Part shown: in pieces, positions 1 to 54,660 of the stretch
Layout: each line of letters opens with the position of its first letter
How positions within the stretch are numbered: position 1 is the first letter of the stretch
Source of the DNA: Blautia sp.
Lineage (GTDB): Bacteria > Bacillota > Clostridia > Lachnospirales > Lachnospiraceae
Assembly (NCBI GenBank): GCA_023667395.1
Contig: JAMPAC010000011.1
Span: forward strand, 1 to 54,660
Direction: 5' to 3'
DNA: 54,660 nucleotides
The notes under the pieces: generated by a model
Databases searched by the model: none
Told to the model about the DNA's origin: nothing
What the model saw: only the letters and a program-made list of their open reading frames with translations
Translations under genes and position numbers: made by a program

Positions 1-29
1 ACAAAAAACAATAGGGGCATTTAAAGGCT

Positions 30-51
30 GTATAATTAGAATGAATTATAC
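30..51. repeat. AT-rich inverted repeat at the broken end of the sigma gene
   Basis: GTATAATT (30-37) and AATTATAC (44-51) form a perfect 8-bp stem with a 6-nt loop. The stem overlaps the last two codons and stop of the truncated sigma gene. It could be a weak hairpin or the end of an inserted sequence lying mostly outside the window. No element is recognisable from what is visible. Confidence 0.45.
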
Positions 52-426
52 TAGATAGCAGTTCAGTAGCCTCCCGATCTCTTTTGCCTCCCATATTCTT
101 TCCACATTCTGCCGCATATCCGGGATACATTCGTCCAGTTCCACGAAAAGGGCGTTCCGTTTTCCCGCCAGGCGGTAATCCAGGCGGTCAAAGGAAAGGT
201 TTCGGGCAATCCGCGACAAAAAATGTTTCAGGCTGTTCGGGATGGTCGGCGGAATGGCGTTCCACGCCCCCATATATGTATCATCAATGATTTCCTCTGT
301 ATCCAGGGCATCATGTAAAATGTTGTAAACCAGACGGTTCAAAAAGACATTATATTTTTTGTCCGTCTCCCGGATTGCAGACTCTGACCTTTCCAAATAT
401 AATTCAATGATTTCAGCGTCTTCCAT
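46..426 (-). pseudogene. Truncated ECF-type RNA polymerase sigma factor (region 2 only)
   Basis: The 126-aa product matches sigma-70 region 2 of the ECF class. It opens MEDAEIIELYLERSESAI, has a region 2.2-like helix (EEIIDDTYMGAWNAIP) and a DNA-melting segment around LSRIARNLSFDRLDY. It then ends abruptly at EIGRLLNCYLV. Family members normally continue through a linker into region 4, which binds the -35 box, and total about 170-190 residues. The ATG at 426 is preferred over an upstream in-frame one because AGGAGG sits about 6 nt before it. Without region 4 it is unlikely to work as a normal sigma factor. The sequence after the stop is AT-rich and does not resume sigma-like coding. A frameshift or an insertion at the window edge are both possible. 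Confidence 0.65.
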
Positions 427-632
427 GGATTTCCTCCTGTGCTTCCCATAACTATTTCCATATATCATCCTGGTAAACCTTTTGGGACACATCGTCAGTA
501 TCCTTGTCTGTAGATGTCGAACAGCCTGCCAACTTATCCCTTCACTTACTTAGTAGGAAAAAAATGCTTCAGGGACAAAAATTTTTATTATTTTAAAATC
601 GATTGATGAAATATGCGAATCCAAATAACCCC

Positions 633-661
633 TTTACACTTTGCCCCCGTATTGTTATAAT
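633..661 (+). promoter_or_regulatory. SigA-type promoter of the first small helical gene
   Basis: TTTACA (633-638), a 17-nt spacer and TATAAT (656-661) make a near-consensus vegetative promoter 47 nt before the ATG at 709. The layout is the same as that of the promoter of the paralogous small gene at 12,147. The stretch from 427 to 632 holds the sigma gene's upstream region and no further gene that I can see. Confidence 0.75.
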
Positions 662-708
662 GAAGTCAACAACCCCTGCCATTACCCTTATAGAAAGCAG
701 GTGATCCT

Positions 709-891
709 ATGGTCGAGGGTGAAATGCTGCGACTGTCAATAGAGGAATTTTCAAGAATACAGCGCTATATGCTGCTGGCCGAAAAAGATTCTGATGTCTA
801 TAAAGCGATGAAAGAAAGGTATATCGATCTAAAAGTTATTCTTTCTTCCTCCGGTGTCAATCTCACCGAAATTGACAGGATCAAAGGATAA
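709..891 (+). CDS. Small helical protein, paralogue of the 12,147 gene
   Basis: This 60-aa protein has no family I recognise. It looks like a two-helix hairpin: a first helix with the core IEEFSRIQRYM, a charged turn, and a second helix (YKAMKERYIDLKVIL) followed by a tail VNLTEIDRIKG. The protein at 12,147-12,344 shares the pattern S-EEFSR-Q--ML, the ERY-(D/E)LKVILS segment and the VNL-E-D-IK tail, so the two are paralogues. AGGTG lies 5-6 nt before the ATG. The gene is monocistronic, with its own strong promoter and a terminator at 914-953. A small regulator or adaptor is conceivable, but nothing in the sequence proves a role. Confidence 0.7.
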   Translation: MVEGEMLRLSIEEFSRIQRYMLLAEKDSDVYKAMKERYIDLKVILSSSGVNLTEIDRIKG

Positions 892-913
892 CTCTCCAAT
901 CCATGACGTTTTC

Positions 914-953
914 AAAGAGGCTGCCATATGAGAATGACAGCCTCTTTCTTTTC
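914..953. terminator. Bidirectional terminator
   Basis: AAAGAGGCTG (914-923) pairs with CAGCCTCTTT (938-947), followed on the plus strand by CTTTTC and backed by an A-rich run for the minus strand. It lies between two convergent genes and can serve both. Confidence 0.8.
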
Positions 954-2085
954 ATACAGGGGGCAGCTTCTCCACCAGTTCGTCATGATAATGCGTGGTG
1001 CCGTTCCTGCGGTCAAATTTCCCCGCCATATCCTCCGCCCGGTCATAATAATATCGGTACAGATCCTCCACCCGGTACTCCCCGCTCTTCTGGTACAGCG
1101 GAAACGAATCGTCCAGAGAAAGCATGATGGTGTCGCTCTCCCGCTCCTCCATCATTTTCCTGAAAAACAACGCGATGTAGATGCTGTTGTCATAAATTTC
1201 GGAGGGATCCCTCTCTTCCTGCCAGTCTTTCCAGTGAGCCTTGTAGATTCGCAGCGCCCTTCCCATCATGCCCCGGTAAGCGTTGCAGTACAGAAACAGA
1301 TCCCAGCACTGGAATTCCGTATCCTGCAGGGTCTGGCGCTCCAGAATACGGCAGTACTTCCCCGCCTCCTCGAATTCCCGCCTCCTGAGATGGTATTTCA
1401 TATAATTGTTTTTCAGCCGCAGCCAGGACGCCATCCTGTCATGCCCGCAGCGCAGGGTGAAATTCTCGATATCTTCCGCCAGTTCCGCCGCCTTCTCAGG
1501 CTCTCCGTTCTCCAGCCAGAACTCGATGACCGTGTTGCGCTCGCAGGCCTTACAGTCACAGTTTCCGTCCCGGGGAAGTTTCTCAAAGGCATAAAACGCT
1601 TCTTTTGCTTTTTCCGGATCGATCTTCTCATAAAAATCATATAAAAAGTAATAATAAGGCCGCAGATTGTAGCCGCATGCCTGACTGCGCCTCTTAAAGT
1701 CTTCAAAAAATTTCCGGCAGTCCGACATGGGGATCTGGTAAAAGTCCTTACAGTTACTTATGATCCATTTATACACCCACAGCACATGATCCATTTCATT
1801 TTTATAATTCTTGTCAAAGCAGGTGGAAGGCGCGTCCGGATAACGATCCACAATGGCAAGAACCTCCGGGAAGATCACCATCATATCAAGACTGTCCCCG
1901 TAAAAACAGGATTCCTCACATAAGTCCAACCGGAAAAAGATCCGAAAGGAAGTGTCATCATGGGCATCCGCCGCCTCTATGGCAGTTCGCATGGCGGCGG
2001 CTTTTGCTTTCCCATGCTCCATCTTGCCATAGCCGCGTTTCAGCGCTTCGGGATCATAAAGATCCTCCATCCTCTCCTCACTCAT
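952..2085 (-). CDS. Helical-repeat (TPR-like) protein coupled to the HSP90-family gene
   Basis: The 377-aa soluble protein is almost entirely helical, with helix pairs that resemble degenerate tetratricopeptide repeats (for example DPEKAKEAFYAFEKLP and GEPEKAAELAEDIENF). I see no signal peptide, membrane segment or catalytic motif. A CDCKACERN segment near residue 200 has closely spaced cysteines. Its ATG overlaps the end of the HSP90-family gene by 8 nt (ATGAGTGA), which implies translational coupling and fixed co-expression. TPR proteins are classic HSP90 partners in eukaryotes, so a co-chaperone or client-adaptor role is a reasonable inference. The HSP90 upstream ends GLSDE and lacks the eukaryotic MEEVD tail, so any contact would have to be of another type. 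Confidence 0.7.
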   Translation of the reverse strand: MSEERMEDLYDPEALKRGYGKMEHGKAKAAAMRTAIEAADAHDDTSFRIFFRLDLCEESCFYGDSLDMMVIFPEVLAIVDRYPDAPSTCFDKNYKNEMDHVLWVYKWIISNCKDFYQIPMSDCRKFFEDFKRRSQACGYNLRPYYYFLYDFYEKIDPEKAKEAFYAFEKLPRDGNCDCKACERNTVIEFWLENGEPEKAAELAEDIENFTLRCGHDRMASWLRLKNNYMKYHLRRREFEEAGKYCRILERQTLQDTEFQCWDLFLYCNAYRGMMGRALRIYKAHWKDWQEERDPSEIYDNSIYIALFFRKMMEERESDTIMLSLDDSFPLYQKSGEYRVEDLYRYYYDRAEDMAGKFDRRNGTTHYHDELVEKLPPV

Positions 2086-4000
2086 CCGAAAGCCCCCTCT
2101 CCATCAATGCCAGGATGTTGCGGTTCAGCATCCCCAGTTCGTTATTGTGTAACACAAATCCGCCGATCTGTAATGCCTGCACATATAAGATCTCCACCAA
2201 CAGCTTCAGATCCGGTTCCGCCTCCACCGCCGCCAGCTTTTTCACCAGCGGGTTATTATAGTTAAAATACAGCACCGCCGCCGTATCGCTGGGGATCTCC
2301 GCCGCAAAGGCGTCCAGCATCTGGAAGAACATGGAGTCCGCCTGGGAACGGGATGCCGCGATCTGGCGCTTTAGCAGGACTTTCTCGTCCATCAGGTAAA
2401 AGGTGGGCTGGTTGTAAGGCGAAAAATATTTCAGTTCCGCCCGGCAGTCGTAGGCTTTCAGGATCCGGTTCGCGGCTTTCTGGAACGCAAAGCTTTCATC
2501 CTGATCGTCCGGGCTCAAATCCTCCATCAGATCCTCCACATTCCAGTCGTCCACCGCCCGGACCTCCAGATCGTACAGCTGTCCCAGCCTTACCAGAAGA
2601 TCCAGTGAATGGACATAGGACACGTTGATCAGCATTTTATCCTGGGCAAAGAATATCTGGGAAAGCTGCTTATATTTTGCCGCCGTAGGCGCATAAACCA
2701 GCGGTTCCCCGCAGGAGCGCAGGTCATATCCGGTCTGTGTCCCCCTGGTGGTCTCGAACTCACAGTAATCCACCAGCATTCCGAACAGCTTGGGGGAAGC
2801 CAGCGCCAGGGACATCAATGTCAGCCTGTGGATGCGGAAAAAGGTATCGAACAATTCCCTGTTTTCCTCCGCCATCTCCGCGATATAGTCGATCAGGGCG
2901 TTCTCAATGTCTTCCCTGGCCTGTTCCAGCACCCCGTCCACATAAAAGCCCTCCCTGGACGCCGTGGGGCGCAGATCCGTGGCGTTGATGATGCATCTGG
3001 TAAAGACCGCCCAGTCCGGGATCAGGTTATCCCCCTTTTCCGTCAGGAGCATATTTTTCAGGTAAATGCGGTGGCTGCCCTTTGCCGAGGGCAGCACGGG
3101 ATATTTTACGATATAGGCCACGCCGGACACATTTCCCTGCTCGCTGCGCAGGGGCACGCAGTCCAAAAACTGCTCCTCAAACATCATCTGTCCGAACAGC
3201 AGCAACTCCTGCCTGTTGGTCTTTCGCCCCTCCCAGGGCAGGTAAATGGGATTGATCTGCTCTTCCTTTCCGTGGATACGGACGATCACGGGAAAAGGCA
3301 GCAGAATACCATAATAGGTAAGCAGCCTGCGGATGACCTTTTCCGTAAAATAAGCCTCCCTGCCCGGTTTGGCCTCCAGGATCACCTGGGTGCCGAAAGG
3401 CAGTTCCCCCAGGGAATCCTGTGGCAGTTCGGCGATGGTATAAGTGCCGTCCGGCTTCCCCCGCCACTCCAGCACCGGAAAAGCGCCTTTACAGGATCTT
3501 GTCCGCATCCGTATCTCATCCGCCACCATAAAACAGGACAAAAGCCCAATCCCGAACCGACCGATATAATCCGTCCTGATCCTGCCGTCTTTCGGATTGC
3601 GCTTGGAGGATTCCCCGATGACCGCAAGGAACTGATGAATCTCCTCCTCCGTCAGCCCCTGTCCGTTATCGGAAAAGACAAGGCGGCTGCCCTCCTCGAT
3701 CTCAAGCAGGATTGTGCCGCTGTCTGCAAAGACACTCCGGTCTGTGGCGGGATCTCGGGCCGCGCCGCTGCTTCCGCCTGCGTCGCTGTCCTTTCCTGCG
3801 GCGGAATCCTGGTCTGTACCGCTGTCCCCGCCTGCAGCGGGCACTCCCGCCGTCTCCCGCTCCCACAGCATCCGGGCCGTGATGGCATCCACGCCGTTCT
3901 GCAGGAGTTCCCTGATATAGACATCGGGACTGCTGTACAAATGGTCGGACAATATCTCTATCATCCCGCCCAGATTCACCTGAAAACGATAATCACTCAT
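2078..4000 (-). CDS. HSP90-family molecular chaperone (HtpG-like ATPase)
   Basis: The product is 640 aa. The N-terminal GHKL ATPase fold is clear: YIRELLQNGVDAI supplies the Glu/Asn/Asp of the N box, FSDNGQGLTEEE is the DxGxG motif, and RFGIGLLSCFMVAD is the second glycine motif. The middle and C-terminal thirds follow the HSP90 plan but diverge from Enterobacteria-type HtpG. A low-complexity Ala/Gly/Asp/Ser insert at about residues 58-92 separates the N box from DxGxG. The ATG at 4000 is chosen because GGAG lies 9 nt upstream, while the in-frame ATG at 4021 has no ribosome binding site. The gene is coupled to the helical-repeat gene downstream. It may be a specialised HSP90 rather than the cell's general HtpG. 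Confidence 0.85.
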   Translation of the reverse strand: MSDYRFQVNLGGMIEILSDHLYSSPDVYIRELLQNGVDAITARMLWERETAGVPAAGGDSGTDQDSAAGKDSDAGGSSGAARDPATDRSVFADSGTILLEIEEGSRLVFSDNGQGLTEEEIHQFLAVIGESSKRNPKDGRIRTDYIGRFGIGLLSCFMVADEIRMRTRSCKGAFPVLEWRGKPDGTYTIAELPQDSLGELPFGTQVILEAKPGREAYFTEKVIRRLLTYYGILLPFPVIVRIHGKEEQINPIYLPWEGRKTNRQELLLFGQMMFEEQFLDCVPLRSEQGNVSGVAYIVKYPVLPSAKGSHRIYLKNMLLTEKGDNLIPDWAVFTRCIINATDLRPTASREGFYVDGVLEQAREDIENALIDYIAEMAEENRELFDTFFRIHRLTLMSLALASPKLFGMLVDYCEFETTRGTQTGYDLRSCGEPLVYAPTAAKYKQLSQIFFAQDKMLINVSYVHSLDLLVRLGQLYDLEVRAVDDWNVEDLMEDLSPDDQDESFAFQKAANRILKAYDCRAELKYFSPYNQPTFYLMDEKVLLKRQIAASRSQADSMFFQMLDAFAAEIPSDTAAVLYFNYNNPLVKKLAAVEAEPDLKLLVEILYVQALQIGGFVLHNNELGMLNRNILALMERGLSDE

Positions 4001-4067
4001 CTTTTTATTCTCCTTCGCCATACAAAGCACCGTGCCGATGCGTTCGGTGCGCCCCGCAGCCTGGACA

Positions 4068-4676
4068 TTAATAATCCTCCACATCAAACACACGATCCTT
4101 AAAATAATACTTTCTATCATCGTCCGTAATTTCCCTGATGATCTTGGCCGGATTTCCTGCCACGATCATGTTGTCAGGGATATCTTTGGTGACAACGCTT
4201 CCCGCGCCGACCACCGCGTTGTCGCCGATTGTAATACCGGGAAGAATGACAGCGCTTCCGCCAATCCACACGTTATTGCCTATGGTAACAGGAATGCCGT
4301 ACTCATACCCCGAATTCCTGCTGTCCGGATGAATCGGATGACCAGCCGTATAAATGGAAACATTCGGCGCGATCAACACATTATCGCCCATTGTAACCTT
4401 TCCCACGTCCAGGATCGTAAGCCCAAAATTGGCGCAAAAATTCTCTCCCACTTCAATATTCCAACCGTAATCGCAATAAAACGGGGGTTCCAGCCACACG
4501 GTATCTCCTGTTTTACCAAAAAGACTTTTTAGCAGACTCGGTATTTTTGCTCTTTCACCCGGCAATATATGATTGAGTTCATACAGCTTTTGCCTGCATA
4601 ACTCCCTGTCTTCCGTCAAACCGTCCAGCCATCCCTTGTACGGCAAGCCCCGAAGCATCCTTTCTTTGTGTGTCAT
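4068..4676 (-). CDS. maa: Maltose/galactoside-type O-acetyltransferase (hexapeptide repeat)
   Basis: This 202-aa protein is a left-handed beta-helix acyltransferase of the LacA/Maa type, which moves acetyl from acetyl-CoA to a sugar hydroxyl. The N-terminal Mac domain ([16 protein letters not shown]) is typical, followed by repeated hexapeptides such as [19 protein letters not shown]. The catalytic His is in YTAGHPIHP, and the C-terminal [11 protein letters not shown] is the usual closing motif. Length matches the family. GGGAG lies 8 nt before the ATG. It precedes the HSP90 gene by 67 nt on the same strand and may be cotranscribed with it. Confidence 0.9.
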
Positions 4677-4797
4677 ACTGTTATCTCCCTGCCTTTGCTT
4701 GGGTAAATCCCGATTGTGAGTTCCAAACTGTCATTTATGAAACGGGGATTTCCAAACGTGCGGTTGTTCTTTTTGGTGTCATTTTAAGCCGCATGGT

Positions 4798-5586
4798 TCA
4801 GAATACCATCAGGAACATTACGACTTTCTCCCGCCAGGTCTGCTCCCCCAGGGTCATGACGCCCCAATCCTTTGCTTCTTTTCCGAAAGCTTTCAGATTC
4901 CCATTCGGCGTCATACAACGCCCATGCCGTATATAATCCTGCATATCGATATCCACCGATGCGATCAGTATCCTGGCCGCATGATCGCAGTTATTTGTAT
5001 AAATCTGGTACAGGGGCAGGTTCTCGTCCTGCCCCATCTGTTCCAAGGCCTGTCCCAGTTCTTCTTTCCGCTCCCCATCCTCCATGAACCATTCCGCATA
5101 TAAAGCCTCAAACTGCTCTCCCGCCGCAAGATAGGGAACAGCCTGTGCCGCTATGATATCATATTCTTCCTCCGTCACCGGCCTGTACAGTGCCATATCG
5201 TAATTGTCCGAAAGCTGGTCTGCGTCAAGTTCCAGATTCCCCGTCTGCAGAAACGCTTCCGTCTCCTCCCGCGTCATGGTTCCCACGCTCATTTTCCCCA
5301 CGCCGCTTTTCCCCAGGAGACATTCCCCAAGCGTTCTCTGCATCCCGTTAAAGCTGAAGACCGTTCCCCGCCCTTCTCCGTCCACAAGCATCACAATGCT
5401 GTGTCCAAGGCCTTTCATGCCGTCCGCGTTTACAAGATAGTACAGCATACAATCTTCTTCCGGGAAAGACGTGCCGCGCACGGTGAGGCGCATGGAAGCG
5501 CAGATACACAGACAGACTGCCATAAGAAAGAGCGCTGTCATTGCAAAAATATGCTTTTTCTTCTGTCTTATATGCCCTGTTTTCAA
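4798..5586 (-). CDS. Membrane-anchored protein with a His...Asn-Cys motif (Lnb/NlpC-like, tentative)
   Basis: The 262-aa product has one N-terminal membrane anchor (about residues 13-33) and an extracytoplasmic domain. GLGHSIVMLVD and, about 130 residues later, YTNNCDHAARIL recall the conserved His and Asn-Cys of permuted papain-like folds (NlpC/P60, LRAT or Lnb/DUF4105 types). I infer a cysteine hydrolase or acyltransferase at the cell surface; the family is not certain. The start is taken as TTG at 5586 with AGGG 5 nt upstream, since no ATG in frame has a better site. The adjacent genes do not suggest a pathway. Confidence 0.6.
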   Translation of the reverse strand: MKTGHIRQKKKHIFAMTALFLMAVCLCICASMRLTVRGTSFPEEDCMLYYLVNADGMKGLGHSIVMLVDGEGRGTVFSFNGMQRTLGECLLGKSGVGKMSVGTMTREETEAFLQTGNLELDADQLSDNYDMALYRPVTEEEYDIIAAQAVPYLAAGEQFEALYAEWFMEDGERKEELGQALEQMGQDENLPLYQIYTNNCDHAARILIASVDIDMQDYIRHGRCMTPNGNLKAFGKEAKDWGVMTLGEQTWREKVVMFLMVF

Positions 5587-5679
5587 TGCTGCCCTGCATC
5601 CTCATCATACACACGCTACACAGTTTACAATCATGGATGTCCCTTTCTCAGTCATCCGGAAATACTGATACAAATAAAA

Positions 5680-7179
5680 TCAACTCTTTACGGTAAAAAC
5701 AGGTTCCATCCGTGCCACCGGCGCCGCCATGCCATGGGCTGTGTGCACTGCGATCACTTCATCGATATCCTTATAGGCGTAAGGCGCCTCCGCCCGGATT
5801 GACTCCTCCCATTTTGCCAGGATATCCTTTCTGCCTTTTAAATCATTGCGGGTCGGGTCGATGGGTGTGATAATATGAAACGCTTCCATAAAGCGGCGGA
5901 ATTCCTCGTCATTCCCTTTCATGGCGTCACCCCGGGACTTCTTTCGTCCGGCGCCGTGGCTGGCGCTCCAGAGGGAATCCGGATTCCCCAGCCCCCGGAG
6001 CAGATAACTGGAACTGCCCATGGAACCGGGTATCATCACTGGCTCGCCGTAACAGGCAAACTCCGTGCCCTCCATCTCCTCACAGCCTCCGGCGCAGCAG
6101 GCGCCTTTCCGGTGGATATAATAATCCTCGTCCCCGATCCGCTTTTTCCAGATATAATTATGGGGCGCATCATATAAAAGTTCCATGCCAAACTCACCCA
6201 GCACGCCGGTGATGGCATCCTGTATCATAAAGCCCAAAAACAGGCGGTTTGCAAAACCGAAATTGGCCGCATTGCCGGAAGCCGACCGGAAACGTTCCCA
6301 GGCGTCCGACGCCCCGCCGCTCTCCGGTATGGGATAAATCTTATTCTCGGGATGGGGCAGCCCCGTTGGGTAAATATCCCGGCATATCCTGCGGTTCAGC
6401 AGACCCCCGTGATGCCCGATCATCAGGGAACCCGCATGGAGCATTATCACCACGGCTCCCTTTTTGATCTTCCATGCGTTGGCGGTCTGACCGTCATATA
6501 TTTCCGCCACCCTCTGCACTTCCAGGAAATGATTGCCGCCTCCGATGGTTCCGATCTGGTCATCATAGGTCAATCGTCCATATTCTCCGATAAAGTCTTC
6601 CAGCCCCTCCGTGCGCCCGGCCCACAGGCTTCCCCTGAACACGGTGCGGTTCAGCCATCTTTCCTGAATCCCCGGCTGAAAATATTTCCACAGACCATTC
6701 CGCCCGCTGTCCCCACAGGTCTCCAGCAGTCCCTCCAGACCGTAGCGGAACATTGCCTCCCGCTGCCTCCCCGTCATGGGAATCTGCCTGCCGCCCTCGA
6801 AAAAGATGCGGCGGATTCTTTTTGTCAGTTCGGGCAGTTTCTCCCGGACCCGTTCCTCCGACAGATCGGTGGTATAAAAGCGCATCCCACAGTTAATGTC
6901 ATTTCCCATGGCCTGTGGAACCGCGAAGCCCTTTGTCATCATCACCGTCCCGATGGGAATGCCCGCGCCCTTGTGGAAATCCGGCGTCAGGATGATTTTC
7001 TTAATTTGCTGCCCATCCCCCTGAAAGAACCCCGGCGCTGTCTTCAGCCTCTCCAGCGTTTCCTCCAGCGCCGTCATCTGATGCAGTTCCGCCACCGCGT
7101 TCTTATCAGGCGCGGTATCCTCTGGCAGATAACAGGATATGGCATTTTTTCTGTCCTTATATTCAATTTTATGTATCAT
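5680..7179 (-). CDS. rtcB: RtcB-type RNA ligase
   Basis: The 499-aa protein carries the RtcB signature: TPDFHKGAGIPIG, GNDINCGMR with the metal-binding Asp/Cys, GTIGGGNHFLEV, MLHAGSLMIGHHGG, and SHGAGRKKSR, whose His is the site guanylylated during ligation. RtcB seals RNA ends bearing 2',3'-cyclic phosphate or 3'-phosphate to 5'-OH ends using GTP and Mn2+. In bacteria it acts in RNA repair. The ATG has AAGGAG 5 nt upstream. No archease, RtcA or PrfH gene is next to it, so partner and damage source cannot be read from context. Confidence 0.93.
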   Translation of the reverse strand: MIHKIEYKDRKNAISCYLPEDTAPDKNAVAELHQMTALEETLERLKTAPGFFQGDGQQIKKIILTPDFHKGAGIPIGTVMMTKGFAVPQAMGNDINCGMRFYTTDLSEERVREKLPELTKRIRRIFFEGGRQIPMTGRQREAMFRYGLEGLLETCGDSGRNGLWKYFQPGIQERWLNRTVFRGSLWAGRTEGLEDFIGEYGRLTYDDQIGTIGGGNHFLEVQRVAEIYDGQTANAWKIKKGAVVIMLHAGSLMIGHHGGLLNRRICRDIYPTGLPHPENKIYPIPESGGASDAWERFRSASGNAANFGFANRLFLGFMIQDAITGVLGEFGMELLYDAPHNYIWKKRIGDEDYYIHRKGACCAGGCEEMEGTEFACYGEPVMIPGSMGSSSYLLRGLGNPDSLWSASHGAGRKKSRGDAMKGNDEEFRRFMEAFHIITPIDPTRNDLKGRKDILAKWEESIRAEAPYAYKDIDEVIAVHTAHGMAAPVARMEPVFTVKS

Positions 7180-7238
7180 AAAACTCCTTACAAAACGATA
7201 TGCTTTCTGCTGCCGCTTCGCTCCGGCTAAGGAAAGAA

Positions 7239-7655
7239 TCAGGCTTTCCTGTCAAAGGTGGACGCGTCCCTGGTGTCCAGCACACTCATGAAAGCCTGCT
7301 GATCGTTATGGGGAAACAGCAGTTCCATATATAAATTCCCCAGCAGACTCTTTACCGTGTCATCATCGATATTGATATCAGGAAAATCGTTCTTTTCCAG
7401 ACGCCTCAACCGTTCCAGCACTTTTTCTATGTTCTGTCGTTCCGATAATTCCGGCTCCGGCTCATTATGGGAAGATTCCGGCGCCGCAGATTCCATGAGC
7501 GGTTTTGCCTCGGGAATGTTATACACCACATTCCTGCATGTTTTCACAAAACACTCCGGGTCGTACTCCGCCAGATAAGCCAGGTCATCCATGGTGAGTA
7601 CTTTTTTATGATGTATCTTAAGGTATATGTTGACAAGACGGGTGTCTTTTCCCAT
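7239..7655 (-). CDS. Hypothetical 138-aa protein
   Basis: I do not recognise this protein. It is soluble, with a basic N-terminal helix (RLVNIYLKIHHKKVL), an MDDLAYLAEYDPECF segment, an acidic linker and a C-terminal helical part. AGGAGG is 7 nt before the ATG. It lies 76 nt downstream of the Rpn-type nuclease gene on the same strand and probably shares its transcript. Several Rpn-type genes in Clostridia carry short companions of unknown role, and this may be one. Confidence 0.65.
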   Translation of the reverse strand: MGKDTRLVNIYLKIHHKKVLTMDDLAYLAEYDPECFVKTCRNVVYNIPEAKPLMESAAPESSHNEPEPELSERQNIEKVLERLRRLEKNDFPDINIDDDTVKSLLGNLYMELLFPHNDQQAFMSVLDTRDASTFDRKA

Positions 7656-7731
7656 GGCGGCCCCTCCTTCTTCCTAAAAAATGCGGAATCTTTTCGAATC
7701 TCACCGGAAACGCCTTTCCCTGTTCCACGGA

Positions 7732-8568
7732 TCAGCGACTCAAGTACTCCTGGGATTCCTCTTTTGTGAGTTGAAACTTTTCCTGCAGCTTTTGCAGGAT
7801 TGTGCTGTCCGGTATATCCAGATCCCTCAGGACGGATATCATCCCGAAAATTCCCTGTTTCCTGCCTTGCTCCATATTCTCCTGATCTCGCATCAATAAC
7901 GTCATATATTCATGCCTCCATTCCCTGTTTTTTCTTGCTTCCCTTACGGCTTCTTCCAACTTCTCCACATAAGAATCCTCCGGTTTCTTTCCCGCCACAT
8001 AGTCCAGAAATGCTTTTAACCCGCCGCTGACATCATCCATTGTGCCATTTGCATTCAAAAATATCTTTACCGTTTCGTCTCCCATCAAGATACTGTTATC
8101 TTCCTTACAGGTATTTTCAAAGGTATAGATATGTCTTCCTTTTCCATATGCGTCAAATGAGCAGATAAATATGATGTAGCTTCGGTTCAGCCTTTTATAA
8201 TGCTGTCCCTTATCGATCAGCTGCAGATCGATCATGCTCTGGTAATAACGGCTTCTCCTGGGCAGTTCCTTTGTGTCGCTCACCTGCATTTCTATGTCAT
8301 AGACGACCTCTTTATCATCCTGCACATACACGTCCAGTCTGACACTTCTGGCATCCATATCCGGCTTGATACTCTTCTGCAGTTCCGGGTATTCAATATG
8401 ATCTATCTTAAGATCCGGCAGAATCCTCTGCAGCAACTCCTTGCACAGTTCCGGATCCTGCATCACTTTTCCAAACATAAAATCATTGGAAATGCTTAAT
8501 TCTTCCCATTTTGTCTGTATGGGCTGCATGAAATCCATGCTCCCTGTCTGTTCCGTTTCCATATCCAT
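7732..8568 (-). CDS. Rpn-family recombination-promoting nuclease (PD-(D/E)XK)
   Basis: The 278-aa product matches the Rpn/YhgA-like family, often annotated as a putative transposase but shown for RpnA to be a DNA endonuclease. It starts with the characteristic EELSISNDFMFGKVMQD, then RLDVYVQDDKEVVYDIEMQ, which carries the Asp and the ExQ variant of the PD-(D/E)XK catalytic core, followed by RSRYYQSMIDLQ and IIFICSFDAYG. The C-terminal helical tail (about residues 200-278) is the variable region of the family. AAGGA lies 5 nt before the ATG. No transposon ends flank it, so it is best read as a stand-alone nuclease. Confidence 0.85.
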   Translation of the reverse strand: MDMETEQTGSMDFMQPIQTKWEELSISNDFMFGKVMQDPELCKELLQRILPDLKIDHIEYPELQKSIKPDMDARSVRLDVYVQDDKEVVYDIEMQVSDTKELPRRSRYYQSMIDLQLIDKGQHYKRLNRSYIIFICSFDAYGKGRHIYTFENTCKEDNSILMGDETVKIFLNANGTMDDVSGGLKAFLDYVAGKKPEDSYVEKLEEAVREARKNREWRHEYMTLLMRDQENMEQGRKQGIFGMISVLRDLDIPDSTILQKLQEKFQLTKEESQEYLSR

Positions 8569-8707
8569 CCTATTCCTTCCCCGCTTCTTATATCATATTA
8601 TACACATTCTCTCAGCAAATTACAATAAGCCGAAAATCCGGTTCACGGTATTTGTCACAGTTCGGCCACGATGGTGTTTGGCGGCTTTTCGGGTTGCTGC
8701 CAGAGAG

Positions 8708-8764
8708 ACGGCGGAGACATGCTGCCCTGTTCTATGCGGACGGAGCAGCACGCCTCCGCCTGAT
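8708..8764. repeat. Minimal copy of the foldback-element end
   Basis: GGCGGAGACATGCTGC (8710-8725) pairs almost perfectly with GCAGCACGCCTCCGCC (8745-8760). The sequence around it, including CCTGTTCT, GCGGACGGAGCA and CTCCGCCTGATTTCC, matches the outer ends of the large elements at 29,864 and 39,911. It looks like an internally deleted or solo version. Otherwise 8569-8834 holds only the terminator at 8783. Confidence 0.7.
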
Positions 8765-8782
8765 TTCCGAAAATTATTATTA

Positions 8783-8816
8783 AAAAGCCAATTCCGTTAT
8801 TTCCGGATTGGCTTTT
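8783..8816. terminator. Terminator-like hairpin upstream of the GNAT gene
   Basis: AAAAGCCAAT (8783-8792) pairs with ATTGGCTTTT (8807-8816), with extra pairs around CCG. The T-rich flank is good on both strands. No gene clearly reads into it from the left on the plus strand, so it may insulate the GNAT promoter or be part of the adjacent repeat. Confidence 0.6.
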
Positions 8817-8834
8817 CTCTGTTTTAATGATAAC

Positions 8835-8864
8835 TTGACTTAAGGCACACGGGCATGGTAGGAT
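8835..8864 (+). promoter_or_regulatory. Putative promoter of the GNAT locus
   Basis: TTGACT (8835-8840), an 18-nt spacer and TAGGAT (8859-8864) lie about 49 nt before the ATG at 8913. The -35 is strong and the -10 weak. Confidence 0.5.
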
Positions 8865-8912
8865 TATATCGTTGAAGCATCAACACATTAAGATTGGAAG
8901 GAGTGATTTCAT

Positions 8913-8966
8913 ATGAGAAATAGAGCGGCTAATTTCATGAAAAAATGGGAGGGAACATTATATTAA
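8913..8966 (+). other. 17-codon reading frame with a strong RBS overlapping the GNAT start
   Basis: GGAAGGAG (8896-8903) sits 9 nt before this ATG, the only good ribosome binding site in the area. The frame reads MRNRAANFMKKWEGTLY and stops at 8966, overlapping the GNAT frame. Ending this frame at KKWEG and continuing in the GNAT frame (NIILTLPDK) would give a natural N-terminus. I think it is the detached 5' end of the GNAT gene; a leader peptide is the alternative. Confidence 0.6.
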
Positions 8967-9523
8967 CCCTCCCTGATAAAACGGAGGATTTTTATATATT
9001 ATTACAATTTCATAATTTAGCAGTCAGAAATGCAACTGTTCAAGACGCAGCATTATTATCGTCCTGGTGGAACGACGGAAAAATCATGGCTCATGCAGGT
9101 TTTCCGAATGGAACTGGCGAAACGGCCGGTGAAATTGCCGAAAGTCTCAAAAAAGACACTGACGACGACAGACGTCTGATCATCGAACTTGACAAAAGAC
9201 CTATCGGTGAAATGAGTTATGGCAGGGAAAGTGAAGATACGGCCGGAATCGGAATTAAGATCTGTGATTTTTCAGAGCATGACAAAGGGTATGGAAAAAT
9301 ACTTTTAAGTATGCTTATCTCTTCCTTGTTCCAGGATCTGGGCTACAAAAAAGTAATTTGTGATACCAATGCAAATAACAAGAGGGCTCAGCATGTTTAT
9401 GAAGAACTGGGATTTAAAAAAATACGGTTGAGGGGCAACTCCTGGAAAGACCAGCTTGGTAAACTACAGTCCTTTATTGACTATGAACTGTATCAGGAAG
9501 ATTTTGTAAATTTTGCTAAATAG
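8945..9523 (+). CDS. GNAT-family N-acetyltransferase (RimL-like), 5' end disturbed
   Basis: The 192-aa frame contains a GNAT fold: LAVRNATVQDAALLSSWWND at the start of the domain, an acceptor segment AHAGFPNG, GIGIKICDFSEHDKGYGKIL as motif A for acetyl-CoA binding, and NANNKRAQHVYEELGFKK as motif B. The substrate is unknown; relatives acetylate small amines or protein N-termini. The ATG at 8945 has no ribosome binding site. The well-placed site belongs to an ATG at 8913 in another frame, so the native protein was probably about 10 residues longer and a one- or two-base change near 8945-8953 (A6 then GGGAGGG) broke it. A sequencing error or programmed slippage would look the same. Confidence 0.75.
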   Translation: MGGNIILTLPDKTEDFYILLQFHNLAVRNATVQDAALLSSWWNDGKIMAHAGFPNGTGETAGEIAESLKKDTDDDRRLIIELDKRPIGEMSYGRESEDTAGIGIKICDFSEHDKGYGKILLSMLISSLFQDLGYKKVICDTNANNKRAQHVYEELGFKKIRLRGNSWKDQLGKLQSFIDYELYQEDFVNFAK

Positions 9524-9611
9524 AAGTACTATAGATTTTTAAAGAACATATGGAAAACATTGCCCGTTATATATAGAAACTTGTTTCTGAACCCCAACTA
9601 ACCAACAGAAC

Positions 9612-9640
9612 TTGTGCATATTTACAGAGTACAGTATAAT
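9612..9640 (+). promoter_or_regulatory. Promoter of the 438-aa unknown gene
   Basis: TTGTGC (9612-9617), a 17-nt spacer and a perfect TATAAT (9635-9640) lie 32 nt before the ATG at 9673. Confidence 0.65.
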
Positions 9641-9672
9641 CAATCCATCATACCGAAAAAGGAGCCCGCGCC

Positions 9673-10989
9673 ATGGATCTGACAGAACAGTTATGGACAT
9701 TGCAGCAGATTTACCAATATGAAAATTCCTATTACGACAGCGAAAAGAGGATGCGTCTGTACCGCATACCCGCAGATATCCCTGCGGATAAACTGGATGC
9801 CCTGAAACAGGCTGGCCGCATGCCGGGGCAGACTTTTATGCCCGAACATGATGAAATATGGGATGCCTTTTATGCCCTGGCGGATTCCTGGACGCTTTCC
9901 GAAGCCGCAGACGCATTTATCGCGGGTCTCTGGTCAGCGCCGCCCCTCTGGCAGTCCGCCCTGGCGGCAAAAGTCCTCGCCCGGGCAACGCCCCGCCATG
10001 CCTTTACCCCCTATGGCGGCTCCGCCGATACCTGCACCATATGCGGCTTTTGCAAAACCGCCGTGGATGCCGCATATCTGTGGGTGCGCCGCATGACCGG
10101 CGGCGTTCCCCTTGACGGCGACCCCACGAGTTATGTGTGTGCCCTGCGGGAAATGGCCGGAGCGGGAGAACGCCCGGTTCCCACGGCATACGACCTGTGG
10201 ACTTTCCGCGCCGTCCTGACCGTGATCAGGGACATGCCCTCCGGCTCCAGATACAGCAAGGTCAGGGACGCCCTGCATAAGGAAAAGCTTCTGCCCCTTT
10301 CCTCCAAGGAAAAATGCCAGTCCCTGCTGGAGGTTCTGGCGTTGATCGGTATTCTGGATACGCCCGAACATCCCGGCATGGTCACACGGTTTACCACCTA
10401 TAAAGAGCGTGATCTGCGTCCCTCCGTCCGTGTGGAAGCGCAGGCTCCGCTGGCATGGTGGGATTCCTCCGTCGGCGTCAACGGGACTGCCTTAAAGAAA
10501 ATCTTTGGAGAGATCGAATGTTCTTCCGTCTCCCTGGCGGACCGTCCCGCCCCCGTTCCGTCCTTGTCTGAGACAGCTGCGGGCAGGCTTGCCCAAAAGA
10601 AAAAGCCCCGGAAAAGACTGCCCTCGTCCCCGGACGCCGGAAAAGGTCCTGCCCAGGCCGGGGACGTATATGCCGTCCGCATCCGGGATAACCTGTGGGT
10701 CACGGTCTATTGCCATCAGGCGGAAGATAAATATGTGACCATAGAATACCTGGACGGCATTTTCTCCGAAATGCCCATGAAATCACAAATTACCAGCGCT
10801 TTCCGCCTCCGCGACAACAAACGATGGCAGCAGCGGGTATCGGGCATGGACAGAACCACCGGGGTGAAACGGGTCGCCCGGAATATCCCCGTGCCGCAGA
10901 CCGATCTTCCGGAACCGGACAGGAAAGCTTTCGCCACGGCCAGCAGCCTGGCGCATCTGGCGCGGTGGTGCTTTCGGGAACTGCCCTGA
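9673..10989 (+). CDS. Unrecognised 438-aa protein with CxxCxxC motif and C-terminal beta domain
   Basis: I do not recognise the full protein. Residues 1-230 are mostly helical and include DTCTICGFCK near residue 118, a possible metal-binding knuckle. Residues 300-330 are a basic, Pro/Lys-rich linker (QKKKPRKRLP). The C-terminal part opens with GDVYAVRIRDNLWVTVY, then YVTIEYLDGIF, a beta-rich pattern that loosely recalls the Imm26-type immunity fold. There is no signal peptide or membrane segment. AGGAG lies 8 nt before the ATG, and the gene has its own promoter. It converges on the broken HEAT-like gene. An immunity or interaction protein is a guess only. Confidence 0.6.
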   Translation: MDLTEQLWTLQQIYQYENSYYDSEKRMRLYRIPADIPADKLDALKQAGRMPGQTFMPEHDEIWDAFYALADSWTLSEAADAFIAGLWSAPPLWQSALAAKVLARATPRHAFTPYGGSADTCTICGFCKTAVDAAYLWVRRMTGGVPLDGDPTSYVCALREMAGAGERPVPTAYDLWTFRAVLTVIRDMPSGSRYSKVRDALHKEKLLPLSSKEKCQSLLEVLALIGILDTPEHPGMVTRFTTYKERDLRPSVRVEAQAPLAWWDSSVGVNGTALKKIFGEIECSSVSLADRPAPVPSLSETAAGRLAQKKKPRKRLPSSPDAGKGPAQAGDVYAVRIRDNLWVTVYCHQAEDKYVTIEYLDGIFSEMPMKSQITSAFRLRDNKRWQQRVSGMDRTTGVKRVARNIPVPQTDLPEPDRKAFATASSLAHLARWCFRELP

Positions 10990-11012
10990 CGCATGCCCCC
11001 TGTCTGGATGCG

Positions 11013-11826
11013 TCACAGCCGCTTCCTGGCATAGTTCCTGATCTCATCATTGCTGTCATACAGGCACTCCCGCAACAGTTCTTCCGTCATCATATGCCGC
11101 CTGCCCATCTCTTTCACGATATATGCCCTGCAGAAAGAGCACAGGGTATGTTCATACAGATATGGCAGTAACTCTTTCGGCGCGGATTTTATCCCTTTTT
11201 CCTCCAGCAGGTCAAGCACGGAGGCATATGCACCATGCCAGCCCCTTTTATCCCCATAAGTGACCGGAATACTCTTTACCAGCCTGACAAACGTTTCCCG
11301 GTCTTCTTTCTGATAATGATTCGCCAGCAGGGAGACCGCCTCCGGAACACACTCCTTTCCTGCCGCCAGTTCCAGCGCGAACTGACGTATTTTCTCATGA
11401 CGCATGTGACCCAGGGCGTAAAACGCCGCCTCTTTCAGCATTTTATCCCCGCTCCCGGCGTCCTGGATCAGGGGTTCCGGCGATAATGGGAACGGACAGC
11501 GCCGTAAGCGCCTCCCTGTTCCCATCCAGCGCAAACAGTCCCAGCAGTTCACAGTAATGGGAAAATTCCCAGCCGCCATTTGGACGGTATTGCGACAGTT
11601 TCCGGATCACCGCATCCACAAAAGGCCTTTCCTCACGAAGCCGGCGCACCATTTCCCGCATATACCATGCCCTTGTGCCTTCGCACTGGGTATCATAGGA
11701 AAGGTCATGGGTACATCCCCACAGGACTATTTCACGGTATTTTTCCGCATCCTCCGCCTGGTCCAGTTCCAGTATGCATCTGCCAAGTCCCCGTTTCATG
11801 GCCTCCCTGAATTCCTTTTTGGTCAC
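11013..11826 (-). pseudogene. HEAT-repeat-like protein gene broken by a frameshift
   Basis: Two frames together encode one helical-repeat protein of about 270 residues. The first runs from a GTG at 11826 (GGGAGG 6 nt upstream) through MTKKEFREAMKRGLGRC to LTALSVP and stops at 11443. The second carries on as PEPLIQDAGSGDKMLKEAAF through HEAT-like helices (FYALGHMRHEKIRQFALELA, DEIRNYARKRL) to a stop at 11013. The frames swap near 11465-11505, around GGGGTTCC on the plus strand. Each half lacks what the other has, so a single indel explains the split. HEAT repeats are protein-interaction scaffolds; the partner is unknown. A sequencing error cannot be excluded. Confidence 0.7.
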
Positions 11827-12001
11827 TTAAAGCCTCCCTGATCCTGCAGCGCTTCCAGGACTGCGTCAGGGATTTCCCTGTGCCGTCCTGGTATTTTCAG
11901 GCCTCCGCCAGCAAGAATCGCGCCACAAATCGCTGCACCACTTTTTCATCCTCATTTTCCCATTATACACTCTCTCCCTGGATGCTGCAACGAACAATGT
12001 C

Positions 12002-12033
12002 GTAACAGTTCAGTGCCCTGTCTGAACTGTTAC
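12002..12033. repeat. 12-8-12 hairpin repeat, copy 1
   Basis: GTAACAGTTCAG (12002-12013) and CTGAACTGTTAC (12022-12033) are perfect reverse complements around TGCCCTGT. A related hairpin with the same 12-8-12 geometry lies at 49,202-49,233. It sits upstream of the promoter of the second small helical gene. Apart from this, 11,827-12,052 has no visible gene. Confidence 0.75.
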
Positions 12034-12052
12034 GAACTGTTATACCATGTCC

Positions 12053-12101
12053 AAAGTCTGACTAACAAAGACTTTACACAGTCCGTCCAATTCGTTATAA
12101 T
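12053..12101 (+). promoter_or_regulatory. Promoter and overlapping inverted repeat of the second small helical gene
   Basis: TTTACA (12073-12078), a 17-nt spacer and TATAAT (12096-12101) form a strong promoter. AAAGTCT (12053-12059) and AGACTTT (12069-12075) are an inverted repeat whose right arm overlaps the -35 box, a plausible operator position. The paralogous gene at 709 has the same promoter layout, but I do not see the same inverted repeat there. Confidence 0.7.
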
Positions 12102-12146
12102 AAATATATGAATCAGCAATCACATCATTTAAAAGGCGGTGAAAGG

Positions 12147-12344
12147 ATGGTAGAAGAAATGAGCAGGGAAGAACTCATGAAAATATCTGTTGAAGAATTT
12201 TCGAGATTACAAAAATGGATGCTTTCCGCAAAAGATAAAGAATCGGAAACCTATGACCTGATGCACGAAAGATACGTTGAACTGAAAGTCATTTTGTCGA
12301 ATTTAAGTGTAAATCTTGCAGAACTGGATAAGATAAAGGCTTAA
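12147..12344 (+). CDS. Small helical protein, paralogue of the 709 gene
   Basis: This 65-aa protein has two predicted helices (ISVEEFSRLQKWMLSAK and YDLMHERYVELKVIL) and ends VNLAELDKIKA. It matches the 60-aa protein at 709-891 along its whole length, with a slightly longer N-terminus (MVEEMSREELMK). The ATG at 12147 is chosen by that alignment and a GGTG 5 nt upstream; an in-frame ATG at 12108 would add 13 residues without a good site. It has its own promoter and terminator, so it is a single-gene unit like its paralogue. Function unknown. Confidence 0.7.
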   Translation: MVEEMSREELMKISVEEFSRLQKWMLSAKDKESETYDLMHERYVELKVILSNLSVNLAELDKIKA

Positions 12345-12356
12345 ATCCTGACCCGC

Positions 12357-12400
12357 AAAAGACCCCATCAGGGCCAGTCACCCTAATGAGGTCTTTCTTC
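12357..12400. terminator. Bidirectional terminator
   Basis: AAAGACC (12358-12364) pairs with GGTCTTT (12389-12395), with an inner CAGGG/CCCT stem. It lies between the small helical gene and the convergent lipoprotein gene that ends the long minus-strand run. Confidence 0.75.
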
Positions 12401-12412
12401 ATGACATCCGCC

Positions 12413-12997
12413 CTACCTGTCCAGGCGGTATTCGATGCTGACCACCACATCGTTCCTGGTGATAATGATCAACAAGGTCTCCCCTCTTGTATAAGTGCAG
12501 GCAGTTCCCTCCGCCTCGTAATCCTCCCCATAGAGGGATTTCATATCATCCACCGTATCCCCAAGGCGCAGTCCCTCCGTCGTAGGCAGGTTGGGATCGA
12601 TAAAATAGACGGAATAGACGCGTTCCTCATCCTCATCAAGGTACGCCGTCAGTTCAAACGTCCCAAAATTGTATACCTTGTCGTTTCCGCCAAAGGCACA
12701 GCTGGGAACCTCCGCCACGTCGGAGCACTTAGGCAGGGTGGAGAGATCCACAGGTTCTCCCGGAACCAATACCGCTCCTTCATACACAAAGCTGAACACG
12801 CCTTCCTCCTCCCCGGTGCTTTCCTGCTCCGGGACTTCCGCTGTCCTGCCTTCCCTGTTCTCACCCTGGCTCTCATTCCCCGCGCCGCCGGAACCAAGAT
12901 TGATGTCCTGCGCCAGTGCCGGGGCCGCGTCCTGTCCGCACGCCGTCAATACCGCGATCATGCCGCACAAAAAAAGTACCTTACTTATCCTCTTCAT
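12413..12997 (-). CDS. Lipoprotein of unknown function
   Basis: The 194-aa product has a lipoprotein signal peptide with lipobox LTAC (Cys20), then a low-complexity Gly/Glu-rich linker (about 30-65) and a compact domain of about 120 residues. The end of that domain (GLRLGDTVDDMKSLYGEDY, then TLLIIITRNDVVVSIEY) looks like a small alpha/beta fold that recurs in secreted Clostridia proteins. The start is fixed by GAGG 8 nt upstream. Its first 17 nt overlap the end of the SGNH-like gene, so it is translated with it. The likely location is the outer face of the membrane next to the MBOAT/SGNH acylation pair. Confidence 0.75.
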   Translation of the reverse strand: MKRISKVLFLCGMIAVLTACGQDAAPALAQDINLGSGGAGNESQGENREGRTAEVPEQESTGEEEGVFSFVYEGAVLVPGEPVDLSTLPKCSDVAEVPSCAFGGNDKVYNFGTFELTAYLDEDEERVYSVYFIDPNLPTTEGLRLGDTVDDMKSLYGEDYEAEGTACTYTRGETLLIIITRNDVVVSIEYRLDR

Positions 12998-14027
12998 CCT
13001 TTTGTCCTCTCATTTCTTTAATTATCTCATCGTATCTCTGCAGTTTTTCATCATATGTAGACGCAATTTTCGGATCCTGGCGGCGATCCGCCACCCCGTG
13101 TTCCTCCGTCAGGATATTCCCGAAATACCGGGACAGTTTGACCGCCCCGGACAGGTTCAGGTGATAGCCCCCGTCATAGGTATCCTCCGAAAAATCAAGC
13201 CCGATCTCCCCGGACTTCTCCATGAAATTATAATACGAAAGCCCATACTCGGCGGCATATTCCCTGATCTGTTCCTCATATTCCTCATACCAATAGGGAT
13301 AGAGGCTGGGCGCTTTGACCAGGATCAGTTCCGTCCCGTTTTCCTCACACAGCAGACGAAGCCTGTCCAGATATTCATAGCAGATGTCCGCGAACTGATA
13401 ATCAGACAACACCCTTTCCACCGGAAGCGTTCCCGCCGGAATCACCTCCGTGTGAAGCTGGAATCCGCTGAAAGTATTGTCCCTGACCCGGAAGAGATAG
13501 GAAAAATCCTCCTCCGTCAGCCGGTCGAAGCGGGAATGGTAACGGAGAATGGGAAAAACATAGGAAAGAAACTGTTCCTCCTCCGTCATGGAGGCCATGA
13601 TGATCCCCGCCTTGCTGTCGGACCAGCGCATCCGGTCGATGGTCAGGCGGTTATATGCCTCGCTGACCGGCTCGGAGTAGCGCATGGCGTTCACATTGAA
13701 CACCAGCGCGCGGGGCGTCTCATACTGGAACGTTTCTTCCGCTATGTAATAACTCATCCAGACAAGCTGCTGGGGCGTTCCCCTGATATATGATGTTATG
13801 CCGTAATCCCGGTACAGTTCCATGGGTGAAAAGTTCGCATATACCTCGCAGTCCCCAAGGAATATGACATCGTGCCCTCCCGCTTCCCGGTAATATTGGG
13901 ATATGAAGCTGCCCTCTTCCAGATCCGTCATGTATTTGGGCTGGAGCAGCATGGAGAGCAGCGCAAACGCCATGCCAAAAGCCGCCAGGACAATTCCCGT
14001 GGACAGGATATTCTTTTTATTTTTCAT
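12981..14027 (-). CDS. Membrane-anchored SGNH-hydrolase-like protein (MBOAT partner, GDC variant)
   Basis: The 348-aa protein has an N-terminal membrane anchor (about 7-28) and an SGNH-like domain outside. Block I reads VIFLGDCEVYANFSP: where the family usually has Gly-Asp-Ser, a Cys stands in the nucleophile position. The C-terminal Asp-His pair is in YDGGYHLNLSGAVKLS. Such proteins (DltD, AlgX/AlgJ, PatB-like) work with MBOAT acyltransferases to acylate cell-wall polymers or exported polysaccharides. The gene is 39 nt downstream of the MBOAT gene, which supports that pairing. Whether Cys is catalytic or makes it a non-enzymatic acyl carrier is not decidable here. Confidence 0.8.
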   Translation of the reverse strand: MKNKKNILSTGIVLAAFGMAFALLSMLLQPKYMTDLEEGSFISQYYREAGGHDVIFLGDCEVYANFSPMELYRDYGITSYIRGTPQQLVWMSYYIAEETFQYETPRALVFNVNAMRYSEPVSEAYNRLTIDRMRWSDSKAGIIMASMTEEEQFLSYVFPILRYHSRFDRLTEEDFSYLFRVRDNTFSGFQLHTEVIPAGTLPVERVLSDYQFADICYEYLDRLRLLCEENGTELILVKAPSLYPYWYEEYEEQIREYAAEYGLSYYNFMEKSGEIGLDFSEDTYDGGYHLNLSGAVKLSRYFGNILTEEHGVADRRQDPKIASTYDEKLQRYDEIIKEMRGQKDEEDK

Positions 14028-14066
14028 GATTTATTTATTCCGTTTCGAGACTGTTTAAATTTTTCA

Positions 14067-15323
14067 TCAAAACCGGCTGTATATAAAATCCGACGCCGTA
14101 AAACCGATCCCGTACATGCCAAAGGTGAGAACCGCCAGCGTCAGCGCACAGAGCACGCCGACCTTTGCCGCCGGGGAAAATGCGTGGAACCTTGCTTTCA
14201 GGCTCCCGCCTTTCCAATCATACAGCCAAAGCAGCAGGCAGGCCGCGCCTAAAACAATCCAGTCACCCAGGCTAAGCCCCATCCCGCCCATCCCTGCAAG
14301 TAGCGCACCGTAATTGAAGACGGTAAACACAGAGCCTGCCATCCGCAATGCCACCGCCGTATCCTGCCAGATGAAAAACGACCACAAAAAGCTGACCAGC
14401 AGGAATGTGACGGCGCGGTTGAATGTCCTGCTCTTTGTCCGGAACCTGTCCCCGAAGAACACCAAAACGCCATGCGCCAGTCCCCAGAGGACATACCCGC
14501 CACCGTGCCAGACGCCGGAGACCAGGAACGTGGCCATGGTATTCAGGAATTTCCGCAGTTTTCCCCTGCGGCCGCCACCCAGCGGAATATACACATATTC
14601 CCGCAGCCAGCCGCCCAGGGTCATATGCCAGCGGCGCCAGAATTCCGAAACGGACTCTGAAAAATAGGGCGCATCAAAATTTTCACTCATCCGCAGTCCC
14701 AGCATCCGGGACACCCCGAGGACAATATCGATCCCGCCGGAAAAATCGGCATAAAGCTGAACCGCATAGAAAAGCATTGCCGCAAGGGCGAAAGCGCCGT
14801 TAAACTGCTCCGGGTCTGCGGAAATCGCGGACACGACCACGCCAAGCCTGGCGGCGATCACCAGCTTCTTAAACAATCCCCACAAACTGCGGACCGCGCC
14901 TTTCAAAAGGCCGTCCCCGCCCATATGCCTTTCCTCCAACGCGGCGCGCATCCTGGGATAGGGCTCGATGGGGCCGATGAACATGTGGGGCAGCCAGGTG
15001 ACAAACAGGCCGAACCGCAGCATATTTTTCTCCGGCTCATATTTACCATTATATAAATCTATATGGTACGCCATGATCTGGAGCGTAAAATAGGAAATGC
15101 CCAGCGGGGCGGTAATTGGCGGGTAAGGCAGCCAATGCCGTACCCGCAAAAAAAGCAGCAACAATACCTGCACAACCGTACTGACCCACATGACCCAGCG
15201 GCGCTTTGGAATCAACCGCCCAGCCAGATAACTTAACAGGGTCACAGCCAGCAGATACAGGATCGATATGCCATATCCCGCATATACCGCCAGCCCTATT
15301 ATGAAAAGAACCAGATTTATCAT
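14067..15323 (-). CDS. MBOAT-family membrane O-acyltransferase
   Basis: The 418-aa polytopic protein follows the DltB/AlgI/PatA plan. FWRRWHMTLGGWLREYVY, with its conserved His, and GVWHGGGYVLWGLAHG, with the second essential His, are the family hallmarks. GISYFTLQIMAYHIDLY and AVQLYADFSGGIDI are further conserved stretches. It moves an acyl group, commonly acetyl, across the membrane for transfer to a surface polymer. The ATG at 15323 has GGAGG 8 nt upstream and is preferred to the in-frame starts at 15338 and 15359. No dltA or dltC is nearby, so D-alanylation is unlikely; acetylation of a surface glycan is the best guess. Confidence 0.9.
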   Translation of the reverse strand: MINLVLFIIGLAVYAGYGISILYLLAVTLLSYLAGRLIPKRRWVMWVSTVVQVLLLLFLRVRHWLPYPPITAPLGISYFTLQIMAYHIDLYNGKYEPEKNMLRFGLFVTWLPHMFIGPIEPYPRMRAALEERHMGGDGLLKGAVRSLWGLFKKLVIAARLGVVVSAISADPEQFNGAFALAAMLFYAVQLYADFSGGIDIVLGVSRMLGLRMSENFDAPYFSESVSEFWRRWHMTLGGWLREYVYIPLGGGRRGKLRKFLNTMATFLVSGVWHGGGYVLWGLAHGVLVFFGDRFRTKSRTFNRAVTFLLVSFLWSFFIWQDTAVALRMAGSVFTVFNYGALLAGMGGMGLSLGDWIVLGAACLLLWLYDWKGGSLKARFHAFSPAAKVGVLCALTLAVLTFGMYGIGFTASDFIYSRF

Positions 15324-15391
15324 CACGGTAACCTCCATGGGGATGGATCCGCATTGCACCTCTGGCGGCGCATTACCCCGGCAGCTTCACC

Positions 15392-17218
15392 CTATTCGCA
15401 CGCCGGCCACGCGGACCGGTCCCAGTCCCTCCCCTGTAAGATGGAATATCGCTGCTCGTCCGTCATCAGGCTGTACTTCGTGTGCAGGCGTCCCGGCGTG
15501 GCGTCGATGTGCCGCCAGACCCCGTCCAGATGGATGATCAGCCAGTAATGCGACCGGTTTGTCACCCAGATCAGCTGGGTCTCATACCCCTTTCTCGTCA
15601 AAAGGCTCTGCAGGCAGAGGGCGTGTACCAGGCAGTTTCCTGACTTGTTGGTAAAACCGTACCACACCGGATCCTCCCCGCCGTCATTATGGTTGTACCC
15701 GATGTTGTTGCGGACATAATCCCTGATCTCCTCCGGATCGCTGCCCAGCCCCGCCGCAATGGAATCCGCCAGCGCGTCCGTATCCGCCTGATCATGAGCC
15801 ACCACCACCGCCCTCCTTGACGTGGCCACGTTCCCGTCCCTGTCCTTCGACGTGTAAGTCACATAATAGGTTCCCGCAGCGGTCAGATCCACCCTGCTGG
15901 CGTCAAATGTCACTTCGCAGGCTCCATCCGCCGCATCCATCGCGGTAACGCCCGCAAGATAGTCCGGGGCGGAATTTTTCGCTACGGTTAAGGTAGTAAG
16001 TCCTTTGATGACCGGAGGTTTCTTATCCCGCACCACCGATAATACCACTGTGGCTTCGGTGATATTTCCGTTGATATCCGTGGCTTCGACCGTCAGTGTC
16101 TGCTTGCCCAGGACGCCCACGTCCGGCTCCGTCACAAGACGTAACTCCACGTCCCCTGAGAGATCGGAACAGGACTCCACAAAGTCATCCACAGCGACCT
16201 TTTCCCCTTTATAAACAGAGAGATCCCTTACGACCAGTTCCGGCGGCGTGGTGTCGTCCACATGAACCTGGCAGACAGTTTCGTCCACAAGGCTGGCAAC
16301 CGTGTACTCGCCTGCGCCGGATGCATTGATGACGTCGATCGTGCCCTGATCGATCTTTCCGCCGTCCCTGTCCGGGTCATAGAGCAGATCCTCCTTGCCC
16401 AGCGTTTCTCCCAGTTCCATCGTATATTCGTCTCTCATCCAGACAATGGAAAGGGTGCATACCTGGGAAACGGCATTTCCATACGCATCCTCCGCCACCA
16501 CCGTGAAACTCTGATCCTCATAATCCGGAGGGACCGACACATCTTCCGCAAAATAAACCGTGACATCCGACAGGTCATGACAGGACGCCACAAAATCACG
16601 GGGATCCGGCGTATAGTCGGGCGTCTCCTGCAGCCAGGAAACAAACTCCGCTTCGGGGGGCGTCGTGTCCTCTATGGTCAGCGTCACCGTCTCTTCCTTA
16701 TGGCCGCTTCTCAGCGTCAGTGGGATATTTCCCGCCACGCTGATATCCACTGTGGACAGGTCCGTGACAATCCCCACATTCCGGGCATTTGCAAAGTCCG
16801 TCATAAAGGCCTCGACGCCGATCGTTTCCGTCCCCAGTTCCACAGTCAGGTCGTGGAATCTGGGCTGGCGGTAGAGCCAGTACCCGTAAGCGGCGCCTCC
16901 CGACAGCATTGCCGCAAGTACGCCGCACCACACCCATTTGCAGCCGCCCGCAAAACATGCGGCCAGCACATTTTTCTTCCCGGCCGCTTTTTCAGGTCTC
17001 GTTTCTTCTTCCGTGCCCGCTTTTGCCTCCGGTTCCGTCCCGGCCCTGACCGCCGTCTGCTCCCCGGTCCCTGTCTGCTCCCCGGACTCCCCGCGTTTTA
17101 TCTCCCAGTCATAACATCTGCAGTGCAGCAGATCGCCTGTCAAATATTTTTCACATGTTTCACATTGCGGAAGCGACGCCAGCGATCCAGCATCCTTTCC
17201 ATAAGTTCCAACATCCAT
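15392..17218 (-). CDS. Membrane-anchored Ig-like-repeat protein with C-terminal transglutaminase domain
   Basis: The 608-aa protein has a cytosolic N-terminus with paired cysteines (QCETCEKYLTGDLLHCRC), one membrane segment (about 94-116), and a long outer part. The outer part has at least four beta-sandwich units of the bacterial Ig/HYR kind, each signed by phrases like EDTTPPEAEF, DDTTPPELVV and DKKPPVIKG. The C-terminal domain is transglutaminase-like, with Cys in KSGNCLVHA (about 529), His in RSHYWLII (about 557) and Asp in WRHIDATPG (about 572). It may crosslink or cleave surface peptides. The ATG at 17218 has AGGAG 9 nt upstream; an in-frame TTG at 17236 is less likely. It sits between an M15 peptidase and the acylation genes, which suggests cell-wall work. 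Confidence 0.85.
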   Translation of the reverse strand: MDVGTYGKDAGSLASLPQCETCEKYLTGDLLHCRCYDWEIKRGESGEQTGTGEQTAVRAGTEPEAKAGTEEETRPEKAAGKKNVLAACFAGGCKWVWCGVLAAMLSGGAAYGYWLYRQPRFHDLTVELGTETIGVEAFMTDFANARNVGIVTDLSTVDISVAGNIPLTLRSGHKEETVTLTIEDTTPPEAEFVSWLQETPDYTPDPRDFVASCHDLSDVTVYFAEDVSVPPDYEDQSFTVVAEDAYGNAVSQVCTLSIVWMRDEYTMELGETLGKEDLLYDPDRDGGKIDQGTIDVINASGAGEYTVASLVDETVCQVHVDDTTPPELVVRDLSVYKGEKVAVDDFVESCSDLSGDVELRLVTEPDVGVLGKQTLTVEATDINGNITEATVVLSVVRDKKPPVIKGLTTLTVAKNSAPDYLAGVTAMDAADGACEVTFDASRVDLTAAGTYYVTYTSKDRDGNVATSRRAVVVAHDQADTDALADSIAAGLGSDPEEIRDYVRNNIGYNHNDGGEDPVWYGFTNKSGNCLVHALCLQSLLTRKGYETQLIWVTNRSHYWLIIHLDGVWRHIDATPGRLHTKYSLMTDEQRYSILQGRDWDRSAWPACE

Positions 17219-17255
17219 CGTCCAATGCTCCTGCAAAGCCTTGTTTTATCTATCG

Positions 17256-19307
17256 TCACTGCTCCTGCACATATCCCTCAGGATCAAAAGTATACTCCCT
17301 GCCATCAATGGAAAGCGTGCAGCCTGCGGCATAAGTCCCGTCCAGCCTGCGGTATCTCCATCCAAAACCGTTCGTCATCCAGCACTCCGGCGAGACGCCC
17401 TCATTGACGCAGGGCAGGGAAAGCCTGTTCCTGGCCTCATCGTCCTGAAAATGCCACCATTCGCTGTACAGATCTTTATAGCCTGCCGCCATCATGATCT
17501 CGGACAATTCTTTCGCATAACCGTTATTCCGGGCACGTGCGGAATACTGGCTCAGATCGTGCAGCGCCGTCTGCATTGCCAGTTCCTGTCCGGTATCAAG
17601 GCTTTCCAGCGTAAGATCCATGGCCACGCCAAGATTGTGCCTGGATACGCCCGCACTGACAAAGGAACCCAGCGTAAAGGAATCCTTGTAATCGTTCATC
17701 AATTCCCAATAGGTCTTGCGCCGTTCGATGACCGCGCCGTTCTCGTCCGTCTCACGCACGGAAAGGACCACCCCTGAACCGGCTCCCCCGTATGTGCTCT
17801 CGGGCAGCGGCTCATACTGGATCTCCGACGCTTTCTGGTACATGTAGACAGACGCTTCATGGGGGCGGAACGCCTCGTAAATCTTCAGCCTGTAACCCCT
17901 CTCCCGGGCGTTTTCCATGGCTGTCTCCAGCTTCCTGGCCGTGGGATAAAGCAGCGGCACCAGGAAACTGTCGTCCTTTAACCGCACGTCCTCAAAACCC
18001 CTTATGGTCTCCCCTGTCAGACCGGGTATCTCAAAGCCATGAGCCGTAAAAACGGAATCATAGCTGTTGGTAATGTCATAACTGCACAAAGAGCCCACAT
18101 ACTCTGGCAGATTGATCATGCAGTAATTGCTGTCTATGAACAAAACGCTGCCATCCACATTGATGCCGAACATATCGTCCTGCACAGCCACAACGCAGTA
18201 CGCGTCCAGAGCCTTCACCTCGCCCGCTGCTTCGCTCCTGGCAGCGTCGCTGTACGCTTTCAGGTCTTTGACCGGCCAGACGGTGCAGTACATGGGAGTG
18301 ACGGTTATCCCGCATTCATACACCTGGGAAACTGCGGCATAATCCTCCGCCACAGCGGCCACGCGGAAAAAATAGCCCGCCCCCGGACTCAGGCGGGGGG
18401 AAATATAGGTACGCTCCCCATCCCGGGGCACGGTCTTTACCGTCTCCCATATGCCCACATCGCCATCCATCATCTGTACCTGGTAGGAATCACAGTCCAG
18501 TTCATCCCATTCCAGGCGGCACACGCACCCGTCCATAATGTCCATCGACAGGTGGATATCGCGGGCAGCGAAATCTTCCCATGTGACAGTCACCTCTTTT
18601 GGTTCGCCGCTGTACAGGGCCATGCCGTTCACACTGTTACCGGGCACAAAGGTCAGCGTGCAGGGGTTCCCGGGCATCGGTATCCACAGTTCTTCCTCTT
18701 CCCTTAAGCATAATTCCACGCTGTCCCCATCCACAGTCTTTACGATCTTCCTGCCACCCTGTTCCATAACGCAGATGCCGCAGCAGTTACTTCCCTGGAA
18801 ATCAAAGTTTATGAGAGCGGTTCCGGCATCCGGATCGACTTCCAGATCCAGATCCCTGATCGCGGGATCCTGGAGGAAAAAAAAGTGTTCCACAGTGGCC
18901 TGTTTCCATGTGCGTTCTTCCCCAAACACGGATTCTTTCCTGATCAGATCGATCTGAAGGACAAAAGTTTCATCCGCAGGCAGGGCAGGCAGGCTGCATG
19001 AAGTTCCGTCAACATATCCGCTGAAGAAAGTCTGCCGGTCATTCCCGCCGCCCAGCGTGTATGTGCTGACATTCACATAATAGTAATCCGCGTCGGCGTC
19101 TTTCAGGCTGTGCCAGTTTAACTCATATGTCCCATCCCCGGCCTCCCACAGTTCAGGTACGGCATTGTCCGCTATGCGCTGTATTTTGGACAGCCGGGAC
19201 TGCAGCAGGATGACTGCGGCGCCGGCGCTGACCACAAGCAGAATCAGCAGCGCGCCAAGGACATATCCCGCCTTTTCCACTCCGCTTGCTTTTCTCTTTT
19301 CGGCCAT
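17256..19307 (-). CDS. Membrane-anchored M15 peptidase (VanY/VanX-like) with FN3 and SH3-like regions
   Basis: The 683-aa protein has an N-terminal anchor (about 14-36), two fibronectin-type-III-like units (about 45-130 and 240-330), and an SH3-like stretch (about 350-400). A zinc D-Ala-D-Ala peptidase domain follows: YEAFRPHEASVYMY, then VSRHNLGVAMDLTLE with the His and Asp ligands, and SEWWHF with the catalytic Glu and third ligand. The AMDLTL wording is closer to the VanX/DdpX dipeptidase subgroup than to VanY. The last 40 residues (GWRYRRLDGTYAAG, REYTFDPEGYV) look like one choline/glucan-binding repeat. It should trim peptidoglycan stems. The ATG at 19307 is used with GGGGTGG before it. 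No van regulatory genes are near, so resistance is not implied. Confidence 0.87.
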   Translation of the reverse strand: MAEKRKASGVEKAGYVLGALLILLVVSAGAAVILLQSRLSKIQRIADNAVPELWEAGDGTYELNWHSLKDADADYYYVNVSTYTLGGGNDRQTFFSGYVDGTSCSLPALPADETFVLQIDLIRKESVFGEERTWKQATVEHFFFLQDPAIRDLDLEVDPDAGTALINFDFQGSNCCGICVMEQGGRKIVKTVDGDSVELCLREEEELWIPMPGNPCTLTFVPGNSVNGMALYSGEPKEVTVTWEDFAARDIHLSMDIMDGCVCRLEWDELDCDSYQVQMMDGDVGIWETVKTVPRDGERTYISPRLSPGAGYFFRVAAVAEDYAAVSQVYECGITVTPMYCTVWPVKDLKAYSDAARSEAAGEVKALDAYCVVAVQDDMFGINVDGSVLFIDSNYCMINLPEYVGSLCSYDITNSYDSVFTAHGFEIPGLTGETIRGFEDVRLKDDSFLVPLLYPTARKLETAMENARERGYRLKIYEAFRPHEASVYMYQKASEIQYEPLPESTYGGAGSGVVLSVRETDENGAVIERRKTYWELMNDYKDSFTLGSFVSAGVSRHNLGVAMDLTLESLDTGQELAMQTALHDLSQYSARARNNGYAKELSEIMMAAGYKDLYSEWWHFQDDEARNRLSLPCVNEGVSPECWMTNGFGWRYRRLDGTYAAGCTLSIDGREYTFDPEGYVQEQ

Positions 19308-19337
19308 AATCCACCCCATATTATCACAGAACGCTTT

Positions 19338-19817
19338 TTACTTATGGTACGGCGCCCCGTTATTGATGCAAAACGCCCTATATATCTGCTCCGCCAGGAT
19401 CACCCGCATCAGCTGGTGGGGAAAGGTCATATCGGAAAAACTGAGCGCCAGGTCGGAACGTTTCCGCACGGACTCATGCAGTCCCAGCGAGCCGCCGATC
19501 ACAAAGGCTATATGGCTTGTGCCGTTTACCGCAAGCCTCCCCATCCATCCGGCGAATTCTTCCGAAGAGAACCTTTTCCCGCCGATCTCCAGGGTACAGA
19601 CAAAGGCGTCATCCCGGAGTTTCTCCAGAATGCGCCCCGCCTCTTTCTCCCTGATCTGCTCCATCACCGAATGACCCGCTCCGTCAGGCGTCTTCTCATC
19701 CGCCGTCTGGACGATCTCCAGCTTACAGTACCGGGAAAGCCGTTTGGCATACTCCGCAACGGCTTCCCTGTAAAAACTTTCCTTTATCTTTCCCACACAT
19801 ACGATCGTGATCCTCAT
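19338..19817 (-). CDS. rlmH: 23S rRNA (pseudouridine1915-N3)-methyltransferase RlmH
   Basis: The 159-aa SPOUT-class enzyme has the expected length. MRITIVCVGKIKESF is the classic start, HIAFVIGGSLGLHESV is the SAM-binding knot, and the C-terminal HQLMRVILAEQIYRAFCIN segment is diagnostic. It methylates pseudouridine 1915 in helix 69 of 23S rRNA on assembled 70S ribosomes. Its start overlaps the upstream zinc-ribbon gene by 4 nt (19814-19817), with GGAG 5 nt before the ATG. Confidence 0.96.
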   Translation of the reverse strand: MRITIVCVGKIKESFYREAVAEYAKRLSRYCKLEIVQTADEKTPDGAGHSVMEQIREKEAGRILEKLRDDAFVCTLEIGGKRFSSEEFAGWMGRLAVNGTSHIAFVIGGSLGLHESVRKRSDLALSFSDMTFPHQLMRVILAEQIYRAFCINNGAPYHK

Positions 19818-20674
19818 TCTTTCTCCTCAAACACCAGCCCATACACCTGGTCGTCAATGAACTGTTCCAGGAAATCCTGATCCAGATTGACGAACTGATG
19901 GTTCAGCTTCTCACGAATGTATGCCGTCCGGTTAAAATAGCGTACCTCCTCGGAGTCGTCGCCAATCCCAAGTTCCCTGTCAATCTCCCGGCCGTCAAAA
20001 TTCTGCCTGCACCACTCCAGCATGGTACTGCGCAGGGAATTCTCCGACGCTGCCTTTCCGGCAAATATCCTGGCGTTCTTCATGGAAACCACGCCTGCCA
20101 CCACGAACAGGACGAACACCGCGCCCATGACGCCATAAAACAGGTATGGATTCCCCAGATTCAGGGGAAGTATGCCCGCGATCCCAAGCATCACGACAAT
20201 CAGACCCAGGATACCCACAAACAGCAGCACCCATGCGGAAGACCTGTTCTCGTCGGCGCGCTGGGAACTGTCCTGATACAGGGAACTGCTTCCGAATGCC
20301 TTTCGGGCGGCGGCAGCCTCCCGCAGCTGCTCCTCCGCCTCCTCCCCTGGCTGCCCTTCTGCAGCCCGGCGGGCATCCTCTGCCTTTCGATTCTCCTGCA
20401 CTATGAATACCTGCATCACGCTTATGGCTTTCTGCTTGCTTTTTCTGTCAACCAGAAGTTCGCAGAGACCATCCCGGTCGTCCTGTCGCAATTCCACTCC
20501 CAGGATCTGGTTGCTCTTCAGAAAAGCCTCCAGCGCTTTCATCTGATCCTCATCGCCAAAGGTCAGGGTCACACGCTCCTCCACCTGCTCTTCCTCTACC
20601 AGCGCGCAGCCGCAGTCGGCGCAGACCGTGAACCCTTCCCGATACTCGCTCTTACACTTCGGACACCATGGCAT
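19814..20674 (-). CDS. Zinc-ribbon membrane protein
   Basis: The 286-aa product begins with a CPKC...CADC zinc ribbon (residues 4-24). A small alpha/beta domain follows (about 35-95) that contains TLTFGDEDQMKALEAFLKSN and resembles DUF2007-type signal-transducing domains. An Ala/Glu-rich linker leads to two membrane segments (about 145-165 and 172-195) and a cytosolic helical tail with DREIDRELGIG. Coupling to rlmH is by a 4-nt overlap. The function is unknown; the layout is common in Lachnospiraceae. GAGGG lies 7 nt before the ATG. Confidence 0.75.
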   Translation of the reverse strand: MPWCPKCKSEYREGFTVCADCGCALVEEEQVEERVTLTFGDEDQMKALEAFLKSNQILGVELRQDDRDGLCELLVDRKSKQKAISVMQVFIVQENRKAEDARRAAEGQPGEEAEEQLREAAAARKAFGSSSLYQDSSQRADENRSSAWVLLFVGILGLIVVMLGIAGILPLNLGNPYLFYGVMGAVFVLFVVAGVVSMKNARIFAGKAASENSLRSTMLEWCRQNFDGREIDRELGIGDDSEEVRYFNRTAYIREKLNHQFVNLDQDFLEQFIDDQVYGLVFEEKE

Positions 20675-20689
20675 ACGATTACCCTCTTT

Positions 20690-22078
20690 CTATGCTTTTG
20701 TACTCAGATACTCGTCAATCCCTTTCGCAGCCGCTTTCCCCGCTCCCATGGCAAGGATCACCGTGGCCGCGCCGGTAACGGCGTCTCCTCCTGCATAAAC
20801 TCCTTCTTTTGTGGTCTGGCCGTTCTCTTCCTGCGCCACGATACATTTCCATTTATTGGTCTCCAGCCCCTCCGTGGTGGACGAAATCAACGGGTTGGGG
20901 GAGGTTCCCAGGGACATGATCACCGTATCCAGTTCCATCAGGAACTCGGAACCGGGAATCTCCACGGGGCGGCGTCTTCCGGACGCATCCGGCTCGCCCA
21001 GTTCCATGCGGATACATTTCATGCCGGTGACCCAGCCCTTGTCATCCGCCAGGATCTCCACCGGATTGGTCAGCAGGTCAAAGATAATGCCCTCCTCCTT
21101 CGCGTGGTGGACCTCCTCCACCCTGGCGGGCAGTTCCTCCTCGCTCCTGCGGTATACGATATGCACTTCCGCGCCCAGACGGAGCGCTGTCCTGGCCGCG
21201 TCCATGGCCACGTTGCCGCCGCCTACCACAGCCACTTTTTTACTCTGCATGATGGGCGTATTGGAATTGCCGTCAAAGGCTTTCATCAGGTTGCTTCTGG
21301 TCAGGTATTCGTTGGCGGAAAATACGCCGTTGGAATTCTCCCCGGGAATGCCCATGAATTTGGGAAGTCCCGCGCCGGAACCGATGAACACGGCGTCAAA
21401 GCCCTCTTCTTCAATCAACTCATCGATGGTCACGGCCTTGCCCACCACCACGTTGGTCTCGATCTTTACGCCAAGCGCCTTCACATTCTCGATCTCCTTT
21501 GCCACCACGTCCCGCTTGGGCAGACGGAACTCGGGAATCCCGTATACCAGAACACCGCCGGGCTCGTGCAGCGCCTCGAAAATGGTCACGTCATAGCCCA
21601 TCTTCGCCAGGTCCCCGGCGCAGGTCAGCCCTGCGGGGCCGGAGCCGATCACCGCAACGCTCTTTCCTTTCTTCTCTGCAGCGCCTTCCGGCTTGATGCC
21701 GTTCTCCCTCGCCCAGTCAGCCACAAATCTCTCCAGCTTGCCAATGGAAATGGGATCGCCCTTGATGCCCCTGATACACTTGCCCTCGCACTGGCTCTCC
21801 TGGGGGCACACACGGCCGCATACCGCAGGCAGGGCGCTGGATCTGCTGATGATCCGGTAAGCCTCCTGGATATTTCCCTCCTTTACCTGCGCGATGAAGG
21901 CAGGGATGTCGATGGCAACGGGGCAGCCCTTGATACACTGCGCGTTCTTGCAGTTGATACACCTTACAGCCTCGTTCATCGCCTCTTCTTTATCATAACC
22001 CAGGCACACCTCATCAAAATTGGCGGCGCGCTCCTTTGCGTCCTGCTCTCTCACAGGAACCTTGGTCAAAACATCCAT
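20690..22078 (-). CDS. GltA-type NADPH oxidoreductase, probable NfnB subunit
   Basis: The 462-aa flavoprotein has N-terminal iron-sulfur cysteines (CINCKNAQCIKGCP and CGRVCPQESQCEGKC), an FAD site (VAVIGSGPAGLTCAG) and an NADPH site (VAVVGGGNVAMDAA). This is the glutamate synthase small-subunit fold. It is usually named gltA, but a large glutamate synthase subunit is absent here. The NfnA-type subunit lies just upstream in the same operon, so electron bifurcation between NADH, ferredoxin and NADPH (NfnAB) fits better. The ATG at 22078 with AGGAGG 10 nt upstream sets the N-terminus; upstream in-frame sequence is repeat DNA. Confidence 0.88.
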   Translation of the reverse strand: MDVLTKVPVREQDAKERAANFDEVCLGYDKEEAMNEAVRCINCKNAQCIKGCPVAIDIPAFIAQVKEGNIQEAYRIISRSSALPAVCGRVCPQESQCEGKCIRGIKGDPISIGKLERFVADWARENGIKPEGAAEKKGKSVAVIGSGPAGLTCAGDLAKMGYDVTIFEALHEPGGVLVYGIPEFRLPKRDVVAKEIENVKALGVKIETNVVVGKAVTIDELIEEEGFDAVFIGSGAGLPKFMGIPGENSNGVFSANEYLTRSNLMKAFDGNSNTPIMQSKKVAVVGGGNVAMDAARTALRLGAEVHIVYRRSEEELPARVEEVHHAKEEGIIFDLLTNPVEILADDKGWVTGMKCIRMELGEPDASGRRRPVEIPGSEFLMELDTVIMSLGTSPNPLISSTTEGLETNKWKCIVAQEENGQTTKEGVYAGGDAVTGAATVILAMGAGKAAAKGIDEYLSTKA

Positions 22079-22099
22079 TGATAATATTCCTCCTATTCC

Positions 22100-22201
22100 A
22101 GTTCCGTCTCTCCACTTCAGCCCCCTTGGTGGGGAAGAATTGTTCAACCGCTTGCGCGTTTGAAAATTCTTCCGGGGGCTTCTCGTTCCGAGACTGTTTT
22201 T
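22100..22201. repeat. Intra-operon hairpin repeat, copy A
   Basis: This copy runs from GTTCCGTCTC to GTTCCGAGACTGTTTT. Its core is a long hairpin: GGAAGAATTGTTCAA (22132-22146) pairs with TTGAAAATTCTTCC (22160-22173), around the small CGCTTGCGCG loop-stem. It is transcribed as part of the gap between the Im9-like gene and the GltA/NfnB gene. Confidence 0.7.
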
Positions 22202-22221
22202 TAATTGCCATTTATGACAAT

Positions 22222-22342
22222 TTGTTCCGTCTCTGCATTTCAGCACCCTTGGCTCTGAAAGAAATTTCATCTGCAAAAACGCAGCTGAAATTCCTTTCAT
22301 GTGCCTATGGCACATTGGGCTTCCATTCCGAGACTGTTTCCA
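22222..22342. repeat. Intra-operon hairpin repeat, copy B
   Basis: It starts TTGTTCCGTCTCTG and ends TTCCGAGACTGTTT, like copies A and C. GAAAGAAATTTCA (22257-22269) pairs with TGAAATTCCTTTC (22286-22298), and ATGTGCC/GGCACAT (22299-22315) is a second small palindrome that copy A lacks and copy C has. Confidence 0.7.
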
Positions 22343-22352
22343 GTTCATAAAT

Positions 22353-22604
22353 TTATTCTTTTGAGGGAACCCCTTTCATGGCCAGGTCCACGATCTCATC
22401 CACCGTCGGGTTCGCAGAAAGCCCTACCAGTTCGGGTTCATAGATCAGGTCGGTTCCTCCCGGATGATTGATACTCTGTTTGAACTTCATCACCATTTCA
22501 TGGTGCGCTTTCCCTGAAAGTTTCTTACCTGTGGTCTTATCCCGCATGGTCATGATCGATTCGACCAGACTGACAAGTTCCTCCCTGGACAACATTTCAG
22601 ACAT
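22353..22604 (-). CDS. Colicin DNase immunity-like protein (Im9 family fold)
   Basis: The 83-aa protein strongly recalls the colicin/pyocin DNase immunity family (Im2, Im7, Im8, Im9; 85-87 aa). It has the early helix SREELVSLVESIM, a second helix HHEMVMKFKQ, the hallmark HPGGTDLIYEP (Im9 has HPSGSDLIYYP) and a final helix TVDEIVDLAM. In Im proteins the Asp and two Tyr of that hallmark contact the DNase; here Asp and the first Tyr are kept and the second Tyr is Glu. No colicin-type nuclease is in the window. The ATG at 22604 has AGAGG close upstream; a longer TTG start is less likely. It lies between the two Nfn subunit genes, which suggests it may have been recruited to another role. Confidence 0.75.
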   Translation of the reverse strand: MSEMLSREELVSLVESIMTMRDKTTGKKLSGKAHHEMVMKFKQSINHPGGTDLIYEPELVGLSANPTVDEIVDLAMKGVPSKE

Positions 22605-22672
22605 ATCGCCTCTCTTTCCGCCGCGCAAGCGGCACTTTGATCAGTGGAAAATTTCCTCCCGCCCTGCGCAGA

Positions 22673-23548
22673 TCAGCAGTTCCCGCATCCGCCGTGGTGG
22701 GTGTTGCCCTCCTCCAGTTTCAGCATGGCCCTGCCCTCCGCCGTCCTGTAGATCTGCTGGCGTCTCATGGCCTCGTCAAAGTTTACCGCATGGCCGTCAA
22801 ATTCGGGGCCGTCCACACAGGCGAACTTCACCTGGCCTCCCACGGTCACGCGGCAGGCGCCGCACATGCCGGTGCCGTCCACCATAATGGGATTCAGGCT
22901 GACCACGGTGGGAATGTCCAGTTCTTTCGTCAGCAGGCAGACGAATTTCATCATGATCATGGGGCCGATGGCGATGCACACATCATACTGCTTTCCCTCC
23001 GCCACCAGGTCCTTGATGGTCTGGGTCACCATGCCGCTCCTGCCATAGGAACCGTCGTCTGTGGTCACATAGAGATTCCCGGCAACCGCCTCCATCTCCT
23101 TTTCCAGGATCAACAGGTCCTTGGTCTTGCTGCCCACAATCACATCCGCAGCCACGCCCTGCTCATGGAGCCATTTTACCTGGGGATACACGGGGGCCGC
23201 GCCCACACCCCCCGCCACGAAGAGGATTTTCTTCTGCTTCAGGCTCTCCACGTCCTCGTCCACCAGTTCCGACGGGCGTCCCAGGGGACCCACAAAATCC
23301 CGGAAAGCATCCCCCTCGTTTAACTCCGCCATCATCTTCGTGCCTGCGCCCACGCACTGGAACACAATGGTCACGGTGCCCTTTTCGCGGTCATAGTCGC
23401 AGATGGTCAGGGGAATCCTCTCCCCCTCGTCATCCATCCTGACAATGACGAACTGGCCGGGCATACACCTCTTCGCCACCCTTTTTGCCTCTACCTCCAT
23501 CAGATAGATGTTTGTGGTAAGTTCACTTTTTTTTACAATTTTGTACAT
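22673..23548 (-). CDS. NfnA-type FAD/NAD-binding, 2Fe-2S oxidoreductase subunit
   Basis: The 291-aa protein belongs to the sulfide/dihydroorotate dehydrogenase-like ferredoxin reductase family (PyrK-like). FAD contacts are in PGQFVIVRMDDEGERIPLT, the NAD site in VAGGVGAAPVYPQV, and the 2Fe-2S ligands in GTGMCGACRVTVGG plus FACVDGPEFDGH. The tail ends GGCGNC, a cysteine pair not needed by the family. With the GltA-type subunit downstream it should form NfnAB, which couples NADH and reduced ferredoxin to NADP+ reduction in the cytosol. AGAGG lies about 10 nt before the ATG. Confidence 0.9.
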   Translation of the reverse strand: MYKIVKKSELTTNIYLMEVEAKRVAKRCMPGQFVIVRMDDEGERIPLTICDYDREKGTVTIVFQCVGAGTKMMAELNEGDAFRDFVGPLGRPSELVDEDVESLKQKKILFVAGGVGAAPVYPQVKWLHEQGVAADVIVGSKTKDLLILEKEMEAVAGNLYVTTDDGSYGRSGMVTQTIKDLVAEGKQYDVCIAIGPMIMMKFVCLLTKELDIPTVVSLNPIMVDGTGMCGACRVTVGGQVKFACVDGPEFDGHAVNFDEAMRRQQIYRTAEGRAMLKLEEGNTHHGGCGNC

Positions 23549-23563
23549 ACCTTTTCCACCTCT

Positions 23564-25003
23564 CTATTCCTCATCGGAATCATCTTCTACCGGCTGTTCT
23601 ATTACAATCTCTGTCAGGCTCAGCCTCCCGTAACGATCCTGCTGAAGCTTGAACAGAGCGCCTGTATACGCGTTTACCGCAAAATGATTGCCTGTCTTCG
23701 TGAGACTGCCGTCCGCGCCGCAGTAAATCTCCGAAATCACATAGAAATCGTCCACCCTGTTAATGTTCGTCACATACTGATACTCATACTGATACCGGTC
23801 CCCGGATTCATCAAAATGCCCGGACGTATCATATACCTTGCCGATACTCATGGCATATTGCATGATGGAATCCACCGCCTGCTGCGGCGTAAACTCCGTA
23901 TTCATGACCAGCCGGTATGTCCGTTCCGTCACTTCCCCCGTGACCCCGTTTTCAATCTTCGCGAACTTATAGGTGCTCCTGCCCAAGGGCAGGTGGATGG
24001 GGCCGGAATAAAGCTGGGACGCATAGGTGGGCGTGGAGCCGTCCGTGGTATAGTAAATCTCCTCCGTATCCTCCAGTACCTCTATGTCAGTGGGGAATTC
24101 ATAATCCCCGCTGTACAGGTTTACCTTTGGCGCAGGTATCTCATCGATCTCCACATGAAATTCCCCTGAGATCGGTTCACTGATAATGCCATTGTCATTG
24201 ATGAACACCGCTTTCACAAGATGATCCCCATCCTCCAGCACAATGGGGGCGGTATACGGTGTGCTTTCCTCGCCGGGCTCGCTGCCATCCAGCGTATAAT
24301 AGATTTTTCCACTGCCGGATGCAGACAGCTTCAACAGCTGCACGGCCGTGTAGTAACCCGGTTTGATGCTGAACTCGGGCTGCCTGGCCAGATACTTCTG
24401 GTAAGTGGAGATCAACGTCGCGTTATTGCTGGCAAGCAGCAGATCGTTGATGGTCTGGTAGTCCTCCCTTGCGCTGTAAATGGCGATCAGCTTGCCGTAA
24501 GCGCGTTCCAGCTGTTCGCCGGTGGCATTGGAATCCCTGGCAACTTCCCGCAAAAGATATTCGTATTCAATTTTATTGTTCTTCAGGAAATAAATTTCCG
24601 CCAGACTGAATTTTAATTCTATATTGTCTTCATCCAGTTCCAGTGCGCGGCTGTAGCATTGGATAGCGCTGTCGTACCTCTGTCTCTCCACATACTCCTG
24701 GCCTTTCTCCATCTGCCATTCAAGGGAATTATAGCAGTAGAGAAAAAGACCTCCCGCAGCAGCAGCCATCACCAGCGCCGCGCCCAAAACCGCCCACAGC
24801 TTCCAGAAGTTCCTCCGCCTTGGGGGCTGTTCCTCCTCCGGCTCCTCCTGGCCGTCGATATCCTCCAGCATTCCGCTGATCGTCAGTTCCATATCCTGCT
24901 CCAGTTCGGGATCAAAATCAGGAACAATATGGATATCTTCACCACAATGTTCGCAATACAGAGATCCGTCTGCCATTTCCGCTCCACAGTTGGGACACTT
25001 CAT
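23564..25003 (-). CDS. Zinc-ribbon membrane protein with TPR and chitobiase-C-terminal-like repeats
   Basis: The 479-aa product has an N-terminal CPNC...CEHC zinc ribbon (3-22), an acidic linker, one membrane segment (about 68-90), and TPR-like helices (YDSAIQCYSRALELDEDN, about 105-170). Two beta-sandwich units follow, with the chitobiase/hexosaminidase C-terminal signature (IYYTLDGSEPGEESTPY and IYYTTDGSTPTYASQLY). The last domain, FTPQQAVDSIMQYAMSIGKV onward, is unassigned. The ribbon should be inside and the repeats outside. It is 15 nt upstream of nfnA on the same strand, but its role is more like that of the other ribbon proteins in this window. GAGG lies 8 nt before the ATG. Confidence 0.8.
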   Translation of the reverse strand: MKCPNCGAEMADGSLYCEHCGEDIHIVPDFDPELEQDMELTISGMLEDIDGQEEPEEEQPPRRRNFWKLWAVLGAALVMAAAAGGLFLYCYNSLEWQMEKGQEYVERQRYDSAIQCYSRALELDEDNIELKFSLAEIYFLKNNKIEYEYLLREVARDSNATGEQLERAYGKLIAIYSAREDYQTINDLLLASNNATLISTYQKYLARQPEFSIKPGYYTAVQLLKLSASGSGKIYYTLDGSEPGEESTPYTAPIVLEDGDHLVKAVFINDNGIISEPISGEFHVEIDEIPAPKVNLYSGDYEFPTDIEVLEDTEEIYYTTDGSTPTYASQLYSGPIHLPLGRSTYKFAKIENGVTGEVTERTYRLVMNTEFTPQQAVDSIMQYAMSIGKVYDTSGHFDESGDRYQYEYQYVTNINRVDDFYVISEIYCGADGSLTKTGNHFAVNAYTGALFKLQQDRYGRLSLTEIVIEQPVEDDSDEE

Positions 25004-25034
25004 AGCTCACGCCTCTTTTCTCTTATGAAAAAGC

Positions 25035-26705
25035 CTAAAATAAACCCGTTATCACACCGTCATCATCTACGTCGATCCGGTAAGCCGCAGGCTGCTTAGG
25101 CAGTCCCGGCATCGTCATCACGTCCCCCGTCAGGACCACCACGAATCCGGCTCCCGCAGAGACATAAATCTCCCTGACGTTCATCTCAAAGCCCTCCGGC
25201 CTCCCCAGGAGCGCAGGATTGTCGGACAGGGAATACTGGTTCTTTGCCATGCACACGGGCAGTCCGCCAAATCCCAGTTCCGTAAGCTTCTGCAGCTGCT
25301 TCTTCGCCGCTGCGGTGAAGTTCACCCCCGCCGCGCCGTAAATCTCCCGGGCCACCGTGACGATCTTCTCCTCCAGGGAAGCCGCGTCGTCATAGAGCAC
25401 ATGGAAATGGCTCTCTTTCTTCTCCAGGGTCTCCAGCACTTTCCGCGCCAGGTCGGTTCCGCCCTCGCCGCCCTTTTCCCATACCCGGGAAAGGGCAAAC
25501 TCACAGCCATGCTGCCCGCAGAATTCCCTGACAAAGGCAACCTCCGCCTCCGTGTCCGTGGCAAAGGAGTTTAGCGTGACCACCACCGGCACGTCATATT
25601 TCTGTAAATTCTCAATATGCTTCTCCAGATTGACGATACCCTCTTTCAAAGCTTCCAGGTTCTCGCCGTTCAACTCTGACTTTGGCACGCCTCCATTATA
25701 CTTCAAAGCGCGGACGGTTGCCACCAAAACCACCGCATCCGGTTTCAGCCCCGTCATCCGGCATTTGATGTCAAAGAATTTCTCCGCCCCCAGATCGGCC
25801 CCGAAACCTGCCTCGGTAATGCAGTAATCCGCCATTTTCAACGCCGCCCTGGTGGCCCGGACGGAATTGCAGCCATGGGCAATATTGGCAAAGGGTCCTC
25901 CGTGCACCAGCGCGGGGGTATGCTCCAGTGTCTGGATCAGGTTGGGCTTCATGGCGTCTTTTAACAGCGCCGCCATGGCGCCCACGGCCTGCAGATCCGA
26001 TGCCGTCACAGGCTCCCCCGCGTAATTATACGCCACGATGATGCGCCCCAGCCGCTCCTTTAAATCTTTCCTGTTTTCCGCAAGGCAGAGGATGGCCATG
26101 ATCTCGCTTGCCACCGTGATGACAAAATGATCCTCCCGCACAAAGCCGTCCGTCTTATTTCCCAGCCCCACCACAATATTCCGCAGCGCCCGGTCGTTCA
26201 TATCCTCGCAGCGCTTCCAGACGATCTGCCTGGTGTCGATCTGCAGCGCGTTGCCCTGATGGATATGATTGTCCAGGAGAGCCGCCAGCAGGTTGTTTGC
26301 CGATGTGACCGCATGGAAATCCCCCGTAAAATGCAGGTTCAGATCCTCCATGGGAACCACCTGGGAATGACCGCCTCCTGCCGCCCCGCCCTTGATGCCG
26401 AAGCAGGGACCCAGGGAAGGCTCCCTTAAGGCGATGACTGCCTTTTTCCCCAACTTGCCGAATGCCTGCCCCAAACCCACGCTGACGGTGGTCTTGCCCT
26501 CCCCTGCGGGAGTGGGGTTGATGGCCGTCACCAGGATCAGCTTCCCGTCCGGCCTATGCTGCAGGCTCTCTATGTATTCGTCCGAAATTTTTGCCTTGTA
26601 TTTTCCATAAAGTTCCAGGTCATCCGGCGTCATGCCCAGCTTTTCCGCCACCGTGACAATGGGTTCCAGTACCGCCTCTTGGGCGATTTCAATATCTGAC
26701 TTCAT
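25035..26705 (-). CDS. fhs: Formate-tetrahydrofolate ligase
   Basis: The 556-aa enzyme makes 10-formyl-THF from formate, THF and ATP, feeding one-carbon and Wood-Ljungdahl methyl-branch metabolism. The ATP site is [38 protein letters not shown] and [20 protein letters not shown] are invariant blocks. Length is standard. The ATG at 26705 follows GAAAGGAT by about 8 nt, in preference to the in-frame upstream start. I looked for a ZTP or THF riboswitch in the 73-nt gap upstream and saw none. Confidence 0.97.
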
Positions 26706-26778
26706 ATAGGGTATCCTTTCACATTTCAAATCTGTCCGGTTCCATGCAGATCATATCATAATTTTCCAATCGCATGCT

Positions 26779-29733
26779 CTATATCTGCTCTTCCAGAAGC
26801 TGCTCGAACTGCTCCGGGCTCATCAGGATCTTCCTGGGCTTTGTGCCCTCCTCCTCGCCTACCACGCCGAACTCGCAAAGCTGATCCATGATCCTGGCCG
26901 CCCTGTTGAAACCGATCTTCAACACACGCTGCAGCATACCGATGGAAGCCTTGTCTTTCTCAATGATAAACCGCCCCGCTTTCTCGAACAGTTCGTCGAT
27001 CTCGCTTCCGCCGGAGGAGCCTCCGCTTCCGGAACCCGAACCCATGCTCTTGATCTTCTCCTCGACCTCCGGCGCATACACATTTCCCAAAGTCTGGTTC
27101 TTCAGGAAATCCACCACATCCGACACTTCCTTATCAGAGACGAAAGCGCCCTGGACACGGGCCGGTTTGCTGTAGCCCTGGGGATAGAACAGCATATCTC
27201 CTTTTCCAAGCAGCTTCTCCGCGCCGTTCATATCCAGGATGGTGCGGGAATCCACGCCGCTGGAAACGGAGAAAGCCACACGGCTGGGCATATTCGCCTT
27301 GATCAGGCCGGTGATGACGTCCACGCTGGGACGCTGGGTGGCGATGATCAGATGGATGCCTGCCGCCCTGGCCAGCTGCGCCAGACGACAGATGGACTCC
27401 TCCACCTCGCCGGGACACACCATCATCAGGTCTGCAAGTTCGTCCACGATAATGACGATCTGGGGCATCTTCTTCGGCGCGTCCTCCTGCCCGTTCTGAG
27501 CCATGGATTCCACTTTCTTATTATATCCTTTCAGGTCGCGGACATTGTAATCCGCAAATTTACGGTATCTGTCCTCCATCTCCGACACGCCCCAGTGCAG
27601 CGCTGCGGATGCCTTTTTCGGATCCGTCACCACAGGGATCAGCAGATGGGGAATCCCGTTGTATACGCTCAGTTCCACCACCTTGGGATCCACCATGATC
27701 AGCTTCACGTCGTCGGGATGAGCCTTGTACAGGATGCTCATGATCAGGGTGTTGATGCACACCGACTTACCGGAACCGGTAGCTCCGGCGATCAGCATAT
27801 GGGGCATCTTCGCAATATCCGTCACCACCACCTGCCCCGCGATATCTTTTCCCACCGCGAAAGCGATGTTGGAGGGAAAATCCTTAAATGTCTTATTTTC
27901 CAGCAGATCCCGGAGCGCCACGGGGATGGTTTCCTTGTTGGGCACCTCGATGCCAATGGCCGCCTTGCCGGGGATGGGCGCCTCAATACGGATATCCGTG
28001 GCCGCCAGGTTCAGCTTGATATCGTCCGCCAGCCCCACGATCTTGGACACTTTCACACCCTGTTCCGGCTGTAACTCGTACCGGGTGACGCTGGGACCCT
28101 GGCTGATGTCCGTGATGGTGACCTTTACGCCAAAGGTACTCAAGGTCTGCTGGAGACGCATGGCGGTTTCCTTTAATTCCTGGGTGGTGTCCACCGACGC
28201 CGCAGCGCCTTTCTGCAGCAGCTGGATGGGAGGGAAACTGTATTTCTTCGGTATCTGCTTCTCCGCCCGGTTGACCTCTTTCTGGATGCCGGGCTCCACG
28301 CTCTTCTCCTCCGGCGCCAGCCTTGCCACGGGGCGTTCTCCTGCGGAACGTTCCTCCGTATCCTCCTTATGGATCCTGATGTCCTGATCCGGCATATCAG
28401 TCATGGACATATCTGCTGTGGATGCCGCCGATGAAAAAGCCGCCTGTTTCAACGCCGCCTCCATCCCAAATACGGCATCCGACGTCAGATCAGGGTCAAA
28501 CATCCCATCCGACATCATGCCTGCCTCAAAATCATCCGATGCTTCAAAGTCCATGCCCGGATCAAATCCCACACCGGGTTCCGTGCCTGCGTATATGCCC
28601 ATATCCGATCCTGTGCCTGCATCATACCCTGGCCACGATCCGGATACGATTCCCGGCTCCACGCCCGATCTGTTTTCCGATTCCGGCTCCCAATAAGCGT
28701 CCTGTCCGTCTTCCTGGAACGCATCCTCATTCAGCTGTACCTGATGCATGGTCCTGATCTGTATCCTGTCAAAATCAAATGCCGGAGCCGCCATGGGTTC
28801 CGCGTCCGGTTCTGCCGCAGGCTCTGCGGAATACATCCCACCGTCCGGCTCCTCTTCCGTATATATGATCTCATGCACGTCATCGCTGCGGCTCTCTTCC
28901 GATGGCCTGGCAAGGGATGTATCCATCATAACGCCGGATACCTTTTTCTCCATGCGCAGGATTTTCTCGTTTTCTTTTTCCTCCGCTTTCAGGCGGCGCT
29001 CCTCTTCCCGCCTGGCCCGCTCTTCTTCTCTTCTGGCGCGCAGTTCCTCCTGCTCCTCATGCCTTCTGCGGTTCATTTCCCTGCGGCGCTGTGCATCCTC
29101 CCTGGACAGCTCCCTGACGCGGCTTCCGCCCTTTTTCACACTACTGAGCAGGGATTTCTCCGTCAACAGGATCAGGCTGACCACGGAACACAGAAGCACC
29201 ACCAGCACTGTGCCTATGGTCTCCAAATAGTGCTGCAGCAGATAGCTGATACTGCCGGAGATCACGCCGCCCCCCGTCTTGTTGTCACGGCTGTTTTCGT
29301 AAATTGCCTTGATATTATAGGTATCCAGCGTGCCCGCTCCCTTTGCCAGCAGATCGCACAGCACGCCCAGCATGAGGCAGAGCACGATTCCGGAAACCAG
29401 TTTCCGCACCGCATTTGGATTTCCCTCATTGGCAAACCAGAACGACACCGCAAAGAAGATCAGCAGCGGAAGTATGTATGTGATCAGTCCGAAAAGCCCG
29501 AAAAGCACTCCGCTGACGGCATTCCCCACGGGACCCACGATACCGAAATTGCAGCAGAACAGCAGAACCATGGCAATAAACAGGACGATCAGGCCGATCT
29601 CATGGAACAGCGCGCTGTCCTGCGAGTCCTGCGTTTCCTGTATCTCTTCCGTTTTCCTTTTCCGGGACGTGGTTCCCGTGGTTTTTTTGTTTGTACTTTT
29701 ATTTGAAGATGATGTTCTATTAGAAGAAGCCAT
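26779..29733 (-). CDS. ftsK: DNA translocase FtsK/SpoIIIE
   Basis: The 984-aa protein has four N-terminal membrane segments (about 45-190), then a basic/Glu-rich coiled stretch (about 205-265). A long low-complexity acidic linker rich in Gly, Met, Asp and Pro (about 300-480) separates these from the motor. The motor has GATGSGKSVCINTL as Walker A and IVIIVDELADLMM as Walker B, with ATQRPSVDVITGLIKAN following. The C-terminal gamma winged helix (DKASIGMLQRVLKIGFNRAA) reads DNA polarity. It pumps chromosomal DNA at division and, in spore formers, into the forespore. The ATG at 29733 has GTGAGG 9 nt upstream; an in-frame GTG at 29748 is less likely. Confidence 0.96.
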   Translation of the reverse strand: MASSNRTSSSNKSTNKKTTGTTSRKRKTEEIQETQDSQDSALFHEIGLIVLFIAMVLLFCCNFGIVGPVGNAVSGVLFGLFGLITYILPLLIFFAVSFWFANEGNPNAVRKLVSGIVLCLMLGVLCDLLAKGAGTLDTYNIKAIYENSRDNKTGGGVISGSISYLLQHYLETIGTVLVVLLCSVVSLILLTEKSLLSSVKKGGSRVRELSREDAQRRREMNRRRHEEQEELRARREEERARREEERRLKAEEKENEKILRMEKKVSGVMMDTSLARPSEESRSDDVHEIIYTEEEPDGGMYSAEPAAEPDAEPMAAPAFDFDRIQIRTMHQVQLNEDAFQEDGQDAYWEPESENRSGVEPGIVSGSWPGYDAGTGSDMGIYAGTEPGVGFDPGMDFEASDDFEAGMMSDGMFDPDLTSDAVFGMEAALKQAAFSSAASTADMSMTDMPDQDIRIHKEDTEERSAGERPVARLAPEEKSVEPGIQKEVNRAEKQIPKKYSFPPIQLLQKGAAASVDTTQELKETAMRLQQTLSTFGVKVTITDISQGPSVTRYELQPEQGVKVSKIVGLADDIKLNLAATDIRIEAPIPGKAAIGIEVPNKETIPVALRDLLENKTFKDFPSNIAFAVGKDIAGQVVVTDIAKMPHMLIAGATGSGKSVCINTLIMSILYKAHPDDVKLIMVDPKVVELSVYNGIPHLLIPVVTDPKKASAALHWGVSEMEDRYRKFADYNVRDLKGYNKKVESMAQNGQEDAPKKMPQIVIIVDELADLMMVCPGEVEESICRLAQLARAAGIHLIIATQRPSVDVITGLIKANMPSRVAFSVSSGVDSRTILDMNGAEKLLGKGDMLFYPQGYSKPARVQGAFVSDKEVSDVVDFLKNQTLGNVYAPEVEEKIKSMGSGSGSGGSSGGSEIDELFEKAGRFIIEKDKASIGMLQRVLKIGFNRAARIMDQLCEFGVVGEEEGTKPRKILMSPEQFEQLLEEQI

Positions 29734-29778
29734 CTCATCCAACCTCACTTCTCATAGTCTCATAAACGCACTGTTACA

Positions 29779-29807
29779 ATTATATCATTTTTATGCCTAC
29801 TTGTCAC
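29779..29807 (-). promoter_or_regulatory. Promoter of ftsK
   Basis: On the minus strand GTGACA (29807-29802), a 17-nt spacer and TATAAT (29784-29779) precede the ftsK ATG by 45 nt. The large foldback element begins about 57 nt further upstream, so ftsK keeps its own promoter. Confidence 0.75.
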
Positions 29808-29863
29808 CATGGATTTTTGGGGGCGGTTTGCGGGGGGGCAGCGGCCTGGTAATTTCTGGCTGA

Positions 29864-30468
29864 GGGGACGGCGGTGGCATGCAGTCCTGTTCTGAGCGGA
29901 CGGGACAACGCGGCGCTGAACTAACTGCCAACTACGACTAGCACGCGGATAGGGCGTCCGCATTCAAGTCTCCGTAGGCAGTGGATTTCATCTCCGCTAA
30001 GTGCGTCCCCCAAAGTCCGCCCAGAACAGGACTACATGCCGCCGCCTGATATCCGCAGATTTTTTGAAAGAAATACAGGCCGCTTTCAATAGTCTATATA
30101 AAAACAAATCATTCAGGCTGCTCTATGACACTTTTCACAACCTGCAGTATACCAAAACCGGAGCAGCAGGATCCTTCAGGCCATCAAAAAACAGGCCGCC
30201 AGTCCTGTAGGACTGTTGATCCTTTCCCGTAGGAGAACTTTCAGGAATCAGGCGGAGACGTGTTGCCCTGTTCTGGGCGGACTTTGGGGAGCGCCCTTAG
30301 CAGGGATGAAATCCACTGCCTACGGAGACTATGGCGCGAAGACGCAATTCGCGCCATAGGAACTGGCGCATGTTTTCGCGACAGTTCCGTAGTCGTAGTT
30401 GGCAGTTAGTTCAGCACTGCGTTGCTCCGTCCGCACAGAACAGGACAGCACGGCTCCGCCGTCCCCTT
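29864..30468. mobile_element. Foldback element (MITE-like), copy 1
   Basis: Two arms face each other. The left arm (29864-30050) starts GGGGACGGCGG; the right arm (30247-30468) ends CCGCCGTCCCC. The first 75 nt of the left arm are nearly the reverse complement of the last 75 nt of the right arm, and the inner 80 nt of each arm match in the same way. Arm interiors differ: the left has GCGGATAGGGCGTCCGC, the right has CTATGGCGCGAA/TTCGCGCCATAG and AACTGGCGC...GCGACAGTT hairpins. Each arm is itself bounded by inverted ends containing CCTGTTCTG. The core (30051-30246) is richer in A and T. No protein is encoded. A second copy is at 39,911. Confidence 0.8.
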
Positions 30469-30534
30469 AGCACCAATCCACCAAATACCATAGGGCAGTT
30501 CCAGGAAAAAACGGGATAACAAATACATATGGAA

Positions 30535-30569
30535 ATCACATTTTTCATGTGATATATTTAAAGTATAAC
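30535..30569 (+). promoter_or_regulatory. Inverted repeat and weak promoter before the 58-aa gene
   Basis: ATCACAT (30535-30541) and ATGTGAT (30547-30553) form a perfect inverted repeat. TTTTTC (30541-30546), a 17-nt spacer and TATAAC (30564-30569) are a possible promoter overlapped by it, so the repeat could be an operator. The -35 match is poor. Confidence 0.4.
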
Positions 30570-30606
30570 AATAAACTTTTTACTGATAATAGGGAGGTTG
30601 GACGAT

Positions 30607-30783
30607 ATGCCATCAACCGAAAAAGAATTAAACGTCAATCTTTTTTATCAGCTTGAAATTGTAGAGCGGATCAGAAAGGAGGCAAAAAGGGGTGGTCTTG
30701 ATGCAGTCATGGAACAATTGGATATCGAACAGGCTGCCATAGAAAGGAAGCTATATCAAAATCCGCCTCTTACAATGGAATAA
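30607..30783 (+). CDS. Hypothetical 58-aa protein
   Basis: The protein starts MPSTEKELNVNLFYQLEIVE and is mostly helical, with a basic first half (RIRKEAKRGG) and a second helix VMEQLDIEQAAIERKL. I do not recognise it. The ATG at 30607 has GGGAGG 9 nt upstream; an in-frame TTG at 30598 touches that site and is rejected. It lies alone between the foldback element and the tepA-like gene, on the opposite strand to both neighbours, and lacks similarity to the two small helical paralogues. Confidence 0.6.
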   Translation: MPSTEKELNVNLFYQLEIVERIRKEAKRGGLDAVMEQLDIEQAAIERKLYQNPPLTME

Positions 30784-30797
30784 GCAACAATGTCTCA

Positions 30798-30833
30798 GGG
30801 AGGCAGTTCACTTTCAATATTGTGCTGCCTCCC
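30798..30833. terminator. Hairpin between convergent genes
   Basis: GGGAGGCAG (30798-30806) pairs with CTGCCTCCC (30825-30833). No strong T-run follows on either strand, so termination may be partial. It lies between the 58-aa gene and the tepA-like gene. Confidence 0.55.
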
Positions 30834-30849
30834 GACTCCGTCCCTTTCC

Positions 30850-31533
30850 CTAAATCAGTTCATGCAGCTTTGCGATCGCCTTGTTTATCCCACCCACTTC
30901 ATCGATGATCCCATACTTCACCGCATCCTCCCCCACCAGGATCGTCCCCACGTCCTTGGTCAGTATCCCGGTTTCCGTCATCAGTTCCTCATACACCTGC
31001 TTATTCGCCCTGCAATGATTACAGACAAAGCTGGTGATCCTGTCCTGGATCAGCTTAAAATACTCAAAGGTCTGAGGCACCCCGATCACGGTTCCGTTCA
31101 TCCGCACGGGATGGATCACCATGGTCCCCGTGGGCACAATAAAGGAATAATCGGTGCTGACCGCGATAGGCACCCCGATGGAATGGCTGCCCCCCAGCAC
31201 AAGGGAGACAGTGGGTTTGCTCAACGAGGCGATCATCTCCGCAATGGCCAGCCCCGCCTCCACATCCCCTCCCATGGTGTTCAGCAGCACCAGGACGCCC
31301 TGGATATCCTTGCTGTCCTCTATGGCCGCAAGGCTGGGCAGGATATGTTCATACTTTGTGGTCTTGGAATTATTGGAGAGATTCTCATGCCCCTCTATCT
31401 CCCCGATAATGGAGATCAGGTGGATGTCTTCCATCTTTCCGCTCTCATCCAGTTCCACCTGTCCCGTCTTCTCGATCCTTTCCTCTTTCTTTTCCTCTAT
31501 CTCCAGCTTTTCCCTTTTCTTTTCCTCTGACAT
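30850..31533 (-). CDS. tepA: ClpP-family serine protease (TepA-like)
   Basis: The 227-aa protein has a charged Lys/Glu-rich N-terminal tail (1-35) and a ClpP/crotonase-fold domain: LVLLNTMGGDVEAGLAIAEM, then SLVLGGSHSIGVPIAV with the nucleophile Ser, and GTMVIHPVRMNG with the His. This fits the TepA/YmfB subgroup rather than ClpP itself. In Bacillus tepA lies directly before spoIIIE. Here ftsK is next on the same strand but a foldback element and a small gene lie between them. The ATG at 31533 has AGGA 8 nt upstream. Confidence 0.85.
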   Translation of the reverse strand: MSEEKKREKLEIEEKKEERIEKTGQVELDESGKMEDIHLISIIGEIEGHENLSNNSKTTKYEHILPSLAAIEDSKDIQGVLVLLNTMGGDVEAGLAIAEMIASLSKPTVSLVLGGSHSIGVPIAVSTDYSFIVPTGTMVIHPVRMNGTVIGVPQTFEYFKLIQDRITSFVCNHCRANKQVYEELMTETGILTKDVGTILVGEDAVKYGIIDEVGGINKAIAKLHELI

Positions 31534-31662
31534 GACCCCGTTCCTTTCCCTGTTATCACAAGACGGGTCTGCAAATGAACATGCTCCTTCACGCAAAGAG
31601 AGCAGCCCGCCTTTGACTGCTCTCTTAAGATTCCCATTTTTATTGATAAAAATACATATGCC

Positions 31663-33171
31663 TCAATGGTCGAAATCATCGTCATCCGCCACAAAAACAT
31701 CATATCCGCCCAATTCCGTCCCGGGATCCAGTTGATAATCCATCACACGTTTTTCGTGCTTTTTAGGCAGTGGCAGCGGGTTTTCGAGGAATTTGACCCT
31801 GGGATTCTCCGGCTGTCCTGCCGTTTCCGTGTTTTCTCCTCCTGCCGCTTCCGCTTCTTCTGTGATATCGCTGTCCGGCATACCGCCTTTTATGTCTGTC
31901 CCGCCATTTTCTTCCACGGTCTCTTCCTCCATATCCTCCGCATGAAACGCCATGCTCTCCCTGATCCCCAGACCGGCCAGAACCGCGCTGAAGAAAAAAA
32001 TGAAACAGGATCCGTCCATATTCCCCGTGAATATTCCCATGAAACGCAGGAGGATCGCAGCATTCAGGCAGAAGATCCACGCGGTAAACCGCTCCGTTTT
32101 TTTCCCGCACCAGAAACTGAAAATACCCCACGCCATGAACCAGAGTACCAGCAGCACCGGCCACAGCGCGTCAGAATCGGAAAGTGTCACGAAAAGCAAA
32201 ACATCTTTCCAGCGGTAAAAGCCTGTCCAGCGGTACAATCCCACCCACATCCGTATGAGCTCCGCAACGGGCTTCCCGCCGATCAGCGCATCCCCAAGCA
32301 GGCAGCCTGCGGCGCCCAGCAGCCCCCCTGCCATACAGCCGCACAGTCCACGGAAGATCCCGCCTCCCGCCTCCTGCCTTTTTATAACGATAACGCCGCA
32401 CATCAGGGGCAGCAGCAAGAAGCCCTCCACATCCAGGTAACACAGCGCCGCCGCCATGATACCGCCGACCAGCCAGAATCCCCAGCCCCGGGGTCTTTCC
32501 ACCCCCTGGGCGGCAAATAGCAGCGCCATGGAAAACAGCAGCATATACAGCATTTCCGGCGATGGTTCCAGGGACTTTTGTATCATATACGGCGAAAGCA
32601 TGAAAAGGGCAGCCGTCATGGCAGCCGGAAACCTGCCCGCCATTTTCCGCACTGCAGCATACAACAGCGCCACAGCTGACACCTGCAGCCCGACCTGCAG
32701 CCACACTGCCGCCGCGGCCTTGTTTCCCAGCAGCCGGAAACACAGGCGGAGCGCCTGTATATACAGCTGCGACGCCGTGTGGAAAACCCTGGGGAAACCC
32801 TGTCCGTCCCCGGAAATATATGCCCGCTCCAGATAAGCCGCCCCGGCGGGCGCAAAAGAATCCGGCCTCATCTGCGTCACACGCAGAAAAAGCCCCGCCG
32901 CAAACAGCACAAGGATCAGTATCCTTTCCATCCATGCCAGGCTTTTTCCCATATTGCGGAAGCCCGCATCCAGCCCCGCCGCCAGCCGGTGCAGCAGGAA
33001 CACAATAATCCCCGTGACCAGCAGACAGGCCGCCGGTATGGCGATTCCAAACCAGGCCGCCATCCCAAGGGAATCACAGAGCGCCCTGCCGGTAAATATC
33101 ACAGCCGGTCCGACCATAAGCAGATAGGACAGCCACATCAGACAGCTGAATGCGTTTCTCTTCCAACTCAT
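31663..33171 (-). CDS. Polytopic membrane protein, GT39-like
   Basis: The 502-aa protein has about ten membrane segments across the first 400 residues and an acidic cytosolic or outer tail with EEAEAAGGENTETAG. AYLERAYISGDGQGFPRVFH, in the first outer loop, and the overall layout resemble lipid-linked glycosyltransferases of the PMT/ArnT class (GT-C fold), but I do not see a firm catalytic DE/ED motif. Its upstream neighbour is a polyprenyl-phosphate glycosyltransferase, the usual supplier of sugar donors to GT-C enzymes, which supports the call. Spacing to that gene is 29 nt. Confidence 0.65.
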   Translation of the reverse strand: MSWKRNAFSCLMWLSYLLMVGPAVIFTGRALCDSLGMAAWFGIAIPAACLLVTGIIVFLLHRLAAGLDAGFRNMGKSLAWMERILILVLFAAGLFLRVTQMRPDSFAPAGAAYLERAYISGDGQGFPRVFHTASQLYIQALRLCFRLLGNKAAAAVWLQVGLQVSAVALLYAAVRKMAGRFPAAMTAALFMLSPYMIQKSLEPSPEMLYMLLFSMALLFAAQGVERPRGWGFWLVGGIMAAALCYLDVEGFLLLPLMCGVIVIKRQEAGGGIFRGLCGCMAGGLLGAAGCLLGDALIGGKPVAELIRMWVGLYRWTGFYRWKDVLLFVTLSDSDALWPVLLVLWFMAWGIFSFWCGKKTERFTAWIFCLNAAILLRFMGIFTGNMDGSCFIFFFSAVLAGLGIRESMAFHAEDMEEETVEENGGTDIKGGMPDSDITEEAEAAGGENTETAGQPENPRVKFLENPLPLPKKHEKRVMDYQLDPGTELGGYDVFVADDDDFDH

Positions 33172-33200
33172 TCGTATTGTAATCCTTTATTTTCCGTATC

Positions 33201-34142
33201 TTACACAATCTTCTCAATGTTATAGCGAGGCCGCTGTTTTACCTCGATATAGATCTTGCCGATATACTGCCCCACCAGGCCGATGGCCAGAAGCTGCAAT
33301 CCCCCCAGGAACCAGATGGACAGGATCATGGAAGTCCAGCCCGGAACCACATGCCCGGTAAAGTATGAAACAAAGGCATAGACCGCGGCCAGGATCGCCG
33401 CAAAAATAATGAACATCCCCACCCCCAGGATCAGGCTGATGGGCTTGATGCTGAAAGAGGATATGCCGTTGAACGCCAGGGCAAGCATCTTCTTGAAAGG
33501 ATACTTGGACTCTCCCGCCACGCGCTCCTTGCGGTCGTAATAAACGCAGTCCGTCTGATAGCCGATCAGCGGCATCATGCCCCGCAGGAACAGGTTCGTC
33601 TCCTTATATTTGGAAAATTCCTCCACCGCCCGTTTTGACATCAGGCGGAAATCCGCATGGTTATATACCGTCTTCACGCCCATCAGGCTCATGACCTTAT
33701 AGAACGCCTGAGCCGTGGTCCGCTTAAAGAAAGTGTCCGTCCTGCGCTCTTTCCTGACGCCGTACACGATATCGTTCCCGGCATGGAATTTATCCATCAT
33801 CTCCTCGATGACAGCCACGTCGTCCTGCAGATCCGCGTCTATGGAGATGGTCACGTCGCTCATATCCTTCGCGGTAAGCAGTCCCGCCGTCAGGGCAAAC
33901 TGATGCCCCACATTGCCCGCCAGCTTTACGCCGTGAACCTGGACGGGATACAGATTATGTTCTTCCTCGATCAGTTCCCATGTGCGGTCCCTGCTTCCGT
34001 CATTGACAAACAGGATAAAACTGTCCTCCGCAGCTTTTCCCTTTTGCACCAGATCGGCAAGCACTTCCCTCAGCGCCTTGGAAGCGATCTTTAAGACCTC
34101 TTCCTCGTTATAACAGGGAACCACGATAGCCAGCTTGTCCAT
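33201..34142 (-). CDS. Family 2 glycosyltransferase (polyprenyl-phosphate sugar synthase type)
   Basis: The 313-aa protein has a GT-A domain (IVVPCYNEEEVL, FVNDGSRDRTWELIEEE, TISIDADLQDD) and two C-terminal membrane segments (about 230-255 and 265-290). This is the GtrB/YkoT/DPM1-like subgroup, which loads a sugar onto undecaprenyl phosphate on the cytosolic face. GGAAGG lies 5 nt before the ATG. It is 24 nt downstream of yebC and 29 nt upstream of the GT39-like gene, and probably serves that gene. Confidence 0.9.
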   Translation of the reverse strand: MDKLAIVVPCYNEEEVLKIASKALREVLADLVQKGKAAEDSFILFVNDGSRDRTWELIEEEHNLYPVQVHGVKLAGNVGHQFALTAGLLTAKDMSDVTISIDADLQDDVAVIEEMMDKFHAGNDIVYGVRKERRTDTFFKRTTAQAFYKVMSLMGVKTVYNHADFRLMSKRAVEEFSKYKETNLFLRGMMPLIGYQTDCVYYDRKERVAGESKYPFKKMLALAFNGISSFSIKPISLILGVGMFIIFAAILAAVYAFVSYFTGHVVPGWTSMILSIWFLGGLQLLAIGLVGQYIGKIYIEVKQRPRYNIEKIV

Positions 34143-34166
34143 AAATACCTTCCTTTCACACGGCTT

Positions 34167-34895
34167 CTACTCGTCCCAGTTATGATATACCGCCTGGACG
34201 TCGTCATCCTCTTCCAGCATATCCAGCGTCCTCTGGAGGTTCTTGATGGCGGTCTCGTCGGTCAGCGCCACATAGTTCTGGGGGATCATGGTGACTTCCG
34301 CGCTGAGCATGGGGATCCCTGCATCCTCCAGCGCTTTCCGCACCTCCTCCAGGCCCTCCGGGTCGGTCAGCACCTCGAAGCTGTCCTCCTCCTCGTTGAA
34401 ATCCTCCGCGCCTGCGTCCAGCGCCGTCATCATCAGGTCGTCAGCCTCCATATCGCACTCTTCCCTGTCGATGATGATCTGCCCCCTTTTATCAAACATA
34501 AAAGACACGCAGCCGGGGGTACCAATATTTCCCTGCCCCTTGGTAAAAGCGCTCCGCACGTTGGCAGCGGTACGGTTCTTATTGTCCGTCAGCGTATCCA
34601 CGATGATGGCAATGCCGCTGGGACCGTATCCCTCGTAGGTCATATACTCATAATTCACGTTGCCCACGTCGCCGGCCGCCTTTTTGATGCCCCTCTCGAT
34701 GGTATCGTTGGGCATGTTGTTCGCTTTCGCCTTGGCGATCACGGTGGCAAGCTTGAAATTATTGTTGGGATCGGGGCCGCCCTCCTTGACCGCAACCGCG
34801 ATCTCCCTGCCGATGATGGTAAATATCTTACCCTTTGCGGCATCGTTCTTTTCCTTTTTATGCTTAATATTCGCAAATTTTGAATGTCCTGACAT
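34167..34895 (-). CDS. yebC: YebC/PmpR-family transcription or translation factor
   Basis: The 242-aa protein starts [20 protein letters not shown], the family signature, and includes [20 protein letters not shown] and [19 protein letters not shown]. YebC-type proteins act as DNA-binding regulators and, in several bacteria, relieve ribosome stalling at proline stretches. Length is normal. The ATG at 34895 has AGGAG 9 nt upstream; an in-frame TTG two codons earlier is rejected. Confidence 0.95.
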
Positions 34896-34955
34896 GGTCA
34901 AATACTCCTTTTTTCTGTAAATTTACTTTTTATCAAAACGCCTCCTGTAAGCATA

Positions 34956-36380
34956 TCATTTTTTACCGTTTTCTTCAAGGGCGGATTCCTCATCTTTGGA
35001 AAAAGTCTCTTCAGGATCGTTTTCCTCTTCCGCTTTCTCTGGCAGCTTCGTCACCAGCACGCTCCTGATCATCTTGTTTTCCACGGATAATATCTTGAAA
35101 TTATAGCCCTTGTAATCCACGTCAAACTGCTCGTCCGGCTCGGGGATCCTGTCCAGTCTGGAGATCAGGAAGCCGTTCAGGGTCTCGAATTCCTCGTCCT
35201 CAAAGGAAATGCCGAAGCGTTCCTCCAGTTCCTCCAGGGGCGTCTTTCCCTCCGTCACATACTCGTCGTTTCCCTTGTCCTCGATATACTCCCTGTCCTC
35301 GTCGTACTCATCCAGGATATTTCCCACGATCTCCTCCAGGATATCCTCCATGGCAAGGAGCCCGTCCGTCTGCCCGTACTCGTCCACCACAATGACCATC
35401 TGCAGCTTGTCCGCCTGCATCTCCCGGAACAGTTCGTTGATGTTCTTGGTCTGGGGCACGAAATAAGGTTCCCGCATCAGCCCCTCCAGTTCCCGCAGGG
35501 GGCAGTTCAGTTTTCCGCCGTCCGCGTGGAAGCGCATGGCGTCTTTCAGATGCAGGATCCCGATAATATGGTCGATGTTTTCCTCGTATACGGGATAGCG
35601 GCTGTTCTTTCCCTCCAGCATGAACGTTATGGCATCAGCCAGCACTGTCTCCGCGTCGATGGCCACCACGTTCTTCCTGTGGGTCATGATGTCCTGGGCT
35701 TCCTTGTCGCCCAGTTCGAAGATATTGGTGATCATCTCCGCCTCGCTGGCCTGGATCACGCCCTGCTCATGACCCTCGTTGACCATGTTGATGATCTCTT
35801 CCTCCGTCACGTCCGTTTCCCCTGAATTGTCCCTGACGCCGAACACCCGCAGGATCGCCCCCGTGGTCACCGTCACAAGGCCTGTGAAAGGGGAAAGCGC
35901 CCTGGTGATGAAAAATACCGGGGTAATGCAGGCATAGGCCCACCGTTCAGGAACCCTGGCCGCCACCTTTTTGGGCAGCAGCACGCCCAGGGTCAATACT
36001 ATGTACAACAGCAGCAGTGTGGATAAGACCGCCGCCAGGGTCAGGATCGCTTCCGCAGGCGCCCTCTCAAGCTTCAGCTGCTTCTCCGCCAGCGTGGACA
36101 GCCACCGGGACATCACCCCCAGCATGGCGCTTAAATGCACCGCCCCCAGGATCACATTGATCAGGGTGGTGATCAGCTGCACCGTATTGACGTACTCCGT
36201 GGGATTTCCGATGATCTTCTGCAGCCGGAGGGATTTCCTGTCCTTATCCTCCTGCGCGCGTCTTTCCACCTCCTTGGCGTTCAACGCCGTGATGGCGGCT
36301 CCAAAACCGTAAAAAAACATGTCTACAAACAGTAACACAATAAAAATGATTATACTGGCAGTAGGTCCGTCGTCGTCCAT
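34956..36380 (-). CDS. CNNM/CorC-type membrane transporter (hemolysin-like, CBS domains)
   Basis: The 474-aa protein has the CNNM (DUF21) membrane domain with about four segments (1-190), two CBS domains (about 215-335, with MTHRKNVVAID and VVDEYGQTDGLLAMEDILEE), and a CorC/HlyC C-terminal domain (FEDEEFETLNGFLISRLDRI). Relatives export Mg2+ or related divalent ions and are mislabelled hemolysins. The extra acidic tail after residue 450 is not conserved. It has its own promoter at 36426-36454, and AGGA lies about 8 nt before the ATG. Confidence 0.92.
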   Translation of the reverse strand: MDDDGPTASIIIFIVLLFVDMFFYGFGAAITALNAKEVERRAQEDKDRKSLRLQKIIGNPTEYVNTVQLITTLINVILGAVHLSAMLGVMSRWLSTLAEKQLKLERAPAEAILTLAAVLSTLLLLYIVLTLGVLLPKKVAARVPERWAYACITPVFFITRALSPFTGLVTVTTGAILRVFGVRDNSGETDVTEEEIINMVNEGHEQGVIQASEAEMITNIFELGDKEAQDIMTHRKNVVAIDAETVLADAITFMLEGKNSRYPVYEENIDHIIGILHLKDAMRFHADGGKLNCPLRELEGLMREPYFVPQTKNINELFREMQADKLQMVIVVDEYGQTDGLLAMEDILEEIVGNILDEYDEDREYIEDKGNDEYVTEGKTPLEELEERFGISFEDEEFETLNGFLISRLDRIPEPDEQFDVDYKGYNFKILSVENKMIRSVLVTKLPEKAEEENDPEETFSKDEESALEENGKK

Positions 36381-36425
36381 AAATCTGTTCCTCTTTCTTC
36401 CTTTCTTCGATTTGTAACATTGACT

Positions 36426-36454
36426 AATATACCATTTTGGCTTCTGTTCGTCAA
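36426..36454 (-). promoter_or_regulatory. Promoter of the CNNM gene
   Basis: On the minus strand TTGACG (36454-36449), a 17-nt spacer and TATATT (36431-36426) precede the CNNM ATG by 45 nt. This separates the transporter from mazF. Confidence 0.75.
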
Positions 36455-36472
36455 GAACTGCATTGATATCCC

Positions 36473-36814
36473 CTATGTATCCAGTTCCAGACTGATCATC
36501 AACGCCCTGTCCACTTTTTTCATGATGTCGCCGTCCAGGTGGCAGACCTTATCCTTCAGCCGCTTCTTGTCTATGGTGCGCAGCTGCTCCAGCAGCACCA
36601 CGGAATCCTTATCCATATCGTAAAGGGAAGCGTTCAGTTCTATGTGGGTGGGAAGCTTCGCCTTGTTCATCTTTGAGGTAATGGCAGCGCAGATGATGGT
36701 GGGGCTGTGCTTGTTTCCCACATCGTTCTGGACGATCAGCACCGGCCTGATCCCTCCCTGTTCCGATCCCACCACAGGTCTCAAATCCGCGTAATATACA
36801 TCTCCTCTTCTCAT
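36473..36814 (-). CDS. mazF: MazF/PemK-family endoribonuclease (EndoA type)
   Basis: The 113-aa protein fits MazF of Gram-positive bacteria: [20 protein letters not shown] at the start, [17 protein letters not shown], and [16 protein letters not shown]. Such enzymes cleave single-stranded mRNA at short motifs. In Bacillus the order is alr, antitoxin gene, toxin gene. Here alr ends only 65 nt upstream and no antitoxin reading frame fits between. The antitoxin must be elsewhere, absent, or overlapping. Its family motifs look intact. Confidence 0.93.
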
Positions 36815-36879
36815 AATGCCTCCATTTGCGTGTTTTATCTATGTATGTAGTATAGACACTTTCAGGGAGGCTATTCATG

Positions 36880-38070
36880 CTATCTGCCGCTCCAGCGGAA
36901 CAATTCCCCCTCTTTCCTGTAAATTCTGGGGATGCGCTTCCCAATGTCGCAGACCAGCTCATAATGAAATCTTCCCGACATTTCCCCCAGCCCTTCCGCG
37001 CTGATCCGCTCCCCGCCGTCGGCGCCCAGAAGCGTCACCCTGTCCCCCTCTTTCGCTTCCGGGATGGCGGTAACGTCCACCATGAACTGATCCATGCAGA
37101 CCCTGCCCAGCACAGGCGCCTTCTTCCCATGGAGCAGCACATATCCCCTGTTGGACAGGCTCCTGGGGTAGCCGTCCCCATACCCTACGGGCACGGTGGC
37201 CACGCGCATATCCTCCCCTGCGGTAAAAGTACCGCCATAGCTTACGGACTGCCCCTTGCGGAGCGTCTTCACCAGGACCAGGCGGCTGTACCAGGACATC
37301 GCCGGTTTCAAAGGCACCGTGTCCCTGCCCACTTCCTCCGAGGGATACAGCCCATACAGGGTGATCCCCGCCCGTACCGCATCCATGTTCGCCTGGGGCA
37401 GTTCCAGGATCCCGGCGCTGTTGGAACAGTGCTTTAACGGGATGGTAAGCTCCAACTTCCCTTCTATCATACGGATAAAATCCCGAAAACATTCCAGCTG
37501 TCTTAAGGCGTCTGTCTTGTCATACTCATCCGCCCTGGCAAAATGGGTAAAGATGCCCTCCACAATGACGCCTTGGGCATTGCACAACGCCTCCACAAAG
37601 CGCAGCCCCTCCCCGTCGGGCGTGACACCGATGCGGTTCATGCCCGTGTCCGTCTTGATGTGGACCCGTATGGGTTTCCCCGCCTGCTCCGCCGCCTTTT
37701 CCAGCAGGGGGATGGTGTCCATGCGGAACACCGCCGGTCTCAGTTCCTCCGCCGCCAGCTGTCCGTAACAGTAGGGAAATGTATGGCCAAGGATCAGTAT
37801 GGGCTTCCTGACGCCCACTTCCCGCAGTTCATGGGCCTCCTCGTATGTGGCCACCGCAAAGCCCCAGAGAAAGTCAAGGGATTCCAGCGTCCGGGCAATG
37901 GGCACGCTGCCGTGGCCGTAGCCATCCGTCTTGATCACGGCGATCATTTCCGTCCCCGGGTCAATGTTTTGTTTCATGTTCCGCATATTCGCAAGGATCG
38001 CGTCCAGGTCTACCTCCGCGTATCCCCTCTGGTATTGTTCCAGGGTTTCTTCCAGTTTGATCATAGACAT
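36880..38070 (-). CDS. alr: Alanine racemase
   Basis: The 396-aa PLP enzyme makes D-Ala for peptidoglycan. MIAVIKTDGYGHGSVP carries the PLP Lys, GMNRIGVTP and CSNSAGIL are conserved, and the C-terminal domain has SVSYGGTFTAGEDMRVATVP, with the catalytic Tyr, and GRVCMDQFMVDVT. The ATG at 38070 is preferred because GGAG lies 6 nt upstream; in-frame ATGs at 38082 and 38064 are weaker. The gene is followed by mazF as in many Firmicutes. Confidence 0.95.
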   Translation of the reverse strand: MSMIKLEETLEQYQRGYAEVDLDAILANMRNMKQNIDPGTEMIAVIKTDGYGHGSVPIARTLESLDFLWGFAVATYEEAHELREVGVRKPILILGHTFPYCYGQLAAEELRPAVFRMDTIPLLEKAAEQAGKPIRVHIKTDTGMNRIGVTPDGEGLRFVEALCNAQGVIVEGIFTHFARADEYDKTDALRQLECFRDFIRMIEGKLELTIPLKHCSNSAGILELPQANMDAVRAGITLYGLYPSEEVGRDTVPLKPAMSWYSRLVLVKTLRKGQSVSYGGTFTAGEDMRVATVPVGYGDGYPRSLSNRGYVLLHGKKAPVLGRVCMDQFMVDVTAIPEAKEGDRVTLLGADGGERISAEGLGEMSGRFHYELVCDIGKRIPRIYRKEGELFRWSGR

Positions 38071-38086
38071 ATCGTACTCCATTCCA

Positions 38087-38230
38087 GTTCCCGCCTGTGG
38101 GAACTTGTTCCGGGCTCTTCACTTCAGCCCCTTGCGGGGGAAGAAATTTTCATCTGTACAGACCACAGCTGAAAATTCCTTCCATGTGCCGTCCTTTGGC
38201 ACATTGGGCTCCCGTTCCGAGACTGTTTTT
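38087..38230. repeat. Intra-operon hairpin repeat, copy C
   Basis: It opens with GTTCCC...GGGAAC and contains GGAAGAAATTTTCA (38139-38152) pairing with TGAAAATTCCTTCC (38170-38183), then ATGTGCC/GGCACAT (38184-38203) and the closing GTTCCGAGACTGTTTT. It matches copies A and B near 22,100-22,342 and lies between nnr and alr. Confidence 0.7.
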
Positions 38231-38235
38231 TATTC

Positions 38236-38292
38236 CGGTTCCCACTTGCGGGAACTTGTTCCGGGCTCTTCACTTCAGCCCCTTGCGGGAAG
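38236..38292. repeat. Partial hairpin repeat, copy D, running into nnr
   Basis: GGTTCCCACTTGCGGGAAC followed by TTGTTCCGGGCTCTTCACTT repeats the first part of copy C. The match continues past the nnr stop (38270-38272) into its last codons and then ends, so the repeat has supplied the C-terminus of NnrD. Confidence 0.65.
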
Positions 38293-39775
38293 AAATCTCC
38301 GCCAGCGCTTCCGCGATGTCCCCTGCCATGCAGCCCCGCCGCCCTTTCCGGGCGGCTGCGGCGTCGCCCGCCCTGCCGTGGAGGTATACCGCCAGGGCAG
38401 CCGCCGTGAAGGCGTCCTCCGTCTGCGCCAGCAGCGTGCCGGTGATCCCCGCCAGCACGTCCCCGCTGCCGGCTGTTGCCATACCGCTGTTGCCGCAGAG
38501 GTTGAGATAAGCGGAGCCCTGTTCCCTGCATACGAACGTCCTGGCATCCTTTGCCGTGACGATCACATGGAACCGTTCCGCCAGTTCCTTTCCGTAAGTG
38601 AGCAGCGACTGTTTCAATTCCTGTATGGGCACTCCCGTCAGCCGGGAAAGTTCGCCCACATGGGGCGTCAGCACCACGTTCCTGCCCTTTGCGCCCTGTT
38701 CCTCCAGCAGCCGACACAGTTCCTCGTTTTCCGCCAGCAGGTTCAGGCCGTCGGCATCGATGACCAGGGGCTTTCTGCCGTATTGTAACGCCTGGCGCAG
38801 ACTGTTTATGGCGGACTGGCTCTTCCCGATGCCGGAGCCGATGACTGCCGCGTCCGCCCATTCCAGACTCGCCGCCAGTTCCCAGGGTGTCCCGAACAGC
38901 GCCTCCGGGACAGCCGTCTGGAGAACCACCCTGTTTTCCTCCGGGGAGATCACTTTCACCATGCCCGCGCCAGCGCGGTATGCGGCCTTTGCCGCCAGGA
39001 CGGCGGCTCCCGCCATATTGACGCTGCCCGCCGCCAGCAGCACTTTCCCGAAAGTGCCCTTGTTGCCGTCGCCTGCCCTGTCTGGCAGCAGGCTCTCCGG
39101 CTCCCCCGCAAAGGTGAACGTCTCCGGTTCCCTGCCGAAAAAACTCCGCTCCGTGATCCCAATGTCGGCGGTCACGATCTCCCCCGCCAAATCACAGCCC
39201 GGATACAGCCCAAGCCCCCTTTTCATAAAGCCGAAAGTGACCGTTGCATCCGCTTTTACCGCAGTTCCCCAGACTTTGCCGGTGTCGGAATCGACGCCGC
39301 TGGGAATGTCCAGCGCCAGCTTGAACCCCCTGCGCTTCTGGAATTCAGCCACCGCCAGGGCGTATTCTCCCGCAATCTCCCTGGAAAGGCCTACCCCGAA
39401 TAAGGCATCCACCATAACAGTATATTCATTTCTTTCCGGCGCGCTACTGAAACGTACCGGATAACTGTCTAAAACATGCCGCTGGGACTTCCACTGCTCC
39501 GTGGCTTTTCCCTCATTCCCCACACACCAGACCTCCGCCTGCCATCCCTTTTCCGCCAGAAGCCTGGCCAGGGCAAGTCCGTCGCCGCCGTTATTTCCCA
39601 TGCCGGTGAGGATCAGCGCGCTGCCGCTCTCCCAACGCCTCGCAATATAGTCCATGGCAGCCAGGGCCGCCCGCTCCATGAGCGTCATGCCCGGGATACC
39701 GATCCTGTCTATGGTGTTGCCGTCATACGCCTTCATTTCTTCCGCCGTAACAAGATACTGAATCTGTTTGTCCAT
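38270..39775 (-). CDS. nnr: Bifunctional NAD(P)H-hydrate epimerase / ADP-dependent dehydratase
   Basis: The 501-aa protein fuses an N-terminal epimerase (YjeF_N; LILTGMGNNGGDGLALARLL, about 1-210) to a C-terminal dehydratase (about 225-500; GKVLLAAGSVNMAGAAVLAA, and NSGMATAGSGDVLAGITGTL with the catalytic Asp). It repairs damaged NADHX and NADPHX in the cytosol. The ATG at 39775 follows AGAGG by 6 nt. The last residues (SRKGLK) come from a dispersed repeat. It is 199 nt upstream of alr, an order common in Firmicutes. Confidence 0.95.
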   Translation of the reverse strand: MDKQIQYLVTAEEMKAYDGNTIDRIGIPGMTLMERAALAAMDYIARRWESGSALILTGMGNNGGDGLALARLLAEKGWQAEVWCVGNEGKATEQWKSQRHVLDSYPVRFSSAPERNEYTVMVDALFGVGLSREIAGEYALAVAEFQKRRGFKLALDIPSGVDSDTGKVWGTAVKADATVTFGFMKRGLGLYPGCDLAGEIVTADIGITERSFFGREPETFTFAGEPESLLPDRAGDGNKGTFGKVLLAAGSVNMAGAAVLAAKAAYRAGAGMVKVISPEENRVVLQTAVPEALFGTPWELAASLEWADAAVIGSGIGKSQSAINSLRQALQYGRKPLVIDADGLNLLAENEELCRLLEEQGAKGRNVVLTPHVGELSRLTGVPIQELKQSLLTYGKELAERFHVIVTAKDARTFVCREQGSAYLNLCGNSGMATAGSGDVLAGITGTLLAQTEDAFTAAALAVYLHGRAGDAAAARKGRRGCMAGDIAEALAEISSRKGLK

Positions 39776-39910
39776 ATCGATCCTCTCTTCCATACCTATC
39801 AAGTGTACGCCTGTTTTTATAAAACTTCAACAGAAAAGATGTTTCAGCTTCCCCCAAAGGTAGCAGTTCAGCCCTCAATGGTGACTGGCGGTTTGGTGGT
39901 TTACGGCTGA

Positions 39911-40516
39911 TGGGACGGCGGCGGCATGCAGTCCTGTTCTGTGCGGACGGGACAACGCGGCGCTGAACTAACTGCCAACTACGACTAGCACGCGGATAGG
40001 GCATCCGCGTTCAAGTCTCCGTAGGCAGTGGATTTCATCCCCGCTAAGTGCGTCCCCCAAAGTCCGCTCAGAACAGGACTGCATGCCGCCGCCTGATATC
40101 CGCAGTTTTTTGAAAGAAATACGAGCGCTTTCGTCCATATGCAAATAATTCAAGCAGTTATTTGCTATTGTTTCACAGCCTGTAGTATATAAAAATCGGA
40201 GCAGCAGAATCCTGCATGCTTGCAGACCATCAAAAATATGCCATCAGTCCTGTAGGATATTCTTATCCATTCCTATATAGGAACTTTCAGGAATCAGGCG
40301 GAGACGTGCTGCCCTGTTCTGAGCGGACTTTGGGGAGCGCATTTAGCAGGGATGAAATCCACTGCCTACGCAGACTATGGCGCGAAGACGCAATTCGCGC
40401 CATAGGAACTGGCGCATGTTTTCGCGACAGTTCCGTAGTCGTAGTTGGCAGTTAGTTCAGCACTGCGTTGCTCCGTCCGCACAGAACAGGGTAGCACGTC
40501 TCCGCCGTCCCCTTAG
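39911..40516. mobile_element. Foldback element (MITE-like), copy 2
   Basis: The left arm (39911-40096) starts GGGACGGCGGCGGCATGCAG and the right arm (40294-40516) ends CCGCCGTCCCCTTA. Both are almost identical to the arms of the copy at 29,864, including the GCGGATAGGGC...TCCGC stem and the GGCGCGAA/TTCGCGCC hairpin. The core (40097-40293) keeps only scattered blocks such as TTTTTTGAAAGAAATAC, CAGTCCTGTAGGA and GAACTTTCAGGAATCAGG. It lies between nnr and the terminator of the envelope operon, where no gene is interrupted. Confidence 0.8.
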
Positions 40517-40546
40517 CCGGAAAACATCAGGGCTGAACTGTACCCC

Positions 40547-40592
40547 CAAAGAAAACGGGAACCATGAGCAAAAATTTCGCTCACGGTTCCCG
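40547..40592 (-). terminator. Terminator of the five-gene envelope operon
   Basis: On the minus strand CGGGAACCGTGAGC pairs with GCTCATGGTTCCCG (40592-40556), followed by TTTTCTTTGG. A further GGGAACC/GGTTCCC palindrome lies near 40,660. Both are downstream of the VWA gene. The rest of 40,517-40,729 has no gene. Confidence 0.8.
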
Positions 40593-40729
40593 ATAAAAGC
40601 AACCACCTCAATAAAGCATCCCAGTATGTGACCCTCGCGGCATTCGCCAAGATGGATAGGGAACCAGAGGTTCCCAACGCATCCGCCTGGCTCTTTGCCC
40701 GCGGAAATCAACGCCGCATGTTTTTTAGA

Positions 40730-43186
40730 TCATCCCGCCTTGATCGCGTTCCATGCCGCTTTGGTGACAGGGTCGAAACGGGTCTCATTGCTCTCGCCGA
40801 AATACCTGTGTACCCGGCCCCGCAGATCTTCATATGAGATCGACGGATTGTTCCAATAAATATCATATGCTGCAGAAAATACCAACTCATACCGGTAATT
40901 ATACAGCGCGCTGAAGTTCTGATAAAGAACGGGATTCGCCCTGATGATCTCCGATACCGTATCGCCGTCCAGGGTGCCGTTCCCGCTGACCACCCCGAGG
41001 GAGATCATCTTCGCCAGCTGCTTCTGCCCGTTTTCACCGTCTCCAAACTGATAACCGTTCATGGCATAATATATATTGATGATCGTCTGAACCGCTTCCA
41101 GGTCGTCCCCCAGCTTTGAAAGGTCATCACTGGACAGATACCTGCCGTCCGTATAGAACGAACTCAGGTCATCCGCGCTGAACATCGACGATGCGTATGC
41201 CTGCTGGAGCGCCTCCGCATTCAGTTCCGTCTCCAGACGCACGCTCAGGTTCGCCGTATCATCCGCGTAAAGCACATAAATATCCCTGTTCACGTCATTG
41301 GGAACCACTGTCTGGTACGTCAGTTCATACAGCTTCCCCTGCGCCTCATAAATACTCGTATAAATGCTCTGCAAGTCGTAAATGGACACTCTGTCATAAT
41401 ACGCGCCGCCGGTGGACTCCGCGATATTTTTCAGTTCACTGGAATAAACAGAATTCCCAAGACCGATGATATACACGGGAACCTTATAATAATTGGACAC
41501 ATCAATGACGTCCTGTGCGTTATAATCATATCCTGAACCGTAGGGCTCATTATGCCCGTCGGTGAATGCCACAACGCATCTCGCCCCTTCCGCAGAAGCC
41601 GTATAGACCACGGAGGAATACAGGGACTGATATAAACTTGTGCGCCCGTAACATGCAAGTCCCCATACAGCGTCTATGATGCGTTCCTTATCCGATGTAA
41701 ACTCCTGGTGTCTCTCATAAATGCTTCCGATCGTCGAAAGCCCCAGCTGCGTATCCGCATGGGTGGAATCCACAAATCCTTCCAATGCTTCCTGCATCGT
41801 TATGAAGTCATAGAACATACTACTGGACACATCCGCCACAAGATCCATGGTGAGCGAACCCCTGATCTGGGTGATGCCGGTAGCGTTGCACTGTGACCAC
41901 GTCCCGCCGTTTTCCTCATATACCATGAAGTCATTCAGCTGGAAATCATACTCGTCATAATGATAGGAACTCAGGTACAGCTTCACTTCATTCTCTCCGG
42001 ACACATCCGCCTGGATAAAACTGGCAATCTGCTCCCCCGCCCTGGATGCGGACTGGAACCTGTCCGACCACTCCTTCAGCTGGAGATATTTCATGCGAAG
42101 CTGCACATAATCCTGTTCCGCGCCGGACGCCTCGATCCCGTCCACGCAATCCCCGATCATATACGCTTCAAAGGGATGCGCCGCATATCCGCCCATGGCG
42201 GACCGGATACTTTGGGCATCCGACACATAGGCGGACGCTTTCGCCTCGTTATCGGCAATGATGACATCCCGCACCGCCGCGAAATCCCCAGACAGGCTCT
42301 CGCACTTCTTCTCGTCAAAAGCGGAAAGAGCCGCCTCCAGGTCTGATTTTATCTGCTGGTATTCCGTTTCATGGTCATCCAGGAAATAATGACCCTCCGT
42401 CTCCATCCGGCTGACGATCTCCTCGTACTGTGTCCGGTATCCGGCAACAGCCTCATTCATGCTCCTGATCTCGCCGGACAGGGTGTCCATTTCTTCCACC
42501 AGGCTTTTGGATTTCTTCTCGTCAAGATCGGACAGGGCATCCTCCAGATCGGATTTGATGCTCTGGTATTCCTCCTCATAGTCGCCCATGATATATTGGC
42601 CGTCCGTCTCCATCTGACTGACGATCTCCTCATACTGTTCCCGGTATCCGGCAACAGCCTTGCCCGCTTTCCTGATCTCGTCGGACAGATCTTCCATCTC
42701 TCCGATCAGGCGTTTATATTGCCAGAACCGGAAATGTGAAGCGGCGGCATCCGCAGTATCCAGAAGGCCGTCATACCCGCTTTCGTAATTTCCCAAGCCG
42801 TCATACTCCGTCTGCACTTCTGCAAAAACGGCCATGGTCTCTTTAAATTCTTTCGTCTTTACCAGACCATACCCGGCAACCCCCAGAAAGCCCATGATCA
42901 GCGCTGCTGCTGCGCATACCAGCGCGATTATCAGGGATTCCCGGCTTTTTCCGCCTTTTTCACCCTTGGGGGATTTCTGTTTGGATTTCCCCTGGGGTTT
43001 GCCGTTAGGTTTTCCCTGGGATGACGCCTGGGATGGCTCCTCAGGCGTCATCCCAGGCGGTATCGGCGACATATTACCAGCTTTGTTTTCCGGTTCCCGT
43101 TGTACGGCGGTTTTTACAGGCGCCCCGCAGTTGGCGCAGAATTGCTCTCCCTCCGAGATCGGGCTTCCGCAATTTTCACAAAACAT
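40730..43186 (-). CDS. Zinc-ribbon membrane protein with coiled-coil repeats and a VWA domain
   Basis: The 818-aa protein has a CENC...CANC zinc ribbon (3-20), a Lys/Gly/Pro-rich linker, one membrane segment (about 84-107), and two tandem 69-residue helical repeats (161-229 and 230-298). A VWA domain follows (about 447-615), with MIDAS residues DVSSS (452-456), Thr in YGRTSLY and Asp in FTDGHNEP. The C-terminal region (about 630-818) is unassigned. VWA domains bind ligands through a metal ion, so an outward-facing adhesive or assembly role is likely. The repeats match at DNA level (GACGATCTCCTC and CCGGTATCCGGCAACAGCC recur), so the duplication is recent. It is the last gene of the operon; GGAGG lies 7 nt before the ATG. 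Confidence 0.8.
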   Translation of the reverse strand: MFCENCGSPISEGEQFCANCGAPVKTAVQREPENKAGNMSPIPPGMTPEEPSQASSQGKPNGKPQGKSKQKSPKGEKGGKSRESLIIALVCAAAALIMGFLGVAGYGLVKTKEFKETMAVFAEVQTEYDGLGNYESGYDGLLDTADAAASHFRFWQYKRLIGEMEDLSDEIRKAGKAVAGYREQYEEIVSQMETDGQYIMGDYEEEYQSIKSDLEDALSDLDEKKSKSLVEEMDTLSGEIRSMNEAVAGYRTQYEEIVSRMETEGHYFLDDHETEYQQIKSDLEAALSAFDEKKCESLSGDFAAVRDVIIADNEAKASAYVSDAQSIRSAMGGYAAHPFEAYMIGDCVDGIEASGAEQDYVQLRMKYLQLKEWSDRFQSASRAGEQIASFIQADVSGENEVKLYLSSYHYDEYDFQLNDFMVYEENGGTWSQCNATGITQIRGSLTMDLVADVSSSMFYDFITMQEALEGFVDSTHADTQLGLSTIGSIYERHQEFTSDKERIIDAVWGLACYGRTSLYQSLYSSVVYTASAEGARCVVAFTDGHNEPYGSGYDYNAQDVIDVSNYYKVPVYIIGLGNSVYSSELKNIAESTGGAYYDRVSIYDLQSIYTSIYEAQGKLYELTYQTVVPNDVNRDIYVLYADDTANLSVRLETELNAEALQQAYASSMFSADDLSSFYTDGRYLSSDDLSKLGDDLEAVQTIINIYYAMNGYQFGDGENGQKQLAKMISLGVVSGNGTLDGDTVSEIIRANPVLYQNFSALYNYRYELVFSAAYDIYWNNPSISYEDLRGRVHRYFGESNETRFDPVTKAAWNAIKAG

Positions 43187-43213
43187 GTTTTATCCTCCGT
43201 ATCATGCCTGATC

Positions 43214-45256
43214 TCAATAAGAAAGGGACGGCTTGACGATGCATACCACATCCTCGTCGATGGCTTTCAGCTTCTTGCGGTCATACAGGTACAGGTCGCC
43301 CTCGTATCTGTTCAGATTATAGTCGTTAAGAACCAGGACTTCCTTCTCGCCGATCACATAATAATCATGCACATCCTCCGCGATCGCCACAGCCTTGCCG
43401 CCTGCATAGTACTGCAGGGTTCCGCGCTCTTTCTCATAATCATAATCGCTGTAAAAATAGTAGACTCCGGAAGCACTTGTACGCCCGGACAAATACACAT
43501 CGTCTGCGACCAATTTCCCATCCACATAAAACTCGCCTGTGCGATCCCGTGTGTCCACATCTGCATAGTACACATAGGAATCGCCTGCGAATCCCCAGCC
43601 GGAACCGTATGCATCGGACGCGACCTGCTCCGCGTCCGACAGCTTGTTCCCTTTCACCGTCACCAGGTACAGATCCCCTTCATATTTTTCATCATTGTAA
43701 TCATCAAGATACAGGATCCTGCTTCCGTCAGGGGATATCTGCCAATCATACATATCCTCCCCCTCAATATCAAGGGGGATTACTTTATCCTTCAGCGCCA
43801 GTGACAATATCATTTCCTCCGGCAACCGTTCGTTCAGGGCATCCAGACTGGATCCATTGGCATATATATCTGAGAGCGTCACCCTGTCAAAGTCTTCCGG
43901 ATCCAGTAATGCAAAGGCCAACGCCTCTGCATCAGAGGCCGCCTGATAGCTGTTTATTACCCCGACTCCGATCTCCGTCTCTTTCCTGCCATCAAAATAA
44001 CAGAACATCCCGAACAGTTTGGTGATGTCATCACTCGGAAACATGGGACTGCTGTAATCCCCTGCTTCGGAATCATCTTCAAAGAACATCTCTCTGGACA
44101 ATTCCATTTCCTTAAAATAATAGATGCAGCCTGAATCAAATACTCTGATCACACGAAACACATCGGAAGCAATCTTTTCACGCTCCTTGCCCACGCTGCT
44201 TCTGTAGAGATTACCGTCCTTTTTATAATATATCGTCTTAAAGTCATCTGATATATAACATATTGGTCTTTCATTGAAATAATAATACAAAAAATGGGTC
44301 GAAACATATGAGATGCCGCTGTCAATTTTCTCCTTGCCTTTTCCCATTGTCCACAGATACAGCGTTTCGTCATCATCAATATAATAAACCTGCTTACCGT
44401 CATCGGAAACATAAAATTCAGTCACATCTCCGGAAATCTTTTCCTTATCATCTTTTTTCATGTTATAAGAATAAAGTGTTCCGTTCTTCAGATATGTCAC
44501 ATAGGCGGCATCGTCGCTGACTGCATATTCGTATATGTCCGAATCGATCTTGACCGCCTCTTTCCCCAGCTTGGAAATCCTGCTGTAATAGATCGTCGGC
44601 CCGCTGCCGTCTCTGTAGAAAGAAGATCTGCCATCGCCCTTGTCGGGGAAGAAAAGATATTTTCCATCAGCGCTGATGGTAGTGTAGTAGGAAAGAAGTT
44701 CATCAATATCTACAAAATCATAATTATCCGCATCGCCCTTGATCAGATGCTCGGTAACCTGCAAGGGTTCTTTCGAATTCAGATTTGAGAACAATATCTC
44801 CTCGTCCTTCACATACAGCGCGCATTCCGGCTGCGCGCCGCCGCGCTTCCCTGCGGCGGAGAATATGCCGACGCACACGAGCGCCACAAGCAAAATCCCT
44901 GCCGCCGCAAGTCCGGCTGCAAGAACCTTTTTGTTCATGCCTGCAAGCAGGTTTTTGACAGGGTTTCCGCCTGCGGCGGAAGTCCCTGCCTGTTTTGATG
45001 CCGTATTGGAAGCCCCTGCCTGCTGCGCCGCGGCGCCAAGGCTGGCGCCGCAGCTGTCACAGAACCCCGTCCCTGCAGGAAGTTTCTTCCCGCAGCCGGG
45101 GCAGAATACATATCCCGCCGACTGCGCCTGAACAGGTTCTTTCACCGGCTCCTGAACGGCTGCCTGAGCTTTCTGCTCAGGGATTGACGTCCCGCAGTTT
45201 TCACAGAATTTGGAGCCATCCTCCAGTTCTTTTCCGCATTTCGGACATATGACCAT
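43214..45256 (-). CDS. Double zinc-ribbon membrane protein with beta-propeller-like repeats
   Basis: The 680-aa protein has two zinc ribbons (CPKC...CENC at 4-21, CPGC...CDSC at 52-69), an Ala/Gln linker, a membrane segment (about 110-134), and an outer domain of repeated Tyr/Asp-rich blades. Typical blades are YYTTISADGKYLFFPD, EYAVSDDAAYVTYLKN, EFYVSDDGKQVYYIDD and YDWQISPDGSRILYLDD. This is the WD40-like/DUF5050 propeller pattern. It lies 27 nt upstream of the VWA gene and is probably displayed with it. GGGAG is 7 nt before the ATG. Confidence 0.78.
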   Translation of the reverse strand: MVICPKCGKELEDGSKFCENCGTSIPEQKAQAAVQEPVKEPVQAQSAGYVFCPGCGKKLPAGTGFCDSCGASLGAAAQQAGASNTASKQAGTSAAGGNPVKNLLAGMNKKVLAAGLAAAGILLVALVCVGIFSAAGKRGGAQPECALYVKDEEILFSNLNSKEPLQVTEHLIKGDADNYDFVDIDELLSYYTTISADGKYLFFPDKGDGRSSFYRDGSGPTIYYSRISKLGKEAVKIDSDIYEYAVSDDAAYVTYLKNGTLYSYNMKKDDKEKISGDVTEFYVSDDGKQVYYIDDDETLYLWTMGKGKEKIDSGISYVSTHFLYYYFNERPICYISDDFKTIYYKKDGNLYRSSVGKEREKIASDVFRVIRVFDSGCIYYFKEMELSREMFFEDDSEAGDYSSPMFPSDDITKLFGMFCYFDGRKETEIGVGVINSYQAASDAEALAFALLDPEDFDRVTLSDIYANGSSLDALNERLPEEMILSLALKDKVIPLDIEGEDMYDWQISPDGSRILYLDDYNDEKYEGDLYLVTVKGNKLSDAEQVASDAYGSGWGFAGDSYVYYADVDTRDRTGEFYVDGKLVADDVYLSGRTSASGVYYFYSDYDYEKERGTLQYYAGGKAVAIAEDVHDYYVIGEKEVLVLNDYNLNRYEGDLYLYDRKKLKAIDEDVVCIVKPSLSY

Positions 45257-45269
45257 TGTCTTTCTCCCA

Positions 45270-46298
45270 TCAGTATTTTACATTAACCACATTCGTGATC
45301 TCGTCATTCACTATGTCAAAACAGCAGATGTACGGCGGTGTCTGTCCCACGATCACCGGCGTGTAGTAATGGCCGTCATCCGCATGAGTGATATAGTACG
45401 GCACCCCGTCCAGTTCCGGGAACATGCCCCTGATATCCTCGTAACTCCCCTCCACGAAACCGGAAAGGGATTTGCTTCTGACGATCGTGGCCTTGCTCTG
45501 GTCGCCTGCGGCATCCGAGGACGTCACCAGATAATAATAATTCTGCTCATGCCGCACCTGCACCATCCCTCCTAATTCCGCAGACACGGGATGTATCGCA
45601 ACAACCTTGAAATTGCTCTTGTTCACCACATAAATGGCGTTCCTGCCCATGCTTGGCAGATAGATCCGGCTGCCGTCGATGGTAAAGGATCTCGTATAGC
45701 ATCCGTCCAGATCCTTTATGTAAGCTGTTTTCTTCAGGGTGAGCGCCAGACCGTTGGACGCCCTCTTGTAAATATACATGGTTCCGGTCATGGAACTCCA
45801 CACATAGAACTGTTTGGTATTTGCGTCATACTCTATGTAATGAGGCCGCACACCCACATTGTCGAAGCACTCCACGACCTGGAATCCCGCTTCCGTCTTG
45901 GCATAAGTGACTAATCTGTTGTTATCCGTGTCAACGACCACGTAGATCGTCCCGTCCGTAGCAATGGCATGGGGTCTGTAAAGCTTGTCGCCCATGACCT
46001 GCCAGTCGCTGGGACCACGGCGGTAACTGTCTGCGTAAAGGATCTGATGGTGATAGGCGTCCGCGAGAAAGAATTCCCCGTTTGCGCTGTATACCTGGGT
46101 GGGTACGAAAAATCCCTCCGGATAGGGGTTCATTGTGCCATACCGGTATAGATCGCCCGGATTTGCTTTTGCACGCTCTTCCTCTTCCTCCGCCCATACC
46201 GTCAGCGTGGAAGCAGCGAACAGCACTGCCGCCATCAGGAGCACCAGCGCCCTCTTAATTAAGTTTCCCTGTCTCTTCCCTGTTTTCATTCTGCTCAT
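45270..46298 (-). CDS. Secreted NHL-like beta-propeller protein
   Basis: The 342-aa protein has a signal peptide or anchor (about 14-36, cut likely after VWA) and no zinc ribbon. Blades are visible as GEFFLADAYHHQILYAD, YRPHAIATDGTIYVVVDTDN and RSFTIDGSRIYLPSMGRN. NHL-type propellers bind proteins or glycans. Its ATG at 46298 overlaps the end of the phosphatase gene by 44 nt, with GGAGG 5 nt upstream, which ties its translation to that gene. An in-frame ATG three codons later is too far from the site. Confidence 0.75.
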   Translation of the reverse strand: MSRMKTGKRQGNLIKRALVLLMAAVLFAASTLTVWAEEEEERAKANPGDLYRYGTMNPYPEGFFVPTQVYSANGEFFLADAYHHQILYADSYRRGPSDWQVMGDKLYRPHAIATDGTIYVVVDTDNNRLVTYAKTEAGFQVVECFDNVGVRPHYIEYDANTKQFYVWSSMTGTMYIYKRASNGLALTLKKTAYIKDLDGCYTRSFTIDGSRIYLPSMGRNAIYVVNKSNFKVVAIHPVSAELGGMVQVRHEQNYYYLVTSSDAAGDQSKATIVRSKSLSGFVEGSYEDIRGMFPELDGVPYYITHADDGHYYTPVIVGQTPPYICCFDIVNDEITNVVNVKY

Positions 46299-47397
46299 CT
46301 TCTCCTCCCGTCACATGAATGATTCCTATATTTCCCTGAAACACAGGTGCAAATATATGCTCTTTCAGCCTGTCTGTCACATATCCATCCCAGGAAGAAT
46401 GCATATGCGCGGCAACGATCTGTACCACGTTGGAGTCCTCGTCATATATTTTATTGATCAGTTCCTGCGTCCACCCTTCCGGCACATAATTGACGCCGTC
46501 CTCACTCCAATAATATATTTTATTCCTTACTTGCATGGACAATTCTTCCAGCGAGTCATCGACCTCTGAATAAAAAGGAACATGGGACGCGATCAGGACG
46601 GGTTTCCCACTGTCAATGTTTCCGGCAATGATTTCATAATCTTCCTGGGAAATGGCCCGGTAAGACTGATTGATGCCCACAACCAGGAATTCGTCAAACT
46701 CGATGACTTTTTCCGTCACATCCCCGTCCAGCACAAAGGTCTGGAGCAGGAAACCGTCTGTGTCCGTAAACCCGCTGCCTCCATACCATCCGCCATAGTC
46801 GTGGTCGGACCGGATATACATGATCCTGTCATCCGGATATTTCAACTCACTCAAGCCGGATTTCAGGGCAAGTATATTGGAATTACTACAGTAATCCAGG
46901 ATATCTCCCCCGAAAATGACGGCGTCAAATTCATTATAATTGAGGTAGGCGATCACCTGCGGCCACAGATCCTCCGCATGGATCCCCTCTTCCGTCACGG
47001 AAAGCGTTTCATACCTTTCCTTTACCACCGCCAGATTGTCCTCTGTCACATCCCCCGATTTATGATCCGTGATCATGTGCACATCGTTGACAAACGCGAT
47101 CGCATATTCCCTTTCCAGTCCCGGGATTTCCACGGTGATCTCATCCGCCTTGAAATCATACTCGGGCGCCGGATAGACGATCTCTTCCTCCCCGGGCGCC
47201 TCCGTACTGTCCGGCACGGTTTCCCCCGGAACAGATTCCTCCGGCAAGGTCACTGCCGTCAGCGTTGCCGGCGTGGATTCCTCATCCTCCAGGACATCCC
47301 GGCTGGCCGCTTTCCTGGCTGCTACCAGCACCACAGCGAGCACAGCCGTCAACGCAATAAGTCCCGTGATTATTTTTAATAATGTATGTTTTTTCAT
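46255..47397 (-). CDS. Membrane-anchored calcineurin-like metallophosphatase
   Basis: The 380-aa protein has an N-terminal anchor (about 7-27), an acidic Thr/Pro/Glu linker, and a metallophosphoesterase domain outside. The motifs are FVNDVHM (D105, H107), IFGGDILD, RSDHDYGG in place of GNHD, ASHVPF and AAHMHSSW in place of GHxH. The variants are in the usual metal positions, so activity is plausible. Substrate is unknown; a phosphorylated surface polymer or lipid is possible. It starts 4 nt after the stop of the preceding double zinc-ribbon gene, with a weak ribosome binding site, so coupling is likely. Confidence 0.85.
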   Translation of the reverse strand: MKKHTLLKIITGLIALTAVLAVVLVAARKAASRDVLEDEESTPATLTAVTLPEESVPGETVPDSTEAPGEEEIVYPAPEYDFKADEITVEIPGLEREYAIAFVNDVHMITDHKSGDVTEDNLAVVKERYETLSVTEEGIHAEDLWPQVIAYLNYNEFDAVIFGGDILDYCSNSNILALKSGLSELKYPDDRIMYIRSDHDYGGWYGGSGFTDTDGFLLQTFVLDGDVTEKVIEFDEFLVVGINQSYRAISQEDYEIIAGNIDSGKPVLIASHVPFYSEVDDSLEELSMQVRNKIYYWSEDGVNYVPEGWTQELINKIYDEDSNVVQIVAAHMHSSWDGYVTDRLKEHIFAPVFQGNIGIIHVTGGEDEQNENREETGKLN

Positions 47398-47400
47398 CTG

Positions 47401-49113
47401 TTAATTTATGTAGGAAGGAATGTTATTCCTGATCCAGTCCCTTGTCGCCTGAGTAGTCCCGTTCCTGACGTCAACCTTGTACGCGTCCGCGCCGTCAAGA
47501 TCGTTAAAGTACCAGAACTTGCGGATATCCACTGTGGTGGCGGAATTCACGCCGGTATTCACGATGGACAGGTTCTGTCCCGCTTTCAGGTAATCGATGA
47601 TCGCATTGTAAGCATTCTGGTACGGAGCCACATCCTTCCCCGCCGCTTTGCCGTATGTAATGATATCCTGAAGCACCAGCAGGTTATAATCCGTTTCCGG
47701 CAATACCGCCACAGCGGAATCAAACGCCTGTTCGTTTGTCATGGAACCGTCCGCCACGCCGTTCTCACATCTCTTCCTTGTGATCCAGGCAAGACAGTAC
47801 ACATACCGGAGACGCAGGGGGTCATCCAGGTCGTCCAGATCGAACAACACCGTTTTTCCGTCTTTCTGCACGGAGTATGCCTGCTCGGCATATGTCCACG
47901 CCTCATCCCTCGACCACTGCTCCCTTTCGGTGATCTCATTGATCTGGCTGATGAACGTGTCCTTAAATCGCTGTACCACCCCGTCGCTGTATGCCGTGAT
48001 CTCGGAACTGTCCACGGTATATCCCTTTTCCGTAAGGGATTCCTCCGCTTCAAACACGGCGTTCAGCATCAGGTTTACCTGCTCGAATCCCGCGCTTCCG
48101 ACTGCCTGGTGTTCTATTCCCTTGCAGGATTCGATGGTGGCTTTGGAAGCGATGTCAAAGACATATGCAATCTTCTCCCCTGCTTCCTCCTTGAGGTTAT
48201 TCTCCTCGGCTATCGTCATATACTGCCGGATCAGATCCAGGCTCTGCTGCGTTGCCTCCGTATATGTAGCGGCATCCAGGGCCTGTTTTGCGGCTTCCGC
48301 CTGGCTGTCAAGGGCATTCAGCAACTCAGGATCGCCCTTTTTCTCCTCTTCATCCTCACTGGCAGGGGACTCGTCTTCCGTCTCCGTGCTCTCCGCCTCG
48401 TCCTCGTCTTCACTCTCGTCAGTGCTTTCGCTTTCATCCGTATCTTCCCCCTCATCGCCCAGGATCATGGCGATGGGATTCACGTCGAAAACATTGACCA
48501 ATACAAAATACCCGCCCACCATAAACGCAATGATGAGAACAAAAACCATAATGAGCACCAACGGCATCTTGCTCTTTTTTGCGGGATCTTTCTGCTTTTT
48601 GGAGGACTGTTTGTCTGTGGACTGCGGTGAAGGCGGCATCGGCGGCGGTGTGGGCGGCAGCGACAGCGGCATGTTCGGCGCCGGCTGTGACCCAGGCTGT
48701 CCGGAACCCTGTACCGGCTGCTGTACGTTCTGGGCGGGCTGTGGCGCGGGCTGCCATATGCTCTGCGTCGGCTTTGACACGGGCTGCCCTGCATCCTGTG
48801 ACACGCCCTGGGCAGGCTGCGACACGGGCTGCTGCACGCCCTGGACAGGCTGTCCCGCACCCTGCGCCGGTTGTGACACAGGCTGCTGTACGCCCTGCGC
48901 CGGGGGCGTCATAGGCTGCGGTGTGGACGAAACCTGGGATGTCCCGCATTTGGCACAGAACTTAGCGCCCGGCCTCAGCGGGGCGCCACACTTGATGCAC
49001 ACTGCGGATCCTGTCCCGGGCGCGCTTCCCACTGGCGTCTCTATCTTCGCGCCACAATGTGTACAAAACTTACTGTTATCTGAAATTACGGCATTACATT
49101 TTGGACAATTCAT
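47401..49113 (-). CDS. Double zinc-ribbon membrane protein with Pro/Gln-rich linker
   Basis: The 570-aa product is the first gene of the operon. It has two zinc ribbons (CPKC...CTHC at 3-20, CIKC...CAKC at 39-56), a Pro/Gln-rich repeat region (about 62-163, units like GVQQPVSQPAQ), a membrane segment (about 184-207), a very acidic Ser/Thr/Glu/Asp stretch (about 217-262), and an outer helical domain to the end. The outer domain (from about 265) resembles nothing I can name. The linker repeats are degenerate at DNA level, consistent with slippage. GAGGAG lies 9 nt before the ATG. Confidence 0.75.
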   Translation of the reverse strand: MNCPKCNAVISDNSKFCTHCGAKIETPVGSAPGTGSAVCIKCGAPLRPGAKFCAKCGTSQVSSTPQPMTPPAQGVQQPVSQPAQGAGQPVQGVQQPVSQPAQGVSQDAGQPVSKPTQSIWQPAPQPAQNVQQPVQGSGQPGSQPAPNMPLSLPPTPPPMPPSPQSTDKQSSKKQKDPAKKSKMPLVLIMVFVLIIAFMVGGYFVLVNVFDVNPIAMILGDEGEDTDESESTDESEDEDEAESTETEDESPASEDEEEKKGDPELLNALDSQAEAAKQALDAATYTEATQQSLDLIRQYMTIAEENNLKEEAGEKIAYVFDIASKATIESCKGIEHQAVGSAGFEQVNLMLNAVFEAEESLTEKGYTVDSSEITAYSDGVVQRFKDTFISQINEITEREQWSRDEAWTYAEQAYSVQKDGKTVLFDLDDLDDPLRLRYVYCLAWITRKRCENGVADGSMTNEQAFDSAVAVLPETDYNLLVLQDIITYGKAAGKDVAPYQNAYNAIIDYLKAGQNLSIVNTGVNSATTVDIRKFWYFNDLDGADAYKVDVRNGTTQATRDWIRNNIPSYIN

Positions 49114-49201
49114 GATTCGTTACTCCTCTGTCGTTTTATGGGTTAATTCTACTCTTTCGTCACAAGACTGTCAAGCAGTTTGTATTTCACGGCAGCCATC
49201 G

Positions 49202-49233
49202 TGTAACGGTTCCGTGCTCTGCCTGAACTATTA
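49202..49233. repeat. 12-8-12 hairpin repeat, copy 2
   Basis: GTAACGGTTCCG and CTGAACTATTAC surround TGCTCTGC, the same geometry as the perfect hairpin at 12,002-12,033 (which has TGCCCTGT). The arms here pair imperfectly, mostly by G-U. It lies in the gap between the envelope operon and the coiled-coil gene. Confidence 0.6.
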
Positions 49234-49241
49234 CGCCACCG

Positions 49242-49916
49242 TCAGCCTTTCGGCTCCGGTTTGCCCGGGGCGTCAGATTTCGGCATTGTGGGATGCTGCG
49301 CCTCCGGATCGTATTCCAGGTCGAACATATCCATGACGTCCGCCCCGAAAAGATCGTTCATATAAGAATAGATGGCATGGTTTTTCTGCTCCATCTCCTG
49401 CTTTTTGATCAGACGCTTTTTTAACTCAATGCGGATCTTCGTCACCCATCTCGCAATCTCCTGGATCTGCTCCGTATTTTCCTGCATATCGGCATAACAG
49501 AATTCCATGGTGGCAAGCATCAGCTGGATGTTCAGCCGGTCGATCTGCTTCGGGAGATCCAGCAGTTCATCCTCATATTCCTCCAGTTTCTCGTTGCTTT
49601 CCTCAATCTTCTGTTTATGCTGCTCGATCTTCTTCGTCTGGGCGCTGGTGGGATGGTCCCCGGCGGCGTCCACCATGGTGACGATCTCGCCCATCAGCTT
49701 TTTCTTCAGCTTCTTGATCTCTTTCTTTTCCGTGTTCAGCTTTCCCTGACGTTTTAACAGGGAATTCATCTCGTCCTCGATCTCGCTGACCGCTTTCCTT
49801 TCCTCCTCGTCCAGCAGGCGGTACCACTTATTGTCCAGCGTCAGTATCGGTATGTTCTTCCCCTGAAGCGCCGCTGTAAAAAGTTCCTTTTTCCCCTGGT
49901 CAACATTACGCTTCAT
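49242..49916 (-). CDS. Cytosolic coiled-coil protein of unknown function
   Basis: The 224-aa protein starts MKRNVDQGKKELFTAALQGK, then has a conserved-looking block ILTLDNKWYRLL and a long charged coiled coil (about 48-190), with KKEIKKLKKKLMG and KIEESNEKLEEYEDELL. The tail is Pro/Lys-rich. No membrane segment or catalytic motif is visible. AGGAGG lies 5 nt before the ATG at 49916; the GTG two codons earlier is inside that site. It is 23 nt downstream of rex and likely cotranscribed. Function unknown. Confidence 0.7.
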   Translation of the reverse strand: MKRNVDQGKKELFTAALQGKNIPILTLDNKWYRLLDEEERKAVSEIEDEMNSLLKRQGKLNTEKKEIKKLKKKLMGEIVTMVDAAGDHPTSAQTKKIEQHKQKIEESNEKLEEYEDELLDLPKQIDRLNIQLMLATMEFCYADMQENTEQIQEIARWVTKIRIELKKRLIKKQEMEQKNHAIYSYMNDLFGADVMDMFDLEYDPEAQHPTMPKSDAPGKPEPKG

Positions 49917-49939
49917 AAACACCTCCTGTCAGGCTCCGG

Positions 49940-50611
49940 TTATTGCTCAGCCTTGCTTTTTGTCCTTTTTTCATCCTGCTCTTTCATATAACGGCTGATA
50001 TTATAGGAAAGCTTCATCAGGCTGTCGGAAAGATGGACGTTCTCCACCTGGATTCCCTCCGGCACGTTCAGGTCCACATGGGCAAAATTCCAGATGGCGC
50101 GGACGCCGTTCTTCACCAGTTTCTCAGCCACTTCCACCGCGCCCGTCTTGGGGATCGCCAGCACGGCGATGTCGATGTCGTTGTCCTGTATGAACCGCTC
50201 CAGCTTTTCCATGGGCATGACCCTGACGCCCCGCACTTCCTTTCCCGCAAGCTGTGGATCCACATCAAAAATACCTTTAAAGATAAAGCCCCTTCTCTCG
50301 AAATTGATATAATTTCCCAGCGCCTGACCCAGGTGCCCCGCGCCCACAATGATAAAGTTGTGCTTACGGTTCAGTCCCAGGATCTTTCCGATCTCAGTAT
50401 ATAAATACTCTACGTTGTATCCGTAACCCTGCTGTCCAAACCCTCCGAAATTGTTAAAATCCTGCCGTATCTGTGATGCAGTCACCTTCATCAGTTCGCT
50501 CAGATCCTGGGACGATATGCGCTCGATCCCCTCGTCCTTCAATTCCCCGAGATACCGGAAGTACCTGGGCAGACGGCCGATGACTGCCTGTGATATTTCT
50601 TTTTCTTCCAA
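49940..50611 (-). CDS. rex: Redox-sensing transcriptional repressor Rex
   Basis: The 223-aa protein has an N-terminal winged helix (QAVIGRLPRYFRYLGELK, SSQDLSELMKVTASQIRQD, NNFGGFGQQGYGYNVEYL) and a C-terminal Rossmann domain (FIIVGAGHLGQALGNY). Rex binds DNA when NADH is low and controls fermentation and NADH-oxidising genes. The start is the TTG at 50611 because GGAGG lies 8 nt upstream; the earlier in-frame TTG at 50626 would destroy that spacing. The upstream region has no convincing copy of the Rex box, so self-regulation cannot be claimed. Confidence 0.95.
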   Translation of the reverse strand: MEEKEISQAVIGRLPRYFRYLGELKDEGIERISSQDLSELMKVTASQIRQDFNNFGGFGQQGYGYNVEYLYTEIGKILGLNRKHNFIIVGAGHLGQALGNYINFERRGFIFKGIFDVDPQLAGKEVRGVRVMPMEKLERFIQDNDIDIAVLAIPKTGAVEVAEKLVKNGVRAIWNFAHVDLNVPEGIQVENVHLSDSLMKLSYNISRYMKEQDEKRTKSKAEQ

Positions 50612-50714
50612 GAGTATTACCTCCAAAATTGTAACATGCAGGCCTGTATGCCTGCAAAAAACCAGAACTTCATCAATAATAATGATATCACTGTGTTAAA
50701 AGTATGTCAATGAA

Positions 50715-50743
50715 TTGACAGGATATTTTAAATAAAGTACACT
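50715..50743 (+). promoter_or_regulatory. Promoter of the ABC-F gene
   Basis: TTGACA (50715-50720), a 17-nt spacer and TACACT (50738-50743) precede the ABC-F start at 50784. It lies in the divergent gap between rex and the ABC-F gene. Confidence 0.7.
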
Positions 50744-50783
50744 AAATACACTACTTTATTTTATGAAAAAGAGGAATATTGAA

Positions 50784-52709
50784 ATGATACTTTCATGCCA
50801 GAATATCTGTAAGGCTTTCAGCGAGAAAAAGGTGCTGGAGCACATCAGCTTCCATATCGAAGATTATGAAAAGGCTGCCATCGTGGGGATCAACGGCGCC
50901 GGAAAGACCACTCTCCTGCGCATCATCATGGGGGAAATGCAGGCTGACGACGGCTCCGTCACGCTCTCCAGGGATAAGACCATGGGCTACCTGGCCCAGA
51001 ACGACGCCGTGGATACGGCAAACACCATCTATGACGAACTGCTCAGCGTCAAACAGGATCTGATCGACCTGGAAGAGAAGATCCGCGCCTGCGAGATTGC
51101 CATGCAGTCCAAAGAAAGCGCCGAACTGGATGCGCTGATGAAAAAGTATGCCGACCTTACCCATGCTTTCGAGATGGGGGACGGCTACGCCTATAGGAGC
51201 GAACTTGTGGGCGTGCTGAAAGGCCTTGGCTTTACGGAGGAAGAATTTTCCAAGTCCGTCTCCACCCTCTCCGGCGGCCAGAAGACGCGGGTAGCGCTGG
51301 GAAAGCTGCTGCTGCAGAAGCCCGATCTGATCATATTGGACGAACCCACCAACCATCTGGATATGAATTCCATCGCCTGGCTGGAGTCTTATCTGATGAA
51401 CTACAAGGGTGCCGTGATCATCGTCTCCCACGACCGCTATTTCCTGGACAGGATCGCAGGAAAGATCATTGAGATCGACCAGACGAAAGCCACCGTTTTC
51501 ACAGGCAATTATTCCGATTACGCCGTGAAAAAGGAGCAGCTGCGCGCCGCCGCCATGAACGCTTACTTAAACCAGCAGCGTGAGATAAAACATCAGGAGG
51601 AAGTGATCGAGAAGCTGCGCTCCTTCAACCGGGAAAAGTCCATCAAACGGGCGGAAAGCCGCGTGAAAATGCTGGATAAGATAGAAGTCATCGAAAAACC
51701 CACGGAGGTACGCGCCGACATGCGGCTGAAGCTGACCCCCAGGATCGCCAGCGGAAATGACGTCCTGACGGTGGAGGGCTTAAGCAAGTCTTTCGGTTCC
51801 CAGCTGCTGTTTCAGGATGTGAATTTCGAGATCAGGCGGGGGGAGCATGTGGCAATCATCGGCGATAACGGAACGGGCAAGACCACTCTGCTGAAAATCC
51901 TGAACCGGCTTATCCCGGCTGACAGCGGTGCATTCCGGCTGGGCGCCAGGGTGGAGATCGGTTATTACGACCAGGAACACCATGTGCTCCACGGGGAGAA
52001 AACCCTCTTTGAGGAAATATCCGACGACTATCCCTCTCTCACCAACACGGAGATCCGCAATACCCTTGCCGCGTTCCTCTACACGGGTGACGATGTGTTC
52101 AAAAAGATTGACGACTTAAGCGGCGGCGAGCAGGGGCGCGTGTCCCTGGCAAAGCTGATGCTTGGCAACGCCAATTTCCTGATCCTGGACGAGCCCACCA
52201 ACCATCTGGATATCCTGTCAAAGGAGATCCTGGAGGACGCCCTGAACAGTTATGAGGGCACGGTGCTGTATGTATCCCACGACCGCTATTTTATCAACAG
52301 GACGGCACACCGCATCCTGGATCTGGCGGCCTGTGGTTTTGTCAATTACATCGGGAATTATGACTACTATCTGGAGAAGCATGATACGGTCATGGCTTCC
52401 CTGGAGACTGCTTCCTCCAAAAATCCAACAACAGTCCCCGCCCCCGCACAGACGGAATCGGTGGTAAAGCAGGACTGGAAAGCCCGGAAAGAGGAGCAGG
52501 CGCGGATCCGCAAGAAAGAAAATGACCTGCGCAAATGCGAGGAGAAGATCGCCACCCTGGAGGCACGCAATACCGAACTGGAGACGGAGATGTCCGACCC
52601 CGTGGTGGCCACGCAATCCGTAAAGCTGCAGGAACTGGCGGCGGAACTGGAGCGGAATCATAAGGAACTGGAAAGGCTGTATGAGGAGTGGGAGGTTTTG
52701 GCGGAATAA
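50784..52709 (+). CDS. ABC-F family ATPase (ribosome-associated)
   Basis: The 641-aa protein has two ABC cassettes and no membrane segments. Cassette 1 has GINGAGKTTLLR and LSGGQKTRVALGKLL with DEPTNHLD; cassette 2 has GDNGTGKTTLLK and LSGGEQGRVSLAKLM with DEPTNHLD. The interdomain linker (about 240-320; NQQREIKHQEEVIEKLRSF) is the part that reaches into the ribosome. A C-terminal coiled coil (about 560-641) matches Uup/YdiF-type members. Roles in the family range from easing stalled translation to antibiotic protection; the type cannot be set here. The start is ATG 50784 after GAGG with 9 nt spacing. Confidence 0.93.
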   Translation: MILSCQNICKAFSEKKVLEHISFHIEDYEKAAIVGINGAGKTTLLRIIMGEMQADDGSVTLSRDKTMGYLAQNDAVDTANTIYDELLSVKQDLIDLEEKIRACEIAMQSKESAELDALMKKYADLTHAFEMGDGYAYRSELVGVLKGLGFTEEEFSKSVSTLSGGQKTRVALGKLLLQKPDLIILDEPTNHLDMNSIAWLESYLMNYKGAVIIVSHDRYFLDRIAGKIIEIDQTKATVFTGNYSDYAVKKEQLRAAAMNAYLNQQREIKHQEEVIEKLRSFNREKSIKRAESRVKMLDKIEVIEKPTEVRADMRLKLTPRIASGNDVLTVEGLSKSFGSQLLFQDVNFEIRRGEHVAIIGDNGTGKTTLLKILNRLIPADSGAFRLGARVEIGYYDQEHHVLHGEKTLFEEISDDYPSLTNTEIRNTLAAFLYTGDDVFKKIDDLSGGEQGRVSLAKLMLGNANFLILDEPTNHLDILSKEILEDALNSYEGTVLYVSHDRYFINRTAHRILDLAACGFVNYIGNYDYYLEKHDTVMASLETASSKNPTTVPAPAQTESVVKQDWKARKEEQARIRKKENDLRKCEEKIATLEARNTELETEMSDPVVATQSVKLQELAAELERNHKELERLYEEWEVLAE

Positions 52710-52710
52710 A

Positions 52711-52757
52711 TTGACATACGCACAAAAAAGGCGCATAATATAAGAGGAAACATTATG
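52711..52757 (+). promoter_or_regulatory. hicAB promoter with overlapping inverted repeat
   Basis: TTGACA (52711-52716), a 17-nt spacer and CATAAT (52734-52739) form the promoter. CATAAT recurs inverted as ATTATG (52752-52757), which includes the hicA start codon. The pair spans the likely transcription start and may be the HicB operator. Confidence 0.6.
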
Positions 52758-52937
52758 ACAGTTCGTGAAATACTAAAGGTACTGCGCAAAGACGGATGGT
52801 ATGCGGTCAACCAGGAAGGATCCCATATAAGCTTAAAATATCCGATAAAGCCAGGAAAAATCACAGTGCCAAACCACAAAGGGGATCTGAAAGCAGGAAC
52901 TTTAAACAGTATCTACAGACAGGCAGGACTGAAATAG
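52755..52937 (+). CDS. hicA: HicA-family mRNA interferase toxin
   Basis: The 60-aa protein has the dsRBD-like HicA fold: MTVREILKVLRKDGWYAVNQ, then GSHISLKYP with the catalytic His, and ITVPNHKGDLKAGTLNSIYR. HicA cleaves mRNA and tmRNA. Length and motifs are normal, so it should be active. The toxin gene is first and hicB follows 34 nt later, as is usual for the family. AGAGG lies 7 nt before the ATG. Confidence 0.93.
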   Translation: MTVREILKVLRKDGWYAVNQEGSHISLKYPIKPGKITVPNHKGDLKAGTLNSIYRQAGLK

Positions 52938-52971
52938 ACCGCCTGCACTTTGCACAGAAAGGAGCGCATTT

Positions 52972-53385
52972 ATGCAGAATTTAACTTATCTTGCTGTTTT
53001 TGAGCCGTCAACAGACGGCACATACAGCATCTATTTCCCTGATTTACCCGGATGCGTCAGCATTGGAAGCAATCTGGAAGAAGCCGCTCGTATGGCATCG
53101 GAAGCTGCAAGCCTGCATGTATACAGCATGGAATGTGATCATGAGGAAATTCCCACTCCATCTGTTAATCTGTCCAAAGAAGATACCGAGGGAAACATTG
53201 TAATGCCAATCACGATCCATCCTGACCTGTTCCGCATAAAAAAAGATAATGAACGCATTAAAACAAATATTACGCTTCCGGCATGGTTAAAAAGGCTTGC
53301 AGAGGAACAAAAGGTAAACTATTCCCGGCTTTTGGAAACTGCTCTTATCGATTACCTGCAGATTCCTGCATCCGGCAAAAATTAA
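52972..53385 (+). CDS. hicB: HicB-family antitoxin
   Basis: The 137-aa protein has an N-terminal partial RNase H-like domain that binds HicA (YLAVFEPSTDGTYSIYFPDL, PGCVSIGSNLEEAARMASEA) and a C-terminal ribbon-helix-helix (NITLPAWLKRLAEEQKVNYS) that would bind the operator. AAAGGAG lies 7 nt before the ATG. With hicA it forms a complete type II toxin-antitoxin module. Confidence 0.93.
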   Translation: MQNLTYLAVFEPSTDGTYSIYFPDLPGCVSIGSNLEEAARMASEAASLHVYSMECDHEEIPTPSVNLSKEDTEGNIVMPITIHPDLFRIKKDNERIKTNITLPAWLKRLAEEQKVNYSRLLETALIDYLQIPASGKN

Positions 53386-53403
53386 GCGTCTTTCGATTGA
53401 CAA

Positions 53404-53452
53404 ATGCGCCGTATCATTCCCCCTTAACGGAATGATACAGCGCATCTTTTAT
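53404..53452. terminator. Bidirectional terminator between hicB and icd
   Basis: ATGCGC-C-GTATCATTCC (53404-53420) pairs with GGAATGATAC-A-GCGCAT (53429-53445), followed by CTTTTATT. The A-rich left flank serves the minus-strand icd gene. Confidence 0.85.
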
Positions 53453-53466
53453 TCAACAACCTATGA

Positions 53467-54660
53467 TCACAGCAGAGTGTCCAGCGTCTCCCGGATCGCC
53501 CTGATAAAGTCAAGACTGTTGAGGATCACCGGGTTCTCGCAGGTGGAGATCAGGGAAAGGCTCTTCGTCATCTTTCCGTCTTCCACTGTCTTGACGCAGG
53601 CCTTTTCCAGTTTGTCCGCAAAGTCCTGCAGAGCCTGATTTCCGTCCAGTTCTCCCCTCTTCCGCAGCGCGCCGGTCCATGCGAAAATGGTGGCGATGGA
53701 ATTGGTGGAGGTCTCCTCCCCTTTCAGGTGCTTATAATAATGTCGCTGCACCGTGCCATGAGCCGCCTCGTACTCGTAAACCCCGCTAGGGGACACCAGC
53801 ACGGATGTCATCATGGACAGATCGCCGTAGGCGGTTGCCACCATATCGGACATGACATCTCCGTCATAATTCTTGCATGCCCAGATAAAGCCGCCTTCCG
53901 AGCGGATCACGCGGGCCACGGCGTCATCGATCAGGGTGTAGAAATACTCAATGCCCAACTCCTCGAATTTCGTCCTGAACTCCCTGTCATAAATGTCCTG
54001 GAAGATATCCTTGAACGTATGGTCGTATTTCTTGGAGATGGTATCCTTGGTGGAGAACCACAGATCCTGCTTCGTGTCCACGGCATAGGAAAAACATGCC
54101 CTGGCAAAACTGGAGATGGACTTCTCCGTATTGTGGATGCCCTGCAGGATACCCGCCCCATCAAAATGATGGATCAGTTCCCTGGTCTCCGTGCCGTCCG
54201 CCGCCGTGAATACCAGTTCCGCCTTTCCCGCGCCGGGAACCTTGATCTCCGTATTCTTATACACATCCCCGTAGGCATGGCGGGCAATAGTGATGGGCTT
54301 TGTCCAGTTCTTCACATAGGGGACGATGCCCTTTACCAGGATGGGGGCGCGGAAAACCGTGCCGTCCAGGATGGCGCGGATGGTGCCGTTGGGGCTTTTC
54401 CACATTTCCTTCAGGTCATACTCTTTCATCCTTGCGCCGTTGGGGGTGATGGTGGCGCACTTTACGGCGACGCCGTATTTCAGGGTGGCGTTGGCGGAAT
54501 CCACTGTGACCTGATCGTCCGTGGCGTTCCTGTGCTCCAGCCCCAGGTCATAGTACTCCGTCTTTAAGTCTATGTAGGGAAGCAGCAACTCGTCCTTGAT
54601 CATCTGCCAGAGGATCCTGGTCATCTCGTCTCCGTCCATTTCCACAAGTGGGGTGGTCAT
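53467..54660 (-). CDS. icd: NADP-dependent isocitrate dehydrogenase (eukaryotic type), possibly cut at the window edge
   Basis: The 397 residues visible match the homodimeric eukaryotic-type NADP enzyme, which turns isocitrate to 2-oxoglutarate. [13 protein letters not shown] opens the fold, [18 protein letters not shown] carries the substrate Ser, [20 protein letters not shown] the metal Asp residues, and [11 protein letters not shown] the NADP site. The last base is also the first of an ATG, and family members often start a few codons earlier (a short lead before [10 protein letters not shown]), so the true start may lie outside the window. Spacing and regulation upstream are therefore unseen. 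Confidence 0.95.

Follow-up and report, generated by a model that had tools for sequence, protein, structure and literature searches.

A MITE-type element in a Blautia genome carries a putative folded module whose core is shared between genera

The DNA analyzed here (the window) was a stretch of 54,660 nucleotides from Blautia sp., which lies in contig 22 of a genome of 4.43 Mb and 206 contigs (G000). Two loci in the window, at 29864–30468 and 39911–40516, had been predicted from their sequence to carry the same 605 bp foldback architecture. Comparison of the two sites bore this out: the left blocks (224 nt) were 93% identical and the right blocks (253 nt) were 94% identical, at spacings of 10,047 and 10,046 bp. 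Description of the copies as near-identical was accurate for the arms (93–94%) but not for the spacer, and the 605 bases overall were 88% identical. Both copies had ordinary chromosomal genes as neighbors, which encoded an FtsK/SpoIIIE protein and a Clp protease-like protein for copy 1, and an NAD(P)H-hydrate dehydratase and a zinc-ribbon/VWA protein for copy 2. The gene for the zinc-ribbon/VWA protein also held a 161 bp direct repeat (42293–42453 and 42500–42660, 80% identical). The expected lack of coding sequence was confirmed, as no ORF of at least 80 aa lay wholly within either copy, and the longest inside copy 1 was 69 aa. One mechanically called ORF of 177 aa extended into copy 1, and four others, of 84–144 aa, overlapped an edge of copy 2.

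Each 605 bp body consisted of two related hairpin modules in inverted orientation around an AT-richer, variable spacer, and each module was itself a palindrome. In copy 1, the left module (29870–30046, minus strand, core 29899–30018) and the right module (30251–30460, plus strand, core 30279–30431) were placed by their register with copy 2, and matched our covariance model of the module (R2) at 127.3 and 117.8 bits, respectively; the spacer occupied 30047–30250. In copy 2, the left module (39917–40093, minus strand, core 39946–40065) was placed by its inverted pairing and scored 126.6 bits with R2. The right module (40297–40506, plus strand), placed in the same way, comprised a core at 40325–40477 and an extra inner hairpin, and scored 116.3 bits; the region separating the two modules, 40094–40296, was the spacer. 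The arms were inverted as proposed, and the paired blocks, put originally at about 75 and 80 nt, measured 82 and 107 nt: in copy 1, 29859–29940 paired with 30390–30471 (82 nt, 88% complementary), and 29944–30050 paired with 30247–30353 (107 nt, 80% complementary). The hairpin GGCGCGAA/TTCGCGCC, which had been noticed inside the arms, was found in the right half of each copy. When 35 halves were aligned over 222 columns, the right half read forward proved to be the same module as the left half read backward, with a mean identity of 82%.

Alignment of the flanks revealed that the element runs beyond the limits of the original prediction to a terminal GTAACAGTTCAGCCCCGATGG and its mirror, the true ends lying 27–51 bp farther outward. 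These ends, GTAACAGTTCAG...CTGAACTGTTAC, are terminal inverted repeats (TIRs), as seen in 45 aligned ends. Because the right half forward equals the left half backward, the full element reads as TIR, module (minus), spacer, module (plus), and TIR. Copy 2 is a complete element of 684 bp (39860–40543), delimited by a match to the TIR model at 39860–39921, by reading of the ends, and by a duplication on both sides. Its left TIR (GTAGCAGTTCAGCCC..., 39860–39911, plus strand) was placed by end alignment and by the TIR model (R1), whereas its right TIR (GTACAGTTCAGCCCT... on the minus strand, 40511–40543) is shortened. The target-site duplication CCCCAAAG lies at 39852–39859 on the left and 40544–40551 on the right, and the two are identical in 8 of 8 bases.

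Fifteen elements of G000 had both ends visible, and target duplications were examined in them by comparing the 8 bases outside the fixed ends. Results showed that seven of the 15 matched at six or more of the eight positions, versus one of 210 mismatched-pair controls, and that the other eight fell below six matching bases. The mean match outside the ends peaked at length 8 (60% vs. 26% in the control). At fixed ends copy 2 itself scored 5/8 (and 7/7 at length 7), since it is shorter by one base on the right; with one base of slack there, its duplication was perfect. Copy 1 had no clear target duplication. Its ends are decayed, and its extent of ~688 bp (29819–30506) was taken from comparison with the syntenic place in the close relative G108.

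That comparison also yielded the empty site that had been proposed as a check. In place of the 688 bases at 29819–30506, G108 held 14 bases between flanks that were 89.5% and 90.6% identical to ours; thus, the boundaries of copy 1 are known to about 15 bases each. This was the only empty site aligned. The stretch of G108 examined at the place of copy 2 held no element, but it does not count as a clean empty site because its right flank was unalignable. A third, truncated copy, at 8654–8760 of the window (plus strand, R1 match 8654–8715), consisted of one TIR and a short outer-arm hairpin without the core. This copy and L391 (G108 C43, near 95700) seemingly occupy the same site in both species, with a shared left flank. 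Because the internal remains differ between the species, this site would reflect an old insertion with later, separate deletions.

Searches of the genome and its relatives, suggested as a check on the original prediction, uncovered many further copies. The 605 bases had 98 BLAST matches in G000, a count that covers both strands, the halves being palindromic. The R2 model had 58 matches at E ≤ 0.01, 38 of them above 50 bits; the 20 below 50 bits were 19 opposite-strand shadows and one partial match, and the figure of 38 is a lower bound. Decayed forms and others with internal deletions were also present in the genome, as were left and right halves on their own, and many remnants were without the core or without nearly everything between the TIRs. 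Since TIR remnants without the module exist, the module is not required for the element to persist. In G000, no fewer than 15 contig ends fell within the element, which may help explain fragmented assemblies.

Beyond this genome, BLAST with the right half matched 13 of 138 genomes of the genus, and the TIR model R1 matched 5 of 138, fewer than did the module. R2 matched 30 of 397 sampled genomes of the family, in 28 of 334 genera, and often in multiple copies; the BLAST and R2 counts include our own genome. Elsewhere the outer arms and the TIRs had other sequences from lineage to lineage but kept their pairing, and the core was the common part. An exact core pattern was found in at least 107 stretches of a public genome collection. 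Among the 80 listed, the titles of 77 named Lachnospiraceae, Acetatifactor or Dorea, and the remaining three named Clostridiaceae, Clostridia and Eubacterium. The same pattern had 0 matches in viral contigs, and the whole element had none in phage and plasmid collections. Whole-element BLAST, which is less sensitive than R2, gave 0 matches in 24 genomes of other families in the order. We concluded that the predicted module has a wider distribution than the element found in this genome. A few elements of other lineages had different TIRs with candidate duplications of 8–9 bp (L181, L120, L184, L188). A duplication scan in these lineages was overall little above control (34/63 vs. 105/252), so only the best single cases carry weight. 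Rfam covariance models matched no family in the window, and at eight other loci their only match above cut-off was the tmRNA gene adjoining the L225 module; a hairpin-shaped microRNA model scored 35.6 on that module, against a cut-off of 82. Among the papers listed by searches of the open-access literature, none described the element in its title or abstract.

The modules had in common an inner core, in which AUCC/UAG and GNA/GNA internal loops lie beside two covarying helices (P3 and P4). Judged by eye, the module is bordered by CAG at its 5′ foot and by CGTC, usually CGTCC, at its 3′ foot. Covariance analysis had been named as a check, and compensatory changes were indeed found across genera. 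The main pairing test took a single sequence per genome, 34 in all, set the anchors by position only, and excluded six additional copies and two partial matches (G421, G293). The six pairs of P4 formed in 32 to 34 of the 34 sequences; five of them beat all 2000 shuffles, and the remaining pair was reached by one of the 2000. In P3, whose first six pairs were tested, four pairs beat every one of the 2000 shuffles and the other two were reached by 39 and 122, the fifth pair forming in 24 of 34 sequences only. The same pairing picture emerged from a larger set, of 42 sequences from 36 genomes, with the qualification that its anchor pair maximized P4 pairing, which favors P4, and that two rows (G390b, G467) look mis-anchored. 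In the larger set the AUCC and UAG letters, which were the script's own anchors, occurred in 42 of 42 sequences; 38 had a U.U mispair, and the G.A mispair and the A.G mispair were each present in 30. Outer arms can differ wholly within one genome yet pair (L186 and L228; the L211 copies). In G458 (L427–L440), the tips of some similar-armed copies were wholly different by eye and were still paired. We also observed a third hairpin module (CTTTCTGTGACGGCTCGATAGG..., ~170 nt), whose CAG...CGTCCC borders were the same and whose core was unrelated; it replaced one module in L014, L019, L020, L010 and L052, and was seen also in L078 and L079.

The compensatory changes are compatible with folded DNA as well as with structured RNA. 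In copy 1, the predicted RNA fold of 29850–30485 reached −385 kcal/mol, versus −205 ± 8.7 in 20 shuffles (z = −20.8), and the opposite strand folded equally strongly (z = −20.5). Mispairs on the module strand were G.T in 108 cases and A.C in 73 (47 modules), with 17 genomes for this bias, 5 against, and 5 ties. In an earlier set, from which six of 69 modules with short flanks were dropped, G.T outnumbered A.C in the 32 modules of G000 by 40 to 18 (outer arms) and 20 to 5 (inner helix); in 31 modules of relatives, the corresponding counts were 24 to 22 and 19 to 11. This bias weakly suggests that the module strand folds as a single strand, and wobble of this kind does not specify RNA. The possibility that the core encodes a peptide (ATG AAA TCC ...) was rejected because neither the start codon nor the frame is kept, as judged by eye.

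We examined the surroundings of the module in the 80 listed of the at least 107 core-pattern stretches, which were used for the counts of neighboring genes, gene orientation and replication strand. These 80 loci held 82 matches, of which 33 were dropped for want of a flanking ORF. Only two of the 49 classifiable modules lay within an ORF, and nearly all were in intergenic gaps. No recurrent family of neighboring genes emerged, the largest cluster covering 4 of 109 clustered loci. For replication sense, 68 of the 80 loci could be scored, 36 as leading and 32 as lagging. In the nearly complete genome G262, 28 matches were found in 20 sampled stretches; with three inverted pairs set aside, 22 were counted and 15 of these were lagging. 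A first look at G262 had placed 8 of 9 on the lagging strand, taking the contig start as the origin, and the larger counts did not confirm such targeting: 47 of 90 were lagging-sense overall, which shows no bias.

Passages of PMC2229807 describe bacterial MITEs (Correia/NEMIS, ERIC, RUP, CIR and others) as likewise lacking a protein, having TIRs and target duplications, lying mainly between genes, and forming long stem-loops. The families described there are ~100–200 bp long, and four of the seven tabulated have TA termini without reservation, whereas the present element is ~690 bp long, with GTAAC ends and an 8 bp duplication. It differs further in that the inner folded core, and not the ends, is shared between genera. 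The element has no transposase gene of its own, ends in TIRs, makes target duplications, and is multicopy with one empty site, and by these properties it is a MITE-type element.

We sought the enzyme that might mobilize it. On the IS66 contigs and at the TIR matches that we read, no autonomous element with the same ends was found. The IS66 family has GTAA ends and makes 8 bp duplications, and in these two respects the element is alike. IS66 genes lie on three contigs of G000, and on the two where the ends were visible these read GTAAGCG, continue differently, and show no further likeness to the element; we rejected IS66 as the mobilizer. Inverted module pairs 1–3 kb apart occurred in G421, G458, G391 and G217, and in the first three of these no transposase was recognized by eye. 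A 7.1 kb 'composite' in G108 was likewise set aside, as most likely one region assembled twice. Contigs 23 and 24 of G108, of 41,930 and 41,929 bases, look like duplicate assemblies of one region. A terminal sequence, CAATGTCATTAAGTTAAG, found where contigs of G391 end (L415, L418, L420), resembles the TIR of the module-bearing element in G385 (L181, L421, L423); no transposase was recognized by eye at these G391 contig ends. The resemblance suggests that an insertion-sequence family may lie behind the G385 lineage.

The original prediction left the choice between a transposable element and a large structured RNA, and its two options were partly both right, because a mobile element carries a structured module. 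The mobile element is well supported. The structured RNA is borne out in part, by a module with conserved internal loops and compensatory changes that may act as RNA. Far from only two copies existing in a setting without an empty site or compensatory changes, further copies, an empty site and compensatory changes were all found. One alternative takes the module to be a functional structured RNA, such as a ribozyme or small RNA, that was acquired and spread by several MITE families. The conserved internal loops, GNA/GNA among them, the compensatory changes across genera, and the G.T excess of 108 to 73 are all consistent with it. However, that excess is small for an RNA (24 to 22 in the outer arms of relatives), and many of the mispairs are inherited rather than independent. 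Modules showed no preferred orientation to neighboring genes (21 same, 15 opposite), and none matched an Rfam family above its cut-off. Promoter-like sites were at about chance level (one in the body of copy 1, none in copy 2), and terminator-like sites lie within both copies (three in copy 1 and two in copy 2, with about one expected by chance). Runs of five or more T occurred in just 4 of 14 G458 modules; there they could end transcription inside the module, and with so few of them we rejected a terminator function for the module. We regard a functional RNA as possible but rather unlikely. Less likely still is a module without function, in which a selfish palindrome has its arms matched by template-switch repair of quasi-palindromes, a process known to correct long palindromes, and in which the core looks conserved merely through recent spread between species. 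The mismatched loop that became a perfect palindrome at L037 fits such repair, as do the arms or tips that differ wholly within one genome yet pair. But correction would erase internal loops, and the G.A and A.G mispairs have each been kept in 30 of 42 sequences; the AUCC/UAG letters, anchors though they are, recur in all 42, and the differences in the core between genera come with compensatory changes.

Two other known systems were also weighed. REP/BIME palindromes with RAYT are intergenic, form inverted pairs, and bear a short motif at the foot. A comparable system here would have hairpins moved as single strands by an HUH Y1 transposase (RAYT), with the module pair as the BIME equivalent. 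Our modules resemble this in their inverted pairing, their intergenic scatter and, by eye, the short motif at the hairpin foot, and differ from it in their length of ~180–210 nt. A search for Y1_Tnp (PF01797) found none in G000, G108, G159 or G001, whose assemblies are incomplete, and the domain occurred in 11 of 26 carriers vs. 8 of 16 non-carriers, which is no association. The lack of replication-strand bias and the 8 bp duplications do not fit either. Such a system is largely refuted for this genome, and as an account of the module we consider it extremely improbable. Scarcely more credible is a folded single-strand recombination site comparable to the attC sites of integrons, which are imperfect palindromes with conserved mismatches and a variable tip. 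The module shares the imperfect palindrome, the conserved mid mismatches and the variable tip; however, the outer arms are a variable part here, and the modules sit within TIRs with target duplications. Moreover, no neighboring gene recurred, and no attC R/L boxes were seen by eye.

We return to the reading that we favor and hold to be probably correct, a MITE-type element without a gene of its own, whose folded inner module is kept by selection. The GTAACAGTTCAG ends would be recognized by a transposase provided in trans, probably of the DDE type and cutting target DNA with an 8 bp stagger, which would insert the element between genes; since almost all classifiable copies are intergenic, such insertions beside genes would be tolerated. 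Full copies carry two of the predicted folded modules, and shorter ones one or none. The outer arm and tip vary but keep their pairing, with the conserved loops lying between the covarying helices. Because the core, and not the TIR, is common to 28 genera, we infer that selection preserves the module as a folded single strand, which could be RNA, extruded DNA or single-stranded DNA. The module would most likely serve as a recognition structure for a host or transposition factor that aids survival or movement. What the comparisons between genomes make clear is that the putative folded module, with its compensatory changes, is the widespread part.

More tentatively, we propose that the CAG...CGTCC module could be an undescribed structured nucleic acid, present in about one in 13 of the genomes sampled from the family and on several TIR families, whose AUCC/UAG and GNA/GNA fold may be read by a specific protein or be catalytic as RNA. 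We would put this as a real possibility and less than an expectation. If true, it would define a class of mobile elements with a conserved folded interior and exchangeable ends, the reverse of an ordinary MITE. MITEs are usually recognized by their ends, whereas here the inside is common across genera, and the ends, outer arms and tips are exchanged with their complementarity preserved. A shared inside would point to a factor that reads the folded strand in common gut bacteria. Since the family is large (38 modules, 28 genera), the partner of the module could be found by co-occurrence or by pull-down.

The window also contains a second interspersed repeat of ~206 bp, at 38092–38297. It is absent at the syntenic place in G108, where the flanks meet within about 2 bases. 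Stretches resembling this repeat were found at many places in G108, and a related short repeat in the window, at 22304–22339, pairs with 38193–38228.
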